Source of the DNA: Miltoncostaea marina
GTDB lineage: Bacteria; Actinomycetota; Thermoleophilia; Miltoncostaeales; Miltoncostaeaceae
NCBI RefSeq assembly: GCF_018141525.1
Contig: NZ_CP064655.1
Span: forward strand, 806,001 to 870,000
DNA length: 64,000 bases
Direction: 5' to 3'
This document shows positions 1-64,000 of the stretch, one piece after another; positions within the stretch are counted from its first letter, which is position 1; every line of letters starts with the position of its first letter. The translations under genes and the position numbers were made by a program. Below the pieces are notes generated by a model. The model saw only the letters and a program-made list of their open reading frames with translations. It did not search any database and was not told the origin of the DNA.

Positions 1-1223
1 CGCCTCCGGGACGATCATTCAATACGGAGGGGAACGGCTTCCCGTTCTTTCAAGGCAAGGCGGAGTTCGGCGCCCTGAAGCCCACCGTGAGAAAGTGGAC
101 GACCGAGGCTATTCGCCTGGCTGAGGAGGATGCGGTCCTGCTCTCCGTCCGTGCGCCAGTCGGGCCCGTCAACCTGGCTCCGAGTGACTGTGCCGTCGGG
201 CGCGGCCTGGCGGCGCTGTCCCCGCTTGGTGGCATCGATAGCCGGTACCTGCTCTACGGCATGCGCGCGACTGCCCACCTGTTGGCGCGACAAGCTACGG
301 GCAGCACCTTCCCGGCCGTCAACGGTCATCAGGTGCGTGGGCATCCGTTGCCGATGGCACCGTTAGTAGAGCAGCGACGGATCGTCGCGGCGATCGAGGA
401 GCAGTTCTCGCGGCTCGACTCCGCGGACGGCTCGCTCCTGGCCGCCAAAGCGCGACTCGAGCTCCTTCGATCAACGGTCATGGGGGTCACGACCCGCGAG
501 GACTGGCCATGGACGATGCTCGGCGAGATCGCCGATGTCGTCGGCGGTGTGACCAAGGACTCGAAGCGTCAGTTGGACCCCCGCTTCGTGGAAGTACCGT
601 ATCTGCGAGTCGCGAACGTGCAGCGTGGGTTCCTCGACCTGGCAACGGTCACCACGATCCGCGTCGCTCCCGAGCGGGCGGCGGCACTGGAACTCTTGCC
701 TGGTGACGTGCTCTTCAACGAGGGCGGTGACCGCGACAAGCTCGGGCGGGGTGCGGTTTGGAACGGAGAGCTCCCCGGGTGCATCCACCAGAACCATGTC
801 TTCCGCGCCCGCCTGGCGGAGGGGTTCGAGCCGAAGTTCGTCTCCCTGCACGGCAACACCTTCGGCCGCCGCTGGTTCGAAAAGAATGGCCGGCAGACGA
901 CGAATCTGGCGTCGATCAGTCTCGGGGTCCTCCGTCGGTTCCCCGTTCCGGCCCCGCCGCTCGACGAGCAACGTCGCATCGTGGACGAGGTCGAGGCTCG
1001 GCTTTCGGTGATCGACGACATGCTTGCAGCGATCGACGGCGCGACCGGGCGGAGCGCCGCCCTCCGCCGCGCGATCCTCGAGTGCGCCTTCCGTGGCGAG
1101 CTGGTTTCCCAGGACCCGTCCGACGAGCCGGCCTCTGTCCTGCTGGAGCGCATCCGCGCGGAACGGGCGGCTGCGCCGCCGCGCCGCCGTCGCGCGGCCC
1201 GAGCGCCGGCCCGGACGGGCTGA
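1..1223 (+). CDS. hsdS: Type I restriction-modification specificity subunit HsdS (5' end missing)
   Basis: This is the DNA-recognition subunit of a type I restriction-modification enzyme; it chooses the target site for HsdM and HsdR. The reading frame is open from the first base, so the start lies outside the window. What remains is the end of target-recognition domain 1, a first helical spacer (motif VEQRRIVAAIEEQFSRLD), a second recognition domain beginning near EDWPWTMLGEIADVVGG, and the second conserved spacer (DEQRRIVDEVEARLSVID) with the usual tail FRGELVSQDP. The two repeated EQRRIV spacers are diagnostic for the family. Base composition looks less GC-rich than the following genes, suggesting recent acquisition or recombination. 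It is followed 7 bases later by a small toxin-like gene, and hsdM comes after that, which is not the usual M-S-R order. Confidence 0.93.
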   Translation, partial: PPGRSFNTEGNGFPFFQGKAEFGALKPTVRKWTTEAIRLAEEDAVLLSVRAPVGPVNLAPSDCAVGRGLAALSPLGGIDSRYLLYGMRATAHLLARQATGSTFPAVNGHQVRGHPLPMAPLVEQRRIVAAIEEQFSRLDSADGSLLAAKARLELLRSTVMGVTTREDWPWTMLGEIADVVGGVTKDSKRQLDPRFVEVPYLRVANVQRGFLDLATVTTIRVAPERAAALELLPGDVLFNEGGDRDKLGRGAVWNGELPGCIHQNHVFRARLAEGFEPKFVSLHGNTFGRRWFEKNGRQTTNLASISLGVLRRFPVPAPPLDEQRRIVDEVEARLSVIDDMLAAIDGATGRSAALRRAILECAFRGELVSQDPSDEPASVLLERIRAERAAAPPRRRRAARAPARTG

Positions 1224-1230
1224 CCGCCCG

Positions 1231-1443
1231 ATGCGGTTCAGCAGGCACGCCCGCAACGGGATGCGGCTGTATCGCGTCACCGAGCGCGACGTGGAGGGCA
1301 TCGTGGCGAACCCCGCTGAGACGGGCCAAGATGAGCGGGGCAACGACGTGTTCGTCGGGTTCGTCGACGGACGGAGGATCCGGGTCGTGTTGGCGGCCGA
1401 CGACCCCGGCTTCGTGATCACGGTGCACGAGAGGAGGGCGTGA
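1231..1443 (+). CDS. DUF4258-like small protein, putative toxin
   Basis: A 70-residue protein starting at ATG 1231, 7 bases after hsdS. It begins with FSRHARNGMRLYRVTERDV and ends with VVLAADDPGFVITVHERR, which matches the layout of DUF4258 proteins (an N-terminal SxHA motif, a helix around ITEEDV, then beta strands ending in an ITVH/YxR motif). That family commonly appears as the toxin half of toxin-antitoxin pairs. The stop overlaps the start of the DUF2283 gene (TGATG at 1441-1445), so the two are translationally coupled. The toxin role is inferred from family and partner, not shown here. Its place inside a restriction-modification operon is unusual. Confidence 0.75.
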   Translation: MRFSRHARNGMRLYRVTERDVEGIVANPAETGQDERGNDVFVGFVDGRRIRVVLAADDPGFVITVHERRA

Positions 1444-1736
1444 TGCGCGCGGAGTACGACAGCACGGCGGACGCGCTCGCGATCGACCTCGTGCGCGAGC
1501 CGGTCGCCGCGTCCGGAGAGGGCGTGGACGAGCGGTGCACGGTGGCGCTCGACGGGTCGGGCGCCGCGATCAGCGTCGAGCTGCTCTACCCGTCGGTGGG
1601 CGTCGAGGGGCCGCTCACAGCGGCCGCCGAGCGGTACGGGCTCGACGCCGAGGCGCTGATCGCCGCTGCCCGGTCGGCCCTGGCGGCGCCCGACCGCGAG
1701 GTCGTCCTCGAGGTCGGGGCGCGGTCGGCGGCGTGA
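1443..1736 (+). CDS. DUF2283 protein, putative antitoxin
   Basis: A 97-residue protein. The start is taken as ATG 1443, which overlaps the upstream stop; GTG 1440 is an alternative one codon earlier. The N-terminal part (YDSTADALAIDL, then VALDGSGAAISVELL) is the typical DUF2283 pattern of YDxxADALYIxL followed by a beta hairpin. The C-terminal 45 residues form an extra helical part (ERYGLDAEALIAAARSAL). DUF2283 proteins frequently pair with DUF4258 proteins, with DUF2283 as the presumed antitoxin. The stop overlaps the GTG start of hsdM (GTGA at 1733-1736), so all three genes probably share one transcript. Function is inferred. Confidence 0.78.
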   Translation: MRAEYDSTADALAIDLVREPVAASGEGVDERCTVALDGSGAAISVELLYPSVGVEGPLTAAAERYGLDAEALIAAARSALAAPDREVVLEVGARSAA

Positions 1737-3223
1737 GCACGCAGAACGGCCTGGTCCAGCGGCTCTGGAACTACTGCAACGTCCTGCGCGACGACGGCCT
1801 GTCGTACGGGGACTACCTCGAGCAGCTCACCTACCTGCTGTTCCTGAAGATGGCCGACGAGCAGGTCGAGCTCGGCCTGGTGGAGCGCTCGGCGGTGCCC
1901 GAGGGGCTCGACTGGCCGAGCCTGATGGCGCTCGACGGCGACGCGCTTGAGGTGCACTACCGCCACGTGCTGACCGAGCTCGGCCGCCGGCCGGGGATGC
2001 TCGGCGTCGTGTTCCGCAAGGCGCAGAACCGCATCCAGGACCCGGCGAAGCTGCGGCGCCTGATCGCCGACCTGATCGACCGCGAGACCTGGATGACGCT
2101 CGACGCGGACGTGAAGGGCGACGCCTACGAGGGCCTGCTCGAGAAGAACGCCGAGGACGTCAAGTCGGGCGCGGGGCAGTACTTCACGCCCCGCGCGCTG
2201 ATCCGGGCGATCGTTGAGGTCATGCGCCCGCAGCCCGGCACGCGCATCTGCGACCCGGCCTGCGGCACCGGCGGCTTCCTGCTCGCCGCGCACGAGTGGA
2301 TCACGCGCCACCACCCGTACCTCGACCGCGACCAGAAGCGGCACCTGCGCTTCGACGCCCTGCGCGGCTGGGAGATCGTCGACAACACGGCGCGCCTCTG
2401 CGTGATGAACCTGCTGCTGCACGGCATCGGCGACGAGACGGCCGACAGCCCGATCGCGGTCGAGGACGCGCTGCAGGGGACGGGCGAGCGGTTCGACATG
2501 GTGCTGACCAACCCGCCGTTCGGCCGCAAGTCCTCGATCAGCATCGTCAACGCCGACGGGCAGAGCGAGCGCGAGGGCATCGAGATCCTGCGCGACGACT
2601 TCTGGGCCTCGACCTCCAACAAGCAGCTCAACTTCGTGCAGCACGTCGTGAGCCTGCTGCGCATCGGCGGCCGGGCGGCCGTCGTCGTGCCCGACAACGT
2701 GCTGTTCGAGGGCGGTGCCGGCGAGACGGTGCGCCGAAAGCTCCTGGCGACCTGCGACGTCCACACCCTGCTGCGCCTGCCGACCGGCATCTTCTACGCG
2801 CAGGGCGTGAAGGCGAACGTGCTCTTCTTCGACCGCAAGCCCGCCTCCGAGACGCCGTGGACGCGCGAGCTGTGGGTCTACGACCTGCGCACGAACATGC
2901 ACTTCACGCTGAAGCAGAACCCGCTCGGCCCGGATGACCTGCGCGACTTCGCCGAAGCGTTCCGAGCCGAGGACCGCGGCGCGCGCACCGAGTCCGAGCG
3001 CTTCAAGCGCTTCACCTACGACGAGCTGATGGCCCGCGACAAGGTGAGCCTCGACCTCACCTGGCTGCGCGACGACTCCCTCGAGGACGCCGAGAACCTG
3101 CCCCCGCCCGACCTCATCGCACGCGAGATCGTCGAGGACCTGGAGGCCGCGCTGGCCGAGTTCGCGGCCATCGCGGAGGGGCTCGCGCCGAAGGCCGATC
3201 ACGAGGCCCCGGGCGACGGCTGA
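1733..3223 (+). CDS. hsdM: Type I restriction-modification DNA methyltransferase HsdM
   Basis: The modification subunit, which methylates adenine at sites chosen by HsdS using S-adenosylmethionine. The start is GTG 1733 overlapping the upstream stop, giving 496 residues, near the usual size. An N-terminal helical domain (about 1-140) precedes the methyltransferase domain. The SAM motif CDPACGTGGF lies near residue 172 and the catalytic motif IV NPPF near 259, as in N6-adenine enzymes. The QYFTPR signature typical of HsdM precedes the SAM motif. No hsdR follows: the next genes are on the other strand, so hsdR would have to be upstream of the window or absent. GC content is high like the chromosome, unlike hsdS. 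Confidence 0.95.
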   Translation: MSTQNGLVQRLWNYCNVLRDDGLSYGDYLEQLTYLLFLKMADEQVELGLVERSAVPEGLDWPSLMALDGDALEVHYRHVLTELGRRPGMLGVVFRKAQNRIQDPAKLRRLIADLIDRETWMTLDADVKGDAYEGLLEKNAEDVKSGAGQYFTPRALIRAIVEVMRPQPGTRICDPACGTGGFLLAAHEWITRHHPYLDRDQKRHLRFDALRGWEIVDNTARLCVMNLLLHGIGDETADSPIAVEDALQGTGERFDMVLTNPPFGRKSSISIVNADGQSEREGIEILRDDFWASTSNKQLNFVQHVVSLLRIGGRAAVVVPDNVLFEGGAGETVRRKLLATCDVHTLLRLPTGIFYAQGVKANVLFFDRKPASETPWTRELWVYDLRTNMHFTLKQNPLGPDDLRDFAEAFRAEDRGARTESERFKRFTYDELMARDKVSLDLTWLRDDSLEDAENLPPPDLIAREIVEDLEAALAEFAAIAEGLAPKADHEAPGDG

Positions 3224-3249
3224 GGGCGGTCGCCCCGGGCCGCCGGGAC

Positions 3250-3729
3250 TCAGGCCGTCAAGGCCGCGGCCAGCTCGCGCATGAACAGGCCCCACCCGTC
3301 GGGGGCCCCCACGGCGGCGCGCATGCCGCCGCCGGCGTCGCCGTGCACCTCGAAGCCGCGGTGCTCCAGCTCGACGCGGGTGGAGGACGGCCCCTCGGCG
3401 ACGAAGCGCACCTCGACCTCGGTCGCCCGGGCGGGGTCGGGGTCGTAGCGGAAGTCGGGCCCGAGGTGCCAGGCGAGCAGTACCCGGGCCGGCGGCTCCA
3501 GCTCGAGCACCCGGCCCCAGTCGCACTCCGTGCCGTCGGGGGCGCGCTCGAACCAGCGGCCCCCCGGCCGCTGCTCCAGCACGATCGCCTCGGGGCGCAC
3601 GGCGCCGATGTGGTGCTCGGTGGACCACCAGTTGCCGGTGTTCTCGACGAACACGGCGTAGGCGCGCTCGCGGGGCACGGCGACGGTGATCGAGCAGCGC
3701 ACGGGTGCGTGGATCGCCTGCGAGGTCAT
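3250..3729 (-). CDS. SRPBCC (AHSA1-like) domain protein
   Basis: A 159-residue single-domain protein of the START/SRPBCC superfamily, of the activator-of-Hsp90 (AHSA1-like) type. The features are an N-terminal strand followed by RAYAVFVENTGNWWS, a central beta sheet (GGRWFERAPDG, WGRVLELEPPARVLLAWH), and a C-terminal helix (WGLFMRELAAAL). Such proteins bind small hydrophobic ligands; the ligand here is unknown. It overlaps the upstream ArsR-family gene by 4 bases and is co-transcribed with it. ArsR plus AHSA1-like gene pairs are common in actinobacteria. Nothing links it to arsenic. Confidence 0.88.
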   Translation of the reverse strand: MTSQAIHAPVRCSITVAVPRERAYAVFVENTGNWWSTEHHIGAVRPEAIVLEQRPGGRWFERAPDGTECDWGRVLELEPPARVLLAWHLGPDFRYDPDPARATEVEVRFVAEGPSSTRVELEHRGFEVHGDAGGGMRAAVGAPDGWGLFMRELAAALTA

Positions 3730-4046
3730 CGGTCCTCCTGCGTGTCGGCCTCGGCCGCATCCTTGAAGGCGGCGAGGGCGCTGGTCCAGAAGCGGTCGAG
3801 GTAGGCCCGCATCGCCCCGATGCCGTCGGGGTCGAGGCCGTAGATGCGGCGGGTGCCCTCGCGGCGGTCGCGCACCAGCCCGGCGTCCTTCAGCACGCGC
3901 AGGTGCTGCGAGACCGCGGGGCGGCTGACCGGCACGCCGGCCGCCAGCTCGCCGACCGAGCGGGGGCGCTCGGCGAGCCGCTCGAAGAGCGCTCGGCGGG
4001 TGGGGTCCGCGAGGGCCGTGAGACCGTCTGAAACGTTCGTCGTCAC
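3726..4046 (-). CDS. ArsR-family winged-helix repressor
   Basis: A 106-residue ArsR/SmtB-type regulator. The recognition helix region reads RPAVSQHLRVLKDAGLV, followed by the wing RREGTRRIYGLDPDG. The early part LADPTRRALFERLAERPRSV is the standard opening of this family. No cysteine-rich metal-binding motif is visible, so metal sensing is not supported. The GTG start at 4046 lies directly against a set of inverted half-sites, which suggests autoregulation and a very short or absent leader. It overlaps the downstream SRPBCC gene by 4 bases. The pair diverges from folP. Confidence 0.9.
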   Translation of the reverse strand: MTTNVSDGLTALADPTRRALFERLAERPRSVGELAAGVPVSRPAVSQHLRVLKDAGLVRDRREGTRRIYGLDPDGIGAMRAYLDRFWTSALAAFKDAAEADTQEDR

Positions 4047-4067
4047 TTACGGTAAGTTTGGGCTTAC
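4046..4067. promoter_or_regulatory. Candidate ArsR-family operator (three alternating half-sites)
   Basis: CTTAC at 4046-4050, GTAAG at 4052-4056 and CTTAC at 4063-4067 form two overlapping inverted repeats that abut the regulator's start codon. The stretch is much more AT-rich than its surroundings. ArsR-type repressors usually bind such imperfect palindromes in their own promoters. The assignment is inference from position and symmetry. Confidence 0.45.
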
Positions 4068-4109
4068 TGATAGCGGCCTGTCAAGCGCGCCCGGGCGGCG
4101 GCACCGGCG

Positions 4110-4121
4110 TACGCTGCGCGC
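4110..4121 (+). promoter_or_regulatory. Candidate -10 box for leaderless folP transcript
   Basis: TACGCT at 4110-4115 followed by exactly 6 bases and then the GTG start at 4122. The same spacing of a TACNCT box to GTG occurs before the genes at 27476 and 38004. A start site at the GTG itself would give a leaderless mRNA, which is common in actinobacteria. No Shine-Dalgarno sequence is seen before this GTG. Confidence 0.45.
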
Positions 4122-4952
4122 GTGGCCGACCCGCTCGCCTGGCTGACGCCCCCGTGCGTCATGGGGATCCTCAACGTCACCCCCGACTCGCTGTGGGCCG
4201 GCTCCGGGCCGCTCGGCCCCGGCGCCGCGCTGGAGCGGATCGCGGCGATGGCGGCCGACGGCGCGGCGATCTGCGACGTGGGCGCGGAGAGCACCCGGCC
4301 CGGCTCCGACCCCGTGCCGCCCCACGAGCAGCTGCGGCGCCTGGACGGCGTGCTGCGGGCCGTCCGCGAGCGGCCGCCGGCGATCGCGCTCTCGATCGAC
4401 ACGAGCTCGGCCGAGGTGGCGGCCGCGGCGATCGACGCCGGGGCGGTGCTGGTCAACGACGTGAGCGCGGGGCGGGCCGACCCGGCGCTGCTGCCGCTCG
4501 CCGCCGAGCGGGGCGTGGCCGTCTGCCTGGTGCACATGCGAGGCGACCCGCGCACGATGCAGGTCGACCCGCGCTACGACGACGTGGTGCGCGAGGTGCG
4601 CGACCACCTCGCCCGGCGCATGGAGGCGGCGGTCGCCGCGCGCGTGCCCGAGGGGCGCATCGTGCTCGACCCGGGCCTCGGCTTCGGCAAGACCCTCGGC
4701 CACAACCTGGCGCTGCTGGCCGGCGTGCCGGCGCTGGCGGCGCTCGGCCGCCCCGTGCTGATCGGCGCGTCGCGCAAGAGCATGTTCAAGGCGCTGCTCG
4801 GCCGGGAGGTGGACGAGCGCATGCCGGCCTCCGTGGCCGCGGGCCTGGCCGCCGTCGCCCGCGGCGCGGCCGTGCTGCGCGCGCACGACGTGCGCGAGAC
4901 GAGCGACGCGCTGCGGGTGTGGGCCGCCGTGGCGGGCGCGGAGGCCCGGTGA
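4122..4952 (+). CDS. folP: Dihydropteroate synthase
   Basis: Joins p-aminobenzoate to the pterin diphosphate to make dihydropteroate in folate synthesis; it is the sulfonamide target. The 276-residue TIM barrel shows the family motifs in order: GILNVTPDS near residue 14, a GAxSTRPG-like segment (GAESTRPGSDPV), SIDTSS near 88, VNDVSAG, DPGLGFGKT near 185, and GASRKSMF near 217. The substrate-loop motif reads TPDSLW rather than the common TPDSFS. The GTG start at 4122 has no Shine-Dalgarno sequence but has a promoter-like box 6 bases ahead. The stop overlaps folB by 4 bases, and folK follows, giving a compact folate operon. Confidence 0.95.
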   Translation: MADPLAWLTPPCVMGILNVTPDSLWAGSGPLGPGAALERIAAMAADGAAICDVGAESTRPGSDPVPPHEQLRRLDGVLRAVRERPPAIALSIDTSSAEVAAAAIDAGAVLVNDVSAGRADPALLPLAAERGVAVCLVHMRGDPRTMQVDPRYDDVVREVRDHLARRMEAAVAARVPEGRIVLDPGLGFGKTLGHNLALLAGVPALAALGRPVLIGASRKSMFKALLGREVDERMPASVAAGLAAVARGAAVLRAHDVRETSDALRVWAAVAGAEAR

Positions 4953-5317
4953 GCGGCGACCGGCTGACGGTGGCGATCCGCGGCCTGGAGGTGTTCGGGC
5001 GGCACGGGGTGCTGCCGGCCGAGACCGAGCTCGGCCAGCGCTTCGTGGTCGACGTGGAGCTGGAGCTCGCCGCCGCCGGCGCCGCCGCCAGCGACCGGCT
5101 GGAGGACACGGTCGACTACGCGGCCCTCGCCGACGCCGTGGCGGCGATCGTGGCCGGGGAGCCGGTCGCCCTGCTCGAGCGCCTCGCGGGGCGGATCGCC
5201 GATCGGGCGCTGCAGGAGCGGCACGCCGCGGCGGTGGCGGTGACGGTGCGAAAGCCCCACGTGGCCCTCCCGCACGTCGTGCGGGAGACCGCCGTCACGC
5301 TGCGGCGCGCGCGGTGA
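4949..5317 (+). CDS. folB: Dihydroneopterin aldolase
   Basis: Converts dihydroneopterin to 6-hydroxymethyl-dihydropterin in folate synthesis. It is 122 residues, the usual size for FolB, starting at GTG 4949 inside the folP stop. Visible family features are the opening LEVFGRHGVLPAETELGQRF, the catalytic region with DTVDYAALADAV, then LLERLAGRIADRAL, and the strand VAVTVRKPHVALP. The glutamate, tyrosine and lysine residues that serve binding and catalysis in the family are present in these motifs. It lies between folP and folK with 4-base overlaps on both sides. Confidence 0.93.
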   Translation: MSGDRLTVAIRGLEVFGRHGVLPAETELGQRFVVDVELELAAAGAAASDRLEDTVDYAALADAVAAIVAGEPVALLERLAGRIADRALQERHAAAVAVTVRKPHVALPHVVRETAVTLRRAR

Positions 5318-5829
5318 GCCGCTACTGGCTGGGCCTGGGGGCCAACCTGGGCGACCGGCGGGCGGCGATCGAGGCCGCGCTGGCGGCCCTCGCGCGCGAG
5401 GGGCGGGTGGAGGCGGTCAGCGCGCTCTACGAGACCGCCCCGCGCGAGCTGGAGGACCAGCCGGCCTTCCTCAACGCCGCCGCCCGCCTGGCGACGGCGC
5501 TCGAGCCCCCGGCGATGCTCGCCGCGGCGAAGCGGATCGAGCGGGGGCTCGGCCGCGAGCCGGGCGGCGTGCGCTTCGGGCCGCGCCCCCTCGACTGCGA
5601 CCTGCTGCTGTGGGACGGCGGCGAGTGGCGTGGGCCCGGCCTCGAGATCCCGCACCCGCGCCTGCACGAGCGCCGCTTCGCCCTCCTGCCGCTGCTCGAC
5701 CTGGACCCCGGGCTGGCGCTGCCCGACGGCCGCCGCGTGGCTGATCTGGCGGCCGCCATCGATCCGGCCGCGCAGCCCGCCGAGCGCCTGGCGGGGCCCC
5801 TGCGGGCGCCCGAGGGGGGTGAGGTATGA
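5314..5829 (+). CDS. folK: 2-amino-4-hydroxy-6-hydroxymethyldihydropteridine diphosphokinase (HPPK)
   Basis: Transfers diphosphate from ATP to hydroxymethyl-dihydropterin, making the substrate of FolP. The 171-residue protein has the family motifs GLGANLGDR near the start, a YETAPRELEDQPAFLNAA segment, the metal-binding signature GPRPLDCDLLL (residues about 90-100), and PHPRLHERRFALLPL. The GTG start overlaps the folB stop, and the end overlaps an in-frame ATG of the next gene, although that gene probably starts further in. About 30 C-terminal residues extend past the conserved fold. Confidence 0.94.
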   Translation: MSRYWLGLGANLGDRRAAIEAALAALAREGRVEAVSALYETAPRELEDQPAFLNAAARLATALEPPAMLAAAKRIERGLGREPGGVRFGPRPLDCDLLLWDGGEWRGPGLEIPHPRLHERRFALLPLLDLDPGLALPDGRRVADLAAAIDPAAQPAERLAGPLRAPEGGEV

Positions 5830-5858
5830 TCGGCGGCCGTCCCATGGAGGAGCCCGGC

Positions 5859-6173
5859 ATGTCCCACACCGACGAGCTCGAGGAGTACGACGCCGAGCTC
5901 GAGCTGCGGCTGAAGCGCGAGTACGCGGACGTCTTCCCGCTGTTCCGGTTCTGCGTCCTGACGCAGGAGGCGACGTACCTCTGCAACCGCTTCGAGCGGG
6001 ACTTCATGCCGCAGGCGTCCTACCCGTTCTTCCACATCACGATGGAGGACGTCTGGGTGTGGGACAAGAACCGGCCCACCCGGATCATCCCGCGGGTCGA
6101 GATCTACACGACCCAGGACGTCACGGTGGAGATCCTGAAGGGCGGGGAGCAGCCGGAGACCGACGGGGGCTAG
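5859..6173 (+). CDS. DUF2469 family protein
   Basis: A 104-residue acidic protein resembling DUF2469, a small family conserved in actinobacteria with no known function. The shared features are DELEEYDAELELRLKREY at the start and MEDVWVWDKNRPTRIIP followed by VTVEILKGG near the end. The start is placed at ATG 5859 because GGAGG at 5846-5850 lies 8 bases ahead; ATG 5826, which overlaps the folK stop, would add 11 residues not seen in the family. In many actinobacteria this family sits near rnhB, whereas here it sits between folK and coaX. Confidence 0.8.
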   Translation: MSHTDELEEYDAELELRLKREYADVFPLFRFCVLTQEATYLCNRFERDFMPQASYPFFHITMEDVWVWDKNRPTRIIPRVEIYTTQDVTVEILKGGEQPETDGG

Positions 6174-6178
6174 CCGGC

Positions 6179-6973
6179 GTGCTCCTGGCGATCGACGTCG
6201 GCAACACCCAGACCCAGGCGGGCGTCTACTCGGGCGACCAGCTGCTCCACGAGTGGCGCATCACCACCGAGCGCGGCGCGACCGCCGACGAGCTGGCGGC
6301 CGACCACGACCAGATCCTGCGCCTGCGCGGCGGCAGCCTGGGCGAGCTCGACGAGATGGTGGTCGCCTCGGTCGTGCCGACCCTGTCGGCGGCCTACCGC
6401 TCGCTGTCGGAGAAGTACCTGCGCACCGAGGCCCTCGTGGTGGGGCCGGGGGTGCGCACCGGGGTGGCGCTCGCCATCGACAACCCGCACGAGCTGGGGG
6501 CCGACCGCATCGTCAACGCGGTCGCCGCCCACCGGCGCCACGGCGGGCCCTGCATCGTCGTCGACTTCGGCACCGCCACCACCTTCGACGCCGTCTCGGA
6601 GAGCGGCGAGTACCTCGGCGGCGTCATCGCGCCGGGCATCGAGACCTCGCTCGACGCGCTCACCGCGCGCGCGGCACGGCTCGTGAAGGTGGAGCTCCAG
6701 GCGCCGCCGCGGGTGATCGGCAAGTCGACGGTCGAGAGCATGCGGTCGGGGATCGTCTTCGGCACGGTCGCGATGGTCGACGGCGTGGTCGACCGGATGA
6801 AGGACGAGCTCGGCCCCGACGCCTTCGTGCTGGCCACCGGCGGGCTGGCGCCGATCGTGCACCCGCACAGCCTGCAGATCGACGAGTACGACCCGCTGCT
6901 GACCCTGGAGGGGCTGCGCATCGTGCACGGGCTCAACGAGCGCCGCGCCGCGACCGCCGGGGGCGCCCGGTGA
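6179..6973 (+). CDS. coaX: Type III pantothenate kinase
   Basis: Phosphorylates pantothenate, the first step of coenzyme A synthesis. The 264-residue ASKHA-fold protein starts at GTG 6179 and opens with AIDVGNTQTQAGVY, the phosphate-binding loop of type III enzymes. DNPHELGADRIVNAVAA near residue 103 and VVDFGTATTFDAV near 125 hold the catalytic aspartates; GGVIAPGIETSLDAL and the late ATGGLAPI complete the fold. The stop overlaps the dusB start by 4 bases. The order folP-folB-folK-coaX-dusB resembles the Bacillus subtilis yac region. Confidence 0.95.
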   Translation: MLLAIDVGNTQTQAGVYSGDQLLHEWRITTERGATADELAADHDQILRLRGGSLGELDEMVVASVVPTLSAAYRSLSEKYLRTEALVVGPGVRTGVALAIDNPHELGADRIVNAVAAHRRHGGPCIVVDFGTATTFDAVSESGEYLGGVIAPGIETSLDALTARAARLVKVELQAPPRVIGKSTVESMRSGIVFGTVAMVDGVVDRMKDELGPDAFVLATGGLAPIVHPHSLQIDEYDPLLTLEGLRIVHGLNERRAATAGGAR

Positions 6974-8022
6974 AGAAGCGCATGCGCGCGATCCTGGCCG
7001 AGCGGGCCGCCGCGGACCCGGCGGCCGAGGCGCCGCCCGCCCGCTGGCCCGTTGCCGAGCCCTTCGCCATCGGCGGCCTGCGGCTGGAGAACCGGCTCGT
7101 GCAGGCGCCGCTCGCCGGCATCGCCAACTGGGCCTTCCGGCGCCAGTCGCGCCGCCACGGCGCGGGCCTGACCGTGTCCGAGATGATCGCCAGCTTCGGC
7201 ATCCGCTACGCCAACCGCAAGACGCTCGGGATGCTCGAGATCGCGGCCGACGAGCACCCGGTGGGCGTGCAGGTGTTCGGCGCCGACCGCGACGCGATGG
7301 TCGAGGCCGCCCTGGCCGTCGAGGCGGCGGGCGCGGACATGATCGACGTCAACATGGGCTGCCCGGTGCCCAAGATCTGCAAGACCGGCGCGGGCGCCGC
7401 GCTGCTGGCGGACCCCGAGGCCGCGGCCGCCATCGTGGAGGCCATGGCGCGGGCGGTGCGGGTGCCGGTGACGGTCAAGATGCGCCGCGGGCTCACCCCG
7501 GCCTCGTCCGACCCGGCGGAGACGGCCCGCCGCTTCGCGGCGGCCGGGGCCGCCGCGATCTGCTTCCACCCGCGGGCCGCGGCCGAGGAGTACGAGGGCC
7601 GCGCCGACCACCGCATCACCGCCGAGGTCGTGGCCGCGGTCGACGTGCCGGTCATCGCGAGCGGCGACATCGCGACCCCCGCCGACGCCCTGCGCGTGCT
7701 CGAGGGCACCGGCTGCGCGGCGATCGCCGTGGGCCGGGCCGCGCTCGGCTACCCGTGGACGTTCGGCGACCTGCTGCGCGGCGCGCGGCGGCCGCGCCCG
7801 TCGCTGGACGAGGTCATCGACGAGCTCGCCGCCTTCGCCGCCGACGCCCGCCTGGCCCTGGGCGACCAGCGGGTCGTCGGGTACATGCGCAAGTTCTATC
7901 CCTGGTACCTGGCGGGGCACGACGTGCACCCGGACGACCTCGCCGCATTGCTCACCCTGCCGACGCTCGACGCCGCGCTGGGGCGCCTGCGCTCCCTGGC
8001 CGCCGCGTCGGCGGCGGCTTGA
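6970..8022 (+). CDS. dusB: tRNA-dihydrouridine synthase (DusB-like)
   Basis: An FMN enzyme that reduces uridines in the tRNA D-loop. It has 350 residues in a TIM barrel with the family marks APLAGIANWAFRR, the active-site motif DVNMGCPVPKI with its catalytic cysteine, a VKMRRG strand, CFHPRAAAEEYEG, and the flavin phosphate site GDI then AVGRAALGYPW. A C-terminal helical domain begins near residue 270. The first 30 residues are a non-conserved basic and alanine-rich lead; the GTG start at 6970 is supported by overlap with the coaX stop. The promoter of greA overlaps its last codons. Confidence 0.94.
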   Translation: MKKRMRAILAERAAADPAAEAPPARWPVAEPFAIGGLRLENRLVQAPLAGIANWAFRRQSRRHGAGLTVSEMIASFGIRYANRKTLGMLEIAADEHPVGVQVFGADRDAMVEAALAVEAAGADMIDVNMGCPVPKICKTGAGAALLADPEAAAAIVEAMARAVRVPVTVKMRRGLTPASSDPAETARRFAAAGAAAICFHPRAAAEEYEGRADHRITAEVVAAVDVPVIASGDIATPADALRVLEGTGCAAIAVGRAALGYPWTFGDLLRGARRPRPSLDEVIDELAAFAADARLALGDQRVVGYMRKFYPWYLAGHDVHPDDLAALLTLPTLDAALGRLRSLAAASAAA

Positions 8023-8047
8023 TAACCGCTACGGGCGTAGCTACCTT
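8019..8047 (+). promoter_or_regulatory. Sigma-70-type promoter for greA
   Basis: TTGATA at 8019-8024 and TACCTT at 8042-8047 are separated by 17 bases, a clear housekeeping arrangement. It begins at the dusB stop codon and lies about 50 bases upstream of greA, showing that greA-lysS can be transcribed apart from the folate operon. Confidence 0.65.
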
Positions 8048-8098
8048 TCGGCGCCGCTCCGGGCCGACCCCCGCACGAAGACGAAGGAGACCCACCCG

Positions 8099-8587
8099 AT
8101 GGACCGCGAAGTGATCCTGACGGAAGAGGGCTACGCGAAGCTCAAGGAGGAGATCGAGTACCTCTCGACCACGAAGCGTCGCGAGGTCGCGGAGCGGATC
8201 AAGGAGGCGCGGGAGTTCGGCGACATCTCCGAGAACTCGGAGTACGACGACGCCAAGAACGAGCAGGCGCAGCTCTTCTACCGCATCCAGTCGCTCGAGC
8301 AGAAGCTCCGCAACGCCCGGGTGGTGGACACCGAGCACCTGTCGACCGACACGGTGTCGATCGGCGCGCACGTGACCCTCAAGGACACGAAGAGCAAGGC
8401 CACCCGCGAGTACTCGATCGTGGGTTCTGCCGAGGCCGACCCGAAGAACGGCCGCCTCTCCAACGAGAGCCCCGTCGGCAAGGCGCTGCTCGGCCGCAAG
8501 AAGGGCGACAAGGTCACCATCCCGACCCCGCGCGGGCCGCTCCAGTACCAGATCGTGGACATCCAGGCGGGTGATCACGACGGCTGA
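8099..8587 (+). CDS. greA: Transcription elongation factor GreA
   Basis: Binds the RNA polymerase secondary channel and stimulates cleavage of backtracked transcripts. It has 162 residues. An N-terminal antiparallel coiled coil (about 5-75) carries the tip motif GDISENSEYDDAKNEQ with the acidic residues that coordinate the catalytic magnesium. The C-terminal domain (about 80-160) has the expected VTLKD, SNESPVGKALLGRKKGD and final strand motifs. Its own promoter lies upstream. The end overlaps the lysS start by 17 bases, so translation of the two is probably coupled. Confidence 0.96.
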   Translation: MDREVILTEEGYAKLKEEIEYLSTTKRREVAERIKEAREFGDISENSEYDDAKNEQAQLFYRIQSLEQKLRNARVVDTEHLSTDTVSIGAHVTLKDTKSKATREYSIVGSAEADPKNGRLSNESPVGKALLGRKKGDKVTIPTPRGPLQYQIVDIQAGDHDG

Positions 8588-10070
8588 GGCCGCGCCGCCC
8601 GAGGGCGGGCTGCAGGCGCTCGTCGCCGAGCGCAGGGGCAAGGCCCAGGCGCTCCGCGAGGCGGGGATCGACCCGTTCCCCGCGCGCTTCCCCGGCCGCC
8701 GGGAGATCGCCGGCGTCCGCGCCGGCCACGAGGGGCTGCAGCCGGGCGAGCGCGGCGAGGAGGTCGTCCGCGTGGCCGGGCGGCTGGCCGCGCGCCGCGG
8801 CCAGGGCAAGGTGGCCTTCCTCGACCTGGACGACCGCAGCGGCCGCATCCAGCTGTGGGCCTCGGTCGACCGGCTGGGCGAGGAGGGCATGGCCGCCGTG
8901 CTCGACCTGGACCTGGGCGACATCCTCGGCGCGGCCGGCCCGGTCACGCGCACCCGCCGGGGCGAGCTGTCGGTGGCGCTCGACGAGGTGGTGCTGCTGG
9001 CCAAGGCGCTGCGGCCGCCGCCCGACAAGCACGCCGGCGTGCGCGACCCGGAGACGCGCTTCCGCCAGCGCTACCTCGAGCTCATGTCCGACCCGGACGC
9101 GCGCGAGGCCTTCATCACGCGCTCGAAGGCGATCGCCGCGGTGCGCCGCTTCCTCGACGGGCGCGGCTTCGTCGAGGTCGAGACGCCCACCCTGCAGCCG
9201 ATCTACGGCGGCGCGGCGGCGCGGCCGTTCATCACCCACCACAACGCGCTGGGCCGCGACCTCTACCTGCGGATCGCCACCGAGCTCTACCTCAAGCGCT
9301 GCATCGTCGGCGGCCTGGAGAAGGTCTACGAGCTCGGCAAGGACTTCCGCAACGAGGGCGTCAGCCACAAGCACAACCCCGAGTTCACGATGGTCGAGAC
9401 CTACGAGGCCTTCGCGGACTACCGCGACGTGATGGACATGCTGGAGCAGCTCGTGTCCAGCGTCGCGCGCGAGGCCACGGGCGGCACGAGCGTCGCGTGG
9501 AAGGGCGAGACCATCGACTTCGCGCCGCCGTGGCGGCGCCTCGACTTCCGCGACGCGCTGCGCGAGGCGAGCGGCGTCGACGTGCGCGAGCACCCCGACG
9601 AGGCGTCGCTGCGCGCCGCCATGCGCGCCGCCGGCCTCGACGCGCCCGACGGCGTGCCCTGGGCGAAGCTCGTCGACGGCATCCTCTCCCAGGCCCTCGA
9701 GCCGACCCTGATCCAGCCGACGATCCTCTACGACTACCCGCTCGAGCTGTCGCCGTTCGCGAAGCGCCACCCCGACGACCCCGCGATCGTGGAGCGCTTC
9801 GAGGCCTTCGCGGGCGGCATGGAGATCGCCAACGCGTTCACGGAGCTCAACGACCCCGACGACCAGCGTGAGCGCTTCGCCATGCAGGCGGCCGACCGCG
9901 AGGCGGGCGACGACGAGGCGCAGCCGACCGACGAGGACTTCCTCGCCGCGCTCGAGCACGGCATGCCGCCCACGGGCGGCCTCGGCCTGGGCATCGACCG
10001 CCTGGTGATGCTGCTGACCGACCGCCACAGCATCCGGGAGGTCGTGCTCTTCCCGGCCATGCGCTCCTAG
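8571..10070 (+). CDS. lysS: Lysyl-tRNA synthetase, class II
   Basis: Charges tRNA-Lys. It has 499 residues, the normal class II length. An N-terminal OB-fold anticodon-binding domain (VVRVAGRLAARRGQGKVAFLD, about 60-150) precedes the catalytic core. Motif 2 is seen as FRNEGVSHKHNPEFTMVE, and motif 3 as GLGLGIDRLVMLLTD near the C-terminus, ending in the class-typical EVVLFPAMR. The GTG start lies inside the end of greA. A greA-lysS pairing is frequent in actinobacteria. A hairpin follows the stop. Confidence 0.96.
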   Translation: MITTAEAAPPEGGLQALVAERRGKAQALREAGIDPFPARFPGRREIAGVRAGHEGLQPGERGEEVVRVAGRLAARRGQGKVAFLDLDDRSGRIQLWASVDRLGEEGMAAVLDLDLGDILGAAGPVTRTRRGELSVALDEVVLLAKALRPPPDKHAGVRDPETRFRQRYLELMSDPDAREAFITRSKAIAAVRRFLDGRGFVEVETPTLQPIYGGAAARPFITHHNALGRDLYLRIATELYLKRCIVGGLEKVYELGKDFRNEGVSHKHNPEFTMVETYEAFADYRDVMDMLEQLVSSVAREATGGTSVAWKGETIDFAPPWRRLDFRDALREASGVDVREHPDEASLRAAMRAAGLDAPDGVPWAKLVDGILSQALEPTLIQPTILYDYPLELSPFAKRHPDDPAIVERFEAFAGGMEIANAFTELNDPDDQRERFAMQAADREAGDDEAQPTDEDFLAALEHGMPPTGGLGLGIDRLVMLLTDRHSIREVVLFPAMRS

Positions 10071-10080
10071 CCGGTCCCGT

Positions 10081-10115
10081 TTCCCCGCCCGTGGCGGCGG
10101 GCACCCCTCGGGGAA
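10081..10115 (+). terminator. Candidate terminator after lysS
   Basis: TTCCCCG (10081-10087) pairs with CGGGGAA (10109-10115) around a GC-rich loop that can fold further. There is no T-tract, as is usual in high-GC actinobacteria. It sits 10 bases after the lysS stop. Confidence 0.45.
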
Positions 10116-10140
10116 CGGACCCGAGCGTGAGGAGACGGTC

Positions 10141-10323
10141 ATGGGCGAGGGCGAGCGGCAGGAGACGGCGGGCAAGCTCAAGGAGGCGGCCGGCGCCCTG
10201 ACGGGCGACGAGGAGCGCAAGCGCGAGGGCCGCGCCGACCAGGCCGGCGGGAAGGCCAAGCAGGCCGGCGAGAAGCTCCAGGAGGCGGCCTCCGACGCCG
10301 CCGACGCGCTGAAGCGCGCCTGA
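10141..10323 (+). CDS. CsbD-like stress protein
   Basis: A 60-residue, highly charged hydrophilic protein of the CsbD-like family, which is often induced by general stress but has no defined biochemical role. Two copies of the family pattern are visible: QETAGKLKEAAGALTGDEERKREG and QAGGKAKQAGEKLQEA. Low sequence complexity (Lys, Glu, Ala, Gly) suggests a helical or disordered protein. GAGGAG at 10129-10134 lies 6 bases ahead of the ATG. A second tiny gene follows 35 bases later. Confidence 0.88.
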   Translation: MGEGERQETAGKLKEAAGALTGDEERKREGRADQAGGKAKQAGEKLQEAASDAADALKRA

Positions 10324-10358
10324 TCCGGCGAACATCCCCGACACGAGGAGGTCCGACG

Positions 10359-10463
10359 ATGCGCAAGACCCTCTACGCCGGGCTCGGCATGCTGACCTGG
10401 AAGATGGGCAAGCGGTACCTGCGCCGCCGCGTGAACGGCATGCGGGCGGTCCTGCCGCGGTAG
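10359..10463 (+). CDS. Small basic protein, 34 residues, hypothetical
   Basis: A short reading frame with a very strong ribosome site, GAGGAGG at 10345-10351, 7 bases before ATG 10359. The peptide opens MRKTLYAGLGMLTWKMGKRY and continues LRRRVNGMRAVLPR: an amphipathic or weakly membrane-seeking N-terminal half and a strongly basic C-terminal half. I do not recognise a family. It probably shares a transcript with the CsbD-like gene and is followed by a hairpin terminator, which supports it being a real gene. Confidence 0.55.
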   Translation: MRKTLYAGLGMLTWKMGKRYLRRRVNGMRAVLPR

Positions 10464-10534
10464 TCAGGAGCCCGCTGACGACGTCGGCCACGCGTCCGCC
10501 GGCTGCGAACCGTCGCGCTCCGGCGTCCGCGTCA

Positions 10535-10559
10535 ACGCCGATGCAACCGGCATCGGTGT
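10535..10559 (+). terminator. Candidate terminator after the CsbD-like operon
   Basis: A 10-bp stem (10535-10544 with 10550-10559, one G-T pair) with a 5-base loop, centred on CCGATGC/GCATCGG. It lies 70 bases after the 34-residue gene and before the promoter of the S18 gene. Confidence 0.55.
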
Positions 10560-10667
10560 CGGCCGCGGCCATCCGGATCGCTCGGTTCTCGCCCGGCGGG
10601 CCGCGCGCCCGTCGTGCTTCAGCGTCTCCGAGGCGACCGGTCCGCGCGCCGGGCGCGGGCGCTGCGC

Positions 10668-10673
10668 TATAGT
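10668..10673 (+). promoter_or_regulatory. -10 box of the S18 gene
   Basis: TATAGT at 10668-10673, 35 bases before the ATG at 10709, is the only AT-rich hexamer in this gap and is close to consensus. No good -35 hexamer is visible 16-18 bases upstream. Confidence 0.5.
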
Positions 10674-10708
10674 GCCCGGCCGTCGCAGTACGAGAGACCG
10701 AGGAGCGG

Positions 10709-10987
10709 ATGGCGAAGCCACGAGGCCGGGCGAGATCCAAGACGAAGGGACGCAAGGGCGGCGCACCCGCGCAGCGCAAGCGCCGGCCGCAGCTCGCGGC
10801 CGAGGAGATCGACTGGAAGAACTACCCCTCGCTCCGCCGCTTCGTCAGCGAGCGCGGGAAGATCCGGTCGCGGCGGATCACCGGCCTGTCCCGCCGGCAG
10901 CAGTCGCTGGTCGCCAAGGCGGTCAAGCGCGCCCGCACGATGGGCCTGCTCGTCTACCCGGACCAGGACCGGCGCGTCAACCGCTAG
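10709..10987 (+). CDS. rpsR: Ribosomal protein bS18, solitary copy
   Basis: A small-subunit ribosomal protein. The core IDWKNYPSLRRFVSERGKI and RSRRITGLSRRQQSLVAKAV followed by KRARTMGLLVYP is unmistakably bS18. It has 92 residues with a 33-residue basic N-terminal extension (MAKPRGRARSKTKGRKGG) and no cysteines, so it is a zinc-free form. Unlike the normal rpsF-ssb-rpsR-rplI setting, it stands alone between a CsbD-like operon and clpC, with its own promoter and terminator. It may be a second, alternative copy; whether another rpsR exists lies outside this window. GAGGAG sits 3 bases before the ATG. Confidence 0.92.
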   Translation: MAKPRGRARSKTKGRKGGAPAQRKRRPQLAAEEIDWKNYPSLRRFVSERGKIRSRRITGLSRRQQSLVAKAVKRARTMGLLVYPDQDRRVNR

Positions 10988-11012
10988 CCCGTCCGCAGGT
11001 CCGCGGCCCTCC

Positions 11013-11049
11013 GAGGGCGCGATCATCATCGGGTGATGATCGCGCCCTC
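11013..11049 (+). terminator. Strong terminator after the S18 gene
   Basis: A perfect 16-bp inverted repeat (11013-11028 with 11034-11049) with a 5-base loop, 25 bases after the S18 stop. The stem begins GAGGGCGCGATCATCA. It is one of the strongest hairpins in the window and lacks a T-tract. Confidence 0.8.
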
Positions 11050-11239
11050 CGGCCGCCACAGAGCGAGGCCGCGGACCCCCTCCGGCGGGCGGGGGCGCGG
11101 CGCGGAGGCCGTGCTACCCTCTCGGGGCAGGCGGTCTCCCGCGACACACCTCGAAGTCCCGCACTCTCCAACGCCCGTCGTCCTTCGCCGGCGCGGTTTT
11201 CGCGTCTCCGGGGGCGGGTGAGCAGGAAGGGGAATCCCG

Positions 11240-13753
<2,514 letters not shown>

Positions 13754-13776
13754 CGATAGCCGAGACGGAGCGCCGC

Positions 13777-15144
13777 GTGGCGCAGTCACGCGCAAAGGCG
13801 GTCTACCTGTGTGGGGCCTGCGGACAGCAGGCCCCACGCTGGGTTGGGCGCTGCCCGGGCTGCGGAGAGTGGGGCACGGTCGCCGAGCAGGCGGCCGTCG
13901 CGCCGACGCGCGCCCGCGGGGCCGCGCTGGCCCCGGTCCCGGCGATCACGCGGCTGGCCGACCTGGTCGACGAGACGCCCGAGCGCATGGCCACCGGCAT
14001 CCCGGAGCTCGACCGCGTGCTCGGGGGCGGCCTCGTGCCCGGCTCGCTCGTGCTGCTCGGCGGCGAGCCCGGCATCGGCAAGAGCACCCTCGTGCTGCAG
14101 GCGCTCGCCAGCCTGGCCCGCGACGCCCGCGCCCTGCTCGTGACCGGCGAGGAGTCGGCGGTGCAGGTGCGCTCGCGCTCGGAGCGCCTCCGCTGCGACT
14201 GCGGCCCGGTCGAGGTGCTGGCCGAGACGCGCCTCGAGGCGGTGATCGCGGCGATCGAGGCCCACGCCCCGGCGGTCTGCGCGATCGACTCGGTGCAGAC
14301 CCTGGCCTCCGACATGGTGGAGGGCGCCCCCGGCGCCCCCAGTCAGGTGCGCCAGGCGACGGTCGAGCTGATGCGCGCCGCCAAGGAGCGCGGGGTCACC
14401 ATCCTGCTCGTCGGCCAGGTGACGAAGGACGGCGGGCTCGCGGGCCCGCGCACCCTGGAGCACCTCGTCGACTGCGTGCTGTCGTTCGAGGGCGACGACA
14501 TGCGTGCGCAGCGGGTGCTGCGCGCGACCAAGAACCGCTTCGGCTCGACCAACGAGACCGGGCTGTTCGAGATGCGCTCCACCGGCCTGGTGTCCGTGGA
14601 GGACCCGACGCGCCTGTACCTCGCCGAGGCGGGCGAGCGGGTGGGCTCGTGCGTCTTCCCGGCGATCGAGGGCAGCCGCGCGCTGCTCGTCGAGATCCAG
14701 GCCCTCGTGGGGCCCACCGAGATCGTGCCGCCGCGGCGCGTGGCGATCGGCGTCGACCGCACGCGGCTGGCGCAGGTCGTCGCGGTGCTCTCGCGGCACG
14801 CGGGTGTGCGTCTGGGTGACGCGGACGTGTTCGTCAGCGTTGCGGGAGGGGCTCGCGCCCTCGACCCCGCGGCCGACCTGGCCATGGCGCTGGCGATCAC
14901 GAGCGCGCACCGGGGCGTCCCGCTGGCGGCCGGGACGGCCGCCTTCGGGGAGCTGGGGCTGACCGGCGCGGTACGGCCGGCCGGCCACGGCATGCGGCGG
15001 CTGGCGGCCGCCGCGGCGCACGGCACGGAGGTCGCCGTGACGCCGCCCGTCGAGGTGAACGGGGAGGCGGGATCGCCGTCGCCCCGTCACGTCCACGCGA
15101 TCCCGGGGGTGCGGGAGGCCCTCGAGGTCGCCTTCGCCCGGTGA
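13777..15144 (+). CDS. radA: DNA repair protein RadA
   Basis: A branch-migration helicase-like protein in homologous recombination. It has 455 residues starting at GTG 13777 with GAGACGGAG 6 bases ahead. The N-terminal zinc finger CGACGQQAPRWVGRCPGC is followed by the RecA-like core with Walker A GEPGIGKST near residue 95, the RadA motif KNRFGSTNE near 253, and a C-terminal Lon-like domain (DADVFVSVAGGARALDPAAD). The gene order clpC-radA matches Bacillus, but DisA, which follows in Bacillus, is replaced here by carD. Confidence 0.96.
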   Translation: MAQSRAKAVYLCGACGQQAPRWVGRCPGCGEWGTVAEQAAVAPTRARGAALAPVPAITRLADLVDETPERMATGIPELDRVLGGGLVPGSLVLLGGEPGIGKSTLVLQALASLARDARALLVTGEESAVQVRSRSERLRCDCGPVEVLAETRLEAVIAAIEAHAPAVCAIDSVQTLASDMVEGAPGAPSQVRQATVELMRAAKERGVTILLVGQVTKDGGLAGPRTLEHLVDCVLSFEGDDMRAQRVLRATKNRFGSTNETGLFEMRSTGLVSVEDPTRLYLAEAGERVGSCVFPAIEGSRALLVEIQALVGPTEIVPPRRVAIGVDRTRLAQVVAVLSRHAGVRLGDADVFVSVAGGARALDPAADLAMALAITSAHRGVPLAAGTAAFGELGLTGAVRPAGHGMRRLAAAAAHGTEVAVTPPVEVNGEAGSPSPRHVHAIPGVREALEVAFAR

Positions 15145-15183
15145 GCCGGGCTGTCATGTCGATGACGAACGAGGGGTGAGCGG

Positions 15184-15729
15184 TTGTACGAGGTCGGAGA
15201 CAAGGTCGTCTACCCGCACCACGGCGCGGGGAAGATCGTCAAGAAGGAGCTGAAGGAGATCCTCGGGCAGCGCCGCGAGTACCTCACGATCCAGATCCTC
15301 TACAACGACATGACCGTGATGGTCCCCTGCGAGAACGCCGAGGCCGCCGGCCTGCGCAAGGTGATCGCCGAGGAGACGGTCGACGAGGTGCTGGCCGTGC
15401 TCCGCGATGACGGCACCCAGATGCCGAAGAACTGGAACCGGCGCTTCAAGCACAACCGCGACAAGATCAAGACCGGCGACATCTTCGAGCTGGCCGAGGT
15501 GGTGCGGAACCTGTCGATCCGCGACCTCGACAAGGGCCTGTCCACCGGCGAGAAGCAGATGTTCGGCCGTGCCAAGAAGATCCTCGCGAGCGAGCTGATG
15601 TACGCGCGCGACATGGAGGAGCAGGAGGCCATCGACTTCCTGGAGAACCTCCTGGAGGACATCGGCGGCCGGCGCGCCGGCGCGACCGCGAAGGGCGGCA
15701 AGAAGGGCGCCGAGGCGCTCGTCGACTAG
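15184..15729 (+). CDS. carD: CarD-family transcriptional regulator
   Basis: Binds the RNA polymerase beta lobe and stabilises open promoter complexes; in mycobacteria it is essential and tunes rRNA transcription. It has 181 residues. The Tudor-like RNA polymerase-interaction domain starts at the N-terminus (YEVGDKVVYPHHGAGKIVKK), and a helical DNA-binding domain follows (about 70-160), including NWNRRFKHNRDKIKTGD. The start is TTG 15184, chosen because GAGGGG at 15171-15176 is 7 bases ahead and the N-terminal motif begins at once. A Lys/Gly/Ala tail ends the protein. A strong hairpin follows. Confidence 0.95.
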   Translation: MYEVGDKVVYPHHGAGKIVKKELKEILGQRREYLTIQILYNDMTVMVPCENAEAAGLRKVIAEETVDEVLAVLRDDGTQMPKNWNRRFKHNRDKIKTGDIFELAEVVRNLSIRDLDKGLSTGEKQMFGRAKKILASELMYARDMEEQEAIDFLENLLEDIGGRRAGATAKGGKKGAEALVD

Positions 15730-15736
15730 CAGCCGC

Positions 15737-15767
15737 GCGGGGGCGCCGGCGCGGCCGGCGTCCCCGC
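15737..15767 (+). terminator. Terminator after carD
   Basis: A 14-bp stem (15737-15750 with 15754-15767, one G-T pair) and a 3-base loop, 7 bases past the carD stop. It is followed by only a few Ts. Confidence 0.75.
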
Positions 15768-15895
15768 CATTGCTGCCGATCCGGCGGCGCGGGGTACCGT
15801 TGGGGCGGAGGTGGGCGCAAGAACGGACACGGAGAAGGGGCCAGCGGGATGACGGGGGTTCCGCCCGCCGATCGGGCGACACGAGGGGTGACGGG

Positions 15896-16939
15896 GTGCT
15901 GATCGCCGTCAGCCGGGTCGTCCTCGCCGTCATCTGCGGCCTCGGCGCCTACCAGGCGGGGTCCGCACTCCCCCTGGACGACTGGCTCTCCTCCCCGTGG
16001 GACTACGTCGCCTGGGCGGCCGCCACCGTGGTGGCGGCGTTGGTCGGCTGGCTGGTGGGCGGCCTGCTGGGCCGCCTCCTGCGCGACCGCATGGGCGCCA
16101 TCGAGCGGGCGGCGGACCGCCGCTCGGCGGCGGAGCTGACCGTCGGCGCGCTGGGGCTGGTGGTGGGCCTCGTCGCCGCGGCGCTGGCTGGCGTGGCCGT
16201 GGCGCGGCTGCCGATCATCGGGCCCTACCTGCTGCTGCCCGTGGTGCTGATCGTGGCGTACGTCTTCAGCCGCGTCGCCGCCCGCAAGCACGTCGACATC
16301 CTGCGGCTGGTCGGGATCCGCTCCCGCTCGGGTCAGCCGGCGCCGACCCGGCTCATCGACACCAGCGCGATCATCGACGGCCGGCTGGCGGACATCATGC
16401 GCACCCGCTTCCTGTCGGGCGCGATCGTCATCCCCGACTTCGTGCTCGAGGAGCTGCAGCGGGTGGCCGACTCGTCCGACGCCCTCAAGCGCGCCCGCGG
16501 CCGCCGGGGCCTGGAGATCGTGGAGGAGCTGAAGGCCACTGCCAACGGCGGGTTCGCCGTGCGCGGCGGCGAGTACCCCGGGGCCGAGGGCGTCGACGCC
16601 AAGCTGGTGCGGATGGCGCAGGAGGCGGGCGCCTCCATCGTCACGGTGGACTACAACCTCAACAAGGTCGCCGGCATCCAGGGCGTCGAGGTGCTGAACG
16701 TCAACGAGCTGGCCAACGCGCTGCGCCCCGCGGTGCTGCCGGGCGAGCCGCTCACGGTGAAGGTGATCCGCGAGGGGCGCGAGTACGACCAGGGCGTCGG
16801 CTACCTGCAGGACGGCACGATGGTCGTCGTGGAGGGCGGCCGCGGCTCGGTGGGCGCGGAGGTGACGGTCGAGGTGACCAGCATGCTCCAGAGCCCCTCG
16901 GGCAAGATGATCTTCGCCCGGCTGCCGGCCGGGGGCTGA
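15896..16939 (+). CDS. PIN-TRAM domain membrane protein (YacL-like)
   Basis: A 347-residue protein with four hydrophobic segments in the first 130 residues, a PIN nuclease domain (about 145-275; acidic residues in TRLIDTSAIIDGRLADI, PDFVLEELQ and VDYNLNKVAGIQGVEVLN) and a C-terminal TRAM domain (about 283-345; REGREYDQGVGYLQDGTMVVVE). This matches YacL, conserved next to radA and ispD in firmicutes and actinobacteria. Its RNA substrate is unknown. The start GTG 15896 is chosen for GAGGGG 7 bases ahead and for beginning just before the first membrane segment. An earlier in-frame start would add about 40 residues with no visible signal. Confidence 0.9.
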   Translation: MLIAVSRVVLAVICGLGAYQAGSALPLDDWLSSPWDYVAWAAATVVAALVGWLVGGLLGRLLRDRMGAIERAADRRSAAELTVGALGLVVGLVAAALAGVAVARLPIIGPYLLLPVVLIVAYVFSRVAARKHVDILRLVGIRSRSGQPAPTRLIDTSAIIDGRLADIMRTRFLSGAIVIPDFVLEELQRVADSSDALKRARGRRGLEIVEELKATANGGFAVRGGEYPGAEGVDAKLVRMAQEAGASIVTVDYNLNKVAGIQGVEVLNVNELANALRPAVLPGEPLTVKVIREGREYDQGVGYLQDGTMVVVEGGRGSVGAEVTVEVTSMLQSPSGKMIFARLPAGG

Positions 16940-16957
16940 GCCCGCCGGGGCCCGCGC

Positions 16958-17680
16958 TCAGGCGGCGGCGCCCACCAGCCGCAGCGCCAGCCCCACGCCG
17001 GCGTGGGGCACGTCGGCCGGCACGCCCTCGTGCTTGGCGAAGACGTGCACCGGCCGGTCCGCCGCCTCGCGCTCGAGCAGCGCCCGCCAGCCGTCGACCG
17101 CGTCGTCGGGGTAGGCGTCGGCGCGCAGGCGCACGTAGGCGAGCGGCCCCTCGGGCAGGCGGTCGAGCACGGCGCCGCGCGTCTCGGCCACGCACACGGT
17201 GCCGCCGGCGGCCGCGATGCGCTCCTCCACCTCGGGCGCGCGCCACGAGTCGTGGCGGAACTCCATCGCGACCGGCAGCCCCGGCGGCAGGCACGCGAGC
17301 AGGTCGGCGAGCGCGCCGTCGTCCCGCTCGCGCGTCGGCGGCAGCTGCACCAGCACGGCGCCCAGCCGGTCGCCGAGGCCGGTGAGCGACTCGAGGAAGC
17401 GCTCGAGGAACTCGGCGCCGCCCTCGTGGGGCGGCAGGGCCCGGGCGTGGGTCAGGCGCCGGTGGACCTTCGCGGCGAAGCGGAAGCCTGGCGGGGTCGC
17501 CTCCGCCCACCGCGTGACGGTCGACTCGGACTGCAGCCGGTAGAAGGTCGCGTTGATCTCGCAGGCGGTCAGGAGCCCCGAGTAGTGCTCCAGGAAGCGC
17601 GACTGCGGCACGCCGGGCGGGTAGAAGGCGGGCCGCCACTCCGGGTAGGCCCAGCCCGAGGTCCCGACGTGGAGGCTCAT
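16958..17680 (-). CDS. DUF72 family protein
   Basis: A 240-residue TIM-barrel-like DUF72 (YecE-type) protein; its biochemical role is unknown. Visible hallmarks are HVGTSGWAYPEWRPAFYPPG at the start, NATFYRLQSESTVTRW, FRFAAKVHRRLTH, VLVQLPP and MEFRHDSW. The start is placed at the ATG at 17680, from which the family motif begins almost at once and AGGA lies upstream; upstream in-frame ATGs would only add low-complexity residues. It interrupts the otherwise plus-strand cluster between the PIN-TRAM gene and ispD, with a 20-base divergent gap to ispD. Confidence 0.9.
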   Translation of the reverse strand: MSLHVGTSGWAYPEWRPAFYPPGVPQSRFLEHYSGLLTACEINATFYRLQSESTVTRWAEATPPGFRFAAKVHRRLTHARALPPHEGGAEFLERFLESLTGLGDRLGAVLVQLPPTRERDDGALADLLACLPPGLPVAMEFRHDSWRAPEVEERIAAAGGTVCVAETRGAVLDRLPEGPLAYVRLRADAYPDDAVDGWRALLEREAADRPVHVFAKHEGVPADVPHAGVGLALRLVGAAA

Positions 17681-17700
17681 GCCTGGCATCCTGCTCGGCG

Positions 17701-18387
17701 ATGCCCGTCGCCGCAATCGTCGTCGCCGCCGGGGCCGGCGTCCGCATGGGCGCGGGCGTCCCCAAGGCGCTCATGCCGCTCGCCGGCCGGCCCATGGTGG
17801 CGTGGACGCTCGAGGCCCTCGCCGCCGCAGGGCGCATCGACCACGTGGTGGTCGCCGCGCCGCCCGGCATGGAGGACCAGGTGCGGGCCGCGGTCGGCCG
17901 CGACGGCCTCGCCGTGGTGCCCGGCGGCGCCAGCCGGGCCGAGTCGGTGCGCGAGGCGCTCGCGGCGGTGCCCGCCGCCGCCGGGCGGGTGCTCGTGCAC
18001 GACGCCGCCCGCCCGCTGATGGCGCCGGAGCTCGTGGGCGCGGTGCTCGACGCGCTCGAGCACGCCGACGGCGCGATCGCCGCCGCCCCGGTCGTCGACA
18101 CCCTGAAGCTCGCCGACGACGCCGGGGCCATCGCCCGCACCGTGCCGCGCGAGGGGCTCTGGGGCGCCCAGACCCCCCAGGCCTTCCACACGGCCACGCT
18201 GCGCGCGGCCGTGGCCGCCGCCGACGCCGCGGGCCGCCTGGCGCTCGCCACCGACTGCGCCTCGCTGCTCGAGGGCAGCGGCGCCACGGTGCGGCTGGTG
18301 CCGAGCACCGCGCCCAACCCCAAGGTGACCACCCCGGCCGACCGCGCCCTGGCCGAGGCCATGCTCGCGGCGCGGGGCGGCGGGTAG
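17701..18387 (+). CDS. ispD: 2-C-methyl-D-erythritol 4-phosphate cytidylyltransferase
   Basis: The third enzyme of the MEP isoprenoid pathway; it attaches CMP to methylerythritol phosphate. It has 228 residues. The nucleotide-binding loop AAGAGVRMGAGVPKALMPLAG opens the protein, and VHDAARPL near residue 99, APVVDTLK and REGLWGAQTPQAF follow. NPKVTTPAD near the end contacts the substrate. All are family landmarks with catalytic Arg and Lys in place. It belongs with ispF, which follows after one intervening PHP phosphatase gene. Confidence 0.95.
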   Translation: MPVAAIVVAAGAGVRMGAGVPKALMPLAGRPMVAWTLEALAAAGRIDHVVVAAPPGMEDQVRAAVGRDGLAVVPGGASRAESVREALAAVPAAAGRVLVHDAARPLMAPELVGAVLDALEHADGAIAAAPVVDTLKLADDAGAIARTVPREGLWGAQTPQAFHTATLRAAVAAADAAGRLALATDCASLLEGSGATVRLVPSTAPNPKVTTPADRALAEAMLAARGGG

Positions 18388-18403
18388 GATCCCCCGCGAT
18401 CCC

Positions 18404-19264
18404 GTGCTGACCGACTACCACATGCATCTGCAGCCGGACGGCCGGGACGCCCGGAGGGCGGCGGCCCACCGCTGGGAGGCGCACGGCGGCCACCTGTCGA
18501 CCGGCTGGATCGGCGAGTACGTCGCGCGGGCGCGCTCGCGGGCGGTGACCGAGATCGCGTTCACCGAGCACGTCCACCGCTTCGCCCAGGCGCGCGATTG
18601 GCTCGACAACCCCTGGTGGCGCGAGGAGGCCACCGAGGACGTCGACGCCTACTGCGACGCGCTGGTGGCGGCCCGCGAGGCCGGCCTGCCGGTGCTCGTC
18701 GGCGTCGAGATGGATTGGCTGCCCGGTCGCGAGGACGAGGTCGCCCGCTTCCTGGAGGGCCGGCCGTTCGACCTGGTGCTCGGCTCGGTGCACTGGCTGG
18801 GCGCCCACGGCGTCGACCACCCCGATTTCCCGGCCTGGGACGCCATGGACGCGCAGGCCGTCTGGTCGGCGTACCTCGACGAGCTCGTGGCCGCGGCCCG
18901 CTCGGGCCTGTTCGACGTGCTCGCCCACCCCGACCTGCCCAAGGTCTTCGGCCACCGCATGCCTGCCGCGCTCGCCGAGCGCCTGGACGAGGCCGTCGCG
19001 GCGATCGCGGCGAGCGGCGTGGCGATCGAGTGCTCCTCGGCCGGCCTGCGCAAGCCGGTCGGCGAGCTCTACCCCGAGCCCGGCCTGCTGGCGCGCCTGC
19101 GGGCCGCCGGCGCGCCCGCGACGCTGGCGAGCGACGCCCACTCGCCCGACGACGTCGCCGCCGACTACCCCACCGCCGTCGCCGCCCTGCGCGGCGCCGG
19201 CTACGAGACGCTCACCCGCTTCCGCGGGCGCACGCCGACCCAGGAGACGCTGCGATGGGGATGA
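18404..19264 (+). CDS. PHP-domain phosphatase, histidinol-phosphatase type
   Basis: A 286-residue member of the PHP metal-dependent phosphoesterase family, closest in layout to HisK/HisJ histidinol-phosphatases. Metal ligands appear in order: DYHMHL at the start, FTEHVH near residue 50, GVEMDW near 101, GSVHWL near 127, AHPDL near 169, and SDAHSPDD near 246. The GTG start at 18404 is immediately followed by the first metal motif. It lies between ispD and ispF and its end overlaps ispF by 10 bases. Histidine biosynthesis is the most likely role, but no his genes are nearby, so the true substrate could differ. Confidence 0.82.
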   Translation: MLTDYHMHLQPDGRDARRAAAHRWEAHGGHLSTGWIGEYVARARSRAVTEIAFTEHVHRFAQARDWLDNPWWREEATEDVDAYCDALVAAREAGLPVLVGVEMDWLPGREDEVARFLEGRPFDLVLGSVHWLGAHGVDHPDFPAWDAMDAQAVWSAYLDELVAAARSGLFDVLAHPDLPKVFGHRMPAALAERLDEAVAAIAASGVAIECSSAGLRKPVGELYPEPGLLARLRAAGAPATLASDAHSPDDVAADYPTAVAALRGAGYETLTRFRGRTPTQETLRWG

Positions 19265-19721
19265 GGGTCGGCACGGGGGTGGACGCCCACCGCTTCGGCC
19301 TCGGGCGCCCGCTGCTGCTGGGCACCCTGCGGGTCGACCACCCGGAGGGGCTGATGGGCCACTCCGACGGCGACGTGATCGCGCACGCGGTCTGCGACGC
19401 GCTGCTCGCCGCCTGCGGCCTGCCCGACATCGGCGTCGTCTTCCCCTCCGGCGACCCGCGCTGGGCCGGCGTGTCCGGCGCGCGCATGCTGGCGGTCGTG
19501 GCGGAGCGGATGGCCGAGGCCGGCTTCGCGGTCGTCAACGTGCACGCGGTGGCCGTCTGCGAGGCGCCGCGGCTGGCGCCGTACCGGGAGGGCATGGCGG
19601 CCGCCATGTCGTCGATCATCGGCGGCCCGGTGACCGTCGCCGCCACGACCACCGACGGCCTCGGCGCGCTCGGCCGGGGCGAGGGCGTCGCCTGCACGGC
19701 CGTCGCGCTGGTGGAGTCGGC

Positions 19722-19725
<4 letters not shown>
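19255..19725 (+). CDS. ispF: 2-C-methyl-D-erythritol 2,4-cyclodiphosphate synthase
   Basis: Cyclises CDP-methylerythritol phosphate in the MEP pathway. It has 156 residues, the normal size for this trimeric enzyme. GTGVDAHRFG near the start and HSDGDVIAHAVCDALLAA (residues about 38-55) hold the zinc ligands; GLPDIGVVFPSGDPRW and TTDGLGALGRGEGVACTAV near the end are typical. The start ATG 19255 has AGGAG 8 bases ahead; ATG 19261 is an alternative. cysS follows with a 4-base overlap. Confidence 0.95.
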
Positions 19726-21115
<1,390 letters not shown>

Positions 21116-21119
<4 letters not shown>

Positions 21120-21829
21120 GCCGCCGCCGTCCGCGTCCGGACGGGGCGGAGGTCGTCTACGGCCGCAACCCGGTGCGCGAGCTGCTGGCCGCCGGGCGGC
21201 GCGAGGTCCACGAGGTCGTCGCCCTGCCGCAGCTCGCCGGCGAGCCCTGGCTGGCGGGCGCAGACGTGCGCACCGCGGGCCGCGACGAGCTCGGCCGTAT
21301 CGCCGGCACCGCCGACCACCAGGGCGTGGTGGCCCTCACGGGGGCCTACCCCTACGCCGAGCCCGCCGAGCTGCTGGCGCGCCCCGGCCCCGTCGTCTGC
21401 CTGGACGGCGCCCAGGACCCGCGCAACCTGGGCGCCATCGCCCGGGTCGCCGAGGCCGCCGGCGCGGCCGGCATCGTGATCCAGCGCCGGGGCAGCCCGG
21501 GCGTCACCCCGGTCGTGGCGAAGGCGTCGGCCGGGGCGGTCGAGCACCTCGCGATCGCGCGGGTCGGCAGCATGGTCGCCTTCCTCCACGACGCCCGGGG
21601 CGGCGGCCGCCTCGCGATCGGCGCCCACCCCGACGGCGCCGAGGACTACCGGGCGCTCGCCTGGCCGCGCGACGTGCTGCTCGTGATGGGGGCGGAGGGG
21701 GAGGGGCTGCGCCCCCGCGTGCGCGAGTCGTGCGACCACCTGGCGCGCATCCCGATGGCGGGGCGGGTGGCCTCGCTCAACATCTCGGTCGCCACGGCGT
21801 TGCTGCTGTATGAAACGTTGCGCACGTAG
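21116..21829 (+). CDS. rlmB: 23S rRNA (guanosine-2'-O)-methyltransferase RlmB-like (SpoU/TrmH family)
   Basis: A SPOUT-fold RNA 2'-O-methyltransferase. It has 237 residues from GTG 21116. An N-terminal substrate-binding domain opens with VVYGRNPVRELLAAG, and the three SpoU motifs follow: LDGAQDPRNLGAIARVAEAAG (motif 1), VLLVMGAEGEGLRP (motif 2) and IPMAGRVASLNISVATALLLYE (motif 3). It is the last gene of the cysS transcript before a gap containing the SigH-like promoter. G2251 of 23S rRNA is the usual target; that is family knowledge. Confidence 0.93.
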
Positions 21830-21857
21830 GATTTCCGCTATTTGCGGGATTGCCGCG

Positions 21858-21886
21858 TTGACCCGGGCTTGTACGGACGATAACAA
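21858..21886 (+). promoter_or_regulatory. Sigma-70-type promoter for the SigH-like gene
   Basis: TTGACC at 21858-21863 and TAACAA at 21881-21886 with a 17-base spacer, the best housekeeping promoter match in the window. It is about 70 bases upstream of the sigma-factor ATG, in an AT-richer gap. Confidence 0.72.
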
Positions 21887-21956
21887 TGCTCAACTCGTCC
21901 GATCCAAACGCTTCAGTTCAGCTTGAGACTCCGCGCTCGAGCGAGGGAGAAAGCCC

Positions 21957-22661
21957 ATGGCCATCGCGTTCTCACGTGCACAGACAGCATCCAGGGGGCG
22001 CGCCGACCGGGCCGAGGGCACCGGGGCTCAACCTTTCGTCGAGGCACAGGATCGGGCCCTGATCAGCCGCGCCCGCGCGGGCGATCCCGCCGCGATGGAC
22101 AAGCTGATCGACAAGTACCGCGGGTTCGTCCGCATGAAGGCGAGCGCGTACTTCCTCGCCGGCGGCGAGAGCGAGGACCTCATCCAGGAGGGCCTCATCG
22201 GCTTCTTCAAGGCCGTGCGCGACTACCGGGTCGACCGCGAGGCCTCGTTCCGCTCGTTCGCCGAGCTGTGCGTGACGCGCCAGATCATCACCGCCATCAA
22301 GACGGCCGCCCGCAACAAGCACGCCCCGCTCAACACCTACGTGTCGTTCAGCCACACGCGCGCGGGGTCGAGCGGCGACCAGGAGATGTCGCTCGCCGAG
22401 GTCCTCCCGAGCGACCCGGTCGTCGACCCCGTCTCCCAGGTGATCTCATCCGAGGAGCTTCGCAGCCTCGTCGGATGCCTCGGCGAGACCCTCTCCGACC
22501 TCGAGAGCGGCGTCCTCACCATGTACCTCGAGGGGCGCCCCTACGAGGAGATCGCCGGCCGCCTCGACTGCACCCCGAAGACGGTCGACAACGCCCTCCA
22601 GCGCGTGAAGCGGAAGGTGCAGACCCACCTGCGGAGCCGCGAGGTCATCGACCTGCGGTAG
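21957..22661 (+). CDS. RNA polymerase sigma factor, SigH (Spo0H)-like
   Basis: A 234-residue sigma-70 family factor most like SigH of Bacillus. The segments AMDKLIDKYRGFVRMKASAY, ESEDLIQEGLIGFFKAVRDY and SFRSFAELCVTRQIITAIKT (region 2) and YEEIAGRLDCTPKTVDNALQ (region 4) closely follow that protein. In Bacillus SigH directs stationary-phase and early sporulation genes; its targets here are unknown. GAGGGAGAAA lies ahead of the ATG. Its place at the end of the cysS-rlmB cluster repeats the Bacillus order. The first 35 residues are a variable lead. Confidence 0.9.
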   Translation: MAIAFSRAQTASRGRADRAEGTGAQPFVEAQDRALISRARAGDPAAMDKLIDKYRGFVRMKASAYFLAGGESEDLIQEGLIGFFKAVRDYRVDREASFRSFAELCVTRQIITAIKTAARNKHAPLNTYVSFSHTRAGSSGDQEMSLAEVLPSDPVVDPVSQVISSEELRSLVGCLGETLSDLESGVLTMYLEGRPYEEIAGRLDCTPKTVDNALQRVKRKVQTHLRSREVIDLR

Positions 22662-22775
22662 ACCCGGGCGCCGCATACGGGCCGCGACCCGCGCGACGAC
22701 GATTGTCACCGCATCAGGGCCCCGCATAGGGTCACCGCATCCAGGACGCCCGTCGTTCCATCCCGGAGGTGGCCG

Positions 22776-23291
22776 GTGGGGGAGATCGTCTCCTGGCTCA
22801 GGGGCTACTCGAAGCCGGTGGCGATCCTCCTCGTGATCGCGGCCGCGGCGCTCTTCGTCGTCCGCGCCGTCGTCGAGGAGACGGTCCGCTCCGAGTTCGA
22901 GGCCGAGCGGACGGAGCGGGAGCTGCGCCTCACGCGACGCTCGGGCTTCGAGGACCGGCTTCTCACCCGGCGGTTCAACCTGGTGGCGGGGCTGAGCGGG
23001 CGCCTGGGGCGCGTGGCCACCGACATCAACCGGCAGCACGCCGGCCGCGTCCCGTCGCGCGCCATCGAGCCGAGGCTCACGGCGGTGTATGAGGACCTCA
23101 CCTCCGAGCGGGTGGTCCTGGGGGACCAGTTCCACGCGCTGCTCAGGACCATGGCCGACGACGTCATGTCGTTGTGGCGGGCGCCGACGCCGGAGGCGGC
23201 GGACCGGCGCTCGAGACGGATCATGATCGTCGATTCCCAGCTTCGCGACGCCGTCGAGGAGACGTTCCGGGTCAGCGAGATACGCCCATGA
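22776..23291 (+). CDS. Membrane-anchored protein of unknown function
   Basis: A 171-residue protein with one N-terminal membrane helix (about residues 13-34) followed by a charged, mostly helical domain rich in Arg and Glu (ETVRSEFEAERTERELRLTR), probably facing one side of the membrane as a coiled coil. No catalytic motif is seen. The GTG start at 22776 has GGAGG nearby. It lies 114 bases behind the SigH-like gene and could share its transcript, but whether it regulates that sigma factor cannot be told from the sequence. Confidence 0.65.
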   Translation: MGEIVSWLRGYSKPVAILLVIAAAALFVVRAVVEETVRSEFEAERTERELRLTRRSGFEDRLLTRRFNLVAGLSGRLGRVATDINRQHAGRVPSRAIEPRLTAVYEDLTSERVVLGDQFHALLRTMADDVMSLWRAPTPEAADRRSRRIMIVDSQLRDAVEETFRVSEIRP

Positions 23292-23324
23292 GCGCCCGGC
23301 GCGCGCCGGCATGAGGCTTCCGCC

Positions 23325-23600
23325 TCAGCGGATCGCGAACCGCCGGACGCCCTCTGGGGCCTCGTCGAGCGGCTCGACGCGCTGCACCTGCGCACGTGGT
23401 GGGCCGACCGAGCACCACGCCACCATCGCCGCGACGGCCTCCTCCGGCCCCTCGAACACGGCCTCGACGGTGCCGTCGGCGGTGTTCCGCACCCACCCCG
23501 CGACGCCTCGTCGCTCCGCCTCCTGACGGCAGGAGTCCCTGAAGAAGACGCCCTGGACCCGTCCGTGGACGATCACGCGGCGGCGCACGAGGTCGCTCAC
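23325..23600 (-). CDS. acyP: Acylphosphatase
   Basis: A 91-residue enzyme that hydrolyses acyl phosphates. The signature VIVHGRVQGVFFRDSCRQEA carries the catalytic arginine, and GWVRNTADGTVEAVFEG carries the catalytic asparagine; both are intact. The start is the GTG at 23600, which overlaps the stop of the upstream CoA-transferase gene, implying co-transcription. The pairing with a CoA-transferase may be incidental. Confidence 0.93.
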   Translation of the reverse strand: MSDLVRRRVIVHGRVQGVFFRDSCRQEAERRGVAGWVRNTADGTVEAVFEGPEEAVAAMVAWCSVGPPRAQVQRVEPLDEAPEGVRRFAIR

Positions 23601-24790
23601 GTCGCGGCGACCGCCACGCCGGCGGCGAGGAGCCGCTCGATCTCGGCGTCGTCGTGGCCCAGCTCCGCGAGCACCTCGCGGGTGTCGGCGCCGAGCCGGC
23701 GGCCCGCGAAGCGGATCGCGCCGGGGGTGTCGGAGAGCTTCACGACCGGCGCGGTCATGGTGAGGCGGCCGAGCTCGTGGTCGTCGATCTCTGCGAGCAG
23801 GCCCTCCGCGCGGGCCTGGGGGTCGTCGAAGAGCTCGTCGCGCTCCTGGACGGGGACGGCGGGCACGCCGTGGGCGGCGAAGGCCTCGTCCCATTCCGCG
23901 GTCGTGCGCTCGCGCAGGGTCGGGGCGAACTCGGCGACGAGCTCCTCGGCGCGGGTGACGCGGGCGGCGCGGTCGTCCCACGGCGGCGCGTCGAGCAGCC
24001 CGGGGCGCCCGACGGCCTCGCAGAAGCGGCGGGCCAGGCGCTCGGCGTAGGCGGCGACGGCGATCCAGCCGTCGCGCGTTGCGTAGGCGCGGTAGAAGGC
24101 GCGGGAGAAGGTCGGCGTGCCGTGCTGCGGGAGGCTCTCGATGCGCACCAGCGAGTGGGCGTTGAGGGCGACGGCGGAGCCGAGGATCGAGGCCTCGACC
24201 CGCTGGCCGCGGCCGGTGCGGCCGCGCTCGATGAGGGCGGCGAGGATGCCGGTGGAGGCCAGCAGCGGCAGGGCCGTGTCGTTGATCGGCACGGGCGACC
24301 CGGTCGGCGGGCTGCCGGGCGTCGCCCAGCCGGGCGGCATGAAGCCGGCCAGCGCCTCGCCGAGCAGGTCGTAGCCCGGCCGGCCGCCGCGGGGGCCCTC
24401 CCGGCCGAAGGCGGAGATCTCGCAGTAGACGAGCCCCGGGTTGAGCCTGCGGGCGTCCTCCCAGCCGAAGCCGAGCTTCTCGGGGACGCCGGGGCGCATG
24501 TTGGTGACCAGGACGTCGGCGCGGGCGACGAGCTGGCGCACGACGGCGCGGCCGTCGTCGGTGGCGAGGTCGAGGCAGACGGCCCGCTTGTTGCGGTTGG
24601 CCTGGGCGTAGTGGCGGCTCATGCCGGGCCGGCCGGGGATGCGCTCGTGGTCGCGCCACTCGTCGCCGGACGGGCGCTCGACCTTGATCACCTCGGCGCC
24701 GAGATCGCCCAGGTGCATGGCGGTCAGCGGCCCCGCGAGGTTGTGCGAGCAGTCGAGCACGCGGAGGCCGGTCAGCGGAGGGGGACCCAC
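23597..24790 (-). CDS. CaiB/BaiF family (family III) CoA-transferase
   Basis: A 397-residue enzyme of the family that moves CoA between carboxylic acids. It opens with LRVLDCSHNLAGPLTAMHLGDLGAEVIKVE and continues with NRNKRAVCLDL, GYDLLGEALAGFM (with the expected nucleophilic aspartate), and a late region ETREVLAELGHDDAEIERLLAAG. Substrates cannot be told; related enzymes act on carnitine, bile acids, formyl/oxalyl or methylacyl groups. It diverges from pspA over a gap of about 50 bases and overlaps the acylphosphatase gene by 4 bases. Confidence 0.9.
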   Translation of the reverse strand: MGPPPLTGLRVLDCSHNLAGPLTAMHLGDLGAEVIKVERPSGDEWRDHERIPGRPGMSRHYAQANRNKRAVCLDLATDDGRAVVRQLVARADVLVTNMRPGVPEKLGFGWEDARRLNPGLVYCEISAFGREGPRGGRPGYDLLGEALAGFMPPGWATPGSPPTGSPVPINDTALPLLASTGILAALIERGRTGRGQRVEASILGSAVALNAHSLVRIESLPQHGTPTFSRAFYRAYATRDGWIAVAAYAERLARRFCEAVGRPGLLDAPPWDDRAARVTRAEELVAEFAPTLRERTTAEWDEAFAAHGVPAVPVQERDELFDDPQARAEGLLAEIDDHELGRLTMTAPVVKLSDTPGAIRFAGRRLGADTREVLAELGHDDAEIERLLAAGVAVAAT

Positions 24791-24801
24791 GGGGCCGATG
24801 C

Positions 24802-24807
24802 TATCCT
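24802..24807 (+). promoter_or_regulatory. -10 box upstream of pspA
   Basis: TATCCT at 24802-24807, 37 bases before the pspA ATG. No -35 hexamer is clear; the region overlaps the 5' end of the divergent CoA-transferase gene. Confidence 0.4.
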
Positions 24808-24844
24808 CGGCCGGTTCGCCGGCGCACTCGGGAGGAGCGGTCCC

Positions 24845-25594
24845 ATGGGCCTCATGGCTCGGTTCACGACCATCGTCAAGGCCAAGGCCAGCAAGGCCCT
24901 CGACAAGGCCGAGGATCCGCGCGAGACGCTCGACTACTCGTACGAGAAGCAGCTGGAGCTGCTGCAGAAGGTGCGCCGCGGCGTCGCCGACGTGGCGACG
25001 AGCAAGAAGCGCCTGGAGCTGCAGGCGGCAAAGCTCGAGCAGAACGTCGAGAAGCTCGACGGCCAGGCCCGCCAGGCGCTGCAGCAGAGCCGCGAGGACC
25101 TCGCCCGCGTGGCGCTGGAGCGCAAGAAGGCGGTCCAGCTGCAGTTGCAGAGCATCGACGAGCAGCGCGCCCAGCTGCAGGGTGAGCAGGACAAGCTGGT
25201 GCTGGCCGAGCAGCGGCTCTCGGCCAAGGTCGAGGCCTTCCGCACCCGCAAGGAGACGATCAAGGCCCAGTACACGGCGGCGGAGGCCCAGACGAAGATC
25301 GGCGAGGCTTTCAGCGGCGTGTCGGAGGAGATGGCCGACGTCGGCATGGCGATCGAGCGGGCCGAGAACAAGACCGAGACGATGCGCGCCCGCGCCGGCG
25401 CCATCGACGAGCTGCTCGAGTCGGGCGCCCTCACCGACATCACCGACGGGCGCGACTCCATCGACCGCGAGCTCGAGCAGCTGGCGATCGGCGGCAGCGT
25501 CGACGCCGAGCTGGAGAAGATGCGCGCCGAGCTCGGCCCCGGGTCGGGCGCCTCCGGCCAGGGTTCCATCGAGAGCGGGGAGAAGGCGTCGTGA
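24845..25594 (+). CDS. pspA: Phage shock protein A (PspA/IM30/Vipp1 family)
   Basis: A peripheral membrane ESCRT-III-like protein that polymerises on stressed membranes. It has 249 residues, almost entirely helical coiled coil. It opens GLMARFTTIVKAKASKALDK (the amphipathic membrane-binding helix) and continues with the family pattern DPRETLDYSYEKQLELLQ, QSREDLARVALERKKAV and EAQTKIGEAFSG. The start ATG 24845 has GGGAGGAG about 7 bases ahead; the second ATG (residue 4) is poorly spaced. pspAA overlaps its stop, and pspAB and htpX face it from downstream. Confidence 0.93.
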   Translation: MGLMARFTTIVKAKASKALDKAEDPRETLDYSYEKQLELLQKVRRGVADVATSKKRLELQAAKLEQNVEKLDGQARQALQQSREDLARVALERKKAVQLQLQSIDEQRAQLQGEQDKLVLAEQRLSAKVEAFRTRKETIKAQYTAAEAQTKIGEAFSGVSEEMADVGMAIERAENKTETMRARAGAIDELLESGALTDITDGRDSIDRELEQLAIGGSVDAELEKMRAELGPGSGASGQGSIESGEKAS

Positions 25595-25869
25595 TCGTCA
25601 GGATCCTCGGCGAGGGGCAGTACCGGCTCGACGACGCGGCGTTCGCCGCCGTCAGCGAGATCGACGACCGGGTGCAGGCCGCGGCCGAGGCCGACGACGA
25701 GGCCGGCTTCGCGAGCGCCCTCACGGAGCTGGTCGACGCCGTCATCGCCAAGGGCTCGCCGCTCTCGGCGGACGAGCTGCACGCCTCCGACGCGATCGTG
25801 CCGGGTCACGGCACCACGCTCGCCGAGGCCCGCGAGCTGCTCTCCTCCGAGGGGCTGATCCCCAACTAG
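25591..25869 (+). CDS. pspAA: PspA-associated protein PspAA
   Basis: A 92-residue protein fitting the PspA-associated PspAA family known from actinobacteria and archaea. The features are the N-terminal strand MIVRILGEGQYRLDD, a long acidic helix (VQAAAEADDEAGFASALTEL), and the end SDAIVPGHGTTLAEARELLS followed by EGLIPN. The GTG start at 25591 overlaps the pspA stop (GTGA), so the two are translationally coupled. The exact function is unknown; it is thought to work with PspA in envelope stress. Confidence 0.85.
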   Translation: MIVRILGEGQYRLDDAAFAAVSEIDDRVQAAAEADDEAGFASALTELVDAVIAKGSPLSADELHASDAIVPGHGTTLAEARELLSSEGLIPN

Positions 25870-25878
25870 CGGGGGACG

Positions 25879-25892
25879 GCCGCCCGGGCGGC
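25879..25892. terminator. Bidirectional terminator between pspAA and pspAB
   Basis: A perfect 14-base palindrome GCCGCCCGGGCGGC lies in the 32-base gap between the converging pspAA and pspAB genes, with further CCGGG-type repeats beside it that can lengthen the stem. It is likely to stop transcription from both sides. Confidence 0.45.
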
Positions 25893-25901
25893 GCCCCGGG
25901 C

Positions 25902-26474
25902 TCAGCGCCCGACCGGCGCCTCCCAGACGGGGTACCAGCGCTCCAGCTCGGGCTCGATCGGCAAGTCGGCGCCGAGCGCCGACTTGAGCCGCAGCTCGAG
26001 GGCGTTGTCGCGGCGCCTGCCCTCGCGCGGCGCGAACGGGTAGAAGTTGCCGCGCTTGTACGCGTAGACCAGGTCGACCTGGCCGAGCTCGCCGTCGAAC
26101 CCGAAGACCGCGCACAAGAGGCGCTCCGAGAAGCCGCGGTCCTCCAGCGAGCGGCTCACCACGTGGGTGGTGGTGACGAGGTCCTCCATGTCGGGGTCGT
26201 TGACGACCACCCACGAGAACCCGAGCTCGTCGTCGTGGCGGCTCACCACCGTGCCCGACGACGAGCTGGTGGCGTCGAGCAGCTCCTCGATCTCGCGCAC
26301 CAGGCGCTCGAACTCGCCGGCCTCGATCGACTTGAAGCACACGCCGGCGCGGCCGGTGGTGCGCAGCCCCAGGCCGGCGTCGAGCGTGAGCGCGGCCGAG
26401 CCGAGGGCGAAGAGCTGGTCGAGGTCGGCGCGCTTGGGCGTGCGCTGGCCGCGCAGGATGTCGAAGAGCCCCAC
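25902..26474 (-). CDS. pspAB: PspA-associated protein PspAB
   Basis: A 190-residue soluble protein matching the PspAB family that accompanies PspA and HtpX in actinobacteria. Landmarks are GLFDILRGQRTPKRADLDQL, DELGFSWVVVNDPDMEDLVT, DLVYAYKRGNFYPFAP, RDNALELRLKSALG and the ending LERWYPVWEAPVG. The function is unknown. The GTG start at 26474 has GGAGG (complement of 26484-26488) 9 bases ahead, overlapping the htpX stop, so it is translated from the htpX transcript. Confidence 0.85.
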   Translation of the reverse strand: MGLFDILRGQRTPKRADLDQLFALGSAALTLDAGLGLRTTGRAGVCFKSIEAGEFERLVREIEELLDATSSSSGTVVSRHDDELGFSWVVVNDPDMEDLVTTTHVVSRSLEDRGFSERLLCAVFGFDGELGQVDLVYAYKRGNFYPFAPREGRRRDNALELRLKSALGADLPIEPELERWYPVWEAPVGR

Positions 26475-26487
26475 GGGGGCTTGCCTC

Positions 26488-27414
26488 CTAGAGGGTGGCG
26501 CCGGGGTTCGCGTCGAGCTGCGCCTGCATCGCCAGCAGCCGCTCGATGCGCTTCTCGACCGGCGGGTGCGTGGAGACGAGGCTCGACAGCGAGAACCCGC
26601 GCGAGACGGCCGGGATGATGAAGAAGGCGTTCATGCCCTCGGCGGCGCGCAGGTCCTTCGTGGGGATGCGCGCCATGTCTCCGGAGATGTGCGCGAGCGC
26701 GGCGGCGAGCTGCGCGGGGGCGCCGGTCATGATCGCCGCCCCGCGGTCGGCCGCGAACTCGCGGTAGCGCGAGAGCGCGCGCAGCAGCAGGAACGACACG
26801 ATGTAGACCACGATCGAGACCAGCACCACGATCAGGAACACGGCGGCGCCGTTGTCGCGCCGGTCGCGGCCGCCGCCGCCCATCATCCCGCTGTAGACGC
26901 CCATCCGGACCAGCAGGCCGGCCACCGTCGCGAGGAACCCGGCGACGGTCATCACCACCACGTCGCGATTGGCGATGTGCGCCAGCTCGTGGGCGATGAC
27001 GCCCTCCAGCTCGCGGGGCTCCAGGCGGGCCATGATGCCGGTGGTCACGCAGACGGTCGCGCTCTTGCGGCTGTGGCCGGCGGCGAAGGCGTTGGGCACC
27101 TCCGTGTCGGCGATCGCGACCTTCGGCTTCGGGATGTCGTTGAGCTGGCAGAGCCGCTCGATCATCGCGTGCAGCTCGGGCGCCTCGTGCGGCTCGGTGA
27201 CCCTCGCCCGCATGGAGGCCAGCGCCAGCTTGTCGCCGAGCAGCAGCTGCACCAGCGCGATGGCCCCGGCGATCACCAGCACCGCCACGGCGCTGACGCC
27301 GGCGGCGATGAGGGCGCTGATGAAGACGACGTAGATCACGCCCAGCCCGAGCATGGTGAGCGTCATGCGGGTCGTCAGCCCGCGATCGCGTCCGTACCAC
27401 CTGCGTGCCGCCAC
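26488..27414 (-). CDS. htpX: Membrane zinc metalloprotease HtpX (M48)
   Basis: An integral membrane protease for quality control of membrane proteins. It has 308 residues. Two hydrophobic segments lie near residues 15-60, the zinc motif HELAHIANRD follows near 140, two more segments come at about 150-215, and the third zinc ligand sits in REFAADRGA near 220. The end STHPPVEKRIERLLAM is family-typical. It heads a minus-strand operon with pspAB that faces pspA-pspAA, placing all four genes in one envelope-stress locus. Confidence 0.95.
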   Translation of the reverse strand: MAARRWYGRDRGLTTRMTLTMLGLGVIYVVFISALIAAGVSAVAVLVIAGAIALVQLLLGDKLALASMRARVTEPHEAPELHAMIERLCQLNDIPKPKVAIADTEVPNAFAAGHSRKSATVCVTTGIMARLEPRELEGVIAHELAHIANRDVVVMTVAGFLATVAGLLVRMGVYSGMMGGGGRDRRDNGAAVFLIVVLVSIVVYIVSFLLLRALSRYREFAADRGAAIMTGAPAQLAAALAHISGDMARIPTKDLRAAEGMNAFFIIPAVSRGFSLSSLVSTHPPVEKRIERLLAMQAQLDANPGATL

Positions 27415-27463
27415 GTCGTCTCCCCTCGGGCTCCGACCCCTGATTGTAGCCGGCTCCGGCGCG

Positions 27464-27475
27464 TACCCTTAGCCC
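27464..27475 (+). promoter_or_regulatory. Candidate -10 box for a leaderless transcript
   Basis: TACCCT at 27464-27469 lies exactly 6 bases before the GTG start at 27476, with no Shine-Dalgarno sequence. The same arrangement occurs before folP and the gene at 38004. Confidence 0.45.
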
Positions 27476-27880
27476 GTGCAGCGCTTCCCCCTGCGACGCA
27501 GCCCGTGGCTGCAGCCGATCCTGCTGAGCCTGGGCTCGCGCCGGCCCGAGGCGGTCGTCGACGGGGACCGGGTGCGCGTGCGCATGGGCCTGCACGGGGG
27601 CGCGGACATCCCCGTCTCGCAGGTCGCCCGCGTGGGCCGGATGCACTGGCCGTGGTGGGGCGGCGTCGGCGCGCGCATCGCGCGCGGCATGGTCGCGTTC
27701 GTGGCGCGGCCCGGGGAGGTCGTGGTGCTCGAGCTCGCCTCGCCGGTGCGCGTGCGGGCCCCGCTCGCCTGGAGCGCGGGGCGGGTCGGGATCGGCGTGG
27801 AGGACGCCGAGGGCTTCATGGCCGCCGTCGCCGAGGCGCGGTCGGCTGCGGGGCCGCCTCCCGCGGGGGAGGCGGGCTAG
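27476..27880 (+). CDS. Conserved hypothetical protein
   Basis: A 134-residue protein with a beta-rich middle (RPEAVVDGDRVRVRMGLHGG, IPVSQVARVGRMHWPWWGGV, GMVAFVARPGEVVVLELASP) resembling a PH-like or small beta-sheet domain. It opens with PLRRSPWLQPILLSLG. Similar proteins are widespread in actinobacteria with no known role; I do not recognise a named family with certainty. No membrane segment is convincing. It appears to be a single-gene unit with a leaderless start, followed 3 bases later by the converging VOC gene. Confidence 0.7.
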   Translation: MQRFPLRRSPWLQPILLSLGSRRPEAVVDGDRVRVRMGLHGGADIPVSQVARVGRMHWPWWGGVGARIARGMVAFVARPGEVVVLELASPVRVRAPLAWSAGRVGIGVEDAEGFMAAVAEARSAAGPPPAGEAG

Positions 27881-27883
27881 GCG

Positions 27884-28237
27884 CTACCGGGGCGGCTCCA
27901 GCGCGACGATCTCGTTGCCGTCGGGGTCGTGGAACTGCAGCATGCGCGCACCGCCCATGTCCTCGATCGGGCCGCGCTGCACGCCGTGCTCGGCGAGGCG
28001 GCGCTCCACCGCCTCGATGTCCGGCGCGCTCAGGATGACCGTGGCGCCGCCCTGGTGGGGGCGCGTGGCGAGCTCGCCGGAGAGGGCGAGTGTGGTGTCG
28101 CCGGCCCGGAGCTCGGTCCAGTCGTTGCCCTCGCGGCGGAGGACCTCCAGGCCGAGGACGCCCGAGTAGAACTCGACCGCCTTGTCCATGGAGCACACCT
28201 GGTAGAAGACGACGTCGACGCCGCTGAAGAGGCTCAT
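27884..28237 (-). CDS. VOC (glyoxalase/bleomycin-resistance) family protein
   Basis: A 117-residue protein with a vicinal-oxygen-chelate fold made of two beta-alpha-beta-beta-beta units. The features are VDVVFYQVCSMDKAVEFYSG and VLGLEVLRRE, then ERRLAEHGVQRGPIEDM, and the diagnostic end MLQFHDPDGNEIVALEPP. The typical metal-binding glutamate in the last strand is present. Specific chemistry (glyoxalase, dioxygenase or resistance protein) cannot be assigned. Confidence 0.88.
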   Translation of the reverse strand: MSLFSGVDVVFYQVCSMDKAVEFYSGVLGLEVLRREGNDWTELRAGDTTLALSGELATRPHQGGATVILSAPDIEAVERRLAEHGVQRGPIEDMGGARMLQFHDPDGNEIVALEPPR

Positions 28238-28265
28238 GGCGGCGAGTCTACCCGCGTGCGCGGGC

Positions 28266-28288
28266 GCCGGGCGGGCCGCCCGCCCGGC
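28266..28288 (-). terminator. Terminator hairpin on the minus strand
   Basis: A perfect 10-bp stem (28266-28275 with 28279-28288, GCCGGGCGGG and its complement) with a 3-base loop, downstream of the minus-strand gene ending at 28346 and upstream of the VOC gene. Confidence 0.55.
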
Positions 28289-28345
28289 CCGTCCGCCGCG
28301 GCCGCGTGGGCCGGTGCGGGGACGGGCCGGAGGTGGCGGCGCGCA

Positions 28346-28771
28346 TCACAGCGCCGCCACCCGGACCGACGTGCCGTCGCGGCCGGCGCGCTCGAGCGCG
28401 CTCTGGCGCAGCGCCTGGCAGACGCTGAGGGCGACCCGGTAGCCGGCGTCGGACTCGGCGCCGGTCATCACCATCGTGCCCGCCGGGCGGCCCGAGAGGG
28501 CGCGCACCAGCCGGCGCGGGGCGTCGGAGACGATCATCAGCGGCCGCTCGTCGGCCTGCAGGGCCTCGGTGACCCCGCGCCAGTCGGCCGACTCGTCGCG
28601 CAGGTCGACCATCACGATGTCGCCGGCGGCCGGCGGGATGCGGTGGGGGCGCGCCTCGGCGGCCATCACCACGTAGCCCAGGCGGGTGAGCGTCTGCTCG
28701 AGGGCGGAGCGCCCGGCCCCCTCGGGCCCGAGAACCAGGATCTGCATCGGCTGCATTTCAGGGAACCCCAT
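28346..28771 (-). CDS. Receiver-like domain protein, unknown function
   Basis: A 141-residue protein with alternating strands and helices. MQILVLGPEGAGRSALEQTL followed by LGYVVMAAE and DIVMVDLRDE suggests a degenerate response-regulator receiver or a P-loop-like fold, but neither a full Walker motif nor the receiver lysine and phospho-acceptor setting is convincing. The start may be the ATG at 28771 or the ATG at 28747 just before the first strand. It lies upstream of the VOC gene on the same strand. I do not assign a function. Confidence 0.6.
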   Translation of the reverse strand: MGFPEMQPMQILVLGPEGAGRSALEQTLTRLGYVVMAAEARPHRIPPAAGDIVMVDLRDESADWRGVTEALQADERPLMIVSDAPRRLVRALSGRPAGTMVMTGAESDAGYRVALSVCQALRQSALERAGRDGTSVRVAAL

Positions 28772-28865
28772 CTGTCGCGAAAGGTGGTGCGCCGGCGCGG
28801 GACGCGCGCGGCGCGGGACGCGATGCCCCGGTCCCGAGGCGCACCTCGGGCGGGGCGGGGGTCGC

Positions 28866-29819
28866 TCAGCCGGGCCTGCAGACCGCCGTGCCGTGGCCGG
28901 TGGAGTGGCGCAGCAGGCCGAGCGCCACCACGCGCTCGGACAGGCGGGGGCGCGGCGCGTAGAGCGCCGCGCTCAGCATGCCGACCAGCACGATCAGCAG
29001 CAGGGTGGTCGGGGGCGTGCCCGAGCCGGGCAGCACGTAGCCGGCCAGCACCGCCAGCAGGCTGGCGTTGCCGGCGTCGCCGACGGGCGCCACCAGGCGC
29101 GGGCCGGCGAGGGCGTCGGGGTCGAGGTCACCCGCGGCGGCCTGTGCGACGGCCGTGGCCGGCGGCGGCTCGACGGCGATCGGGCCGTCGAGCTGGGTGA
29201 GCGGGTTGGCCGCGCCGAACGCGTCGCGCTCGATGTGCGGCGGCGCCACCGCGGCGGCGGGCGCCACGGCCGGCTCCTCGGCCTTCGGGGCGGCCGGCGG
29301 GGCCGCGACCGGGGTGTCCGGGGTGGCGAGCTCGACGGCCGGCACCGGGTCCGCCACGGCGGGCGCCGGCGCGACGGCCGGGCCGGGCAGCGGCGGCAGC
29401 TTGACGACCTCGACGGCCCGCGGGGCGTCGGGGGCGAGGGGCAGCGGGCCCACCTGCACCGGTGCGACCGTGCCGCCGGGCTGCGGCGTCACCTCGCCGG
29501 CCGGCGCCGGCGGCGCCTGGGCGACGGGCGGCTGCTCGGACGGCGGCGGGGCCGGGGCCGGCGACGCGCCCCCGTCCTCGGCGGGCGGCGGGCCCTGGTC
29601 GACCGGGCCGGGGCCCTCGTCGGCGGGGGCCGGGGCGGGCTCGGCGGGCGGGGCCTCGTCGACCGGCGCGGGCGCCTCGTCGGTGAGCACGGGCGCCTGC
29701 TCGGCGGCGGCAGGTTCGGCCACCGCGAGCGCGGGAAGGACGAACGTCAGGCACAGTCCGACGACCGCGAGGAGCGGCCAGCGGGTGAGGAGTCGCCTGA
29801 GGGTTCGTGCCGAGCTCAT
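28866..29819 (-). CDS. Secreted or membrane-anchored Pro/Ala-rich protein
   Basis: A 317-residue protein. Residues 1-33 look like a signal peptide (basic start, hydrophobic LLAVVGLCLTFVLPALAVA). Residues 35-235 are low-complexity, rich in Pro, Ala, Glu and Val, with repeated EAPAPVDEAPP-type runs. Near residues 265-290 comes a second hydrophobic segment (PPTTLLLIVLVGMLSAALYA), followed by a short basic tail. This layout fits an envelope-spanning or surface-stalk protein anchored by a C-terminal membrane helix. I recognise no named family. It is transcribed away from the GerMN lipoprotein gene. Confidence 0.65.
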   Translation of the reverse strand: MSSARTLRRLLTRWPLLAVVGLCLTFVLPALAVAEPAAAEQAPVLTDEAPAPVDEAPPAEPAPAPADEGPGPVDQGPPPAEDGGASPAPAPPPSEQPPVAQAPPAPAGEVTPQPGGTVAPVQVGPLPLAPDAPRAVEVVKLPPLPGPAVAPAPAVADPVPAVELATPDTPVAAPPAAPKAEEPAVAPAAAVAPPHIERDAFGAANPLTQLDGPIAVEPPPATAVAQAAAGDLDPDALAGPRLVAPVGDAGNASLLAVLAGYVLPGSGTPPTTLLLIVLVGMLSAALYAPRPRLSERVVALGLLRHSTGHGTAVCRPG

Positions 29820-29941
29820 CGGGGAATCGCCGGAATCACCATTCTGAGAGGGATCTGCGGCGAGAGTCCCGCAGGCGTGCGCAACATACATCGGCCCCCT
29901 GACAGTCGGAAAGGGGGCGTGACACATGATCCCTCGGAAGG

Positions 29942-30616
29942 GTGATGCGAGTGCTCGGACGGATGAATCGAACGGGACCGGCGGCGCGGGCGCGGGTGGC
30001 CCTCGCGGCGGCCGCCTGCGCCCTCGCGGCGACCGCCGCCGCGGGGTGCGGGGACGACGACGGGGCGCAGGCCACGACGCCGGCGACGACCGCGGCGACC
30101 ACCGCCGGGACGGCGACCGCGACGGCGCCCGCGCCGACCGCGGGGACGGCGCCCGCGCCGCCCGCGACGGCGCCCGCGCCGCCCGCCGCGACCGCGCCGG
30201 TGCGGCTGTGGTTCGCGGACGCCGACGGGGCGCTGCGCGCCGAGACGCGCGAGGCGCCGAGCACCGGCGACCCGCTGGCGGACGCGATGGCGGCGCTCGC
30301 CGAGGGCCCGGACGACCCGGCGCTGCTGCCGGCCCTGCCCGAGGGCACGACGGTGCTCGGCACGTCGGTGGCCGGCGACGAGGCCCGCGTCGACCTGAGC
30401 GGCGAGTTCGAGCGCGGCTACCCGCAGGGGTCGGCGGCGGAGCTCGCGACCGTCGGGCCGATCGTGCGCACCGCGGCCGAGGCCTCGGGGGCCGCGCGGG
30501 TGCGCATCCTCGTGGAGGGCCGCGTGCCCGCGCCGACGGGGACCAACTTCGACTTCTCGCGGCCGTTCGCGCCGGGGGACCTGCCGGCGACCGGCGACCA
30601 CCAGCCGGAGCCGTGA
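29942..30616 (+). CDS. GerMN-domain lipoprotein
   Basis: A 224-residue putative lipoprotein. A signal peptide ends in a lipobox (ATAAAGC, cysteine near residue 36) followed by an acidic Thr/Ala/Pro-rich linker. From about residue 85 the protein carries a GerMN-like domain: VRLWFADADGALRAETR, LADAMAALAEGP, LLPALPEGTTVLGTSVAGDE, ARVDLSGEFERG and VRILVEGR. GerMN domains occur in spore germination protein GerM and in many actinobacterial lipoproteins that probably contact cell-wall material. GTG 29942 and ATG 29945 are equivalent starts behind GGAAGG. Confidence 0.82.
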   Translation: MMRVLGRMNRTGPAARARVALAAAACALAATAAAGCGDDDGAQATTPATTAATTAGTATATAPAPTAGTAPAPPATAPAPPAATAPVRLWFADADGALRAETREAPSTGDPLADAMAALAEGPDDPALLPALPEGTTVLGTSVAGDEARVDLSGEFERGYPQGSAAELATVGPIVRTAAEASGAARVRILVEGRVPAPTGTNFDFSRPFAPGDLPATGDHQPEP

Positions 30617-30647
30617 CGGCGGAGGCCGCCGTTAGCATCGCCCTTCG

Positions 30648-32495
30648 GTGCCTGGCGCGGCTCAACTCCCACTCCCGCTGCCCGCCCCCCAGCCGGGGGC
30701 CGAGGGCGCCGACTCGCTGCCCGACCGGCTCTGCGCCCTGCTCGCCCGGCGCGGGCGCCCGCTGGAGGTGGGGCACGTGGCCGCCCAGCTGCTGCGCCTG
30801 CGCCAGTGCCCGGAGCGCCTGCAGCGGCGGCTGGTGGCCGAGATCGTGGAGGGCGACCCGCGGCTGGCCTGGCTCGGGCGCGACCTCGTGGGCCTCGCGC
30901 CCGAGAACTGGTCCACCGCGGAGCTGGGCGAGGCCACCTTCTGCGTCGTCGACCTCGAGACCACCGGCGGCTCGCCCGGCAGCTCGAAGGTCACCGAGAT
31001 CGGCGCGGTCAGGGTGCGGGGGCTGCGGATCGAGGAGCGCTTCGCCACGCTGGTCAACCCGGGGCGTCCGATCCCGGGGGTCGTCAGCGACCTGACCGGC
31101 ATCGACGACGCGATGGTGGCGGCGGCGCCCGACATCGCCGACGCGCTGCCGCTGCTGGTGGAGTTCGCGGGCGGCGACGTGCTCGTGGCCCACAACGCGC
31201 CCTTCGACCTGCGGTTCCTCAACTACGAGCGGCGCCGCCTGACCGGGCGCTACTTCACCCAGCCGTGGCTCGACACGCTCACGCTCGCCCGGCGCCTGCT
31301 CGACGGCCGGGTGCCGCGGCACGACCTGCTGACGCTCGCCACGTGGGCCGACACGGCGGTGCGCCCGGTCCACCGCGCCCTGCCCGACGCCGAGGCGACG
31401 GCCGAGCTGCTCGTCGTCTTCGTGGGGATGCTGGCCGAGCGCGGCATCTCCACCCTCGAGCGGGCCGTCGCCTTCGGCGGCGTGGGCGGCGCCCGGCACG
31501 CCTACAAGCTGGCGCTGGCGGAGACCCTGCCCCCGTCGCCGGGCGTGTACCTGATGCGCGACCGCGACGGCGAGGCGCTCTACGTCGGCAAGGCGGGGAA
31601 CCTGCGACGGCGGGTGCGGGCGTACTTCGGCCCGGGCGGCCGGCACGGGCGGCTCATCGGCCGCGCCCTCGAGCGCTTGGAGACCATCGATCACGAGACG
31701 TGCGGGTCGGAGTTCGCCGCCCTGCTGCGCGAGGACCGGCTCATCAAGGAGCTGCGCCCGCCGTGCAACCGGCGCGGCACGTCGGCGCCGGGGCGCTATC
31801 TGCGGCTGGCCGGCGGCCGCCTGCAGGTGGTCGGCGCCGTGCGCGACGACGGCGCGCGCTACTTCGGCCCGGTGCGGTCGCAGCGCCTGCTGCGCGACGG
31901 GGTCGCCGCGCTGCGCGAGCTCTACCCGCTCGACTCGCCCGACCCGGCGGAGCGCGAGCGGGCCGCCGAGGCGCTCGCCGCCGCCCTCGACGGCGAGCCC
32001 GCCGCCCTCGGCGGGCTGGCGGTGCTGCTCGGCGCCGCGCTCGCGGCGGGCGCCCTCGGGATGGACCGCGACGAGCCCCACGACGCGCCGCGCGCCGCGC
32101 TCGGCCTGCTGACGGCGGTCGCCCGGGCCCGCAGGGCCGCCACCCGCACGGCGGTGATCGTGGAGCCGTGCCAGGCCGGCGCCGAGGTCTTCTTCGTGGC
32201 CGGCGGGGTCGTGCGCCACCGGGTGGAGGTGGACGCGGCCGGCTGGGCGGCGCCGGTGCGCGAGGGCCTGCGGGCGCTGCGCCGCCACGCGCGGCGGGCC
32301 TCGCTGCTCGCCGCCGACGCCCTCGACGAGGCCGCGATCGTGGAGGAGCGCCTGCGCCGGCGCCGCGACGCGCCGGGCACGCTGCCCCTCGCGCCGGGCT
32401 GGCGCACGGCCGCGGCGCTGGAGGAGATCGGCCGAGCGGTGGCCGCGGCCGCCGCGGTCGGGGGGCCGCCGGACGAGGAGCCCGCGGCGGCGTGA
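30648..32495 (+). CDS. DEDDh exonuclease fused to GIY-YIG nuclease domain
   Basis: A 615-residue two-nuclease protein. A variable N-terminal part (1-95) is followed by a DnaQ-like 3'-5' exonuclease domain with VVDLETTGG near residue 101, HNAPFDLRF near 185 and HRALPDAEAT near 243, giving the full DEDDh set. A UvrC-type GIY-YIG domain begins near 296 (SPGVYLMRDRDGEALYVGKA, GNLRRRVRAYF). The last 240 residues are mostly helical and alanine-rich. Such fusions are known in actinobacteria as DEDD exonuclease/UvrC-N proteins; a role in DNA repair or processing is likely but undefined. The start is GTG 30648, close behind a TAGCAT box. It overlaps the next gene by 4 bases. Confidence 0.9.
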   Translation: MPGAAQLPLPLPAPQPGAEGADSLPDRLCALLARRGRPLEVGHVAAQLLRLRQCPERLQRRLVAEIVEGDPRLAWLGRDLVGLAPENWSTAELGEATFCVVDLETTGGSPGSSKVTEIGAVRVRGLRIEERFATLVNPGRPIPGVVSDLTGIDDAMVAAAPDIADALPLLVEFAGGDVLVAHNAPFDLRFLNYERRRLTGRYFTQPWLDTLTLARRLLDGRVPRHDLLTLATWADTAVRPVHRALPDAEATAELLVVFVGMLAERGISTLERAVAFGGVGGARHAYKLALAETLPPSPGVYLMRDRDGEALYVGKAGNLRRRVRAYFGPGGRHGRLIGRALERLETIDHETCGSEFAALLREDRLIKELRPPCNRRGTSAPGRYLRLAGGRLQVVGAVRDDGARYFGPVRSQRLLRDGVAALRELYPLDSPDPAERERAAEALAAALDGEPAALGGLAVLLGAALAAGALGMDRDEPHDAPRAALGLLTAVARARRAATRTAVIVEPCQAGAEVFFVAGGVVRHRVEVDAAGWAAPVREGLRALRRHARRASLLAADALDEAAIVEERLRRRRDAPGTLPLAPGWRTAAALEEIGRAVAAAAAVGGPPDEEPAAA

Positions 32496-33481
32496 TCCGC
32501 GCGGCGGCCGCCCTGGCGCTGACCGGCCGCTACGGGCCGCTCGGGCGCCAGGCGGCGGCCGGGCTGCGCGCCTGGGCCGCGGCGGCGGGCGTGCGCCTGC
32601 GGCTGGAGGACGACCGCAGCGACCCGGAGCGCAGCGGCCGGCTGACCGCGGCCCTGGCCTCGTCGGCGGACCTGCTGTTCGGCCCCTACGGCAGCGGCCC
32701 CGGCCGCGCCGCCGCGCGCGCGATGGCGGGCCGCCCCGAGGTGGTGTGGAACCACGGCGCCGCCGAGGTGCCGCGCACCGGCGCCCGGGTGGTCGATGTG
32801 ATCGGCCCCGCGGGCTCGTACTGGCGCGGCCTGCCCGCCGCGCTCGCCGCCGCCGAGGGCGGCGGCGAGCCGGTGGCGCTGGTGCGGGCGCCCGGCGGGT
32901 TCGGGGCCGCCGTCGCGGCCGGCGCCCGTCGCGCCCTGGCCGCGGCGGGCCGGCCGCCCGTGGCCGAACTGGCGCTCGCCCCGGCCGACCCCGGCGCGGC
33001 CGTGGCCGGCGCGCTGGCCGCCGGCGCCGGGTGGGTGGCCGGCGGCGGACGCATGGAGGACGACCTGGCGCTCGCCCGGGCGGCCGCCGGCGCGGGGCTG
33101 CGCGCGGCCCTGGTGGTGTGCGGCGTGGCAGCCCTCGGCGAGGAGCTCGGCGAGCGCGCCGCCGGCTGGCTCGGCCCCGTCGCCTGGGACGGCGTCGCGA
33201 CCGGGCCGGTGGCGCCGCCGGCCGGCTGCGACTACCCGGCCGCCCAGGCGATCGGGGCGGGCTGCGTGGCCCTGGAGGCGCTCCGCGCCGCCGGCTCGGC
33301 CGCGCCCGACGCCCTCTGGGCCGCCGCCCGCGCCCTGCGCACGCGGACCATCATCGGGCCGTTCGCCGTCGACGCGGAGGGCCGCCAGGTGGCCCACTCG
33401 CCGTCGATCGTGCGGTGGGAGCGGGCGGCGGGCGGCGTGCGCAGGGTCGTCGTGTGGCGCCCGCCGCCGCCGGGGCCGTGA
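32492..33481 (+). CDS. Periplasmic-binding-protein-like protein without signal peptide
   Basis: A 329-residue protein with the two-lobed fold of type I (branched-chain amino acid type) binding proteins: AALALTGRYGPLGRQAAAGL at the start, LLFGPYGSG near residue 68, PEVVWNHGAAEVPR, and late IIGPFAVDAEGRQVAHSPSI then RRVVVWRPP. There is no signal peptide, lipobox or membrane helix, so it is predicted cytoplasmic. It overlaps the exonuclease gene by 4 bases. A regulatory or ligand-sensing role is possible, but nothing here shows the ligand. No transporter genes are adjacent. Confidence 0.72.
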   Translation: MIRAAAALALTGRYGPLGRQAAAGLRAWAAAAGVRLRLEDDRSDPERSGRLTAALASSADLLFGPYGSGPGRAAARAMAGRPEVVWNHGAAEVPRTGARVVDVIGPAGSYWRGLPAALAAAEGGGEPVALVRAPGGFGAAVAAGARRALAAAGRPPVAELALAPADPGAAVAGALAAGAGWVAGGGRMEDDLALARAAAGAGLRAALVVCGVAALGEELGERAAGWLGPVAWDGVATGPVAPPAGCDYPAAQAIGAGCVALEALRAAGSAAPDALWAAARALRTRTIIGPFAVDAEGRQVAHSPSIVRWERAAGGVRRVVVWRPPPPGP

Positions 33482-33495
33482 GAGACTCCCCCGCC

Positions 33496-34299
33496 GTGGA
33501 GGGCCTGGAGGGGGACGAGGACGCGACGGCGGTCGACCGCCTGCTCCGGTGGTTCGCGCGCGAGGGCGCGGACCTGCCGTGGCGGCGCACCCGCGACCGC
33601 TACGCCGTGCTCGTGGCGGAGACCCAGCTGCAGTCGACCCAGGTCGCCCGGGTGGTGCCGTACTACGTCGCCTTCATGGGGCGCTGGCCCACGCCCGCCG
33701 ACCTCGCCGCGGCCCCCCTCGGCGAGGTGCTCGCGCGGTGGCAGGGGCTCGGCTTCCCGCGACGGGCCCGCAACCTGCAGCGCGCCGCCGCGCTCGTCGC
33801 GGAGCACGGCTGGCCTCCGGCCGGGCGGCTCACCGACCTGCCGGGCGTCGGGCCGTACACCGCGGCCGCCATCCGCTGCTTCGCCGACGGCGAGGACGTG
33901 CTGCCGCGCGACGTCAACGCCGACCGCGTGGTGGCCCGCCGCTTCCCCCGCGGCTGGCCCGGCGCGCCCGGGCGCGGCTGGGAGGCGGGGCAGGCGGTGA
34001 TGGACCTCGGCCGCACCTGGTGCACGGCGCGGGCGCCGCGCTGCGACTCGGGCTGCCCCATGCGCGAGGGCTGCCCGGCGGCCGCCGCCGGCACCGTGGC
34101 GGCGGTCACGCCCCCGCGCCGGGCGCAGGGCCGCTACGCCGGCTCGATGCGCCAGCGGCGCGGCGCGCTGCTGCGCGAGCTGGCCACGAGCGGCTCGGTC
34201 AGCGCGCGCCGCGACGCCGAGGCGGCGGACAGCCTCGTGGCGGACGGGCTCGCGGGGCGGCGGGGCGGGCGCCTGGTGCCGGCGGGGGCGGGCCGGTGA
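33496..34299 (+). CDS. mutY: A/G-specific adenine DNA glycosylase (short MutY)
   Basis: Removes adenine mispaired with 8-oxoguanine. It has 267 residues. The helix-hairpin-helix-GPD core shows LPWRRTRDRYAVLVAETQLQ with the catalytic glutamate, the hairpin LTDLPGVGPYTAAAIRCFA, and LPRDVNADRVVARRF with the catalytic aspartate. The iron-sulphur cysteines are spaced C-X6-C-X3-C-X5-C, one residue longer in the middle than the usual X2. The C-terminal MutT-like domain of classical MutY is absent; a short helical tail replaces it, and a separate Nudix gene overlaps the stop by 4 bases. The start is GTG 33496. Confidence 0.9.
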   Translation: MEGLEGDEDATAVDRLLRWFAREGADLPWRRTRDRYAVLVAETQLQSTQVARVVPYYVAFMGRWPTPADLAAAPLGEVLARWQGLGFPRRARNLQRAAALVAEHGWPPAGRLTDLPGVGPYTAAAIRCFADGEDVLPRDVNADRVVARRFPRGWPGAPGRGWEAGQAVMDLGRTWCTARAPRCDSGCPMREGCPAAAAGTVAAVTPPRRAQGRYAGSMRQRRGALLRELATSGSVSARRDAEAADSLVADGLAGRRGGRLVPAGAGR

Positions 34300-34682
34300 G
34301 CCGGTCCCAGGTGGTCGTGGCGGCGGTCATCGAGCGCGGCGGGCGCGTGCTGGTGAGCCAGCGCGGCCCGGGCGTGGGCCAGCCGGGGCGCTGGGAGTTC
34401 CCGGGCGGCAAGCGCGAGCGCGGCGAGGACGACGCGACCGCCCTGCGCCGCGAGCTGCGCGAGGAGCTCGGCGTGGAGCTCGAGGTGGGTCCGCTGCTGT
34501 GGACGGCCCGGGCCGGGCCGCTCGTGCTGCGGTTCTTCCGCTGCGACTGGCTGCCGGGGCAGCGGCCGCGTCCGCACGGCAGCGAGCAGTTCCGGTGGGT
34601 GCGGCGGGAGGACCTGCCGGCGCTGCGCTTCCCGCCGGCCGACGCCCCCCTGGTCGCCGCCCTGGCGGAGGGGCGCGTCTAG
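34296..34682 (+). CDS. mutT: Nudix hydrolase, MutT-like (8-oxo-dGTP diphosphatase)
   Basis: A 128-residue Nudix protein. The complete Nudix box G-X5-E-X7-REL-X-EELGV (from GKRERGEDD to REELGV) follows the usual WEFPGG motif, as in MutT enzymes that sanitise 8-oxo-dGTP. VVVAAVIERGGRVLVSQRGP opens the fold and QFRWVRREDLPALRFPPAD closes it. Overlap of its GTG start with the mutY stop (GTGA) makes a two-gene unit against oxidised guanine. The assignment to MutT rather than another Nudix class rests on this context and the motif set. Confidence 0.86.
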   Translation: MSRSQVVVAAVIERGGRVLVSQRGPGVGQPGRWEFPGGKRERGEDDATALRRELREELGVELEVGPLLWTARAGPLVLRFFRCDWLPGQRPRPHGSEQFRWVRREDLPALRFPPADAPLVAALAEGRV

Positions 34683-34689
34683 CGCCGGG

Positions 34690-34703
34690 CCGGCCCCGGC
34701 CGG
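34690..34703 (+). terminator. Candidate terminator after mutT
   Basis: CCGGCC-CC-GGCCGG at 34690-34703, 7 bases after the mutT stop, followed by further GC-rich inverted repeats up to about 34745. No T-tract. Confidence 0.4.
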
Positions 34704-34763
34704 AGGGGCGCGCCGCGTCCCGCGGGGCGCCGCCCGCGGCGCGGGGGCGCTTGTGCGGCCGGG

Positions 34764-34787
34764 TAGACTCCCGGGTCGACCCGGGAG
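34764..34787 (+). promoter_or_regulatory. -10 box followed by a 20-base perfect palindrome
   Basis: TAGACT at 34764-34769 is the -10 box (same GGGTAGACT context as before rplY and eno). Directly on it lies a perfect 20-base palindrome, 34768-34787 (CTCCCGGGTC and its complement), which ends 7 bases before the ATG at 34795 and takes in GGGAG. It could act as an operator at the transcription start or as a 5' hairpin hiding the ribosome site. Confidence 0.5.
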
Positions 34788-34794
34788 GTGGGAG

Positions 34795-35001
34795 ATGGCG
34801 AAGGCAAAGCGGCAGCGGCGCAACAGCATCCGGACGATGTCGGCGGACGCGTCCGCGCTTGACGCCCTCGAGTCGCTGGAGCGCGCCGAGCGCTCGGCGT
34901 CGGTCGAGCCGGCCGGCGACAGCGGTCCCGCCGCCAGCGAGGAGCCGCGCGAGGACGACGACCCGCGCGCGGTGGCCGCGGGCGAGCCGGGCCGGGACTA
35001 G
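34795..35001 (+). CDS. Small charged protein, 68 residues, hypothetical
   Basis: Starts at ATG 34795 behind GGGAGGTGGGAG. The N-terminus is very basic (MAKAKRQRRNSIRTMS); the remainder is acidic and low-complexity (ESLERAERSASVEPAGD, EEPREDDDPRAVAAGE). This polarity suggests a nucleic-acid or ribosome-binding head and a disordered tail. I do not recognise a family. The stop codon shares the CTAG tetranucleotide with the stop of the converging phoU gene. A promoter with a palindrome lies just upstream. Confidence 0.6.
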   Translation: MAKAKRQRRNSIRTMSADASALDALESLERAERSASVEPAGDSGPAASEEPREDDDPRAVAAGEPGRD

Positions 35002-35702
35002 CCGGGCCGGGGCCCGCCGGCCGGCGGCTCGCCGGCCGGGGCGTCCGCCGCGCGGGTGAACGGCTCCCCGCTCACCAGGAAGCGCACCCGGCCGCCGAGC
35101 TCGCCGCCGTTGTTCGCCACCCGCTCGAGGTGGCGCGCCACCAGCACCGCCGCCGCGCCCCAGACCCGCGTCTCGGGCTCGTCCGGCGCGCCGGCGACGC
35201 TGGTGAGGACCTCGTCGAGCATGCCCCGCACGACGGCGGCCTCGGCCTTCGCCTGACCGCCGAGGTCGGCGTCGCCGCGGGCGATGGCCTGCACGGCGCG
35301 CGCCAGGGTGTCGACCGCGCGGGCGCTCATCCGGGAGATGAGCGCCTGGGTCTCCGGCACCGCGCCCTCGGGCCGCACGGACTTGGCCGCCTGGGCGATC
35401 GCGACGGCCAGGTCGCCGACGCGCTCGAGGGCCACGACCGCGATGAGGCCGACGTGCAGCAGCCGCTGATCGGCCGCGACGGGCGCCTCCAGCAGCTGCA
35501 GGTTGAAGACCTTGTGGTCGAGCTCGGCGCAGCGGGCGTCGACCGCCTCGTCGGCCGCGATGACCTCGGAGGCGGCGGTCGCGTCGACCTCCTCCCAGGC
35601 GGCGACGCCGCGCTCCACCTGGGCCAGCACGAGGCTCGCCATCTCCACGAGCCCCGTGCGGAAGCCGTCGATCTCGGCCTGGAAGTGGAGGCGCGTCGTC
35701 AT
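34998..35702 (-). CDS. phoU: PhoU-family phosphate regulator
   Basis: Links phosphate transport to the phosphate two-component system. The 234-residue all-helical protein has two PhoU repeats (about 10-95 and 120-205). Both carry the family's acidic metal-site pattern: RCAELDHKVFNLQLLEAP with ALERVGDLAVAIAQAAK in the first, and RHLERVANNGGELGGRV in the second. TRLHFQAEIDGFRTGLVEMA opens the protein. A Pro/Gly/Ala tail ends it. No pst transport genes are nearby, so it is a detached copy. Confidence 0.92.
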   Translation of the reverse strand: MTTRLHFQAEIDGFRTGLVEMASLVLAQVERGVAAWEEVDATAASEVIAADEAVDARCAELDHKVFNLQLLEAPVAADQRLLHVGLIAVVALERVGDLAVAIAQAAKSVRPEGAVPETQALISRMSARAVDTLARAVQAIARGDADLGGQAKAEAAVVRGMLDEVLTSVAGAPDEPETRVWGAAAVLVARHLERVANNGGELGGRVRFLVSGEPFTRAADAPAGEPPAGGPRPG

Positions 35703-35737
35703 GCGCGGATCCTAGCCGCCCCTGCTGTCACATCTCG

Positions 35738-36604
35738 TCACCGTTGCGGCAGCCGGCCCCCGGAGAAGGCGATCACCGCGTCGAGGGTGGCGAGCAGGCG
35801 GCTCCCCGGGTCGGCGCGCGTGAAGCGGACGGTGCCGTCGCGCTCCTGCAGGCGCCGCAGCGCCGCGCGGGTGGCCGCCGGGGGGCGGCGGCCCATCGCC
35901 CGCAGCGCCCGGATCACGTTGGAGGTGGGGCCGGCCTCGGTCGGCCGCCCGCCGCCGAAGGCCGCGTAGCCCCCCTCGCGGTTGCGCTGGGCGAGCATCC
36001 AGCGGGTGGCGGAGCGCAGCGCGGGGTTGCGGGCCGGCACGCCGGCCGCTCGGAGCGCCTCGATGAGCAGGGCCGTCGTGTCGACGGCGTCGGCGCGGCG
36101 CGGCGACATCTCGAAGCTCCAGCCGCCGCCCCCCCGCGCGCGCATCGTGGCGCGCACCGCGGCGGCCGGCACCGGGCGGCCCGCCGCGCGCAGCGCCAGC
36201 ATGGAGAGCGCCTGGTCCCAGCTCGTCGCGCCGTAGCGGCCGGCGCCGTAGCGGGCGGTGATGCGGGCGATGTAGTCCTCGCCGGCGAGCCGGCGCGGAT
36301 CGCCGCCCGCCGCGACGGCGGCCATGGCGACCTTCGCGGCGCCGCCCGCCGTGCGCGCGTAGGCCGGGGCCACGCGGCCGAGCGCCCGCAGGCGGGGCCG
36401 CAGCGCGGCGCGCGAGCGCCCCTGCGCGCGCAGGGCGACGATCGCGTCGGCCTGCTGTCCGGCCGGCGCCCCGGCGGTGTTGCGGGTGAGCCAGGCGGCC
36501 GCGCGGGCCGCCGCCCGCTCGTCGGGGCCGGCCGCGAGGCCCGCGGCGGGGGCGGCGAGCGCGGCGGCCGCCAGCGCGGCGAGCGCGGCTGCGCGCGCCC
36601 TCAT
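35738..36604 (-). CDS. Secreted alpha/alpha-toroid protein (prenyltransferase/terpene-cyclase-like repeats)
   Basis: A 288-residue protein with a signal peptide (residues 1-25, ALAALAAAALAAPAAGLA) followed by repeated helical hairpins of the six-hairpin toroid fold. The repeats include SWDQALSMLALRAAGR, DAVDTTALLIEALRAAGVP and GPTSNVIRALRAMGR, with GGGGWSFEM and EGGYAAFGGG turns as in squalene-cyclase/prenyltransferase repeats. No cyclase DxDD motif is present, so it is probably not an enzyme of that type. Animal B12 carriers have an N-terminal domain of this fold. The ATG at 36604 overlaps the stop of the DUF4430 gene, so both are translated from the B12-riboswitch transcript. A cobalamin- or corrinoid-binding role is inferred. 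Confidence 0.82.
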   Translation of the reverse strand: MRARAAALAALAAAALAAPAAGLAAGPDERAAARAAAWLTRNTAGAPAGQQADAIVALRAQGRSRAALRPRLRALGRVAPAYARTAGGAAKVAMAAVAAGGDPRRLAGEDYIARITARYGAGRYGATSWDQALSMLALRAAGRPVPAAAVRATMRARGGGGWSFEMSPRRADAVDTTALLIEALRAAGVPARNPALRSATRWMLAQRNREGGYAAFGGGRPTEAGPTSNVIRALRAMGRRPPAATRAALRRLQERDGTVRFTRADPGSRLLATLDAVIAFSGGRLPQR

Positions 36605-37773
36605 CGCCGGGCCCCCGCCCGGCGCGGCGCGTCCCCGACCCGGAAGGCGCCCGTGTTGATCCGGTTGAGGGCGACGCGCTCGCGGTTGCCCGCGCCGTCG
36701 GTCGCCCGCACCCACACCCGCCACGAGCCCGCCGCGAGCGGCTTCTTCAGCGGCAACAGCCAGTTGCCGCCCGCCTGGCGGGCCCGCACGAACAGCCGCC
36801 GTCCGCACGGGCGCGGGGCGGTGTAGCCGCCGGAGCGCGCGCGGAAGCGGCACTGGCTGCCGACCCGCCTGGCCAGCGCCACATCGACGCGGCGCACGTC
36901 GGATCGGTCGGCGCCGACCACGCCGCGGATCGCGCGCACGGAGCGCGCCCGCGTCCCGAGGCGCGGGCGGGTGACCCGGCTGCCGGGCGCGACGTCGTCG
37001 GCCCGGGCGGCCGCCTGACCGGCGCCCGCCGGCGCCGCGCCCGGTGCGGCGGGGGGCAGGTTGCAGACCGTGGGATCGTCGGCGAACGAGCACACCGCGC
37101 GGGCGGCGCTGCGGATGTCGCCCGCGCGGGTGGCGACCACGGTGCGCACGCCGGCGCCACGGGCGACGAAGGTCGCGCGCCCCGCCGCGTCGGCGGTGGC
37201 GGCCACGTCGCCGTAGCGCACCTGGGCGCCCGCGGCCGGGGCGGCCGCGCCGTCGGCGCCGTAGCTCGTGACGGCGACGGTGAACGTCCCGCCGGCGCCC
37301 ACCCGGTCGGCGGACGGCGTGGCCTCCAGCTCGCGGGCGCCGTCGGCGGCGCCGTAGTACCAGAGCACGCTGTCGCCCTGCGCCAGCGCGCGGTCGCTCG
37401 CGCCGACCGCCGGGCCGACGTGGTTCACCCGGTACTGCCAGCCGGTGGTGCCGGCGTTCTCGTCGGGGCCGACGCGCTGCACCATCACGGCGCCGAAGGC
37501 CGGGAACGACTCGAAGCCCAGGCCGAGCCCGGTGCTCGAGGTGGCGCGGTAGAGCTGCCAGAAGGCCGACGCGCGGCTCACGTCCACCGCCGCGCCGGCG
37601 CGGTCGAAGACGGTCGCGACGCCGTCGCCCTCGATCGGGATGGCGCTCTCGGGGATGAGGGTCGCGGACGACCCCTCGACCCGGATGGTGGTGTCGAGCG
37701 CGACGGCCGGGGCGGCCGCGATCCCCGCGGCGCATGCGGCCGCCAGGGTGGCCCGGAAGGTGGTGCGCAACAT
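36601..37773 (-). CDS. Secreted DUF4430-domain protein under cobalamin riboswitch
   Basis: A 390-residue exported protein. The start ATG at 37773 is followed by a signal peptide to about residue 25 and has GAGGAG 5 bases ahead. Residues 28-141 form a DUF4430 domain with the diagnostic GWQYRVNHVGPAVGASDRAL and GDSVLWYYG; this domain is the C-terminal beta domain of animal intrinsic factor and transcobalamin. An Ig-like domain (about 145-215), a Pro/Ala linker and a C-terminal beta-sandwich (about 265-385, ending VRATDGAGNRERVALNR) follow. Two cysteines (about 218 and 227) may form a disulphide. An upstream in-frame GTG at 37917 lies within the riboswitch and is rejected. With the toroid gene it recreates the two folds of B12 carriers as separate proteins. 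Confidence 0.85.
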   Translation of the reverse strand: MLRTTFRATLAAACAAGIAAAPAVALDTTIRVEGSSATLIPESAIPIEGDGVATVFDRAGAAVDVSRASAFWQLYRATSSTGLGLGFESFPAFGAVMVQRVGPDENAGTTGWQYRVNHVGPAVGASDRALAQGDSVLWYYGAADGARELEATPSADRVGAGGTFTVAVTSYGADGAAAPAAGAQVRYGDVAATADAAGRATFVARGAGVRTVVATRAGDIRSAARAVCSFADDPTVCNLPPAAPGAAPAGAGQAAARADDVAPGSRVTRPRLGTRARSVRAIRGVVGADRSDVRRVDVALARRVGSQCRFRARSGGYTAPRPCGRRLFVRARQAGGNWLLPLKKPLAAGSWRVWVRATDGAGNRERVALNRINTGAFRVGDAPRRAGARR

Positions 37774-37809
37774 GGAGCTCCTCGTCTCGCGGAGGGCGTT
37801 TGTCCGTTG

Positions 37810-37967
37810 CGGGGCGGAGGCAGGTCTCCTGGCTCCCCGGTGTGGCGCGGCACCCGCGGCCTTCCCGGGTCTCCCCAGTGACCGACTCGACGTCATGCGG
37901 GCCCGCTCCCGGGTCACAGTGGCGCGACCGCGCCGGATTCACACCGGCTTCCCTCGCGACCACCCCG
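37810..37967 (-). promoter_or_regulatory. Cobalamin (adenosylcobalamin-class) riboswitch
   Basis: Read on the minus strand, the leader contains in order GGGAAGCCGGTGTGAATCC, GCCACTGTGA, GTCACTGGGGAGACCC, a second GGGAAGG, and the B12 box AGCCAGGAGACCTGCC (complement of 37819-37834). These are the conserved core elements of the cobalamin riboswitch, in the right order and spacing. Closing helix P1 pairs CGGGGTGG (complement of 37960-37967) with CCGCCCCG (complement of 37810-37817), 8 pairs with one G-U. The gene's ribosome site lies about 30 bases below in a GGAGCTCC palindrome, which would suit translational control. Binding would be expected to reduce expression of the two secreted proteins. 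Confidence 0.9.
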
Positions 37968-37980
37968 TGAAGCGGCGACC

Positions 37981-37997
37981 AACCTACCCGGTACGCT
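37981..37997. promoter_or_regulatory. Back-to-back divergent -10 boxes
   Basis: On the minus strand TAGGTT (complement of 37981-37986, in a GGGTAGGTT context) lies about 14 bases above the riboswitch. On the plus strand TACGCT at 37992-37997 lies 6 bases before the GTG of the membrane protein gene at 38004. With only 5 bases between the two boxes, each promoter's upstream part overlaps the other, so the two would compete for RNA polymerase. Confidence 0.5.
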
Positions 37998-38003
37998 GGC
38001 GGG

Positions 38004-38747
38004 GTGTCCACCGTCGAGCGCGTCTGCCGGAACCCGGTGAGCTTCTGCTGGGCGGTCCTGGCGATCACCGTCCTCGGCCTCGCGCTCGACCGCTACGCCT
38101 CGCTCGGCGGCCAGCTCGTGCTGAGCGCGTGCACCTGGGGCTTCCTCGCGATCGCCTTCGTGTACCTGTCGCCGATGGAGCGGGCGCAGACGTCGGTGGT
38201 CGTGGTCGTCGCGACCTGCGCCGAGATCATCGGCTCGGTGATCTGGGGCGTCTACGAGTACCGCCTCGGCAACCTGCCGCTGTTCGTGCCGCCCGGCCAC
38301 GGGCTGGTCTACCTGTGCGGCCTGCGCCTGAGCCAGACGCCGTGGCTGCGCGCCCGCCCGCGGCTGCTCGTGGGCGCCGCCATCGCCGGCGTGTCCGGCT
38401 GGGCGCTGCTGGGGCTGACCCTGCTCGGGCGCACGGACGTCGCGGGCGCGGTGGGCGCCGCCGTGCTCGTGCTGTTCCTGCTGCGCGGCCGCGCGCCCGC
38501 CGTCTACGCGGGCGTGTTCATGGTGGTCGCGTTCCTCGAGATCTACGGCACCGCGATCGGCACCTGGACCTGGGCGGCGGAGATCCCCGGGCTGGGCGTC
38601 GCCGACGGCAACCCGCCGAGCGGCGCGGCGAGCGGCTACGTGTTCTTCGACATCGCGGCGCTCGCCCTCGCCCCGGCCCTGCTGGGCTGGTGGCGGCGGG
38701 CGTCCGGGCGGGCGCCGCGGCCGGCCACCGCCGAGCAGGCGCCGTAG
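38004..38747 (+). CDS. Polytopic membrane protein of unknown function
   Basis: A 247-residue protein with about eight predicted membrane segments covering most of its length (for example VSFCWAVLAITVLGLAL, LSACTWGFLAIAFVYLS, ATCAEIIGSVIWGVYEY and VYAGVFMVVAFLEIYGT). Charged and aromatic residues within segments (EIIGS, EYRLGN, PPGHGLVYL, LEIYGTAIGTWTW) look conserved enough for a binding site. It does not resemble an ECF transporter S component or BtuC that I can recognise. The GTG start follows a -10-like box by 6 bases (leaderless). It diverges from the B12-riboswitch operon over a gap of 36 bases to the aptamer, which hints at a link. Confidence 0.65.
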   Translation: MSTVERVCRNPVSFCWAVLAITVLGLALDRYASLGGQLVLSACTWGFLAIAFVYLSPMERAQTSVVVVVATCAEIIGSVIWGVYEYRLGNLPLFVPPGHGLVYLCGLRLSQTPWLRARPRLLVGAAIAGVSGWALLGLTLLGRTDVAGAVGAAVLVLFLLRGRAPAVYAGVFMVVAFLEIYGTAIGTWTWAAEIPGLGVADGNPPSGAASGYVFFDIAALALAPALLGWWRRASGRAPRPATAEQAP

Positions 38748-38754
38748 CGGGCGC

Positions 38755-39039
38755 GTGGAGTCGGTCACCGGCCGCATCTCCCTGCTGTGGGAGGAGGACC
38801 ACCCCTACCTGGGCCCCGTCCTGCTGATCCACCTGGAGGGCGAGGGCACCCCGGGCGCCGACACCTTCGAGGTCGCCGGCGAGCTGGCCGGCCGCCTGCG
38901 TGGCGGCGCCCTGGCCGAGGGCATGCGGGTGCGCGTCGATCACCGCCGCGAGACGGTCGAGTCGGTCAACCTCGAGACGGGCGAGACGTCCGACGACGAT
39001 CGGCCCGTCGTCGTGGACGTGATCGTCCTCGACCGGTAG
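38755..39039 (+). CDS. Conserved hypothetical protein, 94 residues
   Basis: A small protein starting at GTG 38755, 7 bases after the membrane-protein gene and probably co-transcribed. It is beta-rich with a weak repeat-free pattern (SVTGRISLLWEEDHPYLGP, VLLIHLEGEGTP, GMRVRVDHRRETVESVN, RPVVVDVIVLDR), consistent with a small OB- or barrel-like fold. No membrane segment or catalytic motif is seen, and I do not recognise a family. No clear Shine-Dalgarno sequence is present. Confidence 0.55.
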   Translation: MESVTGRISLLWEEDHPYLGPVLLIHLEGEGTPGADTFEVAGELAGRLRGGALAEGMRVRVDHRRETVESVNLETGETSDDDRPVVVDVIVLDR

Positions 39040-39078
39040 CGGGGGACGCCGCCCGCCGAGGGCGCCCGCCCGAGGCCG

Positions 39079-39084
39079 TATACT
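39079..39084 (+). promoter_or_regulatory. -10 box of the tRNA-Gln gene
   Basis: TATACT at 39079-39084, 15 bases before the tRNA, a near-consensus -10 hexamer. No clear -35 hexamer lies 17 bases upstream. Confidence 0.55.
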
Positions 39085-39099
39085 CGCCCCGGCCACGAC

Positions 39100-39173
39100 T
39101 GGGGCGTAGCCAAGCGGTAAGGCAGCGGGTTTTGGTCCCGCGATCGGGGGTTCGAATCCTCCCGCCCCAACCA
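39100..39173 (+). tRNA. tRNA-Gln (anticodon TTG)
   Basis: A complete cloverleaf. The acceptor stem TGGGGCG pairs with CGCCCCA, the D-arm contains AGCCAAGCGGTAAGGC, the anticodon stem GCGGG/CCCGC encloses the loop TTTTGGT with anticodon TTG, and the T-arm carries TTCGAAT. The discriminator base is A and CCA is encoded. TTG reads CAA glutamine codons, which are rare in this GC-rich sequence. It lies just upstream of glmU. Confidence 0.95.
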
Positions 39174-39211
39174 GTCAGGACCCCTCCACCCGGGATGGTC
39201 TCGCCCACCGC

Positions 39212-40609
39212 ATGAGCATCGGCGCCGTCGTCCTCGCCGCCGGCCAGGGAATCCGGATGCGCTCCTCCCTGCCGAAGGTCGTCCACCCGCTCGCCGGCCG
39301 CCCGATGGTCGGCTGGGTCCTCGAGGCGCTCGCCGGCGCCGGCGTCGAGCGCACCGTCGTCGTGGTCGGCCACGGCGCCGACACCGTGCGCGCCGCGCTG
39401 CCCGGCGAGGTCGGCGTGGCCGTCCAGGAGCGCCGTCTCGGCACGGGCGACGCCACCCGCGCGGGGCTCGCGGCGCTCGACCCCGCCTGCGACGCGGTCC
39501 TGGTGGCCTGCGGCGACACGCCCCTGCTGCCCGCCGGCCTCGTGGCCCGGCTGATCGACGACCACGCCTCCGGCGGCCGCGCCGCCACGATCCTCACCGC
39601 CGTCCTGCCGGACGCCGGCGCCTACGGGCGCGTGGTGCGCGGCGCCGACGGGATGGTGGAGCGCGTGGTCGAGGCGAGCGACGCGACGCCCGAGGAGCTC
39701 GCCATCGGCGAGTACAACGCGGGCCTCTACATCTTCTCGCGGGCCGCGCTCGAGTCGGCGCTCGGCCGCATCGCGCCGCACAACGCCCAGGGCGAGCTGT
39801 ACCTGACCGACGCGCTCGCGCTGCTCGGCGGGCCGGTCGCCGCCGTGACCGCGGAGGACCCGGAGCTCGCGGCCGGCGTCAACGACCGCGTGGACCTGGC
39901 GGCCTGCGAGGCGGCACTGCAGCGGCGGCTGCGCGAGGAGCTGATGCGCGGCGGCGTCACGATGCCCGACCCCTCGGCCGTCTACGTCGAGGCCGGGGTC
40001 GCGGTCGGCGCCGACACGGTGCTGCACCCCGGCACCCACCTGCGCGGCGCGACCACGGTGGGCGAGGGCTGCGTCCTCGGCCCCGACGTGGTGGTCACCG
40101 ACAGCGCCATCGGCGACCGCTGCACGGTGCTGAGCGCCCACCTGGTCGAGGCGCGGGTCGCGGACGAGGCGCAGGTCGGCCCGTTCGCCTACCTGCGGCC
40201 CGGCACGCGCATGGAGCCCGGCTCGAAGGTCGGCACCTACGTCGAGACGAAGAACACCGTCCTCGGGGAGCGCGCCAAGGTGCCCCACCTCTCGTACATC
40301 GGCGACGCCGTCGTCGGCGAGCGCACCAACATCGGAGCGGGCAACATCACCGCCAACTACGACGGCTTCCGCAAGCACCCCACCCGGATCGGCGCCCGGG
40401 TGCGCACCGGCTCCGACTGCGTCTTCGTGGCGCCGGTGACCGTCGGCGACGACGCCATGACGGGCGCCGGCTCGATCATCACCGACGACGTCCCGGAGGG
40501 CTCGCTCGGCATCGCCCGCGCGCGCCAGTCGATCATCGAGGGCTTCACGGCCAAGGCCGAGGCGCGCGCCCGCGAGGCCGCGACGGACGCGGGGGAGGAC
40601 CGCTCGTGA
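39212..40609 (+). CDS. glmU: Bifunctional UDP-GlcNAc pyrophosphorylase / glucosamine-1-phosphate acetyltransferase
   Basis: Makes UDP-N-acetylglucosamine for peptidoglycan. It has 465 residues. The N-terminal uridyltransferase domain (1-225) opens with VVLAAGQGIRMRSSLPKVVH and has QERRLGTGDATRAG and VACGDTPLL. The C-terminal left-handed beta-helix (about 250-455) has the acetyltransferase features FAYLRPGTRM, GTYVETKNTVLG, PHLSYIGDAVVGERTNIGAG and TANYDGFRKHPT. The usual GTRM motif of the nucleotide loop reads GIRM. Its ATG has no strong ribosome site. prs overlaps its end by 4 bases, as in the Bacillus glmU-prs-ctc order. Confidence 0.97.
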   Translation: MSIGAVVLAAGQGIRMRSSLPKVVHPLAGRPMVGWVLEALAGAGVERTVVVVGHGADTVRAALPGEVGVAVQERRLGTGDATRAGLAALDPACDAVLVACGDTPLLPAGLVARLIDDHASGGRAATILTAVLPDAGAYGRVVRGADGMVERVVEASDATPEELAIGEYNAGLYIFSRAALESALGRIAPHNAQGELYLTDALALLGGPVAAVTAEDPELAAGVNDRVDLAACEAALQRRLREELMRGGVTMPDPSAVYVEAGVAVGADTVLHPGTHLRGATTVGEGCVLGPDVVVTDSAIGDRCTVLSAHLVEARVADEAQVGPFAYLRPGTRMEPGSKVGTYVETKNTVLGERAKVPHLSYIGDAVVGERTNIGAGNITANYDGFRKHPTRIGARVRTGSDCVFVAPVTVGDDAMTGAGSIITDDVPEGSLGIARARQSIIEGFTAKAEARAREAATDAGEDRS

Positions 40610-41604
40610 GCACCAGCATCGACCGCGACGACTCGAAGCGGCTGATGGTCTTCGCCGGGCGCTCGAGCCAGGAGCTCGGGCGCCGCATCGCCGGCCGGCT
40701 CGGCATCGACCTCGGCAACGTGACCCTGAAGACCTTCGCCAACGGCGAGATCTACGTGCGCTTCGAGGAGAGCGTGCGCGGCGCCGACGTGTTCCTCGTC
40801 CAGTCCACGTCGCGCCCGGTCAACGACTCCCTCATGGAGCTGCTGATCATGATCAACGCGGCGAAGCTGGCCTCGGCGCACCGCATCACGGCGGTGATCC
40901 CCTGGTACGGCTACTCGCGCCAGGACAAGAAGTCCGCGCCGCGCGAGCCGATCACCGCCAAGCTGGTCGCCGACCTGCTGCAGGCGGCCGGCGTCGACCG
41001 CGTGCTGACCATGGACCTCCACGCCGGCCAGGTGCAGGGCTTCTTCACGATCCCGGTCGACCACATGACCGCGCTGCCCATGTTCGTGGACGACTTCAAG
41101 GAGCGCGTCTACGCGGGTGACCTGCCCGAGCGGCTGGTCGTGGTGTCGCCGGACGCCGGCCGCGCGAAGCTCGCCAACCACTTCGCCGAGCGCCTCGGCG
41201 CCACGCTGGCCGTGCTCACGAAGCAGCGGCCCGACCACAACGAGGCCGAGATCACGCTGCTGATCGGCGACGTGAAGGGCTGCGTCGCGATCCTGATCGA
41301 CGACATGATCGACACCGCCGGCACCCTCTGCGCCGGCGCGAAGGTCGTGAAGGACGCGGGCGCCACGCGCGTCTTCGCCGCCGCGACCCACGGCCTGCTC
41401 TCGGGCATGGCCGTCGAGCGGCTGCGCGAGTCGGTGATCGAGGAGGTCGTGATCACCGACACCGTCCCGCTGCCCGACGAGGCCGCCGGCTCGGACCGCT
41501 TCCGCGTGCTGTCCGTGGACCGGATCCTCGCCGACTCCGTCCACAACGTCTTCGTGGACGAGTCGGTGTCGGCGATCTTCGCCGGCGAGAACCAGCTCTT
41601 CTAG
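40606..41604 (+). CDS. prs: Ribose-phosphate pyrophosphokinase (PRPP synthase)
   Basis: Makes phosphoribosyl diphosphate for purine, pyrimidine, histidine and NAD synthesis. It has 332 residues, a class I enzyme. The features are KTFANGEIYVRFEESVRG near the N-terminus, the ATP-binding flexible-loop region WYGYSRQDKKSAPREPITAK, VLTMDLHAGQVQGFF, VVVSPDAGRAK and the PRPP loop ILIDDMIDTAGTL near residue 225. The GTG start overlaps the glmU stop. A perfect hairpin follows the gene. Confidence 0.97.
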   Translation: MSTSIDRDDSKRLMVFAGRSSQELGRRIAGRLGIDLGNVTLKTFANGEIYVRFEESVRGADVFLVQSTSRPVNDSLMELLIMINAAKLASAHRITAVIPWYGYSRQDKKSAPREPITAKLVADLLQAAGVDRVLTMDLHAGQVQGFFTIPVDHMTALPMFVDDFKERVYAGDLPERLVVVSPDAGRAKLANHFAERLGATLAVLTKQRPDHNEAEITLLIGDVKGCVAILIDDMIDTAGTLCAGAKVVKDAGATRVFAAATHGLLSGMAVERLRESVIEEVVITDTVPLPDEAAGSDRFRVLSVDRILADSVHNVFVDESVSAIFAGENQLF

Positions 41605-41608
41605 GGAC

Positions 41609-41630
41609 GCGCCGGCCCCCGGGCCGGCGC
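41609..41630 (+). terminator. Terminator hairpin after prs
   Basis: GCGCCGGCCC (41609-41618) pairs perfectly with GGGCCGGCGC (41621-41630) across CC, 4 bases after the prs stop. It separates prs from the rplY promoter. Confidence 0.65.
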
Positions 41631-41653
41631 CGATCATCACCGGGCCGATCGGG

Positions 41654-41659
41654 TAGACT
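41654..41659 (+). promoter_or_regulatory. -10 box of rplY
   Basis: TAGACT at 41654-41659 in the context GGGTAGACTC, identical over ten bases to the box at 34761-34770 and nine of ten to the one before eno. It is 34 bases before the rplY ATG. Confidence 0.5.
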
Positions 41660-41692
41660 CCCGCGTCGGCCCCGACCAGGAACGCATCACGA

Positions 41693-42319
41693 ATGGCACA
41701 CGTCGCCCTCACCGCCCAGCCCCGAGCCGAGTTCGGCAACGGACCCTCCCGCCGCCTGCGCCGCCAGGGCCTCGTGCCCGGCGTCGTCTACCAGTCGGGG
41801 GGACCGTCGCTTGCGCTCGCCCTGCCGGGGCACGACCTCAAGCGGACCCTCGTCGAGGGGCGCACGTCGGTCATCGACCTGCGGATCGGCGACGACTCGG
41901 GGCGCCCGGTGCTCGTGAAGGACTGGCAGCTGCACCCCACGCGCGGCGACGTGATGCACGTCGACTTCCAGGAGGTCGACCTCACCCAGGAGATCACGAC
42001 CCCGGTGGCGCTGACGCTGGTCGGCTCGGCCGTCGGCGTCCGCGACGGCGGCGTGCTCGACCAGCCGCTGCGCGAGGTCGAGGTGAGCGCGCTGCCGGAC
42101 CGCCTGCCCGACGAGATCGAGGCCGACGTCTCGGCCCTCGCCGTGGGCGACGCCATGACCGTTGCCGACCTCGTCGCGCCCGAGGGCGTCACCATCGTCA
42201 GCGACCCCGAGACCGTCGTCGCGTCGGTCGTGGCCCCGACCGCCGAGGTGGAGGAGTCGGAGGAGGGCGAGGGCGCGGAGGGCGCGGCGGCCGAGGGCGG
42301 CGAGTCCGCCGGGGAGTAG
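41693..42319 (+). CDS. rplY: Ribosomal protein bL25 (RplY/CTC family)
   Basis: Binds 5S rRNA in the large subunit; the long CTC form is linked to general stress in Bacillus. It has 208 residues. The N-terminal L25 domain (1-95) has RAEFGNGPSRRLRRQGLVPG and LVKDWQLHPTRGDVMHVDFQ, and the C-terminal TL5/CTC domain (about 96-185) has PVALTLVGSAVGVRDGGVLD and LPDEIEADVSALAVGD. An acidic Glu/Gly tail ends the protein. It has its own promoter; the stop overlaps the pth start by one base. Confidence 0.95.
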   Translation: MAHVALTAQPRAEFGNGPSRRLRRQGLVPGVVYQSGGPSLALALPGHDLKRTLVEGRTSVIDLRIGDDSGRPVLVKDWQLHPTRGDVMHVDFQEVDLTQEITTPVALTLVGSAVGVRDGGVLDQPLREVEVSALPDRLPDEIEADVSALAVGDAMTVADLVAPEGVTIVSDPETVVASVVAPTAEVEESEEGEGAEGAAAEGGESAGE

Positions 42320-43005
42320 TGACCGCGACGGGCCCGGGCCCCGCCGAACCGCTCCGGCTCGTCGCCGGGCTCGGCAACCCGGGCCCGCGCTACGCGGCCA
42401 CGCGGCACAACGCGGGCCGCATGGCCGTCGAGCTGGTCGCCGACCGCCTGGGGGCGGGACGGCCGGTCGCGCGGTTCCGCGGGCTGCTGCGCGAGGGCCG
42501 CGGCCCGGCCGGGCCGGTCGCGCTGCTGCTGCCCGAGACCTACATGAACGACTCGGGTGACTCGGTCGGCCCGGCGGCCGGCAGCCTCCACGCGCCGCCC
42601 GAGCGGGTGCTGGTCGTGCACGACGAGATCGACCTGCCCTTCGGCGCCGTGCGCGGCAAGGTCGGCGGCGGGCACGGCGGCCACAACGGGTTGCGCTCGG
42701 TCGCGCGCGGTCTGGGCGGCGGCGGCTTCGCGCGCGTGCGCATCGGGGTCGGCCGGCCGCCCGAGGGCTTCCGCGGCGACGAGGCCGACTGGGTGCTGAT
42801 GCGCTTCGACGAGCCGCGCGAGGAGGTCGAGGCCCTCATCGCCCGCGCCGCCGACATGATCGAGGCCGCCCTCGGCGAGGGCATGCAGGCGGCGATCGAG
42901 CGCTTCCACGCCGCACCGCCCGGCGCGCGGGCGCGCGCCCGCCAGGAGCGCCGCGAGGCCCGGCGCGCGGCCCCGGCCGCCGAGGCGGGGGGCGAGGGGG
43001 AGTGA
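42319..43005 (+). CDS. pth: Peptidyl-tRNA hydrolase
   Basis: Releases tRNA from prematurely dissociated peptidyl-tRNA. It has 228 residues. The family features are LVAGLGNPGPRYAATRHNAG with the catalytic histidine, LLLPETYMNDSGDSV, VVHDEIDLPFGAVRGKVGGG with the catalytic aspartate, and GHNGLRSV. About 35 basic/alanine-rich residues extend the C-terminus. The start is GTG 42319 (TAGTG overlap with rplY). The mfd start overlaps the stop. Confidence 0.96.
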   Translation: MTATGPGPAEPLRLVAGLGNPGPRYAATRHNAGRMAVELVADRLGAGRPVARFRGLLREGRGPAGPVALLLPETYMNDSGDSVGPAAGSLHAPPERVLVVHDEIDLPFGAVRGKVGGGHGGHNGLRSVARGLGGGGFARVRIGVGRPPEGFRGDEADWVLMRFDEPREEVEALIARAADMIEAALGEGMQAAIERFHAAPPGARARARQERREARRAAPAAEAGGEGE

Positions 43006-46000
43006 GCGCGACGGATCTCGACCGGCTGATCGCCGGCAGCCCGGCGGTCGCCGCGGCGACCGCCGCCGCCGACGCCGGGGAGCGGGCGGCCGCGCTGGCG
43101 CTCGCGCGGCCGGCGTGGCCCTACGCGCTCGCCGCGCTGGCGCGGGCCGGCGAGCGCTCGCTGCTGGCCGTGGCCCCCGGCGACGACGAGGCGCGCGACC
43201 TCGCCAACGAGCTCGTCGCGGTGCTCGGCCGCGGCGCGGTGGCCCTGTGGCCCACCCGCGGCGTGCCGGCCGGGGCCAGCGTGGGTCCCTCGCCGCACCT
43301 GGTGGGCCAGCGGGCCCGCGCGCTGGCCACCCTCGGCAGGCCGGCCTCGGTGGTGGTGGCCGGCGCCCCGGCGCTGGCCGAGCGCGTCCCGGCCGCGGCG
43401 GCGACGTCGCTCGAGGTGCGGGTGGGCGACCGCATCGAGCTCGACGAGCTGGTCGACCGCCTCGTCGCGCTGGGCTACGAGCGGGTGCCGCAGGTGGAGG
43501 AGCGCGGCGACCTCTCGGTGCGCGGCGGCATCCTCGACGTCTATCCCTCGACGGCCGACCTGCCGGCCCGCGTGGAGCTGTTCGGCGACGAGATCGAGAG
43601 CATGCGCGCGTTCTCGGCGTTCACGCAGCGCACCATCCGCCCCATCGACCGCCTCGTGGCCTGGCCGGCGGCCGAGCCGCCGGACGCCGGCGCCGACCCG
43701 CTGGCCGACCCACGGATGGCGCTCGCGACCGTGGTGCGGCTCGCCCCCGGCGAGCACGCGGCCGCGCTGCGCGAGGCGCGCGAGCGGCTCGAGGAGGAGG
43801 CCCAGGCCGGCGCGCTCGCCGAGCCGGACGCCGTGGAGGAGGCCCTCGGGCGCCTGGCGTCCCTGGACCTGGCCCCGCCCGCCGGCGCGGGGGGCGCCGC
43901 GTTCGACGCGATCGAGGCGCGCTTCGCCACGCGCACGCCGTCCGAGGCCGAGGCCGAGCTCGGCCGCCTGGTGCGCTCGGGCCTGCGGGTGGTGCTGGCC
44001 TTCGCCCGCCGCGGCGAGATGTCGCGCGCCATCGCCCGCTTCGACCGGCTCCGGCCGGGCGACCTCGGGCCGGGCGAGCTGCCCTCCCCGGGCGCGCTCG
44101 GCGCCGCCGTCCTGCCCGTGCGGGCGGGCCTCATCTCCCGCGAGCTGGGCGTGGCGATCGTGCCCGAGGAGCGGGTCATGCGCCGGCGCCGGCCGGCGGC
44201 CCAGCGCGGCCCGGTCGTGGGCAAGCGCCTGCAGAGCTTCCTCGACCTCAAGGTGGGCGACCACGTCGTCCACGAGGACCACGGCATCGGGCGGCTGACC
44301 GGGTTCGAGACGCGCACGGTCGCGAACCTGACGCGCGACTACCTGGCCCTGGCGTTCGCCGACGGCGACCGCCTGTACGTGCCGCACGACCAGCTCGACA
44401 AGGTCACCCGCTACGTGGGCGCAGACGGCTCCGCGCCCGCGCTCTCGAAGCTGGGCGGCAAGGCGTGGGACCGCATGAAGTCGCGCGCCCGGGCGGCGGT
44501 GCGCGAGATGGCGGGCGAGCTGATCGCCCTCTACGAGGCGCGCGCGGCGGCGAAGGGCTTCGCCTTCCCGGCCGACGACGAGCTGACCCGCGAGCTGGAG
44601 CGCCGCTTCCCGTACCGCGAGACCGCCGACCAGCTCCGCGCGATCGACGCCGTGGCCGACGACATGGAGCGCCCGCGCCCCATGGACCGGCTGGTGTGCG
44701 GCGACGTCGGCTTCGGCAAGACGGAGGTCGCGATGCGCGCGGCCTTCAAGGCGGCGGCGGCCGGCAAGCAGGTGCTGATGCTCGTGCCGACCACGATCCT
44801 GGCCCAGCAGCACCTCGCCACCTTCCGCGACCGCTTCGGCGACCTGCCGGTGAGCGTCGACATGGTCAACCGCTTCCGCTCGGCGGCGGAGACCCGCGAC
44901 GTGCTCCAGCGCTACCGGGACGGCCGTCTGGACGTCCTCATCGGCACCCACCGGCTGCTGTCGATGGACGTGCAGCCGAAGGACCTCGGCCTGGTGATCG
45001 TCGACGAGGAGCAGCGCTTCGGCGTGGCCCAGAAGGAGTCGCTGCGCCAGCTGCGCCTGCGCGTCGACGTGCTGGCGATGAGCGCGACGCCGATCCCGCG
45101 CACGCTGCAGATCTCGCTGTCGGGGCTGCGCGACATCAGCGTCATCGAGACGCCCCCGCCGGGCCGGCGGCCGATCGCCACCCACGTGGGCGAGTACGAC
45201 GAGTCGCTCGTGGCGGAGGCGCTGCGGCGCGAGAAGGCGCGCGGCGGCCAGAGCTTCTTCCTGCACAACCGCGTCGAGACCATCGAGGAGGCCGGCGAGC
45301 GGCTGCGCTCGCTCGTGCCCGAGCTGCGGATCATCACCGCGCACGGGCAGATGCACGAGCACGAGCTCGAGGACCGCATGCTGTCGTTCGTGCGGGGCGA
45401 GGCCGACGTGCTCGTGGCGACCACGATCATCGAGTCGGGGCTCGACATCCCGCAGGCCAACACGCTGGTCGTGGACCGCGCGGACGCCCTGGGGCTGTCC
45501 CAGCTCTACCAGATCCGCGGCCGGGTGGGGCGCTCCGACGTGACCGCCCACGCGTACCTCTTCTATCCCGACGCGGCCGCGCTCACCCGCGAGGCGGCCT
45601 CCCGGCTGCGCGCGCTCGCCGACTACACCGAGCTCGGCAGCGGCCTCAAGATCGCGATGCGCGACCTGGAGATCCGCGGCGCCGGCAACCTGCTCGGCGA
45701 CGAGCAGAGCGGCCACGTCGCCGCCGTCGGCTTCGAGCTGTACCTCGAGATGCTCAACGAGGCGGTCATGCGCGGCCAGGGCGAGGAGCCCGCCGAGGCG
45801 GACGTGCGCGTGGACATCGCGGTGTCGGCCTACATCCCGAGCGACTACGTGCCGCTCGAGACGGCGAAGATCGACCTGCACCGGCGCATCGCGCTCGCCT
45901 CCTCGCTGGAGGAGATCGCGACCCTGCGCGACGAGATCGAGGACCGCTTCGGCGAGCTGCCGCAGGCGGTCGAGGCGCTGCTCACCGTGCAGCGCGTGCG

Positions 46001-46241
46001 GGTCAAGCTGCGCGCCGCCGGGGCGAGCCGCATCGCGGTGCGCTCGGGGCGGGTGACCGTGGGGCCGGTCAGCCTGACCAGCGCCCAGCTGCGGGCGCTG
46101 CGCGAGGCCCAGCCCAAGGCCACCTACGCCGGCAGCGAGCGCATCGCCTCGCTGCCCGCCGGCGCACAGCCCGGCGAGCGCCTGGCCGCCGCCGAGGCGG
46201 CGCTCGACGCGCTCGCCGACACGGCCGCGCTCGCGGCCTGA
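43002..46241 (+). CDS. mfd: Transcription-repair coupling factor Mfd
   Basis: Removes stalled RNA polymerase and recruits UvrA. It has 1079 residues. A UvrB-like N-terminal module (1-about 400) with QVEERGDLSVRGGILDVYP is followed by the RNA polymerase-interaction (CarD-like) domain near residue 416 (LKVGDHVVHEDHGIGRLTGF), the RecG-like helicase with Walker A GDVGFGKTEVA near 566 and VDEEQRFG near 666, helicase motif QIRGRVGRSD near 837, and the C-terminal TRCF domain. It sits between pth and a foldase gene as in the Bacillus yab region. Confidence 0.97.
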   Translation: MSATDLDRLIAGSPAVAAATAAADAGERAAALALARPAWPYALAALARAGERSLLAVAPGDDEARDLANELVAVLGRGAVALWPTRGVPAGASVGPSPHLVGQRARALATLGRPASVVVAGAPALAERVPAAAATSLEVRVGDRIELDELVDRLVALGYERVPQVEERGDLSVRGGILDVYPSTADLPARVELFGDEIESMRAFSAFTQRTIRPIDRLVAWPAAEPPDAGADPLADPRMALATVVRLAPGEHAAALREARERLEEEAQAGALAEPDAVEEALGRLASLDLAPPAGAGGAAFDAIEARFATRTPSEAEAELGRLVRSGLRVVLAFARRGEMSRAIARFDRLRPGDLGPGELPSPGALGAAVLPVRAGLISRELGVAIVPEERVMRRRRPAAQRGPVVGKRLQSFLDLKVGDHVVHEDHGIGRLTGFETRTVANLTRDYLALAFADGDRLYVPHDQLDKVTRYVGADGSAPALSKLGGKAWDRMKSRARAAVREMAGELIALYEARAAAKGFAFPADDELTRELERRFPYRETADQLRAIDAVADDMERPRPMDRLVCGDVGFGKTEVAMRAAFKAAAAGKQVLMLVPTTILAQQHLATFRDRFGDLPVSVDMVNRFRSAAETRDVLQRYRDGRLDVLIGTHRLLSMDVQPKDLGLVIVDEEQRFGVAQKESLRQLRLRVDVLAMSATPIPRTLQISLSGLRDISVIETPPPGRRPIATHVGEYDESLVAEALRREKARGGQSFFLHNRVETIEEAGERLRSLVPELRIITAHGQMHEHELEDRMLSFVRGEADVLVATTIIESGLDIPQANTLVVDRADALGLSQLYQIRGRVGRSDVTAHAYLFYPDAAALTREAASRLRALADYTELGSGLKIAMRDLEIRGAGNLLGDEQSGHVAAVGFELYLEMLNEAVMRGQGEEPAEADVRVDIAVSAYIPSDYVPLETAKIDLHRRIALASSLEEIATLRDEIEDRFGELPQAVEALLTVQRVRVKLRAAGASRIAVRSGRVTVGPVSLTSAQLRALREAQPKATYAGSERIASLPAGAQPGERLAAAEAALDALADTAALAA

Positions 46242-46310
46242 CGGGGCCCTCCGGGCCTTAAGAACGCCCTAACGGAGGGCGCACGGGGAGGTGCTACGAT
46301 CGCCCGCGTC

Positions 46311-47354
46311 GTGACGAAGACCAACCGCAGATCTCCGCTGGTGGCGGGGGTCCTCGTCGCCCTGGTGGCCGTGGGCGTGTCCGGCCTCCTCCTGCTGTCG
46401 GGGTGCGGCGACGACGCGTCGGCGGACCTGCCCGACGGGGTCGTGGCGCAGGTGGGCGACGCCCCCATCACCGAGGGCGAGCTCACCGGCCTCATCGAGC
46501 AGCAGCGGGCCGAGTACCGCTCGCAGGGCCAGACCCTCCCCAGGGAGGGCGAGGACGGCTGGGACTCGCTGCGCCAGCAGGCGCTCCAGTCGCTCGTGAC
46601 CCAGAAGGTCGTCGAGTTCGAGGCGCGCGCCTGCGGCAAGCCGTGCGAGGTCTCGAAGGCCGAGGTCACGAAGCAGCTCGACCGCATCATCCAGACCAAC
46701 TTCGAGGGCTCGCAGAAGAAGTTCCGCGACTTCCTCAAGGACCGCGGGATGTCGCAGGCCGACGTGCGCGGCATCGTGCGCAACGACCTGCAGCGCGAGG
46801 CCCTCTACGAGCACGAGACCCGCGGCGTGCGGTTCACCGCCGACGAGGCGCGCAAGTACTACGACGACAACCCGAGCCAGTTCACCACGCCCGCGGGCCG
46901 CACCGCGCGGCACATCGTGGTGGACACGAAGGCCGAGGCCGACCGCATCCGCGCGGAGCTCACCCTCGACAACTTCGACGAGCTGGCGCGCGAGCACTCG
47001 ACCGACGAGGGCTCCGCGGAGCAGGGCGGCGACCTCGGGCAGATCCAGAAGGGCCAGCTCGTGCCCGAGTTCGAGGAGGTCGCCTTCGCGCTGAAGGACG
47101 GCGAGATCTCGCAGCCGGTGAAGACGCAGTTCGGCTGGCACATCATCACCGTCGACATCACGCCGAAGACCACCACCTCGTTCGCCGAGGCGCGGCCGCA
47201 GATCATGTCGCAGCAGCTCCAGGCCAAGCGCCAGACGGCGTTCACCGAGTGGAGCGAAGAGGTGATGACGAAGTGGCTCGACCGGACGGTCTACGCCGAC
47301 GACGCGCTGAAGCCGCCCGCGACCACCGCCGCGCAGGCCGCCACCGCCCCGTAA
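46311..47354 (+). CDS. Peptidyl-prolyl isomerase/foldase lipoprotein (PrsA/SurA-like)
   Basis: An extracytoplasmic folding factor. It has 347 residues. A signal peptide ends in the lipobox LLLSGC (cysteine 32). A SurA-N-like helical chaperone domain follows (about 45-185, opening VAQVGDAPITEGELTGLIEQ), then a parvulin isomerase domain (about 190-290) with ARHIVVDTKAEADRI, LAREHSTDEGSAEQGGDLG, LVPEFEEVAFAL and FGWHIITV. A C-terminal helix ends in a Thr/Ala tail. GGGGAGG and a TACGAT box lie ahead of the GTG start. Confidence 0.92.
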   Translation: MTKTNRRSPLVAGVLVALVAVGVSGLLLLSGCGDDASADLPDGVVAQVGDAPITEGELTGLIEQQRAEYRSQGQTLPREGEDGWDSLRQQALQSLVTQKVVEFEARACGKPCEVSKAEVTKQLDRIIQTNFEGSQKKFRDFLKDRGMSQADVRGIVRNDLQREALYEHETRGVRFTADEARKYYDDNPSQFTTPAGRTARHIVVDTKAEADRIRAELTLDNFDELAREHSTDEGSAEQGGDLGQIQKGQLVPEFEEVAFALKDGEISQPVKTQFGWHIITVDITPKTTTSFAEARPQIMSQQLQAKRQTAFTEWSEEVMTKWLDRTVYADDALKPPATTAAQAATAP

Positions 47355-47376
47355 GGGGTGTGCCGGGCCGCCCGCG

Positions 47377-48390
47377 GTGACGCTCGTCGTCGGTCTCGGG
47401 CCGGGCGCGCCCGACGCGGTGCCGGCGGCCGCCCTGGCGGCGGCCGCCTCCGCAGCCCGCCTGCTCGCGCCCGAGAGGCTCGCGCCGGAGCTGGCCGTCC
47501 TGCTGCCGTCGCCGCCCATCCCGCTGGGCGACCCGGCCGCCGCGCCCGGCGACGCGACGATCGTCGCCCCCGACGCCCAGGCGCACCGCATCGCCCGGGC
47601 GCTGCCCGGCGCGGACACCCTGCCGGCGCGCGAGGCGCTGCGCGCCCGGGCCATCGGCGCCGAGGTGGCCGCGCTCGCCGAGGTGGGCCTGCGCCTGCGG
47701 CGCGAGTGCCCGTGGGACCGGGTGCAGACCGCCGAGACGATCGTGCCCCACACGATCGAGGAGGCGTTCGAGGTGGCCGACGCGGTCGCCGCCGGCGGCG
47801 CCGGGCTGGCCGACGAGCTCGGCGACCTGCTCTTCCAGCCGGTCTTCCTGGCGCGGCTGCTCGAGGAGGAGGGCGGCGCCGACCTCGCCGACGTGGCGCG
47901 CGGCCAGGCCGACAAGCTGGTGTCGCGCCACCCGCACGTCTACGGCGAGCGCGTGGCCGAGACGGCGGGCGCGGTGGTCGACCTGTGGGAGCGGCGCAAG
48001 CGCGAGGAGCGCAGGGATCAGGGCATCTTCCACGACCTGCCGCCCGGGCTGCCGGCCCTCGCCCTCGCGACGAAGGCGCAGAAGCGGGCGGCCGCCGTGG
48101 GCTTCGACCTCCCCGACGTGGCGGCGGCCCTCGACAAGCTCGACGAGGAGGTCGCCGAGCTGCGCGCCGAGCCCGGCGCCCGCGAGCTGGGCGACGTGCT
48201 GTTCGCCGCGGTGGCGGCCGCGCGGGCGCTCGGCGCCGACCCGGAGCTGGCGCTGCGGGCCGCGGCCCGCCGCTTCCGCGAGCGCGTGGAGGCCGCGGCG
48301 CGCCTGGCCGCGCAGGCCGGCGAGGCCTTCGAGGCGCTGGACCCGGCCGCCCAGATGCGATGGTACGCGGAGGCGCGGGACTCGCTCTGA
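47377..48390 (+). CDS. mazG: MazG-family nucleoside triphosphate pyrophosphohydrolase with vestigial N-terminal domain
   Basis: Hydrolyses (d)NTPs, probably as a house-cleaning or stringent-response modulator. It has 337 residues. Two MazG repeats are seen: the first near residue 115 ([44 protein letters not shown]) and a second near 230 ([36 protein letters not shown]). The first 100 residues ([17 protein letters not shown], then a short run ending before RARAIGAEV) look like a shrunken tetrapyrrole-methylase domain, which is full-length in the firmicute YabN fusion. The GTG start at 47377 begins exactly at that motif. Confidence 0.9.
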
Positions 48391-48406
48391 CACGGGGAGG
48401 CGCGGG

Positions 48407-50032
48407 GTGATCGCAGACACGCAGGAGTGGGCGCGGCTGGCGGCGCACGCCGACGAGGTCGCGGGGGTGCACCTGCGCGAGCTCTTCGCGAGCGACCCGG
48501 CCCGCGGGGAGGAGCTCACCGTGGGGGCCGGCGACCTCCACCTCGACTACTCGAAGAACCGGGTCACGCGGCAGACCCTCCGCCTGCTGACGGCCCTGGC
48601 CGAGCGCGCCGGGGTGGCGCCGCGCCGCGAGGCGATGTTCCGCGGCGAGGCGATCAACGTGACCGAGCGCAGGGCGGTGCTGCACACCGCCCTGCGCGCG
48701 CCGTCCGGCGAGCGGGTCGAGGTGGACGGCGTCGACGTGGTGCCCGCGGTCCACGAGGTGCTCGACCGCATGCACGACCTGGCGTCGCGTGTGCGCGCCG
48801 GGGAGTGGACCGGCGCCACCGGCCGGCGCATCCGCAACGTGGTCAACATCGGCATCGGCGGGTCGGACCTCGGACCCGCCATGGCGACGCGGGCCCTGGG
48901 CGGCGACGCCGACCCGGCGCTGACGCTGCGCTTCGTGTCGAACATCGACGGCGACGACCTGGGCGACGCGCTCGTGGGGCTCGACCCCGCGGAGACCCTG
49001 TTCGTGGTCTGCTCCAAGACCTTCACGACCCTCGAGACGCTCACCAACGCCCGCAGCGCGCGGGAGTGGCTGGTCGCCGGCCTCGGCGACGAGGGCGCGG
49101 TGCGGCACCACTTCATCGCCGTGTCGACCAACGCCGAGCAGGTGGCGGCGTTCGGCATCGACACCGCCAACATGCTCGGCTTCTGGGACTGGGTCGGCGG
49201 CCGCTACTCGGTCGACTCGGCGATCGGCCTGACCCTGGCCATCGCGGTGGGGCCGGACGCGTTCCGGGAGATGCTGCGCGGCTTCCGCGTGATGGACGAG
49301 CACTTCCGCGGCGCGCCCCTCGACCGCAACATGCCGGTGATCCTCGCGCTGATCGGCGTCTGGAACGCGAACTTCCTCGGCGCCGACACGTATGCGGTGC
49401 TGCCCTACAGCCAGCGCCTGGGGCGGCTGCCGGCGTACCTCCAGCAGCTCGACATGGAGAGCAACGGCAAGTCGGTCGACCTGGAGGGCCGGCCGGTGGG
49501 GGTGCCCACCGGCCCGATCGTGTGGGGCGAGCCGGGCACGAACGGCCAGCACGCCTTCATGCAGCTCATCCACCAGGGCACCCGGCTGGTGCCGAGTGAC
49601 CTGATCGGGGTCTGCCGGCCCGGGCGCGAGATGGGCGACCACCACGACCTGCTGATGGCCAACCTGCTGGCGCAGGCCGAGGCGCTGGCCTTCGGGCGCA
49701 CGGCCGAGGAGGTGGCCGCCGAGGGCGTCGCGCCCGAGCTCGTGCCGCACCGGACCTTCCCGGGCGACCGGCCCACGAACGTCATCCTGCTCGACGAGCT
49801 CACGCCCTCGTCGCTGGGGCAGCTGATCGCCCTCTACGAGCACAAGGTGTTCACGCAGGGGGTGATCTGGGGGATCAACTCCTTCGACCAGTGGGGCGTC
49901 GAGCTCGGCAAGGTCCTCGCGAAGCGCATCGCGCCCGAGCTGATCGCGGGCGAGGCGCCCGCCGGGGGCCACGACGGCTCGACCGACGCCCTCATCCGCC
50001 GCTACCGCGCGGCCCGCGGGAGGAGCGCCTGA
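48407..50032 (+). CDS. pgi: Glucose-6-phosphate isomerase
   Basis: Interconverts glucose 6-phosphate and fructose 6-phosphate in glycolysis. It has 541 residues, the long form. The sugar-isomerase motifs [52 protein letters not shown], and the late QLIHQGTR and [20 protein letters not shown] are present with the catalytic Glu, His and Lys settings of the family. GGGAGG precedes the GTG start. gnd follows with a 1-base overlap, tying glycolysis to the pentose phosphate branch point. Confidence 0.97.
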
Positions 50033-51066
50033 TGCAGCTCGGCATGATCGGACTCGGCCGGATGGGCGCCAACATCGTGCGGCGCCTGATGCGCGCCGGC
50101 CACGCGTGCGTCGTCCACGATGTCGACCCGGCCGCCGTGCGGGCCCTCGCGGCCGAGGGCGCGACCGCGGCGTCGTCGCCCGCCGACCTCGCCGCCCGGC
50201 TCGACGCCCCGCGCGCGGTGTGGGTGATGGTGCCCGCCGCCTTCGCGGGGGCCACCGTGGCCGACGTGGCGCGGCACCTCGAGGCCGGTGACGTCGTGAT
50301 CGACGGCGGCAACACCTACTACCGTGACGACCTGACGCGGGCCGAGACGCTGCGCGCGGCGGGCGTGCACTACCTCGACGTGGGCACCAGCGGCGGCGTC
50401 TTCGGCCTCGAGCGCGGCTACTCCCTGATGATCGGCGGCGACGCGGAGCCGGTGCGGCGCCTCGACCCGATCTTCCGGGCGCTCGCCCCGGGTGCCGACG
50501 CGGCCCCGCGCACGCCGGGGCGCGTGGGCGACCCCGCCCCCGAGGAGGTGGGCTATCTGCACTGCGGTCCCACCGGCGCCGGGCACTTCGTGAAGATGGT
50601 CCACAACGGGATCGAGTACGGGATGATGGCGGCCTACGCCGAGGGCCTGGCGATCCTGCGCAAGGCGGGCGTCGGCCTCGCCGAGCAGCAGCACGACGCC
50701 GAGACGACCCCGCTGCGCGACCCCGAGGCCTACGCGTACGAGCTCGACACGGCGGCGATCGCCGAGGTCTGGCGGCGCGGCAGCGTCGTCGCGTCGTGGC
50801 TGCTCGACCTGACGGCCGCCGCGCTGCGCGAGGACCCGGCGCTCGAGGGGTTCTCGGGGCGGGTGTCCGACTCCGGCGAGGGCCGCTGGACCGTCCAGGC
50901 GGCGGTCGACGCGGGCGTGCCGGCCCACGTGCTGACCGCGGCCCTCTACGAGCGCTTCAGCTCGCGCGGCGAGGCCGACTTCGCCGGCCGGGTGCTGTCG
51001 GCCATGCGCAAGCAGTTCGGCGGGCACGCCGAGACGCCCGCCGGCGAGAGGAGCGCCCCGGGCTAG
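50032..51066 (+). CDS. gnd: 6-phosphogluconate dehydrogenase, decarboxylating (short, GntZ/YqeC-like)
   Basis: Oxidatively decarboxylates 6-phosphogluconate. It has 344 residues, the short class lacking the long C-terminal part of the NADP enzyme. The Rossmann start QLGMIGLGRMGANIVRRLMR and the sequence VIDGGNTYYRDDLTRAE are followed by LDVGTSGGVFGLERGY, the substrate motif GPTGAGHFVKMVHNGIEYGMM with catalytic lysine, and a helical C-terminal half. D-x-D after the beta-2 strand (VHDVDP) suggests NAD preference; that is inference. AGGAG at 50021-50025 supports ATG 50032. Confidence 0.94.
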   Translation: MQLGMIGLGRMGANIVRRLMRAGHACVVHDVDPAAVRALAAEGATAASSPADLAARLDAPRAVWVMVPAAFAGATVADVARHLEAGDVVIDGGNTYYRDDLTRAETLRAAGVHYLDVGTSGGVFGLERGYSLMIGGDAEPVRRLDPIFRALAPGADAAPRTPGRVGDPAPEEVGYLHCGPTGAGHFVKMVHNGIEYGMMAAYAEGLAILRKAGVGLAEQQHDAETTPLRDPEAYAYELDTAAIAEVWRRGSVVASWLLDLTAAALREDPALEGFSGRVSDSGEGRWTVQAAVDAGVPAHVLTAALYERFSSRGEADFAGRVLSAMRKQFGGHAETPAGERSAPG

Positions 51067-51500
51067 GCGGCCTCCCGGGCGTCGGCCGCCAGCTCCCGCC
51101 GCTCGGCCAGCCGCACCAGCGCCGCCTTCTCGATCTGGCGCACCCGCTCGCGCGAGACGCCGATCGCCTTGCCGACCTCCGCCAGGGTGCGCGGCTCCTG
51201 GTCGCCCAGGCCGAAGCGCATGGTGAGCACCTGCCGGTCGCGCTCGGGCAGCGAGGCGAGCGCGCGCTCGAGCGCGTCCGTGCGCAGGCTCACCTCCAGG
51301 TCGGCGAGCGGCTCGGGCGTGTCGGCGGCCACCAGGTCGCCGATCGTCGCGTCGCCCTGGTCGTCGACCGGCCGGTCGAGGCTGGTCGCCACGCGGGGCA
51401 GCTCGCGGATCTGCGCCACGCGCTCCTCCGGCAGGCGCGCCTCGCTCGACAGCTCGGCCTCGGTGGGGACGGCACGGCCTCGGGCAACGCGACGATCGAG
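51063..51500 (-). pseudogene. Fragment of a sigma-70 family factor (regions 3-4 only)
   Basis: The minus strand encodes the C-terminal part of a primary-type sigma factor: VPTEAELSSEARLPEERVAQ, SLDRPVDDQGDATIGDLVAA, LPERDRQVLTMRFGLGDQEP and RTLAEVGKAIGVSRERVRQI. Regions 1 and 2, which bind core polymerase and the -10 box, are missing; the frame upstream continues open but is unrelated GC-rich sequence. No plausible start codon with a ribosome site precedes the conserved part. An ATG at 51517 in another frame would need a frameshift to reach it. It is best read as a decayed remnant, though a region-4-only protein cannot be excluded. Its stop shares CTAG with the gnd stop. Confidence 0.7.
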
Positions 51501-51620
51501 ACGCGCGTCGGGGTCATGGCGCCAGCGTGGCACGGACGGACCGCTCGTGGCGAGCCCGCCCCTCGTCCGGCGCGCCCGGCCGGCGGACGCTGGACCCCCG
51601 ACGAACCCACTGGAGGGGAC

Positions 51621-52682
51621 ATGTCCGTGACACTGGATCAGGAGCGGCTCGGCGCCGTGCTGGAGCGCGTGGTCGGCGACCTGTCGGCGACCTACGGCGG
51701 CGTGATGGTGAGCATCGGCGACAAGCTCGGCCTGTACGCCGCGATGGCGGGCGCCGGCCCGCTCTCGTCGGCCGAGGTCGCCGCGCGCGCCGGCTGCGCG
51801 GAGCGCTACGTGCGCGAGTGGCTCAACGCCCAGGCGGCCGGCGGCTACGTCGAGTACCACCCGGTCAGCGGCAGCTACGAGCTCACGCCCGAGCAGGCCG
51901 CCGTGCTCGCCGACCGCGACAGCCCCACGTTCATCCCCGCCGCCTGGGACGTGCCGGCGTCGATGTTCCTCGACGAGGAGGCCACCATCGCGGCCTTCCG
52001 CACCGGCGAGGGCGTCGCGTGGGGCGACCGCCACCCGCGCCTGCACCACGGCATCGCGAGCTTCTACCGCAACCCGTACCGGTCCGGCATCGCCGGCGAG
52101 TGGATCCCGTCGCTCGACGGCGTGCAGGAGCGGCTCGCCGCCGGAGGCCGCGTCGCCGACGTGGGCTGCGGCCACGGCCACTCCACCGTCGCGATGGCCG
52201 AGGCCTACCCGGCGTCGCGCTTCACCGGCATCGACGCCCACCCGGCCTCGATCGAGGCCGCGCGCGCCCACGCCCGCGACGCCGGCGTCGAGGACCGCGT
52301 CACCTTCGAGGTCGCCGACGCGCGCACCTACGCGCCCGCCGGCTACGACCTCGTGTGCTTCTTCGACGCCCTCCACGACATGTCCGACCCCGAGGGCGCG
52401 CTGGCGCACGCCCGCGAGGCGCTCGCCCCCGGCGGCACGGTGATGCTGGTCGAGCCCTACGCCGGCGACCGGGTCGAGGACAACCTCACCCCGGTGGGGC
52501 GCCTCTACTACGCCGCGTCGACGGTGCTGTGCGTGGCCCACGCCCTCTCCGAGGACGGCGCCCACGCGCTCGGCGCCCAGGCCGGCGAGGCGCGCCTGGC
52601 CGAGGTGGCCCGCCGGGCCGGGCTGACGCACGTGCGCAGGGCTGCCGAGACCCCCTTCAACCTCGTCCTGGAGCTGCGGTGA
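51621..52682 (+). CDS. Class I SAM-dependent methyltransferase with N-terminal winged helix
   Basis: A 353-residue protein starting at ATG 51621 with GGAGGGG just ahead. Residues about 15-100 are a winged-helix domain (MVSIGDKLGLYAAMAGAGPL, GCAERYVREWLNAQAAGGYV) of the type found in O-methyltransferases. The catalytic domain starts near residue 170 with GGRVADVGCGHGHSTVAMAE (SAM motif I), then FTGIDAHPASIEAARAHA, FEVADARTY, and DLVCFFDALHDMSDP. It resembles the mycobacterial Rv2258c family; substrate unknown. It ends at the edge of the tandem-repeat region. Confidence 0.88.
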   Translation: MSVTLDQERLGAVLERVVGDLSATYGGVMVSIGDKLGLYAAMAGAGPLSSAEVAARAGCAERYVREWLNAQAAGGYVEYHPVSGSYELTPEQAAVLADRDSPTFIPAAWDVPASMFLDEEATIAAFRTGEGVAWGDRHPRLHHGIASFYRNPYRSGIAGEWIPSLDGVQERLAAGGRVADVGCGHGHSTVAMAEAYPASRFTGIDAHPASIEAARAHARDAGVEDRVTFEVADARTYAPAGYDLVCFFDALHDMSDPEGALAHAREALAPGGTVMLVEPYAGDRVEDNLTPVGRLYYAASTVLCVAHALSEDGAHALGAQAGEARLAEVARRAGLTHVRRAAETPFNLVLELR

Positions 52683-52734
52683 AACAAGCCGCGAAGGGGC
52701 TCGGCCTGGCTGATCCAAGCCGCGAACCGGCTCG

Positions 52735-53117
52735 GCCTGGCGGCCTCGCACGCGGCAACGGCCGGCACCGGCTGACCGCCGGGGCTGGCCGATCCAAGCC
52801 GCGAACCGGCTCGGCCTGGCGGCCTCGCACGCGGCAACGGCCGGCACCGGCTGACCGCCGGGGCTGGCCGGCCGGGCTGCCTGGTTCGGGCCTGGCGGCC
52901 TCGCACGCGGCAACGGCCGGCACCGGCTGACCGCCGGGGCTGGCCGGCCGGGCTGCCTGGTTCGGGCCTGGCGGCCTCGTACGCGGCGACGGCCGGCACC
53001 GGCTGACCGCCGGGGCTGGCCGGCCGGGCTGCCTGGTTCGGGCCTGGCGGCTTCGTACCGGCGACGGCCGGCACCGGCTGACCGCCGGGGCTGGCCGGCC
53101 GGGCGCCCGGTCCGGGC
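52735..53117. repeat. Five-copy tandem repeat, unit 76-79 bp
   Basis: Copies begin at 52735, 52814, 52890, 52966 and 53042. All share a 57-base core running from GCCTGGCGGCCTCG to GGGGCTGGCCG. Two linker types join them: a 22-base linker ATCCAAGCCGCGAACCGGCT CG after copies 1 and 2 by period (79 and 76) and a 19-base linker GCCGGGCTGCCTGGTTCGG after later copies. A partial linker duplicate lies upstream (52686-52733). Copy 5 is the most diverged. The unit is rich in inverted repeats (GCCGGCACCGGC and neighbours). It fills the 449-base gap between the converging methyltransferase and ogt genes, which otherwise holds no gene. Confidence 0.9.
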
Positions 53118-53131
53118 CTTCCCGGACCGGG

Positions 53132-53746
53132 CTATCCGCCGCCTGATTCGAGGTCGAGCAGGAAGCGCTTGCGGTCGAGGCCGCCGGTGTAGCCGCCCAG
53201 GGCGCCGCCGGCGCGCAGCACCCGGTGGCAGGGGATCACGATCGGGATGGGGTTGCCGCCGAGGGCGTTGCCGGCGGCCCGCGAGCCGCGCGGGCTGCCG
53301 GCCTCGGCGGCGATCTGGGTGTACGTGCGCGCCTGGCCGAACGGGATCGCCGCGGTGCGCTCGAGCACCGACCGGGCGAAGCCGCGGATGAGTCGCCAGT
53401 CGATCGGCAGGTCGAAGGCCCGGCGGCGTCCCTCGAAGTACTCCTCCAGCTCCCGCCGCTCGCGGTCGAGGCGGGCCGGCGCCTCGAGCACCCGCGGCGA
53501 GACGCGCCGGGCGAGCCGGTCGAGCCGCTCGTCGAGCGATGCGCCGTCGAGGTAGGCGAGGGTCACGAGGCCCTCGGGCGTGGATGCCACCAGCAGCGGT
53601 CCGAGCGGCGAGCCGACCGTCGCGTAGGCCACGTCGAGCAGCCCCTCGCGGGCCGCCGCGTCGGCCAGGCGCGCCGCCGCGGTGGCGGAGCGGTCGCCGG
53701 CCCCGCCGCCGCCGAGGGCGCGCAGGGCGCGCGCGAGCTCATCCAT
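53132..53746 (-). CDS. ogt: Methylated-DNA-[protein]-cysteine S-methyltransferase
   Basis: A suicide repair protein that takes the alkyl group from O6-alkylguanine. It has 204 residues. The active-site motif PIVIPCHRVLRAGGALGGYT with the acceptor cysteine lies near residue 170, preceded by TAAIPFGQARTYTQIAAEAG and the helix-turn-helix arginine finger region. The first 38 residues (DELARALRALGGGGAGDRSA) are an extra helical segment not needed for repair. The gene overlaps the upstream ECF sigma-factor gene by 8 bases, so the two are co-expressed; the extension may serve contact with the sigma factor. Confidence 0.93.
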   Translation of the reverse strand: MDELARALRALGGGGAGDRSATAAARLADAAAREGLLDVAYATVGSPLGPLLVASTPEGLVTLAYLDGASLDERLDRLARRVSPRVLEAPARLDRERRELEEYFEGRRRAFDLPIDWRLIRGFARSVLERTAAIPFGQARTYTQIAAEAGSPRGSRAAGNALGGNPIPIVIPCHRVLRAGGALGGYTGGLDRKRFLLDLESGGG

Positions 53747-54209
53747 CCCAGACCTCCCGCAGCCGTCGCACGCCCTCGAAGGCGCTCCGCCTGGCGGCCT
53801 CCTCCGTGCAGTCCATCACGCGCGCCACCTCCGCGTAGCTCATGTCGGCGACGTAGCGCAGCGCCACCGCCGCGCGCTGACGCGGGGCGAGCCGCCGCAC
53901 CGCCTCCCACAGCGACGCGTCGGCCGGCTGGGGGGTGCCGTCGACCGGCGCCGGCTCGGGGTCGGCCACGGGCTCCGCGCGCCGCCCGCGGGCGCGGACG
54001 GCGTCGATCGCCGTGCGCCGGGCGATGGTGAGCACCCAGGCGCGCAGGTCGCCGTCGTCGCGCACCTCCGGGTACGCGCGCAGCGCCTTGATGAAGGTCT
54101 CCTGGAAGCAGTCGTCGGCGTCGTCGGGTCCCACCGTCGCGACGAGGAACCGGTGGACGGGTCCGCGGTGCTCCGCGAGGAAGCGCGCGAATGGCGGCGG
54201 CGGGGTCAT
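53739..54209 (-). CDS. ECF-type RNA polymerase sigma factor
   Basis: A 156-residue extracytoplasmic-function sigma factor. Region 2 shows FLVATVGPDDADDCFQETFI and LRAWVLTIARRTAIDAVRAR; a short Pro-rich linker leads to region 4 (WEAVRRLAPRQRAAVALRYV, MSYAEVARVMDCTEEAARRS, AFEGVRRLREVW). The start is the ATG at 54209, with GTG 54215 two codons earlier as an alternative; a TACGTT box lies just upstream. There is no separate anti-sigma gene; instead ogt overlaps the end. It diverges from eno. Confidence 0.9.
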   Translation of the reverse strand: MTPPPPFARFLAEHRGPVHRFLVATVGPDDADDCFQETFIKALRAYPEVRDDGDLRAWVLTIARRTAIDAVRARGRRAEPVADPEPAPVDGTPQPADASLWEAVRRLAPRQRAAVALRYVADMSYAEVARVMDCTEEAARRSAFEGVRRLREVWDG

Positions 54210-54263
54210 CTGCACATGGAACGTACGCCGGCGCGGGAACGTGAGGTGCCGCGGGGCGGGGGG

Positions 54264-54269
54264 TAGACT
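54264..54269 (+). promoter_or_regulatory. -10 box of eno
   Basis: TAGACT at 54264-54269 in GGGTAGACTG context, 37 bases before the eno ATG. It shares nine bases with the boxes before rplY and the 68-residue gene. The divergent ECF promoter is about 40 bases away. Confidence 0.5.
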
Positions 54270-54284
54270 GCGCGCCCCTCGTAG

Positions 54285-55583
<1,299 letters not shown>

Positions 55584-55739
55584 AACGCCGCGTTGCAGGA
55601 TCGGGCGCCGCGGGGGCGTACCGGGTGGTGAACGGGGCCGCGCGGCCCGATCCGACCTCCCGGGACGGTCTCGATCCGAGCCAGGCGCATCATCATCGCG
55701 GGCCTGCTGACCGCCCTTCTGCTGGGGTACGTCAAGCCG

Positions 55740-56006
55740 GTGACCGGCTACCTGGAGCAGCGCTCCGAGCTGCGCGAGCAGCAGGCGCGGCTCGCCGACC
55801 TGGAGGAGCGGCGCGACAGCTTCCGCGCCCAGCTGCAGCGGCTCGACCAGCCCGCGGTGCAGGAGGCGCGCGCGCGGTCGCTCGGGATGGTGGCGCCGGG
55901 CGAGCGCGCCTTCGTGGTGCGCGGCGAGCTGGAGCCGGAGCCGCCCGCGCCCGAGGAGGGCGGCGGTGACGGCGGCCCGCTCGGGTGGCTCACCGCCATC
56001 TTCTGA
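55740..56006 (+). CDS. FtsB/DivIC-like septum-formation initiator (start uncertain)
   Basis: A divisome coiled-coil protein. From GTG 55740 it has 88 residues: a coiled coil (GYLEQRSELREQQARLADLE, ERRDSFRAQLQRLD) followed by the family segment VQEARARSLGMVAPGERAFV. The same frame stays open upstream to 55632 and encodes a perfect membrane segment, RIIIAGLLTALLLGYVKP, at about 55686-55739, exactly where this family needs it. No ATG, GTG or TTG exists in frame to start it. Either a rare start is used or a frameshift separates it from the GTG at 55580 or 55628. DUF501 overlaps its end. Confidence 0.75.
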   Translation: MTGYLEQRSELREQQARLADLEERRDSFRAQLQRLDQPAVQEARARSLGMVAPGERAFVVRGELEPEPPAPEEGGGDGGPLGWLTAIF

Positions 56007-56457
56007 CCGCGAGGCGGTGGCCGCGCTCATCGGGCGCGAGCCGTTCACCGACTTCAGCGTCGCGGTCCGCTGCCCCTTCGGCGGCCCGGCGGTCGTCCGC
56101 AACGCCCCGCTCGACCTGCGGGGGCGCCCGTTCCCGACCCGCGACTGGCTGGCGTGCCGCGCGCTCGGCGAGGCGGTCAGCCGCCTGGAGGCGGCCGGCG
56201 GCGTGCGGCAGCTCGAGGACGACCCGCAGATGGCGCCGCACGTGGCCGAGGCCCACCGCCGGCACGCCGAGCTGCACGCCGGCTACCGCGTCGCGGGCTC
56301 GGGCGATCCGCGGTACGTGAAGTGCCTGCACGCGCACCTGGCGTTCGGCCTGGCCGAGGGGGGCACGCCGGTGTCCGACTGGATCATGGAGCGCTCGGGC
56401 GCGGCGTGGCCGGCGCGCTGCTGCCTGGACCGGCTCGGCGAGGCGGGGGGCCGGTGA
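55966..56457 (+). CDS. DUF501 family protein
   Basis: A 163-residue protein of DUF501, a conserved actinobacterial family that follows eno and the FtsB-like gene. Landmarks are VAALIGREPFTDFSVAVRCP, GGPAVVRNAPLDLRGRPFPT, LACRALGEAVSRLEAAGGVR, VKCLHAHLAFGLAEGGTPV and WIMERSGAAWPARCC. The start GTG 55966 is preferred because GAGGAGGG at 55953-55960 lies 5 bases ahead; GTG 56017 is an alternative without a usable ribosome site. Function unknown. Cysteines and histidine in CLHAH could bind metal. Confidence 0.85.
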   Translation: MTAARSGGSPPSSDREAVAALIGREPFTDFSVAVRCPFGGPAVVRNAPLDLRGRPFPTRDWLACRALGEAVSRLEAAGGVRQLEDDPQMAPHVAEAHRRHAELHAGYRVAGSGDPRYVKCLHAHLAFGLAEGGTPVSDWIMERSGAAWPARCCLDRLGEAGGR

Positions 56458-56777
56458 GCGCCGGCGACGACGCCCGGGTGGCCACGGCGCGGTTCGCCTG
56501 GGAGGAGGGCGCGGCGCGCATGGCGCAGCCCGCGCCCACGGGGGTGGCCCGGGCGCGGCGGCGCATCGTGACCGCGGTGCACGACGAGCTGCGCCGGCGG
56601 GTGGGCGTCACCTTCTCCACCGCCGAGCTCGCGGCGGTCTACGAGGACGCCGCCTCCTGGTACCTCGACCTGGCCGCGCGGGTCGCGCCGCGGGAGCCCG
56701 ACGCCTGGGAGCCCGCCACGACCCTCGACGGCGCGTTCGCCCTCTACGCCCGCCAGGCCACGGACGCCCGCCGGTGA
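56454..56777 (+). CDS. Conserved hypothetical protein, 107 residues
   Basis: A small, mostly helical protein starting at GTG 56454 within the DUF501 stop. The segments ARVATARFAWEEGAARMAQP, RRRIVTAVHDELRRRVGVTF and AELAAVYEDAASWYLDLAAR are regular amphipathic helices. No motif points to a function. Similar small genes occur in the eno-ftsB-DUF501 neighbourhood of other actinobacteria, which suggests a conserved partner. It overlaps the next gene by 4 bases. Confidence 0.72.
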   Translation: MSAGDDARVATARFAWEEGAARMAQPAPTGVARARRRIVTAVHDELRRRVGVTFSTAELAAVYEDAASWYLDLAARVAPREPDAWEPATTLDGAFALYARQATDARR

Positions 56778-56986
56778 GCGCGGAGGGCTCCTCCCGCCCG
56801 CGCCACCGGCGCCGCCCCCCGCGGCGCAGGGTGCCGCTCGCCCTGGCGGCGGTCGTCGCGGCGGTGGCGCTGCTCGCCGGCCTGGTGGTCGGCTACGCCG
56901 CGCGCGGCGGCGACGCGCCGGGGCGCCTCGAGACCCAGTCGCGCGAGGTGCCCGTGGTCACGGTGACGGTCCCGGCGCAGCCGTAG
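56774..56986 (+). CDS. Small single-pass membrane protein, 70 residues
   Basis: Starts at GTG 56774 within the upstream stop. It has a basic head (RPRHRRRPPRRR), one membrane helix (about residues 22-44, LALAAVVAAVALLAGLVVGY) and a short external tail rich in Val and Thr. It is probably a bitopic protein oriented with the head inside. Function unknown. Its last 29 bases overlap the converging minus-strand gene. Confidence 0.65.
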   Translation: MSAEGSSRPRHRRRPPRRRVPLALAAVVAAVALLAGLVVGYAARGGDAPGRLETQSREVPVVTVTVPAQP

Positions 56987-57989
56987 CGGCGCCCGGCTCG
57001 GGCGCGGTCCACATCGCGGCGAGCTGCGGGTCGCGCGTCTCGCCGCGCTCGATGAGGGCGTGGATGTCGGGGAGCGCCTTCACGCTCAGGTAGATGTGGC
57101 GCTGGCCCACGCTCGGCTTCTCGCCGAGGAGGCCGGCGCGCAGCAGCGCCTCGGCCACGTCCAGCGCCTGGTGGCGCTCGTGGGCGGCCGCGCCGCGGGC
57201 GAAGTTGGCGATGTCGGTGTGGTAGCCCATGCCGACCTTGCCCATCCGCAGCATCCGCTGGAGCACCACGCGGGCGTGGCGGCGCAGCGGGCAGGGGTCG
57301 TCGGCGATCGCCAGGCTCGCCGCCGGCGGCGGCGGGGGCGGCTCCGGCGGGGGCGGGGCGACGCTCCAGTCGCGCAGCGCGTCCGCCATCGCGGCCGGGT
57401 CGCCCTCGAGCGGCAGGTCGCGCCGCAGCAGCTCGAGCGCGGCCTCGACCGGGTGCACGCCGAGCGCACGGGCGACCTCGGTGAGCGTCTCGCCCGCCGC
57501 CCCCGCGTCGGGCCGCAGCGGGATCGGCGGACCGCCGAGCGCCACGCCCGGCGGCAGCCACGCCAGGCGGCCGCGGCCGGACGGGCGGTGGGTCTCCTCG
57601 ACGGCGATCTCGGCGAGCTCCTCCTCGACGCCCGGCAGCACGAGGCAGGTGAACCCGCGCCAGTCCTCCAGCCGCACCCTGGCGGCGTCGGCGCCCAGCA
57701 CGCGCACCGCGGTCTCGAGGCACGCCACCAGCCGCCGCGCGGTGAGCCTCGGGACGAACCCGGCCGCGACGCGCGCCGGCACGGCCAGCGCCCAGGCCGG
57801 CTCGCCGGCCGGCGTGGCGCCCGCCCAGACCCAGAGCGTGTAGTGGCGGTTGGTGAGGTCGGCCGCCGAGCGCTCGAGGGTCATGGCGACCGCGTCGGCC
57901 TCGTCGCCGCGCTGCCACGCGACGAGGCCGCCCGCGACCTCCAGCGGGTCGCGGGCCAGGTCGCGCGCATCGACCCTCGTCGCCGCCAT
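56958..57989 (-). CDS. Hypothetical protein, 343 residues
   Basis: A cytoplasmic-looking protein that I do not recognise. The N-terminal half (1-175) is mixed alpha/beta with ADLTNRHYTLWVWAGATPAG and RLEDWRGFTCLVLPGVEEEL. A Pro-rich linker near residue 220 (PPPPEPPPPPP) leads to a helical C-terminal domain (about 235-330) with LQRMLRMGKVGMGYHTDIAN, AAAHERHQALDVAEALLRAG and GQRHIYLSVKALPDIHALIE, which may be a winged-helix fold. It ends convergently with the small membrane protein gene, overlapping it by 29 bases. It lies upstream of the flagellar genes but shows no flagellar motif. Confidence 0.7.
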   Translation of the reverse strand: MAATRVDARDLARDPLEVAGGLVAWQRGDEADAVAMTLERSAADLTNRHYTLWVWAGATPAGEPAWALAVPARVAAGFVPRLTARRLVACLETAVRVLGADAARVRLEDWRGFTCLVLPGVEEELAEIAVEETHRPSGRGRLAWLPPGVALGGPPIPLRPDAGAAGETLTEVARALGVHPVEAALELLRRDLPLEGDPAAMADALRDWSVAPPPPEPPPPPPAASLAIADDPCPLRRHARVVLQRMLRMGKVGMGYHTDIANFARGAAAHERHQALDVAEALLRAGLLGEKPSVGQRHIYLSVKALPDIHALIERGETRDPQLAAMWTAPEPGAATAAPGPSP

Positions 57990-58026
57990 GCCGCAACCGT
58001 AGCGCGGCGCCGGGGCGCCGCCGGGC

Positions 58027-58326
58027 TCAGCGAGCCGGATCGGCCCCCGCGCCCGGGCGGGCGGCGAAGCCGGCGTTGGCCCGGTAGGCCCACGCCAGCA
58101 CCTCGGCGATCACCTCGTAGAGCTCCGGCGGCACGAGGGCGCCCAGGTCGAGCGCGGCGAGGGTCGCCGCCAGGTCGGGGTCCTCGCGCAGCGGCACCCC
58201 GTGCTCGCGCGCGGCCTCCACGATGCGGTCGGCCACCGGGCCGGCCCCCGCCGCCGTCACCCGCGGGGCGGCCGCCTCGTCGCCGCGGTAGCGCAGGGCC
58301 ACCGCCCGTCGCCGGCGGCCGCTCAC
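58027..58326 (-). CDS. FlhB C-terminal-domain homologue (FlhX/YlqH-like)
   Basis: A 99-residue protein equal to the cytoplasmic C-terminal domain of the flagellar export switch FlhB. AVALRYRGDEAAAPRVTAAG, AREHGVPLREDPDLAATLAA and ALVPPELYEVIAEVLAWAYR match that domain. The autocleavage motif NPTH is absent, as in FlhX proteins, which are thought to stand in for the cleaved FlhB fragment. The GTG start at 58326 overlaps the fliK stop, so it is co-expressed with the hook-length protein. Confidence 0.87.
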   Translation of the reverse strand: MSGRRRRAVALRYRGDEAAAPRVTAAGAGPVADRIVEAAREHGVPLREDPDLAATLAALDLGALVPPELYEVIAEVLAWAYRANAGFAARPGAGADPAR

Positions 58327-59852
58327 GCCGACGTGTCCAGCCCCGGCGAGGGCGGCGGCGCCAGCAGCCGCTCCGGCGGCGGGCCGGCGATGCGCTCCAC
58401 CCGCACCGTCGCCGCCGCGCCCGCCGACCGGCGCAGCGCGTCGGCCAGCTCGCCCGACCGCTCGCCGAGGAAGCGCCGCGCCTCCTCGCCGGCGGCCCGC
58501 ACGGTCGCCTCGACGGGCCCGTCGCCGCCGGCCGTCGCCTCGATCATCACCGGCCCGAGGGCGGACAGGTGCAGCAGGAAGGCCAGCCGCCGGTCGCCCC
58601 GCCCGTCCCGCTGATCGTCGCCGCCGCCACCCGGCCGGCCGCCGTCCCGCGTCACCCGCAGCTCGGCCGTCGCGCCGCCCGGCAGCGGCAGCTGCAGGTA
58701 GGCCGCGTCCGCCCGCGGGCCGTCCGGCGCCGTCCCCGGCGGCGGCACGGCCGCGCCCGCCAGGCCCTGCGCCCCCAGCGCGTCCGCCAGGCCCGCCGCC
58801 GCCCGGGCGAGGCCGCCCTCGGCCGCCGGGTGGGACGCCAGCGCGCCGAGCAGCGCCCGCAGCGGCGCGCCGTCCGCCGTCCCGGCCGCCCGCCGCGCGT
58901 CCGGACCGGCCCCGAGCAGGTCGGCGACCGCCCGCCGCAGCAGCGCTCCGTCGCCCGAGGCCGCGTCGCCGGCGATCCCCTCCGAGGCGGCCGTCAGCGC
59001 GGCCGCCAGCGCGGCGAGGGCCGGCTGGGCCCCGGCGGGGGCGGGCGCCCCCGGCGGGGGCGCCGTGGCGGATGGTCCAAATGGACCTCGGCCCGTGGTC
59101 CAATCGGCCGATCCGACCGCGGCCGCCGCCGCGGGGCGCGTCCCGGCGGCCCGGCCACTCGGACCGTCCGTCGAGGTCCATTCGGCCGACGGGACCGCCG
59201 GGCCCCCCGCCCGCGCCGCGGCCGCGTCGGCGAGGACGGCCAGGGCCCGGCCGACCGGAGCGCCCTCGAGGAGGGTGGCGAGCCCGGCGACCGCCGCGGG
59301 GGTGGCCGGCAGGCCGGCGGCCTCGAGGCGCACGAAGGCGGCGGCCTGGGCGGGTGTGGCGACCCGCGCCGCCGCGGCGCGGCCGGCGAGGGCGGCGAGC
59401 GCGGCGCCGGCGGGCGCGGCGCGGCCGGCCTCGACGAGGGCGGCCAGCAGGGCCCCGGCGGCGGAGGAGGGGAGGCCGGCGGCGGCGAGCGCGGCGGCCG
59501 GGCCGCCTGCGGGGGTCAGTGCCCCGGCGGCGGCGCCGCTGGGCGCCCCGGGGCCGGGAGGAGACACGACCCGCAGCGTGACGCGCTCGGCGGAGGCGTC
59601 GGCCACCACCAGGCGGACGGTCGCGCCGGGCGGGGCGTCGAGGTGGCCGGCGGCGGTGACGCGGCCGCCGGCGAGGGCGAGCTCGACCGTGCCGGCGCCG
59701 GTGGCGAGGACGCGCGCGGCGAGGGCCTGGCCGGCCGACACGAGCAGGGGCTGCCCGGTGACCGCGAGCGCGCCCGCGGGCCGGGCCGCGGCGGCGGCCG
59801 CGGCCGCGGCGCCGGGGGTGGCGGCCGTCGCCGGTGGGGTGGCGGGCGTCAT
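58323..59852 (-). CDS. fliK: Flagellar hook-length control protein FliK-like
   Basis: A secreted molecular ruler that switches flagellar export from hook to filament proteins. It has 509 residues. The first 380 residues are low-complexity and extremely rich in Ala, Gly and Pro, the expected disordered ruler part. The C-terminal FliK domain (about 390-495) shows AYLQLPLPGGATAELRVTRD, LAFLLHLSALGPVMIEATAG and AAGEEARRFLGERSGELADA. The assignment rests on that domain and on the neighbours (FlhX behind, rod genes across the divergent gap). A short repeated segment (SAEWTS/SADWTT) lies mid-protein. Confidence 0.85.
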   Translation of the reverse strand: MTPATPPATAATPGAAAAAAAAARPAGALAVTGQPLLVSAGQALAARVLATGAGTVELALAGGRVTAAGHLDAPPGATVRLVVADASAERVTLRVVSPPGPGAPSGAAAGALTPAGGPAAALAAAGLPSSAAGALLAALVEAGRAAPAGAALAALAGRAAAARVATPAQAAAFVRLEAAGLPATPAAVAGLATLLEGAPVGRALAVLADAAAARAGGPAVPSAEWTSTDGPSGRAAGTRPAAAAAVGSADWTTGRGPFGPSATAPPPGAPAPAGAQPALAALAAALTAASEGIAGDAASGDGALLRRAVADLLGAGPDARRAAGTADGAPLRALLGALASHPAAEGGLARAAAGLADALGAQGLAGAAVPPPGTAPDGPRADAAYLQLPLPGGATAELRVTRDGGRPGGGGDDQRDGRGDRRLAFLLHLSALGPVMIEATAGGDGPVEATVRAAGEEARRFLGERSGELADALRRSAGAAATVRVERIAGPPPERLLAPPPSPGLDTSA

Positions 59853-59898
59853 CCCCTCCCTCTTCGTCCGCGGCGGCCGCCGCCTGAAGCCGACCCCG

Positions 59899-59926
59899 TC
59901 AAGTCATCCGGCGGCGCTGCCGATAG
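59899..59926 (+). promoter_or_regulatory. Sigma-28 (FliA/SigD)-type promoter for the rod operon
   Basis: TCAA at 59899-59902 and GCCGATAG at 59919-59926 with 16 bases between. The motility sigma consensus is TAAA, 15-16 bases, GCCGATAA/T, so seven of eight bases of the -10 element match. It is 36 bases before the first rod gene at 59963. Confidence 0.65.
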
Positions 59927-59962
59927 AGGCGCGGAGACCGCGGTGCCGACCGGAGGGCCCGA

Positions 59963-60697
59963 GTGATCAGAGGGATCTACATCGCCGCCAGCGGGCTGCT
60001 CGCAGAGAGCGCCCGGCAGGACGTGGTCGCGAACAACCTCGCGAACGCCACGACCGCGGGCTTCAAGGGCGCCGAGGCGGTCTCGCGGCCGTTCGGCGAC
60101 ATGCTGCTGAGCTCGCAGGGCGCGACGAACCGGGCCGGCATCGGCACCCTCAGCATGGGCTCGGAGGTCTCGGCGGTGCAGCGGATCGAGGGCCAGGGGC
60201 CCGTCCGGCACACCGGCAACGCGCTCGACCTGGCGCTCGTGGGCGACGGCTACCTGACGGTCGACACGCCCGCGGGACGCCGCTACACCCGCGACGGCTC
60301 GCTGGGCATCGACGACACCGGGCGCCTGGTCACGGCGGAGGGCAACGCGGTGCTCGGCACGGGCGGCGCGCCGATCCGCCTGGACCGCGGCGAGGTGGCG
60401 ATCGCGACCGACGGCACCGTCACGCAGGGCACCGCCGTGCGCGGCAGGCTGATGCTGACGGCGCTCGACCCCGGCACCGTCGTGCGCGAGGGCGCCAACC
60501 TGCTGGCCGGCACGCCCGCCGGCGCGGCGCAGCCCACGGTGCGGCAGAGCCACCTCGAGGGCAGCACGGTCAACGTCGTCTCCGAGATGGTCGAGCTGAT
60601 CCGCGTGATGCGGTCGTTCGAGGCCGGCCAGAAGGCGGTGCAGTCGCACGACGAGGCGCTGCAGGGATCGATCACGAAGGTGGGTGGCGCCGGCTGA
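59963..60697 (+). CDS. flgF: Flagellar basal-body rod protein (FlgF/FlhO-like)
   Basis: A 244-residue rod component. The N-terminal rod signature MIRGIYIAASGLLAESARQD followed by VVANNLANATTAGFKGAEA is present. The central domain has NALDLALVGDGYLTVDTPAG and RRYTRDGSLGIDDTGRLVTA, and the C-terminal helix is EGSTVNVVSEMVELIRVMRS followed by FEAGQKAVQSHDEALQ. The paralogous gene follows at 60849. It is called FlgF because it is shorter and first; the FlgF/FlgG naming could be reversed. It is headed by a sigma-28-type promoter. Confidence 0.9.
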   Translation: MIRGIYIAASGLLAESARQDVVANNLANATTAGFKGAEAVSRPFGDMLLSSQGATNRAGIGTLSMGSEVSAVQRIEGQGPVRHTGNALDLALVGDGYLTVDTPAGRRYTRDGSLGIDDTGRLVTAEGNAVLGTGGAPIRLDRGEVAIATDGTVTQGTAVRGRLMLTALDPGTVVREGANLLAGTPAGAAQPTVRQSHLEGSTVNVVSEMVELIRVMRSFEAGQKAVQSHDEALQGSITKVGGAG

Positions 60698-60848
60698 CGC
60701 GGAGGCTCACGCGAGCGCACGAGCCGGACCGTCCTGACGTGACGGAAGCTCGGGAGGCCCGACGGATCGACGGCCCCCACAGCGCACTGCTCGCACGACC
60801 CCGCCCGGCCCCGGCCGTCGCCACGACGACACGGAGGTTGATGGGCAC

Positions 60849-61604
60849 ATGATGGACGCTCTGTACTCGGCGGCATCGGGCATGAACGCCCAGCAGACCG
60901 GCATGGACGTGATCGCCAACAACCTGGCGAACGCGACCACGGTCGGCTACAAGCGCGACCGGATGGACCTGGTGGACCTCGGCTACGTGCCGTTCCGCCT
61001 GCCGGGCGGGCGCGAGGGCCAGGTCGGCCTCGGCGCGATGCCGGGCCAGGTGGCCAAGGAGCACGCCCAGGGCCTCGCGCAGTCGACCGGCCGCGACACG
61101 GACCTCGCCATCCAGGGCGACGGCTTCCTGCAGGTCACCCGCTCGGACGGCTCGCTCGCCTACACGCGCGCCGGCAACCTCCAGATCGACGCCCAGGGGC
61201 GCCTGGCGATGCCGAGCGGCGAGCTGCTGCAGCCGCGCATCCAGGTGCCGGCGGGCGCCTCGGGCCTGAGCGTCTCCGCCGACGGCCGTGTGACGGCCAC
61301 GGTCAACGGCCAGGTCCGCCAGCTCGGCGCGATCAGCCTCGCCACCTTCGCGAACCCCGGCGGCCTGCGCGCCGCCGGCGACAACCTCTTCACGCCGACC
61401 GTGAGCTCCGGCGGCCCGCGCGTGGGCGCGCCCGGCTCCGCGGACCGCGGCACGCTCGCCCAGGGCGTGCTGGAGGGCTCCAACGTCAACGTCGGCACGG
61501 AGATGATCTCGCTCATCACCACCCAGCGCGCCTTCGAGGCGGCCAGCAAGGTGGTCATCGCGAGCGACGAGATGATGGGCATGGCGAACGGCCTGCGCCG
61601 ATGA
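60849..61604 (+). CDS. flgG: Flagellar basal-body rod protein FlgG-like
   Basis: A 251-residue distal-rod protein. It opens MDALYSAASGMNAQQTGMDV and continues IANNLANATTVGYKRDRMDL. The core has DTDLAIQGDGFLQVTRSDGS and LAYTRAGNLQIDAQGRLAMP, and the end EGSNVNVGTEMISLITTQRA followed by FEAASKVVIASDEMM. ATG 60849 and 60852 are both possible; GGAGG at 60833-60837 favours the first weakly. A 151-base gap separates it from the upstream rod gene, with no gene or clear promoter seen in it. flgJ overlaps its stop by 4 bases. Confidence 0.93.
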   Translation: MMDALYSAASGMNAQQTGMDVIANNLANATTVGYKRDRMDLVDLGYVPFRLPGGREGQVGLGAMPGQVAKEHAQGLAQSTGRDTDLAIQGDGFLQVTRSDGSLAYTRAGNLQIDAQGRLAMPSGELLQPRIQVPAGASGLSVSADGRVTATVNGQVRQLGAISLATFANPGGLRAAGDNLFTPTVSSGGPRVGAPGSADRGTLAQGVLEGSNVNVGTEMISLITTQRAFEAASKVVIASDEMMGMANGLRR

Positions 61605-61903
61605 CCCTCCCGCTGTCCGCCACCACCGCGGGCGCCGTCGCCGCCACCACCGCGGGCAACGGCCCCGTCTCGAGCGTCCGTCAGGCCGCCGAGGGATTCG
61701 AAGGGATCTTCATGAGCGTCCTCGTGGAGGAGATGATGAAGGGCACGGAGGCCGCCGGGGCCAACCCGGCCTACGCCGGCCTGATGACCGAGAAGCTCGG
61801 CGACCAGCTCGCCCGCTCGGGCGGCATCGGCCTGGCCGACCTGCTGGAGCGCCAGCTCGGCGGCGGCGCGCCCGCGCCGGTGGCCGGCGGGGGTCCGTCG
61901 TGA
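61601..61903 (+). CDS. flgJ: Rod-binding protein (FlgJ N-terminal domain only)
   Basis: A 100-residue protein equal to the rod-binding domain of FlgJ: QAAEGFEGIFMSVLVEEMMK, GANPAYAGLMTEKLGDQLAR and GGIGLADLLERQL. The C-terminal muramidase domain of proteobacterial FlgJ is absent, as in many Gram-positive species, so another wall hydrolase must open the peptidoglycan. ATG 61601 overlaps the flgG stop. Confidence 0.9.
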   Translation: MTLPLSATTAGAVAATTAGNGPVSSVRQAAEGFEGIFMSVLVEEMMKGTEAAGANPAYAGLMTEKLGDQLARSGGIGLADLLERQLGGGAPAPVAGGGPS

Positions 61904-62280
61904 GGCCGATCGAGTCCTGCAAGGGCTGCGGGCAGCTGTTCGGCTTCCTGCCGCGCGGCTACTGCGCCGACTGCCTGGACGCGCGCGAGGAGCAGTTCGC
62001 CGTCGTCAAGGAGTGGCTCTTCGAGCACCGCGGCGCCTCCATCAGCGCCGCCGGCGAGGCGACCGGCGTGCCGGACGCCACCATCATGTCGTTCATCCGC
62101 GAGGGCCGGCTGGAGTTCGTCGGCGCCGGGGGCGGGGGCGACGGCCGTGCGCCGGCCAGCGAGGCCGACGTGAAGGAGCGCATCCGCCGCGACCTGGAGC
62201 AGCGCGCGACCCGCGACCCGCGCCCCGCGCCGCAGGGGGGCCGCTCGAGCCACGTCGGCATGCGGAGCAGGGACCGATGA
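61900..62280 (+). CDS. Flagellar-region protein, YvyF-like (TIGR03826 type)
   Basis: A 126-residue protein with an N-terminal zinc ribbon (CKGCGQLFGFLPRGYCADC), a helix (EEQFAVVKEWLFEHRGASIS) and a small helix-turn-helix-like part (AAGEATGVPDATIMSFIREG RLEF). This layout matches YvyF, which sits among late flagellar genes in Bacillus and is thought to influence their expression. The C-terminal 45 residues are charged and variable. The GTG start overlaps flgJ and its stop overlaps flgN, both by 4 bases. Confidence 0.82.
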   Translation: MRPIESCKGCGQLFGFLPRGYCADCLDAREEQFAVVKEWLFEHRGASISAAGEATGVPDATIMSFIREGRLEFVGAGGGGDGRAPASEADVKERIRRDLEQRATRDPRPAPQGGRSSHVGMRSRDR

Positions 62281-62783
62281 GCGCCGCCGGCGCCCAGGAG
62301 CTGGCCGACCAGCTCGACGAGGTGATCGCCTCGCAGACGCGGCTGCTCGACCTCGTGCAGCGCCAGCGCCCGGCGATCGTGGCGGGACGCGACACGGTCG
62401 TGGCGGCGCTCGCCGCCGAGATCGAGGTCGAGGTGCGCCGCCTCGCGGCCGTCGAGCGCTCCCGCGCCGCCGCCACCGAGGCGCTCGCCGACGCGCTGGG
62501 GCTCGCCGCCACCCGCTGGTCGGTGCTCGGCCCGGCGCTGACGCCGGTCGACCGGGCGCTCGTGGCGCCGCGCGTCGAGCGGGTCGAGGGCCTGGTCCGC
62601 GACCTGGAGCTCGCCAACGCCGTCAACGGCCAGCTGGTGCGCCAGGAGCTCGGCCTGCTCGACATGTCGGTGCGCAGCCTCGCCGTGCCGCAGGGGCGCG
62701 CGGCGGACCGCGTCTACACCTCGGCCGGCGGGCGCGCGGCGGTCGCGGCCACCGGCCCGATGCTGCTCAACACGGCGGCCTAG
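62277..62783 (+). CDS. flgN: FlgN-like flagellar export chaperone
   Basis: A 168-residue all-helical protein starting at ATG 62277 within the previous stop. It has the FlgN-family pattern of two long coiled helices: ELADQLDEVIASQTRLLDLV and QRQRPAIVAGRDTVVAALAA, then VEGLVRDLELANAVNGQLVR. FlgN keeps the hook-filament junction proteins FlgK and FlgL unfolded for export; flgK follows directly after 9 bases, supporting the call. Confidence 0.85.
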   Translation: MSAAGAQELADQLDEVIASQTRLLDLVQRQRPAIVAGRDTVVAALAAEIEVEVRRLAAVERSRAAATEALADALGLAATRWSVLGPALTPVDRALVAPRVERVEGLVRDLELANAVNGQLVRQELGLLDMSVRSLAVPQGRAADRVYTSAGGRAAVAATGPMLLNTAA

Positions 62784-62792
62784 GGGGGCGGC

Positions 62793-64000
62793 ATGGCGTC
62801 CACGTTCTTCGGCCTGAACAGCGCCGTCAGCGGCATCCTCACCGCCCAGCGGGCGCTCAACACGGTCTCGCACAACCTCACCAACGCCACGACGCCCGGC
62901 TACTCGCGCCAGCGCGTGGACACCGCGGCGGCGCCGGCCTACGCGCACCCCGGGCTCACCACGGCCGTGGGCGTGGGGCAGCTCGGCACCGGCGTGGTCG
63001 CGACCCAGTACGCGCGGCTGCGCGACGGGTTCGCCGACCTCTCGCACCGCGCCGCCACGTCGGACGTCGGCCAGTTCGAGGCGCGCGGCCAGGCGCTGTC
63101 CACCATCGACACGGTGCTGGACGAGCCGGGCGAGACCGGCATCAGCCACCTGCTGAGCGGCTACTGGGGCGCCTGGCAGACCCTCTCACTGCAGCCCGAC
63201 TCCGCCGCCGCCCGCGAGGCCGTGCGCCAGGCCGGCGACGACCTGGCGCGCGGGTTCAACGACCTCAGCCGCGGCCTGGCCGCCTCGCAGGCCGAGGCCA
63301 GCGCGCGCATCGAGCTCGGCGCCAGCCGGGTCAACGACCTCGCCGGCCAGGTCAACGAGCTGAACAAGCAGATCGCCATGGTGGTGGCCGTCGGCCAGCA
63401 GCCCAACGACCTGCGCGACCAGCGCGACCTGCTCATCGACGAGCTCGCCTCGTACGCGAACGTGACCGTCTCCGAGGCCGGCGCGGCCGGCAAGGTGTCG
63501 ATCGCGATCGGCTCGCAGCTGATCGTCGACTCGACGACCGACACGGCCGGCACGCTCGCCATCGACGCGGCCGGCGCGGCCACCGTCAACGGCGCGGCCA
63601 CGACCATCGCGAGCGGCAACCTGCGCGGGCTCGTGGACGTGCGCGACGCCGTCATCGGCGGCCCGGACGGCTACATCGCCCAGCTCGACACGCTCGCCGC
63701 GACGGTCGCCACGGCGGTCAACGGCCGCCACGAGGCCGGCTTCGGCCGCGACGGCGGCACCGGCACGCCGTTCTTCACCGGCACGACGGCGGCGACGATC
63801 GGCATCTCGGCCCCCGTGCGGGCGTCCGTGGACGCCATCGCCACGAGCGGGTCGGCCGCCGACCTGCCCGCCGGCTCGGACGTGGCCGTGGGCATCGCGC
63901 AGCTGCAGTTCCTGGTCCAGACGATCGGCGCCTCGACCACCACGATGGACGGCTTCTACGCCCAGTTCGTGTCGCGCGTCGGCCTCGACACCGACCAGGC
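62793..64000 (+). CDS. flgK: Flagellar hook-associated protein 1 FlgK (3' end missing)
   Basis: The first hook-filament junction protein. The frame is open from ATG 62793, with a GGGGGG-rich ribosome site, to the window end, giving the first 402 residues. The opening STFFGLNSAVSGILTAQRAL then VSHNLTNATTPGYSRQRVD is the FlgK signature. The coiled region DDLARGFNDLSRGLAASQAE and the motif VNELNKQIAMVVAVGQQPND LRDQRDLLIDEL are typical. The variable surface domain lies beyond. flgL would be expected next, outside the window. Confidence 0.95.
   Translation, partial: MASTFFGLNSAVSGILTAQRALNTVSHNLTNATTPGYSRQRVDTAAAPAYAHPGLTTAVGVGQLGTGVVATQYARLRDGFADLSHRAATSDVGQFEARGQALSTIDTVLDEPGETGISHLLSGYWGAWQTLSLQPDSAAAREAVRQAGDDLARGFNDLSRGLAASQAEASARIELGASRVNDLAGQVNELNKQIAMVVAVGQQPNDLRDQRDLLIDELASYANVTVSEAGAAGKVSIAIGSQLIVDSTTDTAGTLAIDAAGAATVNGAATTIASGNLRGLVDVRDAVIGGPDGYIAQLDTLAATVATAVNGRHEAGFGRDGGTGTPFFTGTTAATIGISAPVRASVDAIATSGSAADLPAGSDVAVGIAQLQFLVQTIGASTTTMDGFYAQFVSRVGLDTDQ

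Follow-up and report, generated by a model that had tools for sequence, protein, structure and literature searches.

Layout of the locus

The window (the whole stretch of 64,000 nucleotides of Miltoncostaea marina DNA analyzed here, to which plain positions refer) contains a minus-strand operon in which a cobalamin riboswitch (37803-37998) is followed first by the gene encoding P0002 and then by the gene encoding P0001. P0002 (36601..37773) is a protein of 390 amino acids, assigned as a DUF4430 protein by a PF14478 match and AlphaFold2 modeling, and P0001 (35738..36604) is a protein of 288 amino acids, assigned as an alpha/alpha toroid by a SQHop_cyclase_C match and AlphaFold2 modeling. Both are exported, judging by signal peptides identified by eye, and the start codon of P0001 overlaps the stop codon of P0002 (ATGA), in keeping with the two overlapping genes for exported proteins that had been described from the sequence alone. 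No membrane or wall anchor is visible in either protein.

Downstream of the operon lies a gene identified by eye as PhoU-like (34998-35702). On the upstream side are tRNA-Gln (39100-39173) and a divergent, plus-strand membrane-protein gene (38004-38747). The encoded membrane protein, about 250 amino acids long, is predicted to form some seven helices and is not matched by any Pfam family. Its gene is divergent from the operon both here and in two relatives, whereas in G019 it has the same strand as the toroid gene and is found directly 3' of it (loci in relatives: L047:4034-4777, L048:8969-9736 and L049:8141-8923). The protein may be an additional component of the system.

The riboswitch and its expression platform

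The aptamer is matched by the whole of the Rfam covariance model RF00174 (model positions 1-189), with 72.3 bits compared to a gathering score of 31.5 and an E value of 6.7e-17. A minus-strand cobalamin riboswitch was the starting point of the sequence-only reading, which would have been refuted by the lack of a hit at this site, and the B12 box, AGCCAGGAGACCTGCC, is found where that reading placed it, at 37834-37819 within the riboswitch. The proposed P1 helix was not recovered: the bases at 37960-37967 and 37810-37817 are indeed complementary, but they do not constitute the consensus P1, the outer strands of which are placed by the Rfam model at approximately 37990-37979 and 37824-37810. The core columns of the riboswitch are kept in 17 relatives.

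The end of the aptamer is separated from the start codon of the DUF4430 gene by about 30 bases, which leaves no space for a terminator. These bases include a predicted hairpin (37777..37797, minus strand; fold z -2.08), which contains the ribosome-binding site GAGGAG (37778-37783) and is the likely expression platform. Hairpins bearing the ribosome-binding site recur between aptamer and start in relatives, with differing sequences, and ribosome-binding sites behind this riboswitch are paired to a greater extent (0.69) than those of 67 control starts (0.54; p 0.0009). This arrangement suggests that the riboswitch acts at the level of translation, with cobalamin binding and the accompanying change in expression being inferred.

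Predicted folds of the two exported proteins

The DUF4430 domain that had been attributed to the first gene is supported by a PF14478 match of 30 bits (cut-off 23.8), although only the second half of the profile is covered (positions 35-71 of 72); near the end of P0002, there is also a weak Pfam match to an Ig-like family. DUF4430 is still labeled by Pfam as being of unknown function. In an AlphaFold2 model built from an alignment of relatives (mean pLDDT 88.2), residues 17-143 find their best structural match in the transcobalamin beta domain. Nine of the top ten matches are transcobalamin entries (Z 12.9-13.5), among them the human beta domain on its own (5no0, Z 13.2), and the tenth is 3u7z, a bacterial entry titled putative metal-binding protein. 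This match emerged in an alignment-based second look, the top 50 Foldseek matches of the whole of P0002 being mostly Ig-type proteins. Ig-like domains make up residues 145-231 and 262-381, and the second of them is similar to CopC and to the sulfite oxidase end domain.

P0001 matches SQHop_cyclase_C (PF13243) with 28.7 bits (cut-off 26.1) over 59 residues, and its AlphaFold2 model, likewise built from an alignment of relatives (mean pLDDT 92.4), is a full, single alpha/alpha toroid, as had been anticipated for the second gene. The best fold match is squalene-hopene cyclase (Z 26.9), and human intrinsic factor (2pmv) is matched with Z 20.9 over 226 residues. Because many toroids score near Z 20, the match is informative about fold and not about function. 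With P0002 resembling the transcobalamin beta domain (Z about 13) and P0001 the intrinsic factor toroid, both of the domain folds predicted by the sequence-only reading are recovered. No animal carriers in the PDB were found by sequence profiles of P0001 or P0002 at E values of up to 10, and it is possible that the divergence is too large for such a search.

Association of the riboswitch with related gene pairs

P0002 matches occur in 57 of the 149 Thermoleophilia genomes sampled in a survey of the class. The riboswitch was sought at the best 30 P0002 loci, one of which begins at a contig end, leaving 29 testable loci with the window included. A cobalamin riboswitch lies upstream on the same strand in 27 of these 29, mostly 25-50 bases before the DUF4430 start codon, and the two loci without one nearby (L022 and L028) encode DUF4430 paralogues. 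Because the genomes of the class contain only about one to six riboswitches each, this association is far beyond chance. A consistent lack of B12 riboswitches at related pairs would have spoken against the original proposal, but these pairs are nearly always led by one. Exactly two DUF4430 matches are present in the genome studied here, and each is directly behind a cobalamin riboswitch.

The association extends beyond the class within the same phylum, where a cobalamin riboswitch is present at all seven loci that combine toroid and DUF4430 and have an intact upstream region (L104, L105, L107, L108, L109, L113 and L114). These riboswitches are located approximately 3 kb before the DUF4430 gene and, in the mapped loci, precede a large first gene. 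At L104:11849-14440 and L113:1067-3661, this gene encodes a protein of approximately 860 amino acids with PQQ-type beta-propeller and DUF5719 matches. This protein may belong to the same system as a component of the wall or surface.

Cobalamin riboswitches are absent from eight ECF loci that lack a toroid, most of which include DUF4430 (L101-L103, L106, L112 and L115-L117), and from the similar Paraeggerthella locus L077; none was found near the toroid genes of L064 and L120. Since DUF4430 and toroid loci free of riboswitches exist, neither domain alone is specific to B12 or proof of a B12 role. The form tied to B12 control is toroid and DUF4430 together. In L120 (958-6691, from a genome of 9 Mb), the toroid gene occurs before ECF genes, with neither DUF4430 nor a riboswitch detected, and it may be that this toroid serves another ligand or is regulated otherwise.

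A CbrT-type ECF importer behind a second riboswitch

The other DUF4430 gene of this genome belongs to a sister riboswitch operon outside the window, at about 134713-138744 of G000:C1, about 0.7 Mb from the DUF4430-toroid pair. Behind its minus-strand riboswitch (G000:C1:138560-138744) are genes encoding a DUF4430 protein with a lipobox-like start (identified by eye), a CbiQ-family EcfT (PF02361) and a double ATPase (two PF00005 stretches), and the EcfT and ATPase genes are directly followed by the gene for an S component (about 134713-135381 of G000:C1). In other families of the class, a single operon comprises the riboswitch, DUF4430, a second DUF4430, EcfT, EcfA, the S component and the toroid (for example L053-L057, L062 and L063). 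In G019 (L049), the two operons of the present genome are found side by side, each with its own riboswitch.

An S-component profile, the alignment for which contains the S component of this genome, has one significant match among PDB sequences, covering nearly the full length: CbrT (6FNP_A, E 2.7e-22). Uptake of both cobalamin and cobinamide by CbrT of Lactobacillus delbrueckii has been proven experimentally (PMC5997447). At least 44 of the 79 S-component genes in the class are preceded on the same strand, at a distance of 1.5-5.6 kb, by a riboswitch among the matches listed. The sequence-only reading had proposed surveying Thermoleophilia genomes for a link between the pair and corrinoid transporter genes, and such a link is provided by the single operon of the relatives, which includes an ECF importer with a CbrT-homologous S component. 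In several relatives, the operon also adjoins an adenosyltransferase gene, either of the PduO type (PF01923; L059-L061) or of the BtuR type (PF02572; L062 and L063). On a more distant branch, CobU and CobS lie next to ECF genes whose S component is a distant member of the family (L119:2784-9222), and this CobU is fused to a metallo-beta-lactamase-type domain.

A BtuFCD system would be an alternative route of import. Two strong FecCD permease matches are present (G000:C1:410659-412625), but they are not near any of the genome's four riboswitch matches; a role for BtuCD in this genome is not excluded.

Probable B12 requirement of the genome

MetH is present, along with further B12-binding domains, one of which is beside a gene that resembles methylmalonyl-CoA mutase by eye. 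CbiC was not found in this genome, which is a single contig and 99.4% complete. Given that CbiC represents a step common to both de novo pathways, its absence combined with the presence of MetH makes it most likely that the organism takes up B12. Across the class, the S component and CbiC tend toward mutual exclusion, with CbiC present in 8 of 79 genomes that have the S component and in 28 of 70 that do not (p 3.7e-5, uncorrected for relatedness). The third riboswitch of the genome precedes MetE. A fourth match (G000:C1:2541631-2541695; about 11631-11695 of L046) is partial and, at 29.1 bits, below the cut-off; it sits between the MetE and class I ribonucleotide reductase genes, and is possibly a degenerate second riboswitch.

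Fused forms

In G082, DUF4430, an Ig-like domain and the toroid are combined, with the beta domain first, in one exported chain of 641 residues, and a riboswitch is located 0.9 kb upstream with one gene between. In three further genomes (G035, G047 and G111), the S component is itself fused to a toroid, with an additional membrane helix predicted between them from hydropathy only; provided that the S component adopts the usual topology, the fused toroid would lie outside the cell. In G022, the DUF4430 protein also has S-layer homology domains.

Proposed function and its alternatives

It is probable that the pair captures a corrinoid outside the cell, is repressed by B12 and feeds a CbrT-type ECF importer. 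A more specific model, somewhat more likely than not, is that the two proteins are a complete, split, two-part analogue of intrinsic factor, repressed by B12, that clamps a corrinoid between the toroid and the beta domain and delivers it to the CbrT-type importer, and that such systems are widespread in Thermoleophilia and other actinobacterial lineages. In the main reading, at low intracellular cobalamin, the riboswitch would leave the ribosome-binding site free and both exported proteins would be made. On the outer side of the membrane, corrinoid would then be bound by the pair, or by its members together with the DUF4430 lipoprotein encoded in the sister operon, and handed to the importer through its CbrT-type S component, after which cobalamin would switch off both operons. 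Five elements of this reading were established by computation, namely the riboswitch, the folds, the linkage to the importer in relatives, the S component's homology to CbrT and the lack of CbiC. It is inferred, there being no binding data, that the ligand is a corrinoid, that it sits in a joint sandwich-type site and is handed over to the S component, and that the switch acts on translation. The initial interpretation of the pair as a means of B12 or corrinoid capture is nonetheless supported, as the riboswitch is real, the folds fit and related pairs are led by riboswitches; corrinoid binding remains an inference.

The alternative that survives best, while still unlikely, is that there is no shared site, and that corrinoid is bound by DUF4430 proteins while the toroid has a different role, for example docking on the wall or importer. 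ECF-DUF4430 loci without a toroid do exist, which indicates that DUF4430 can function in its absence. However, the two genes are adjacent and overlapping, the two domains are fused into one chain in G082, and a ligand sandwich between such domains is known for transcobalamin (PMC1796856).

Somewhat less credible is a pair that stores or shields extracellular corrinoid or denies it to competitors as a scavenger, in the manner of haptocorrin, without any hand-over to an ECF importer. The distance of about 0.7 Mb between the pair and the importer genes would be compatible with this, as would the absence of a visible membrane or wall anchor. In relatives, however, toroid and DUF4430 are encoded in the importer operon itself, three genomes have toroid and S component joined in a fusion, and co-repression by B12 fits uptake.

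It is also conceivable that cobalt or a precursor of corrin (a lower-ligand base, for instance) is imported in place of whole corrinoids, since EcfT is of the CbiQ family and cobalt transporters are also among the genes controlled by cobalamin riboswitches (PMC3766115). This is improbable on two counts, however: the S component is a homologue of CbrT, the substrates of which include cobalamin and cobinamide, and de novo corrin synthesis from cobalt would not be possible in a genome without CbiC. On these grounds, import of cobalt was judged unlikely. Finally, although squalene-hopene cyclase provides the best sequence and fold matches of P0001, the idea that the toroid is a terpene-cyclase-like enzyme with only a secondary link to the riboswitch has almost nothing left to recommend it and was rejected, as the cyclase DXDD motif aligns to AVDT in P0001, its central acid is replaced by S in the homologues L038 and L013, and this exported single toroid is recurrent in CbrT-type importer operons.

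Relationship to known B12-binding systems

The best reading is that the pair works like a split intrinsic factor/transcobalamin carrier and is a member of a bacterial transcobalamin-like DUF4430 clade, with binding inferred. Both predicted domain folds are shared with the animal carriers (intrinsic factor, transcobalamin and haptocorrin), and the pair is likewise exported. However, the animal proteins are single chains with the toroid first, whereas here there are two chains, beta domain and then toroid, in a bacterial host, with extra Ig-like domains, riboswitch control and apparently an ECF importer in place of a receptor. Because the chain arrangement differs and a sequence link was not found, the pair is not assigned to the animal carrier family.

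Bacterial B12 scavengers combining DUF4430 and a toroid were predicted from domain architecture and operon context by Burroughs et al. in 2007, who also proposed that animals took their B12 carriers from such bacteria (PMC1796856). In a search of the PMC literature, this prediction was the only prior art for the idea, and no experimental test of it was found. The present proteins resemble the SLBB (DUF4430) clade of that work in the DUF4430 domain, in export, in the toroid partner, in predicted B12 scavenging and in their association with CbiO/CbiQ-type genes; here, the CbiQ and ATPase genes are in the sister operon and the toroid is adjacent to DUF4430, and in relatives these genes are in the same operon. 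In the proteins described in 2007, which come chiefly from low-GC Gram-positives, the toroid is fused to the domain and riboswitches are not mentioned (PMC1796856), whereas the present system is split, led by a riboswitch, actinobacterial and tied to a CbrT-type S component. What is new here is the riboswitch control, the homology to CbrT, the split form, the fusions of transporter and toroid and the occurrence across actinobacterial lineages. Independent support for the 2007 prediction, and a named class of ligand, come from the riboswitch, from the S component of CbrT type and from the fusions.

ECF vitamin import is usually thought to function without a soluble binding protein. If the proposed model is true, an extracellular capture step is added to it, and a likely route of B12 uptake is provided for many corrin auxotrophs. 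The closest experimentally studied importer is ECF-CbrT of Lactobacillus delbrueckii (PMC5997447, 6FNP), which has a homologous S component, an EcfT and two ATPase domains, and whose CbrT gene adjoins an adenosyltransferase gene, as the operon does in relatives of the present system. CbrT uses a shared ECF module (PMC5997447), while the module here is dedicated and shares its operon with genes for exported DUF4430 and toroid proteins.

The B12-capturing lipoproteins of Bacteroides are a system for outer-membrane uptake in diderm bacteria. They too provide surface capture of B12 ahead of a membrane importer (PMC6143338).

The proposed model also bears on the origin of intrinsic factor, as the one-chain and transporter-fused forms would suggest a route to a single-chain carrier like the animal one. 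The proteins of the pair are small and soluble, and suit a direct test of binding.

The toroid is not limited to ECF loci. In the archaeon Methanogenium sp. MK-MG (L075:9527-13118), it is fused to a periplasmic-binding-protein domain (PF01497), and this fusion adjoins DUF4430 genes and ABC-type genes. It may be that the toroid also serves BtuF-type importers.
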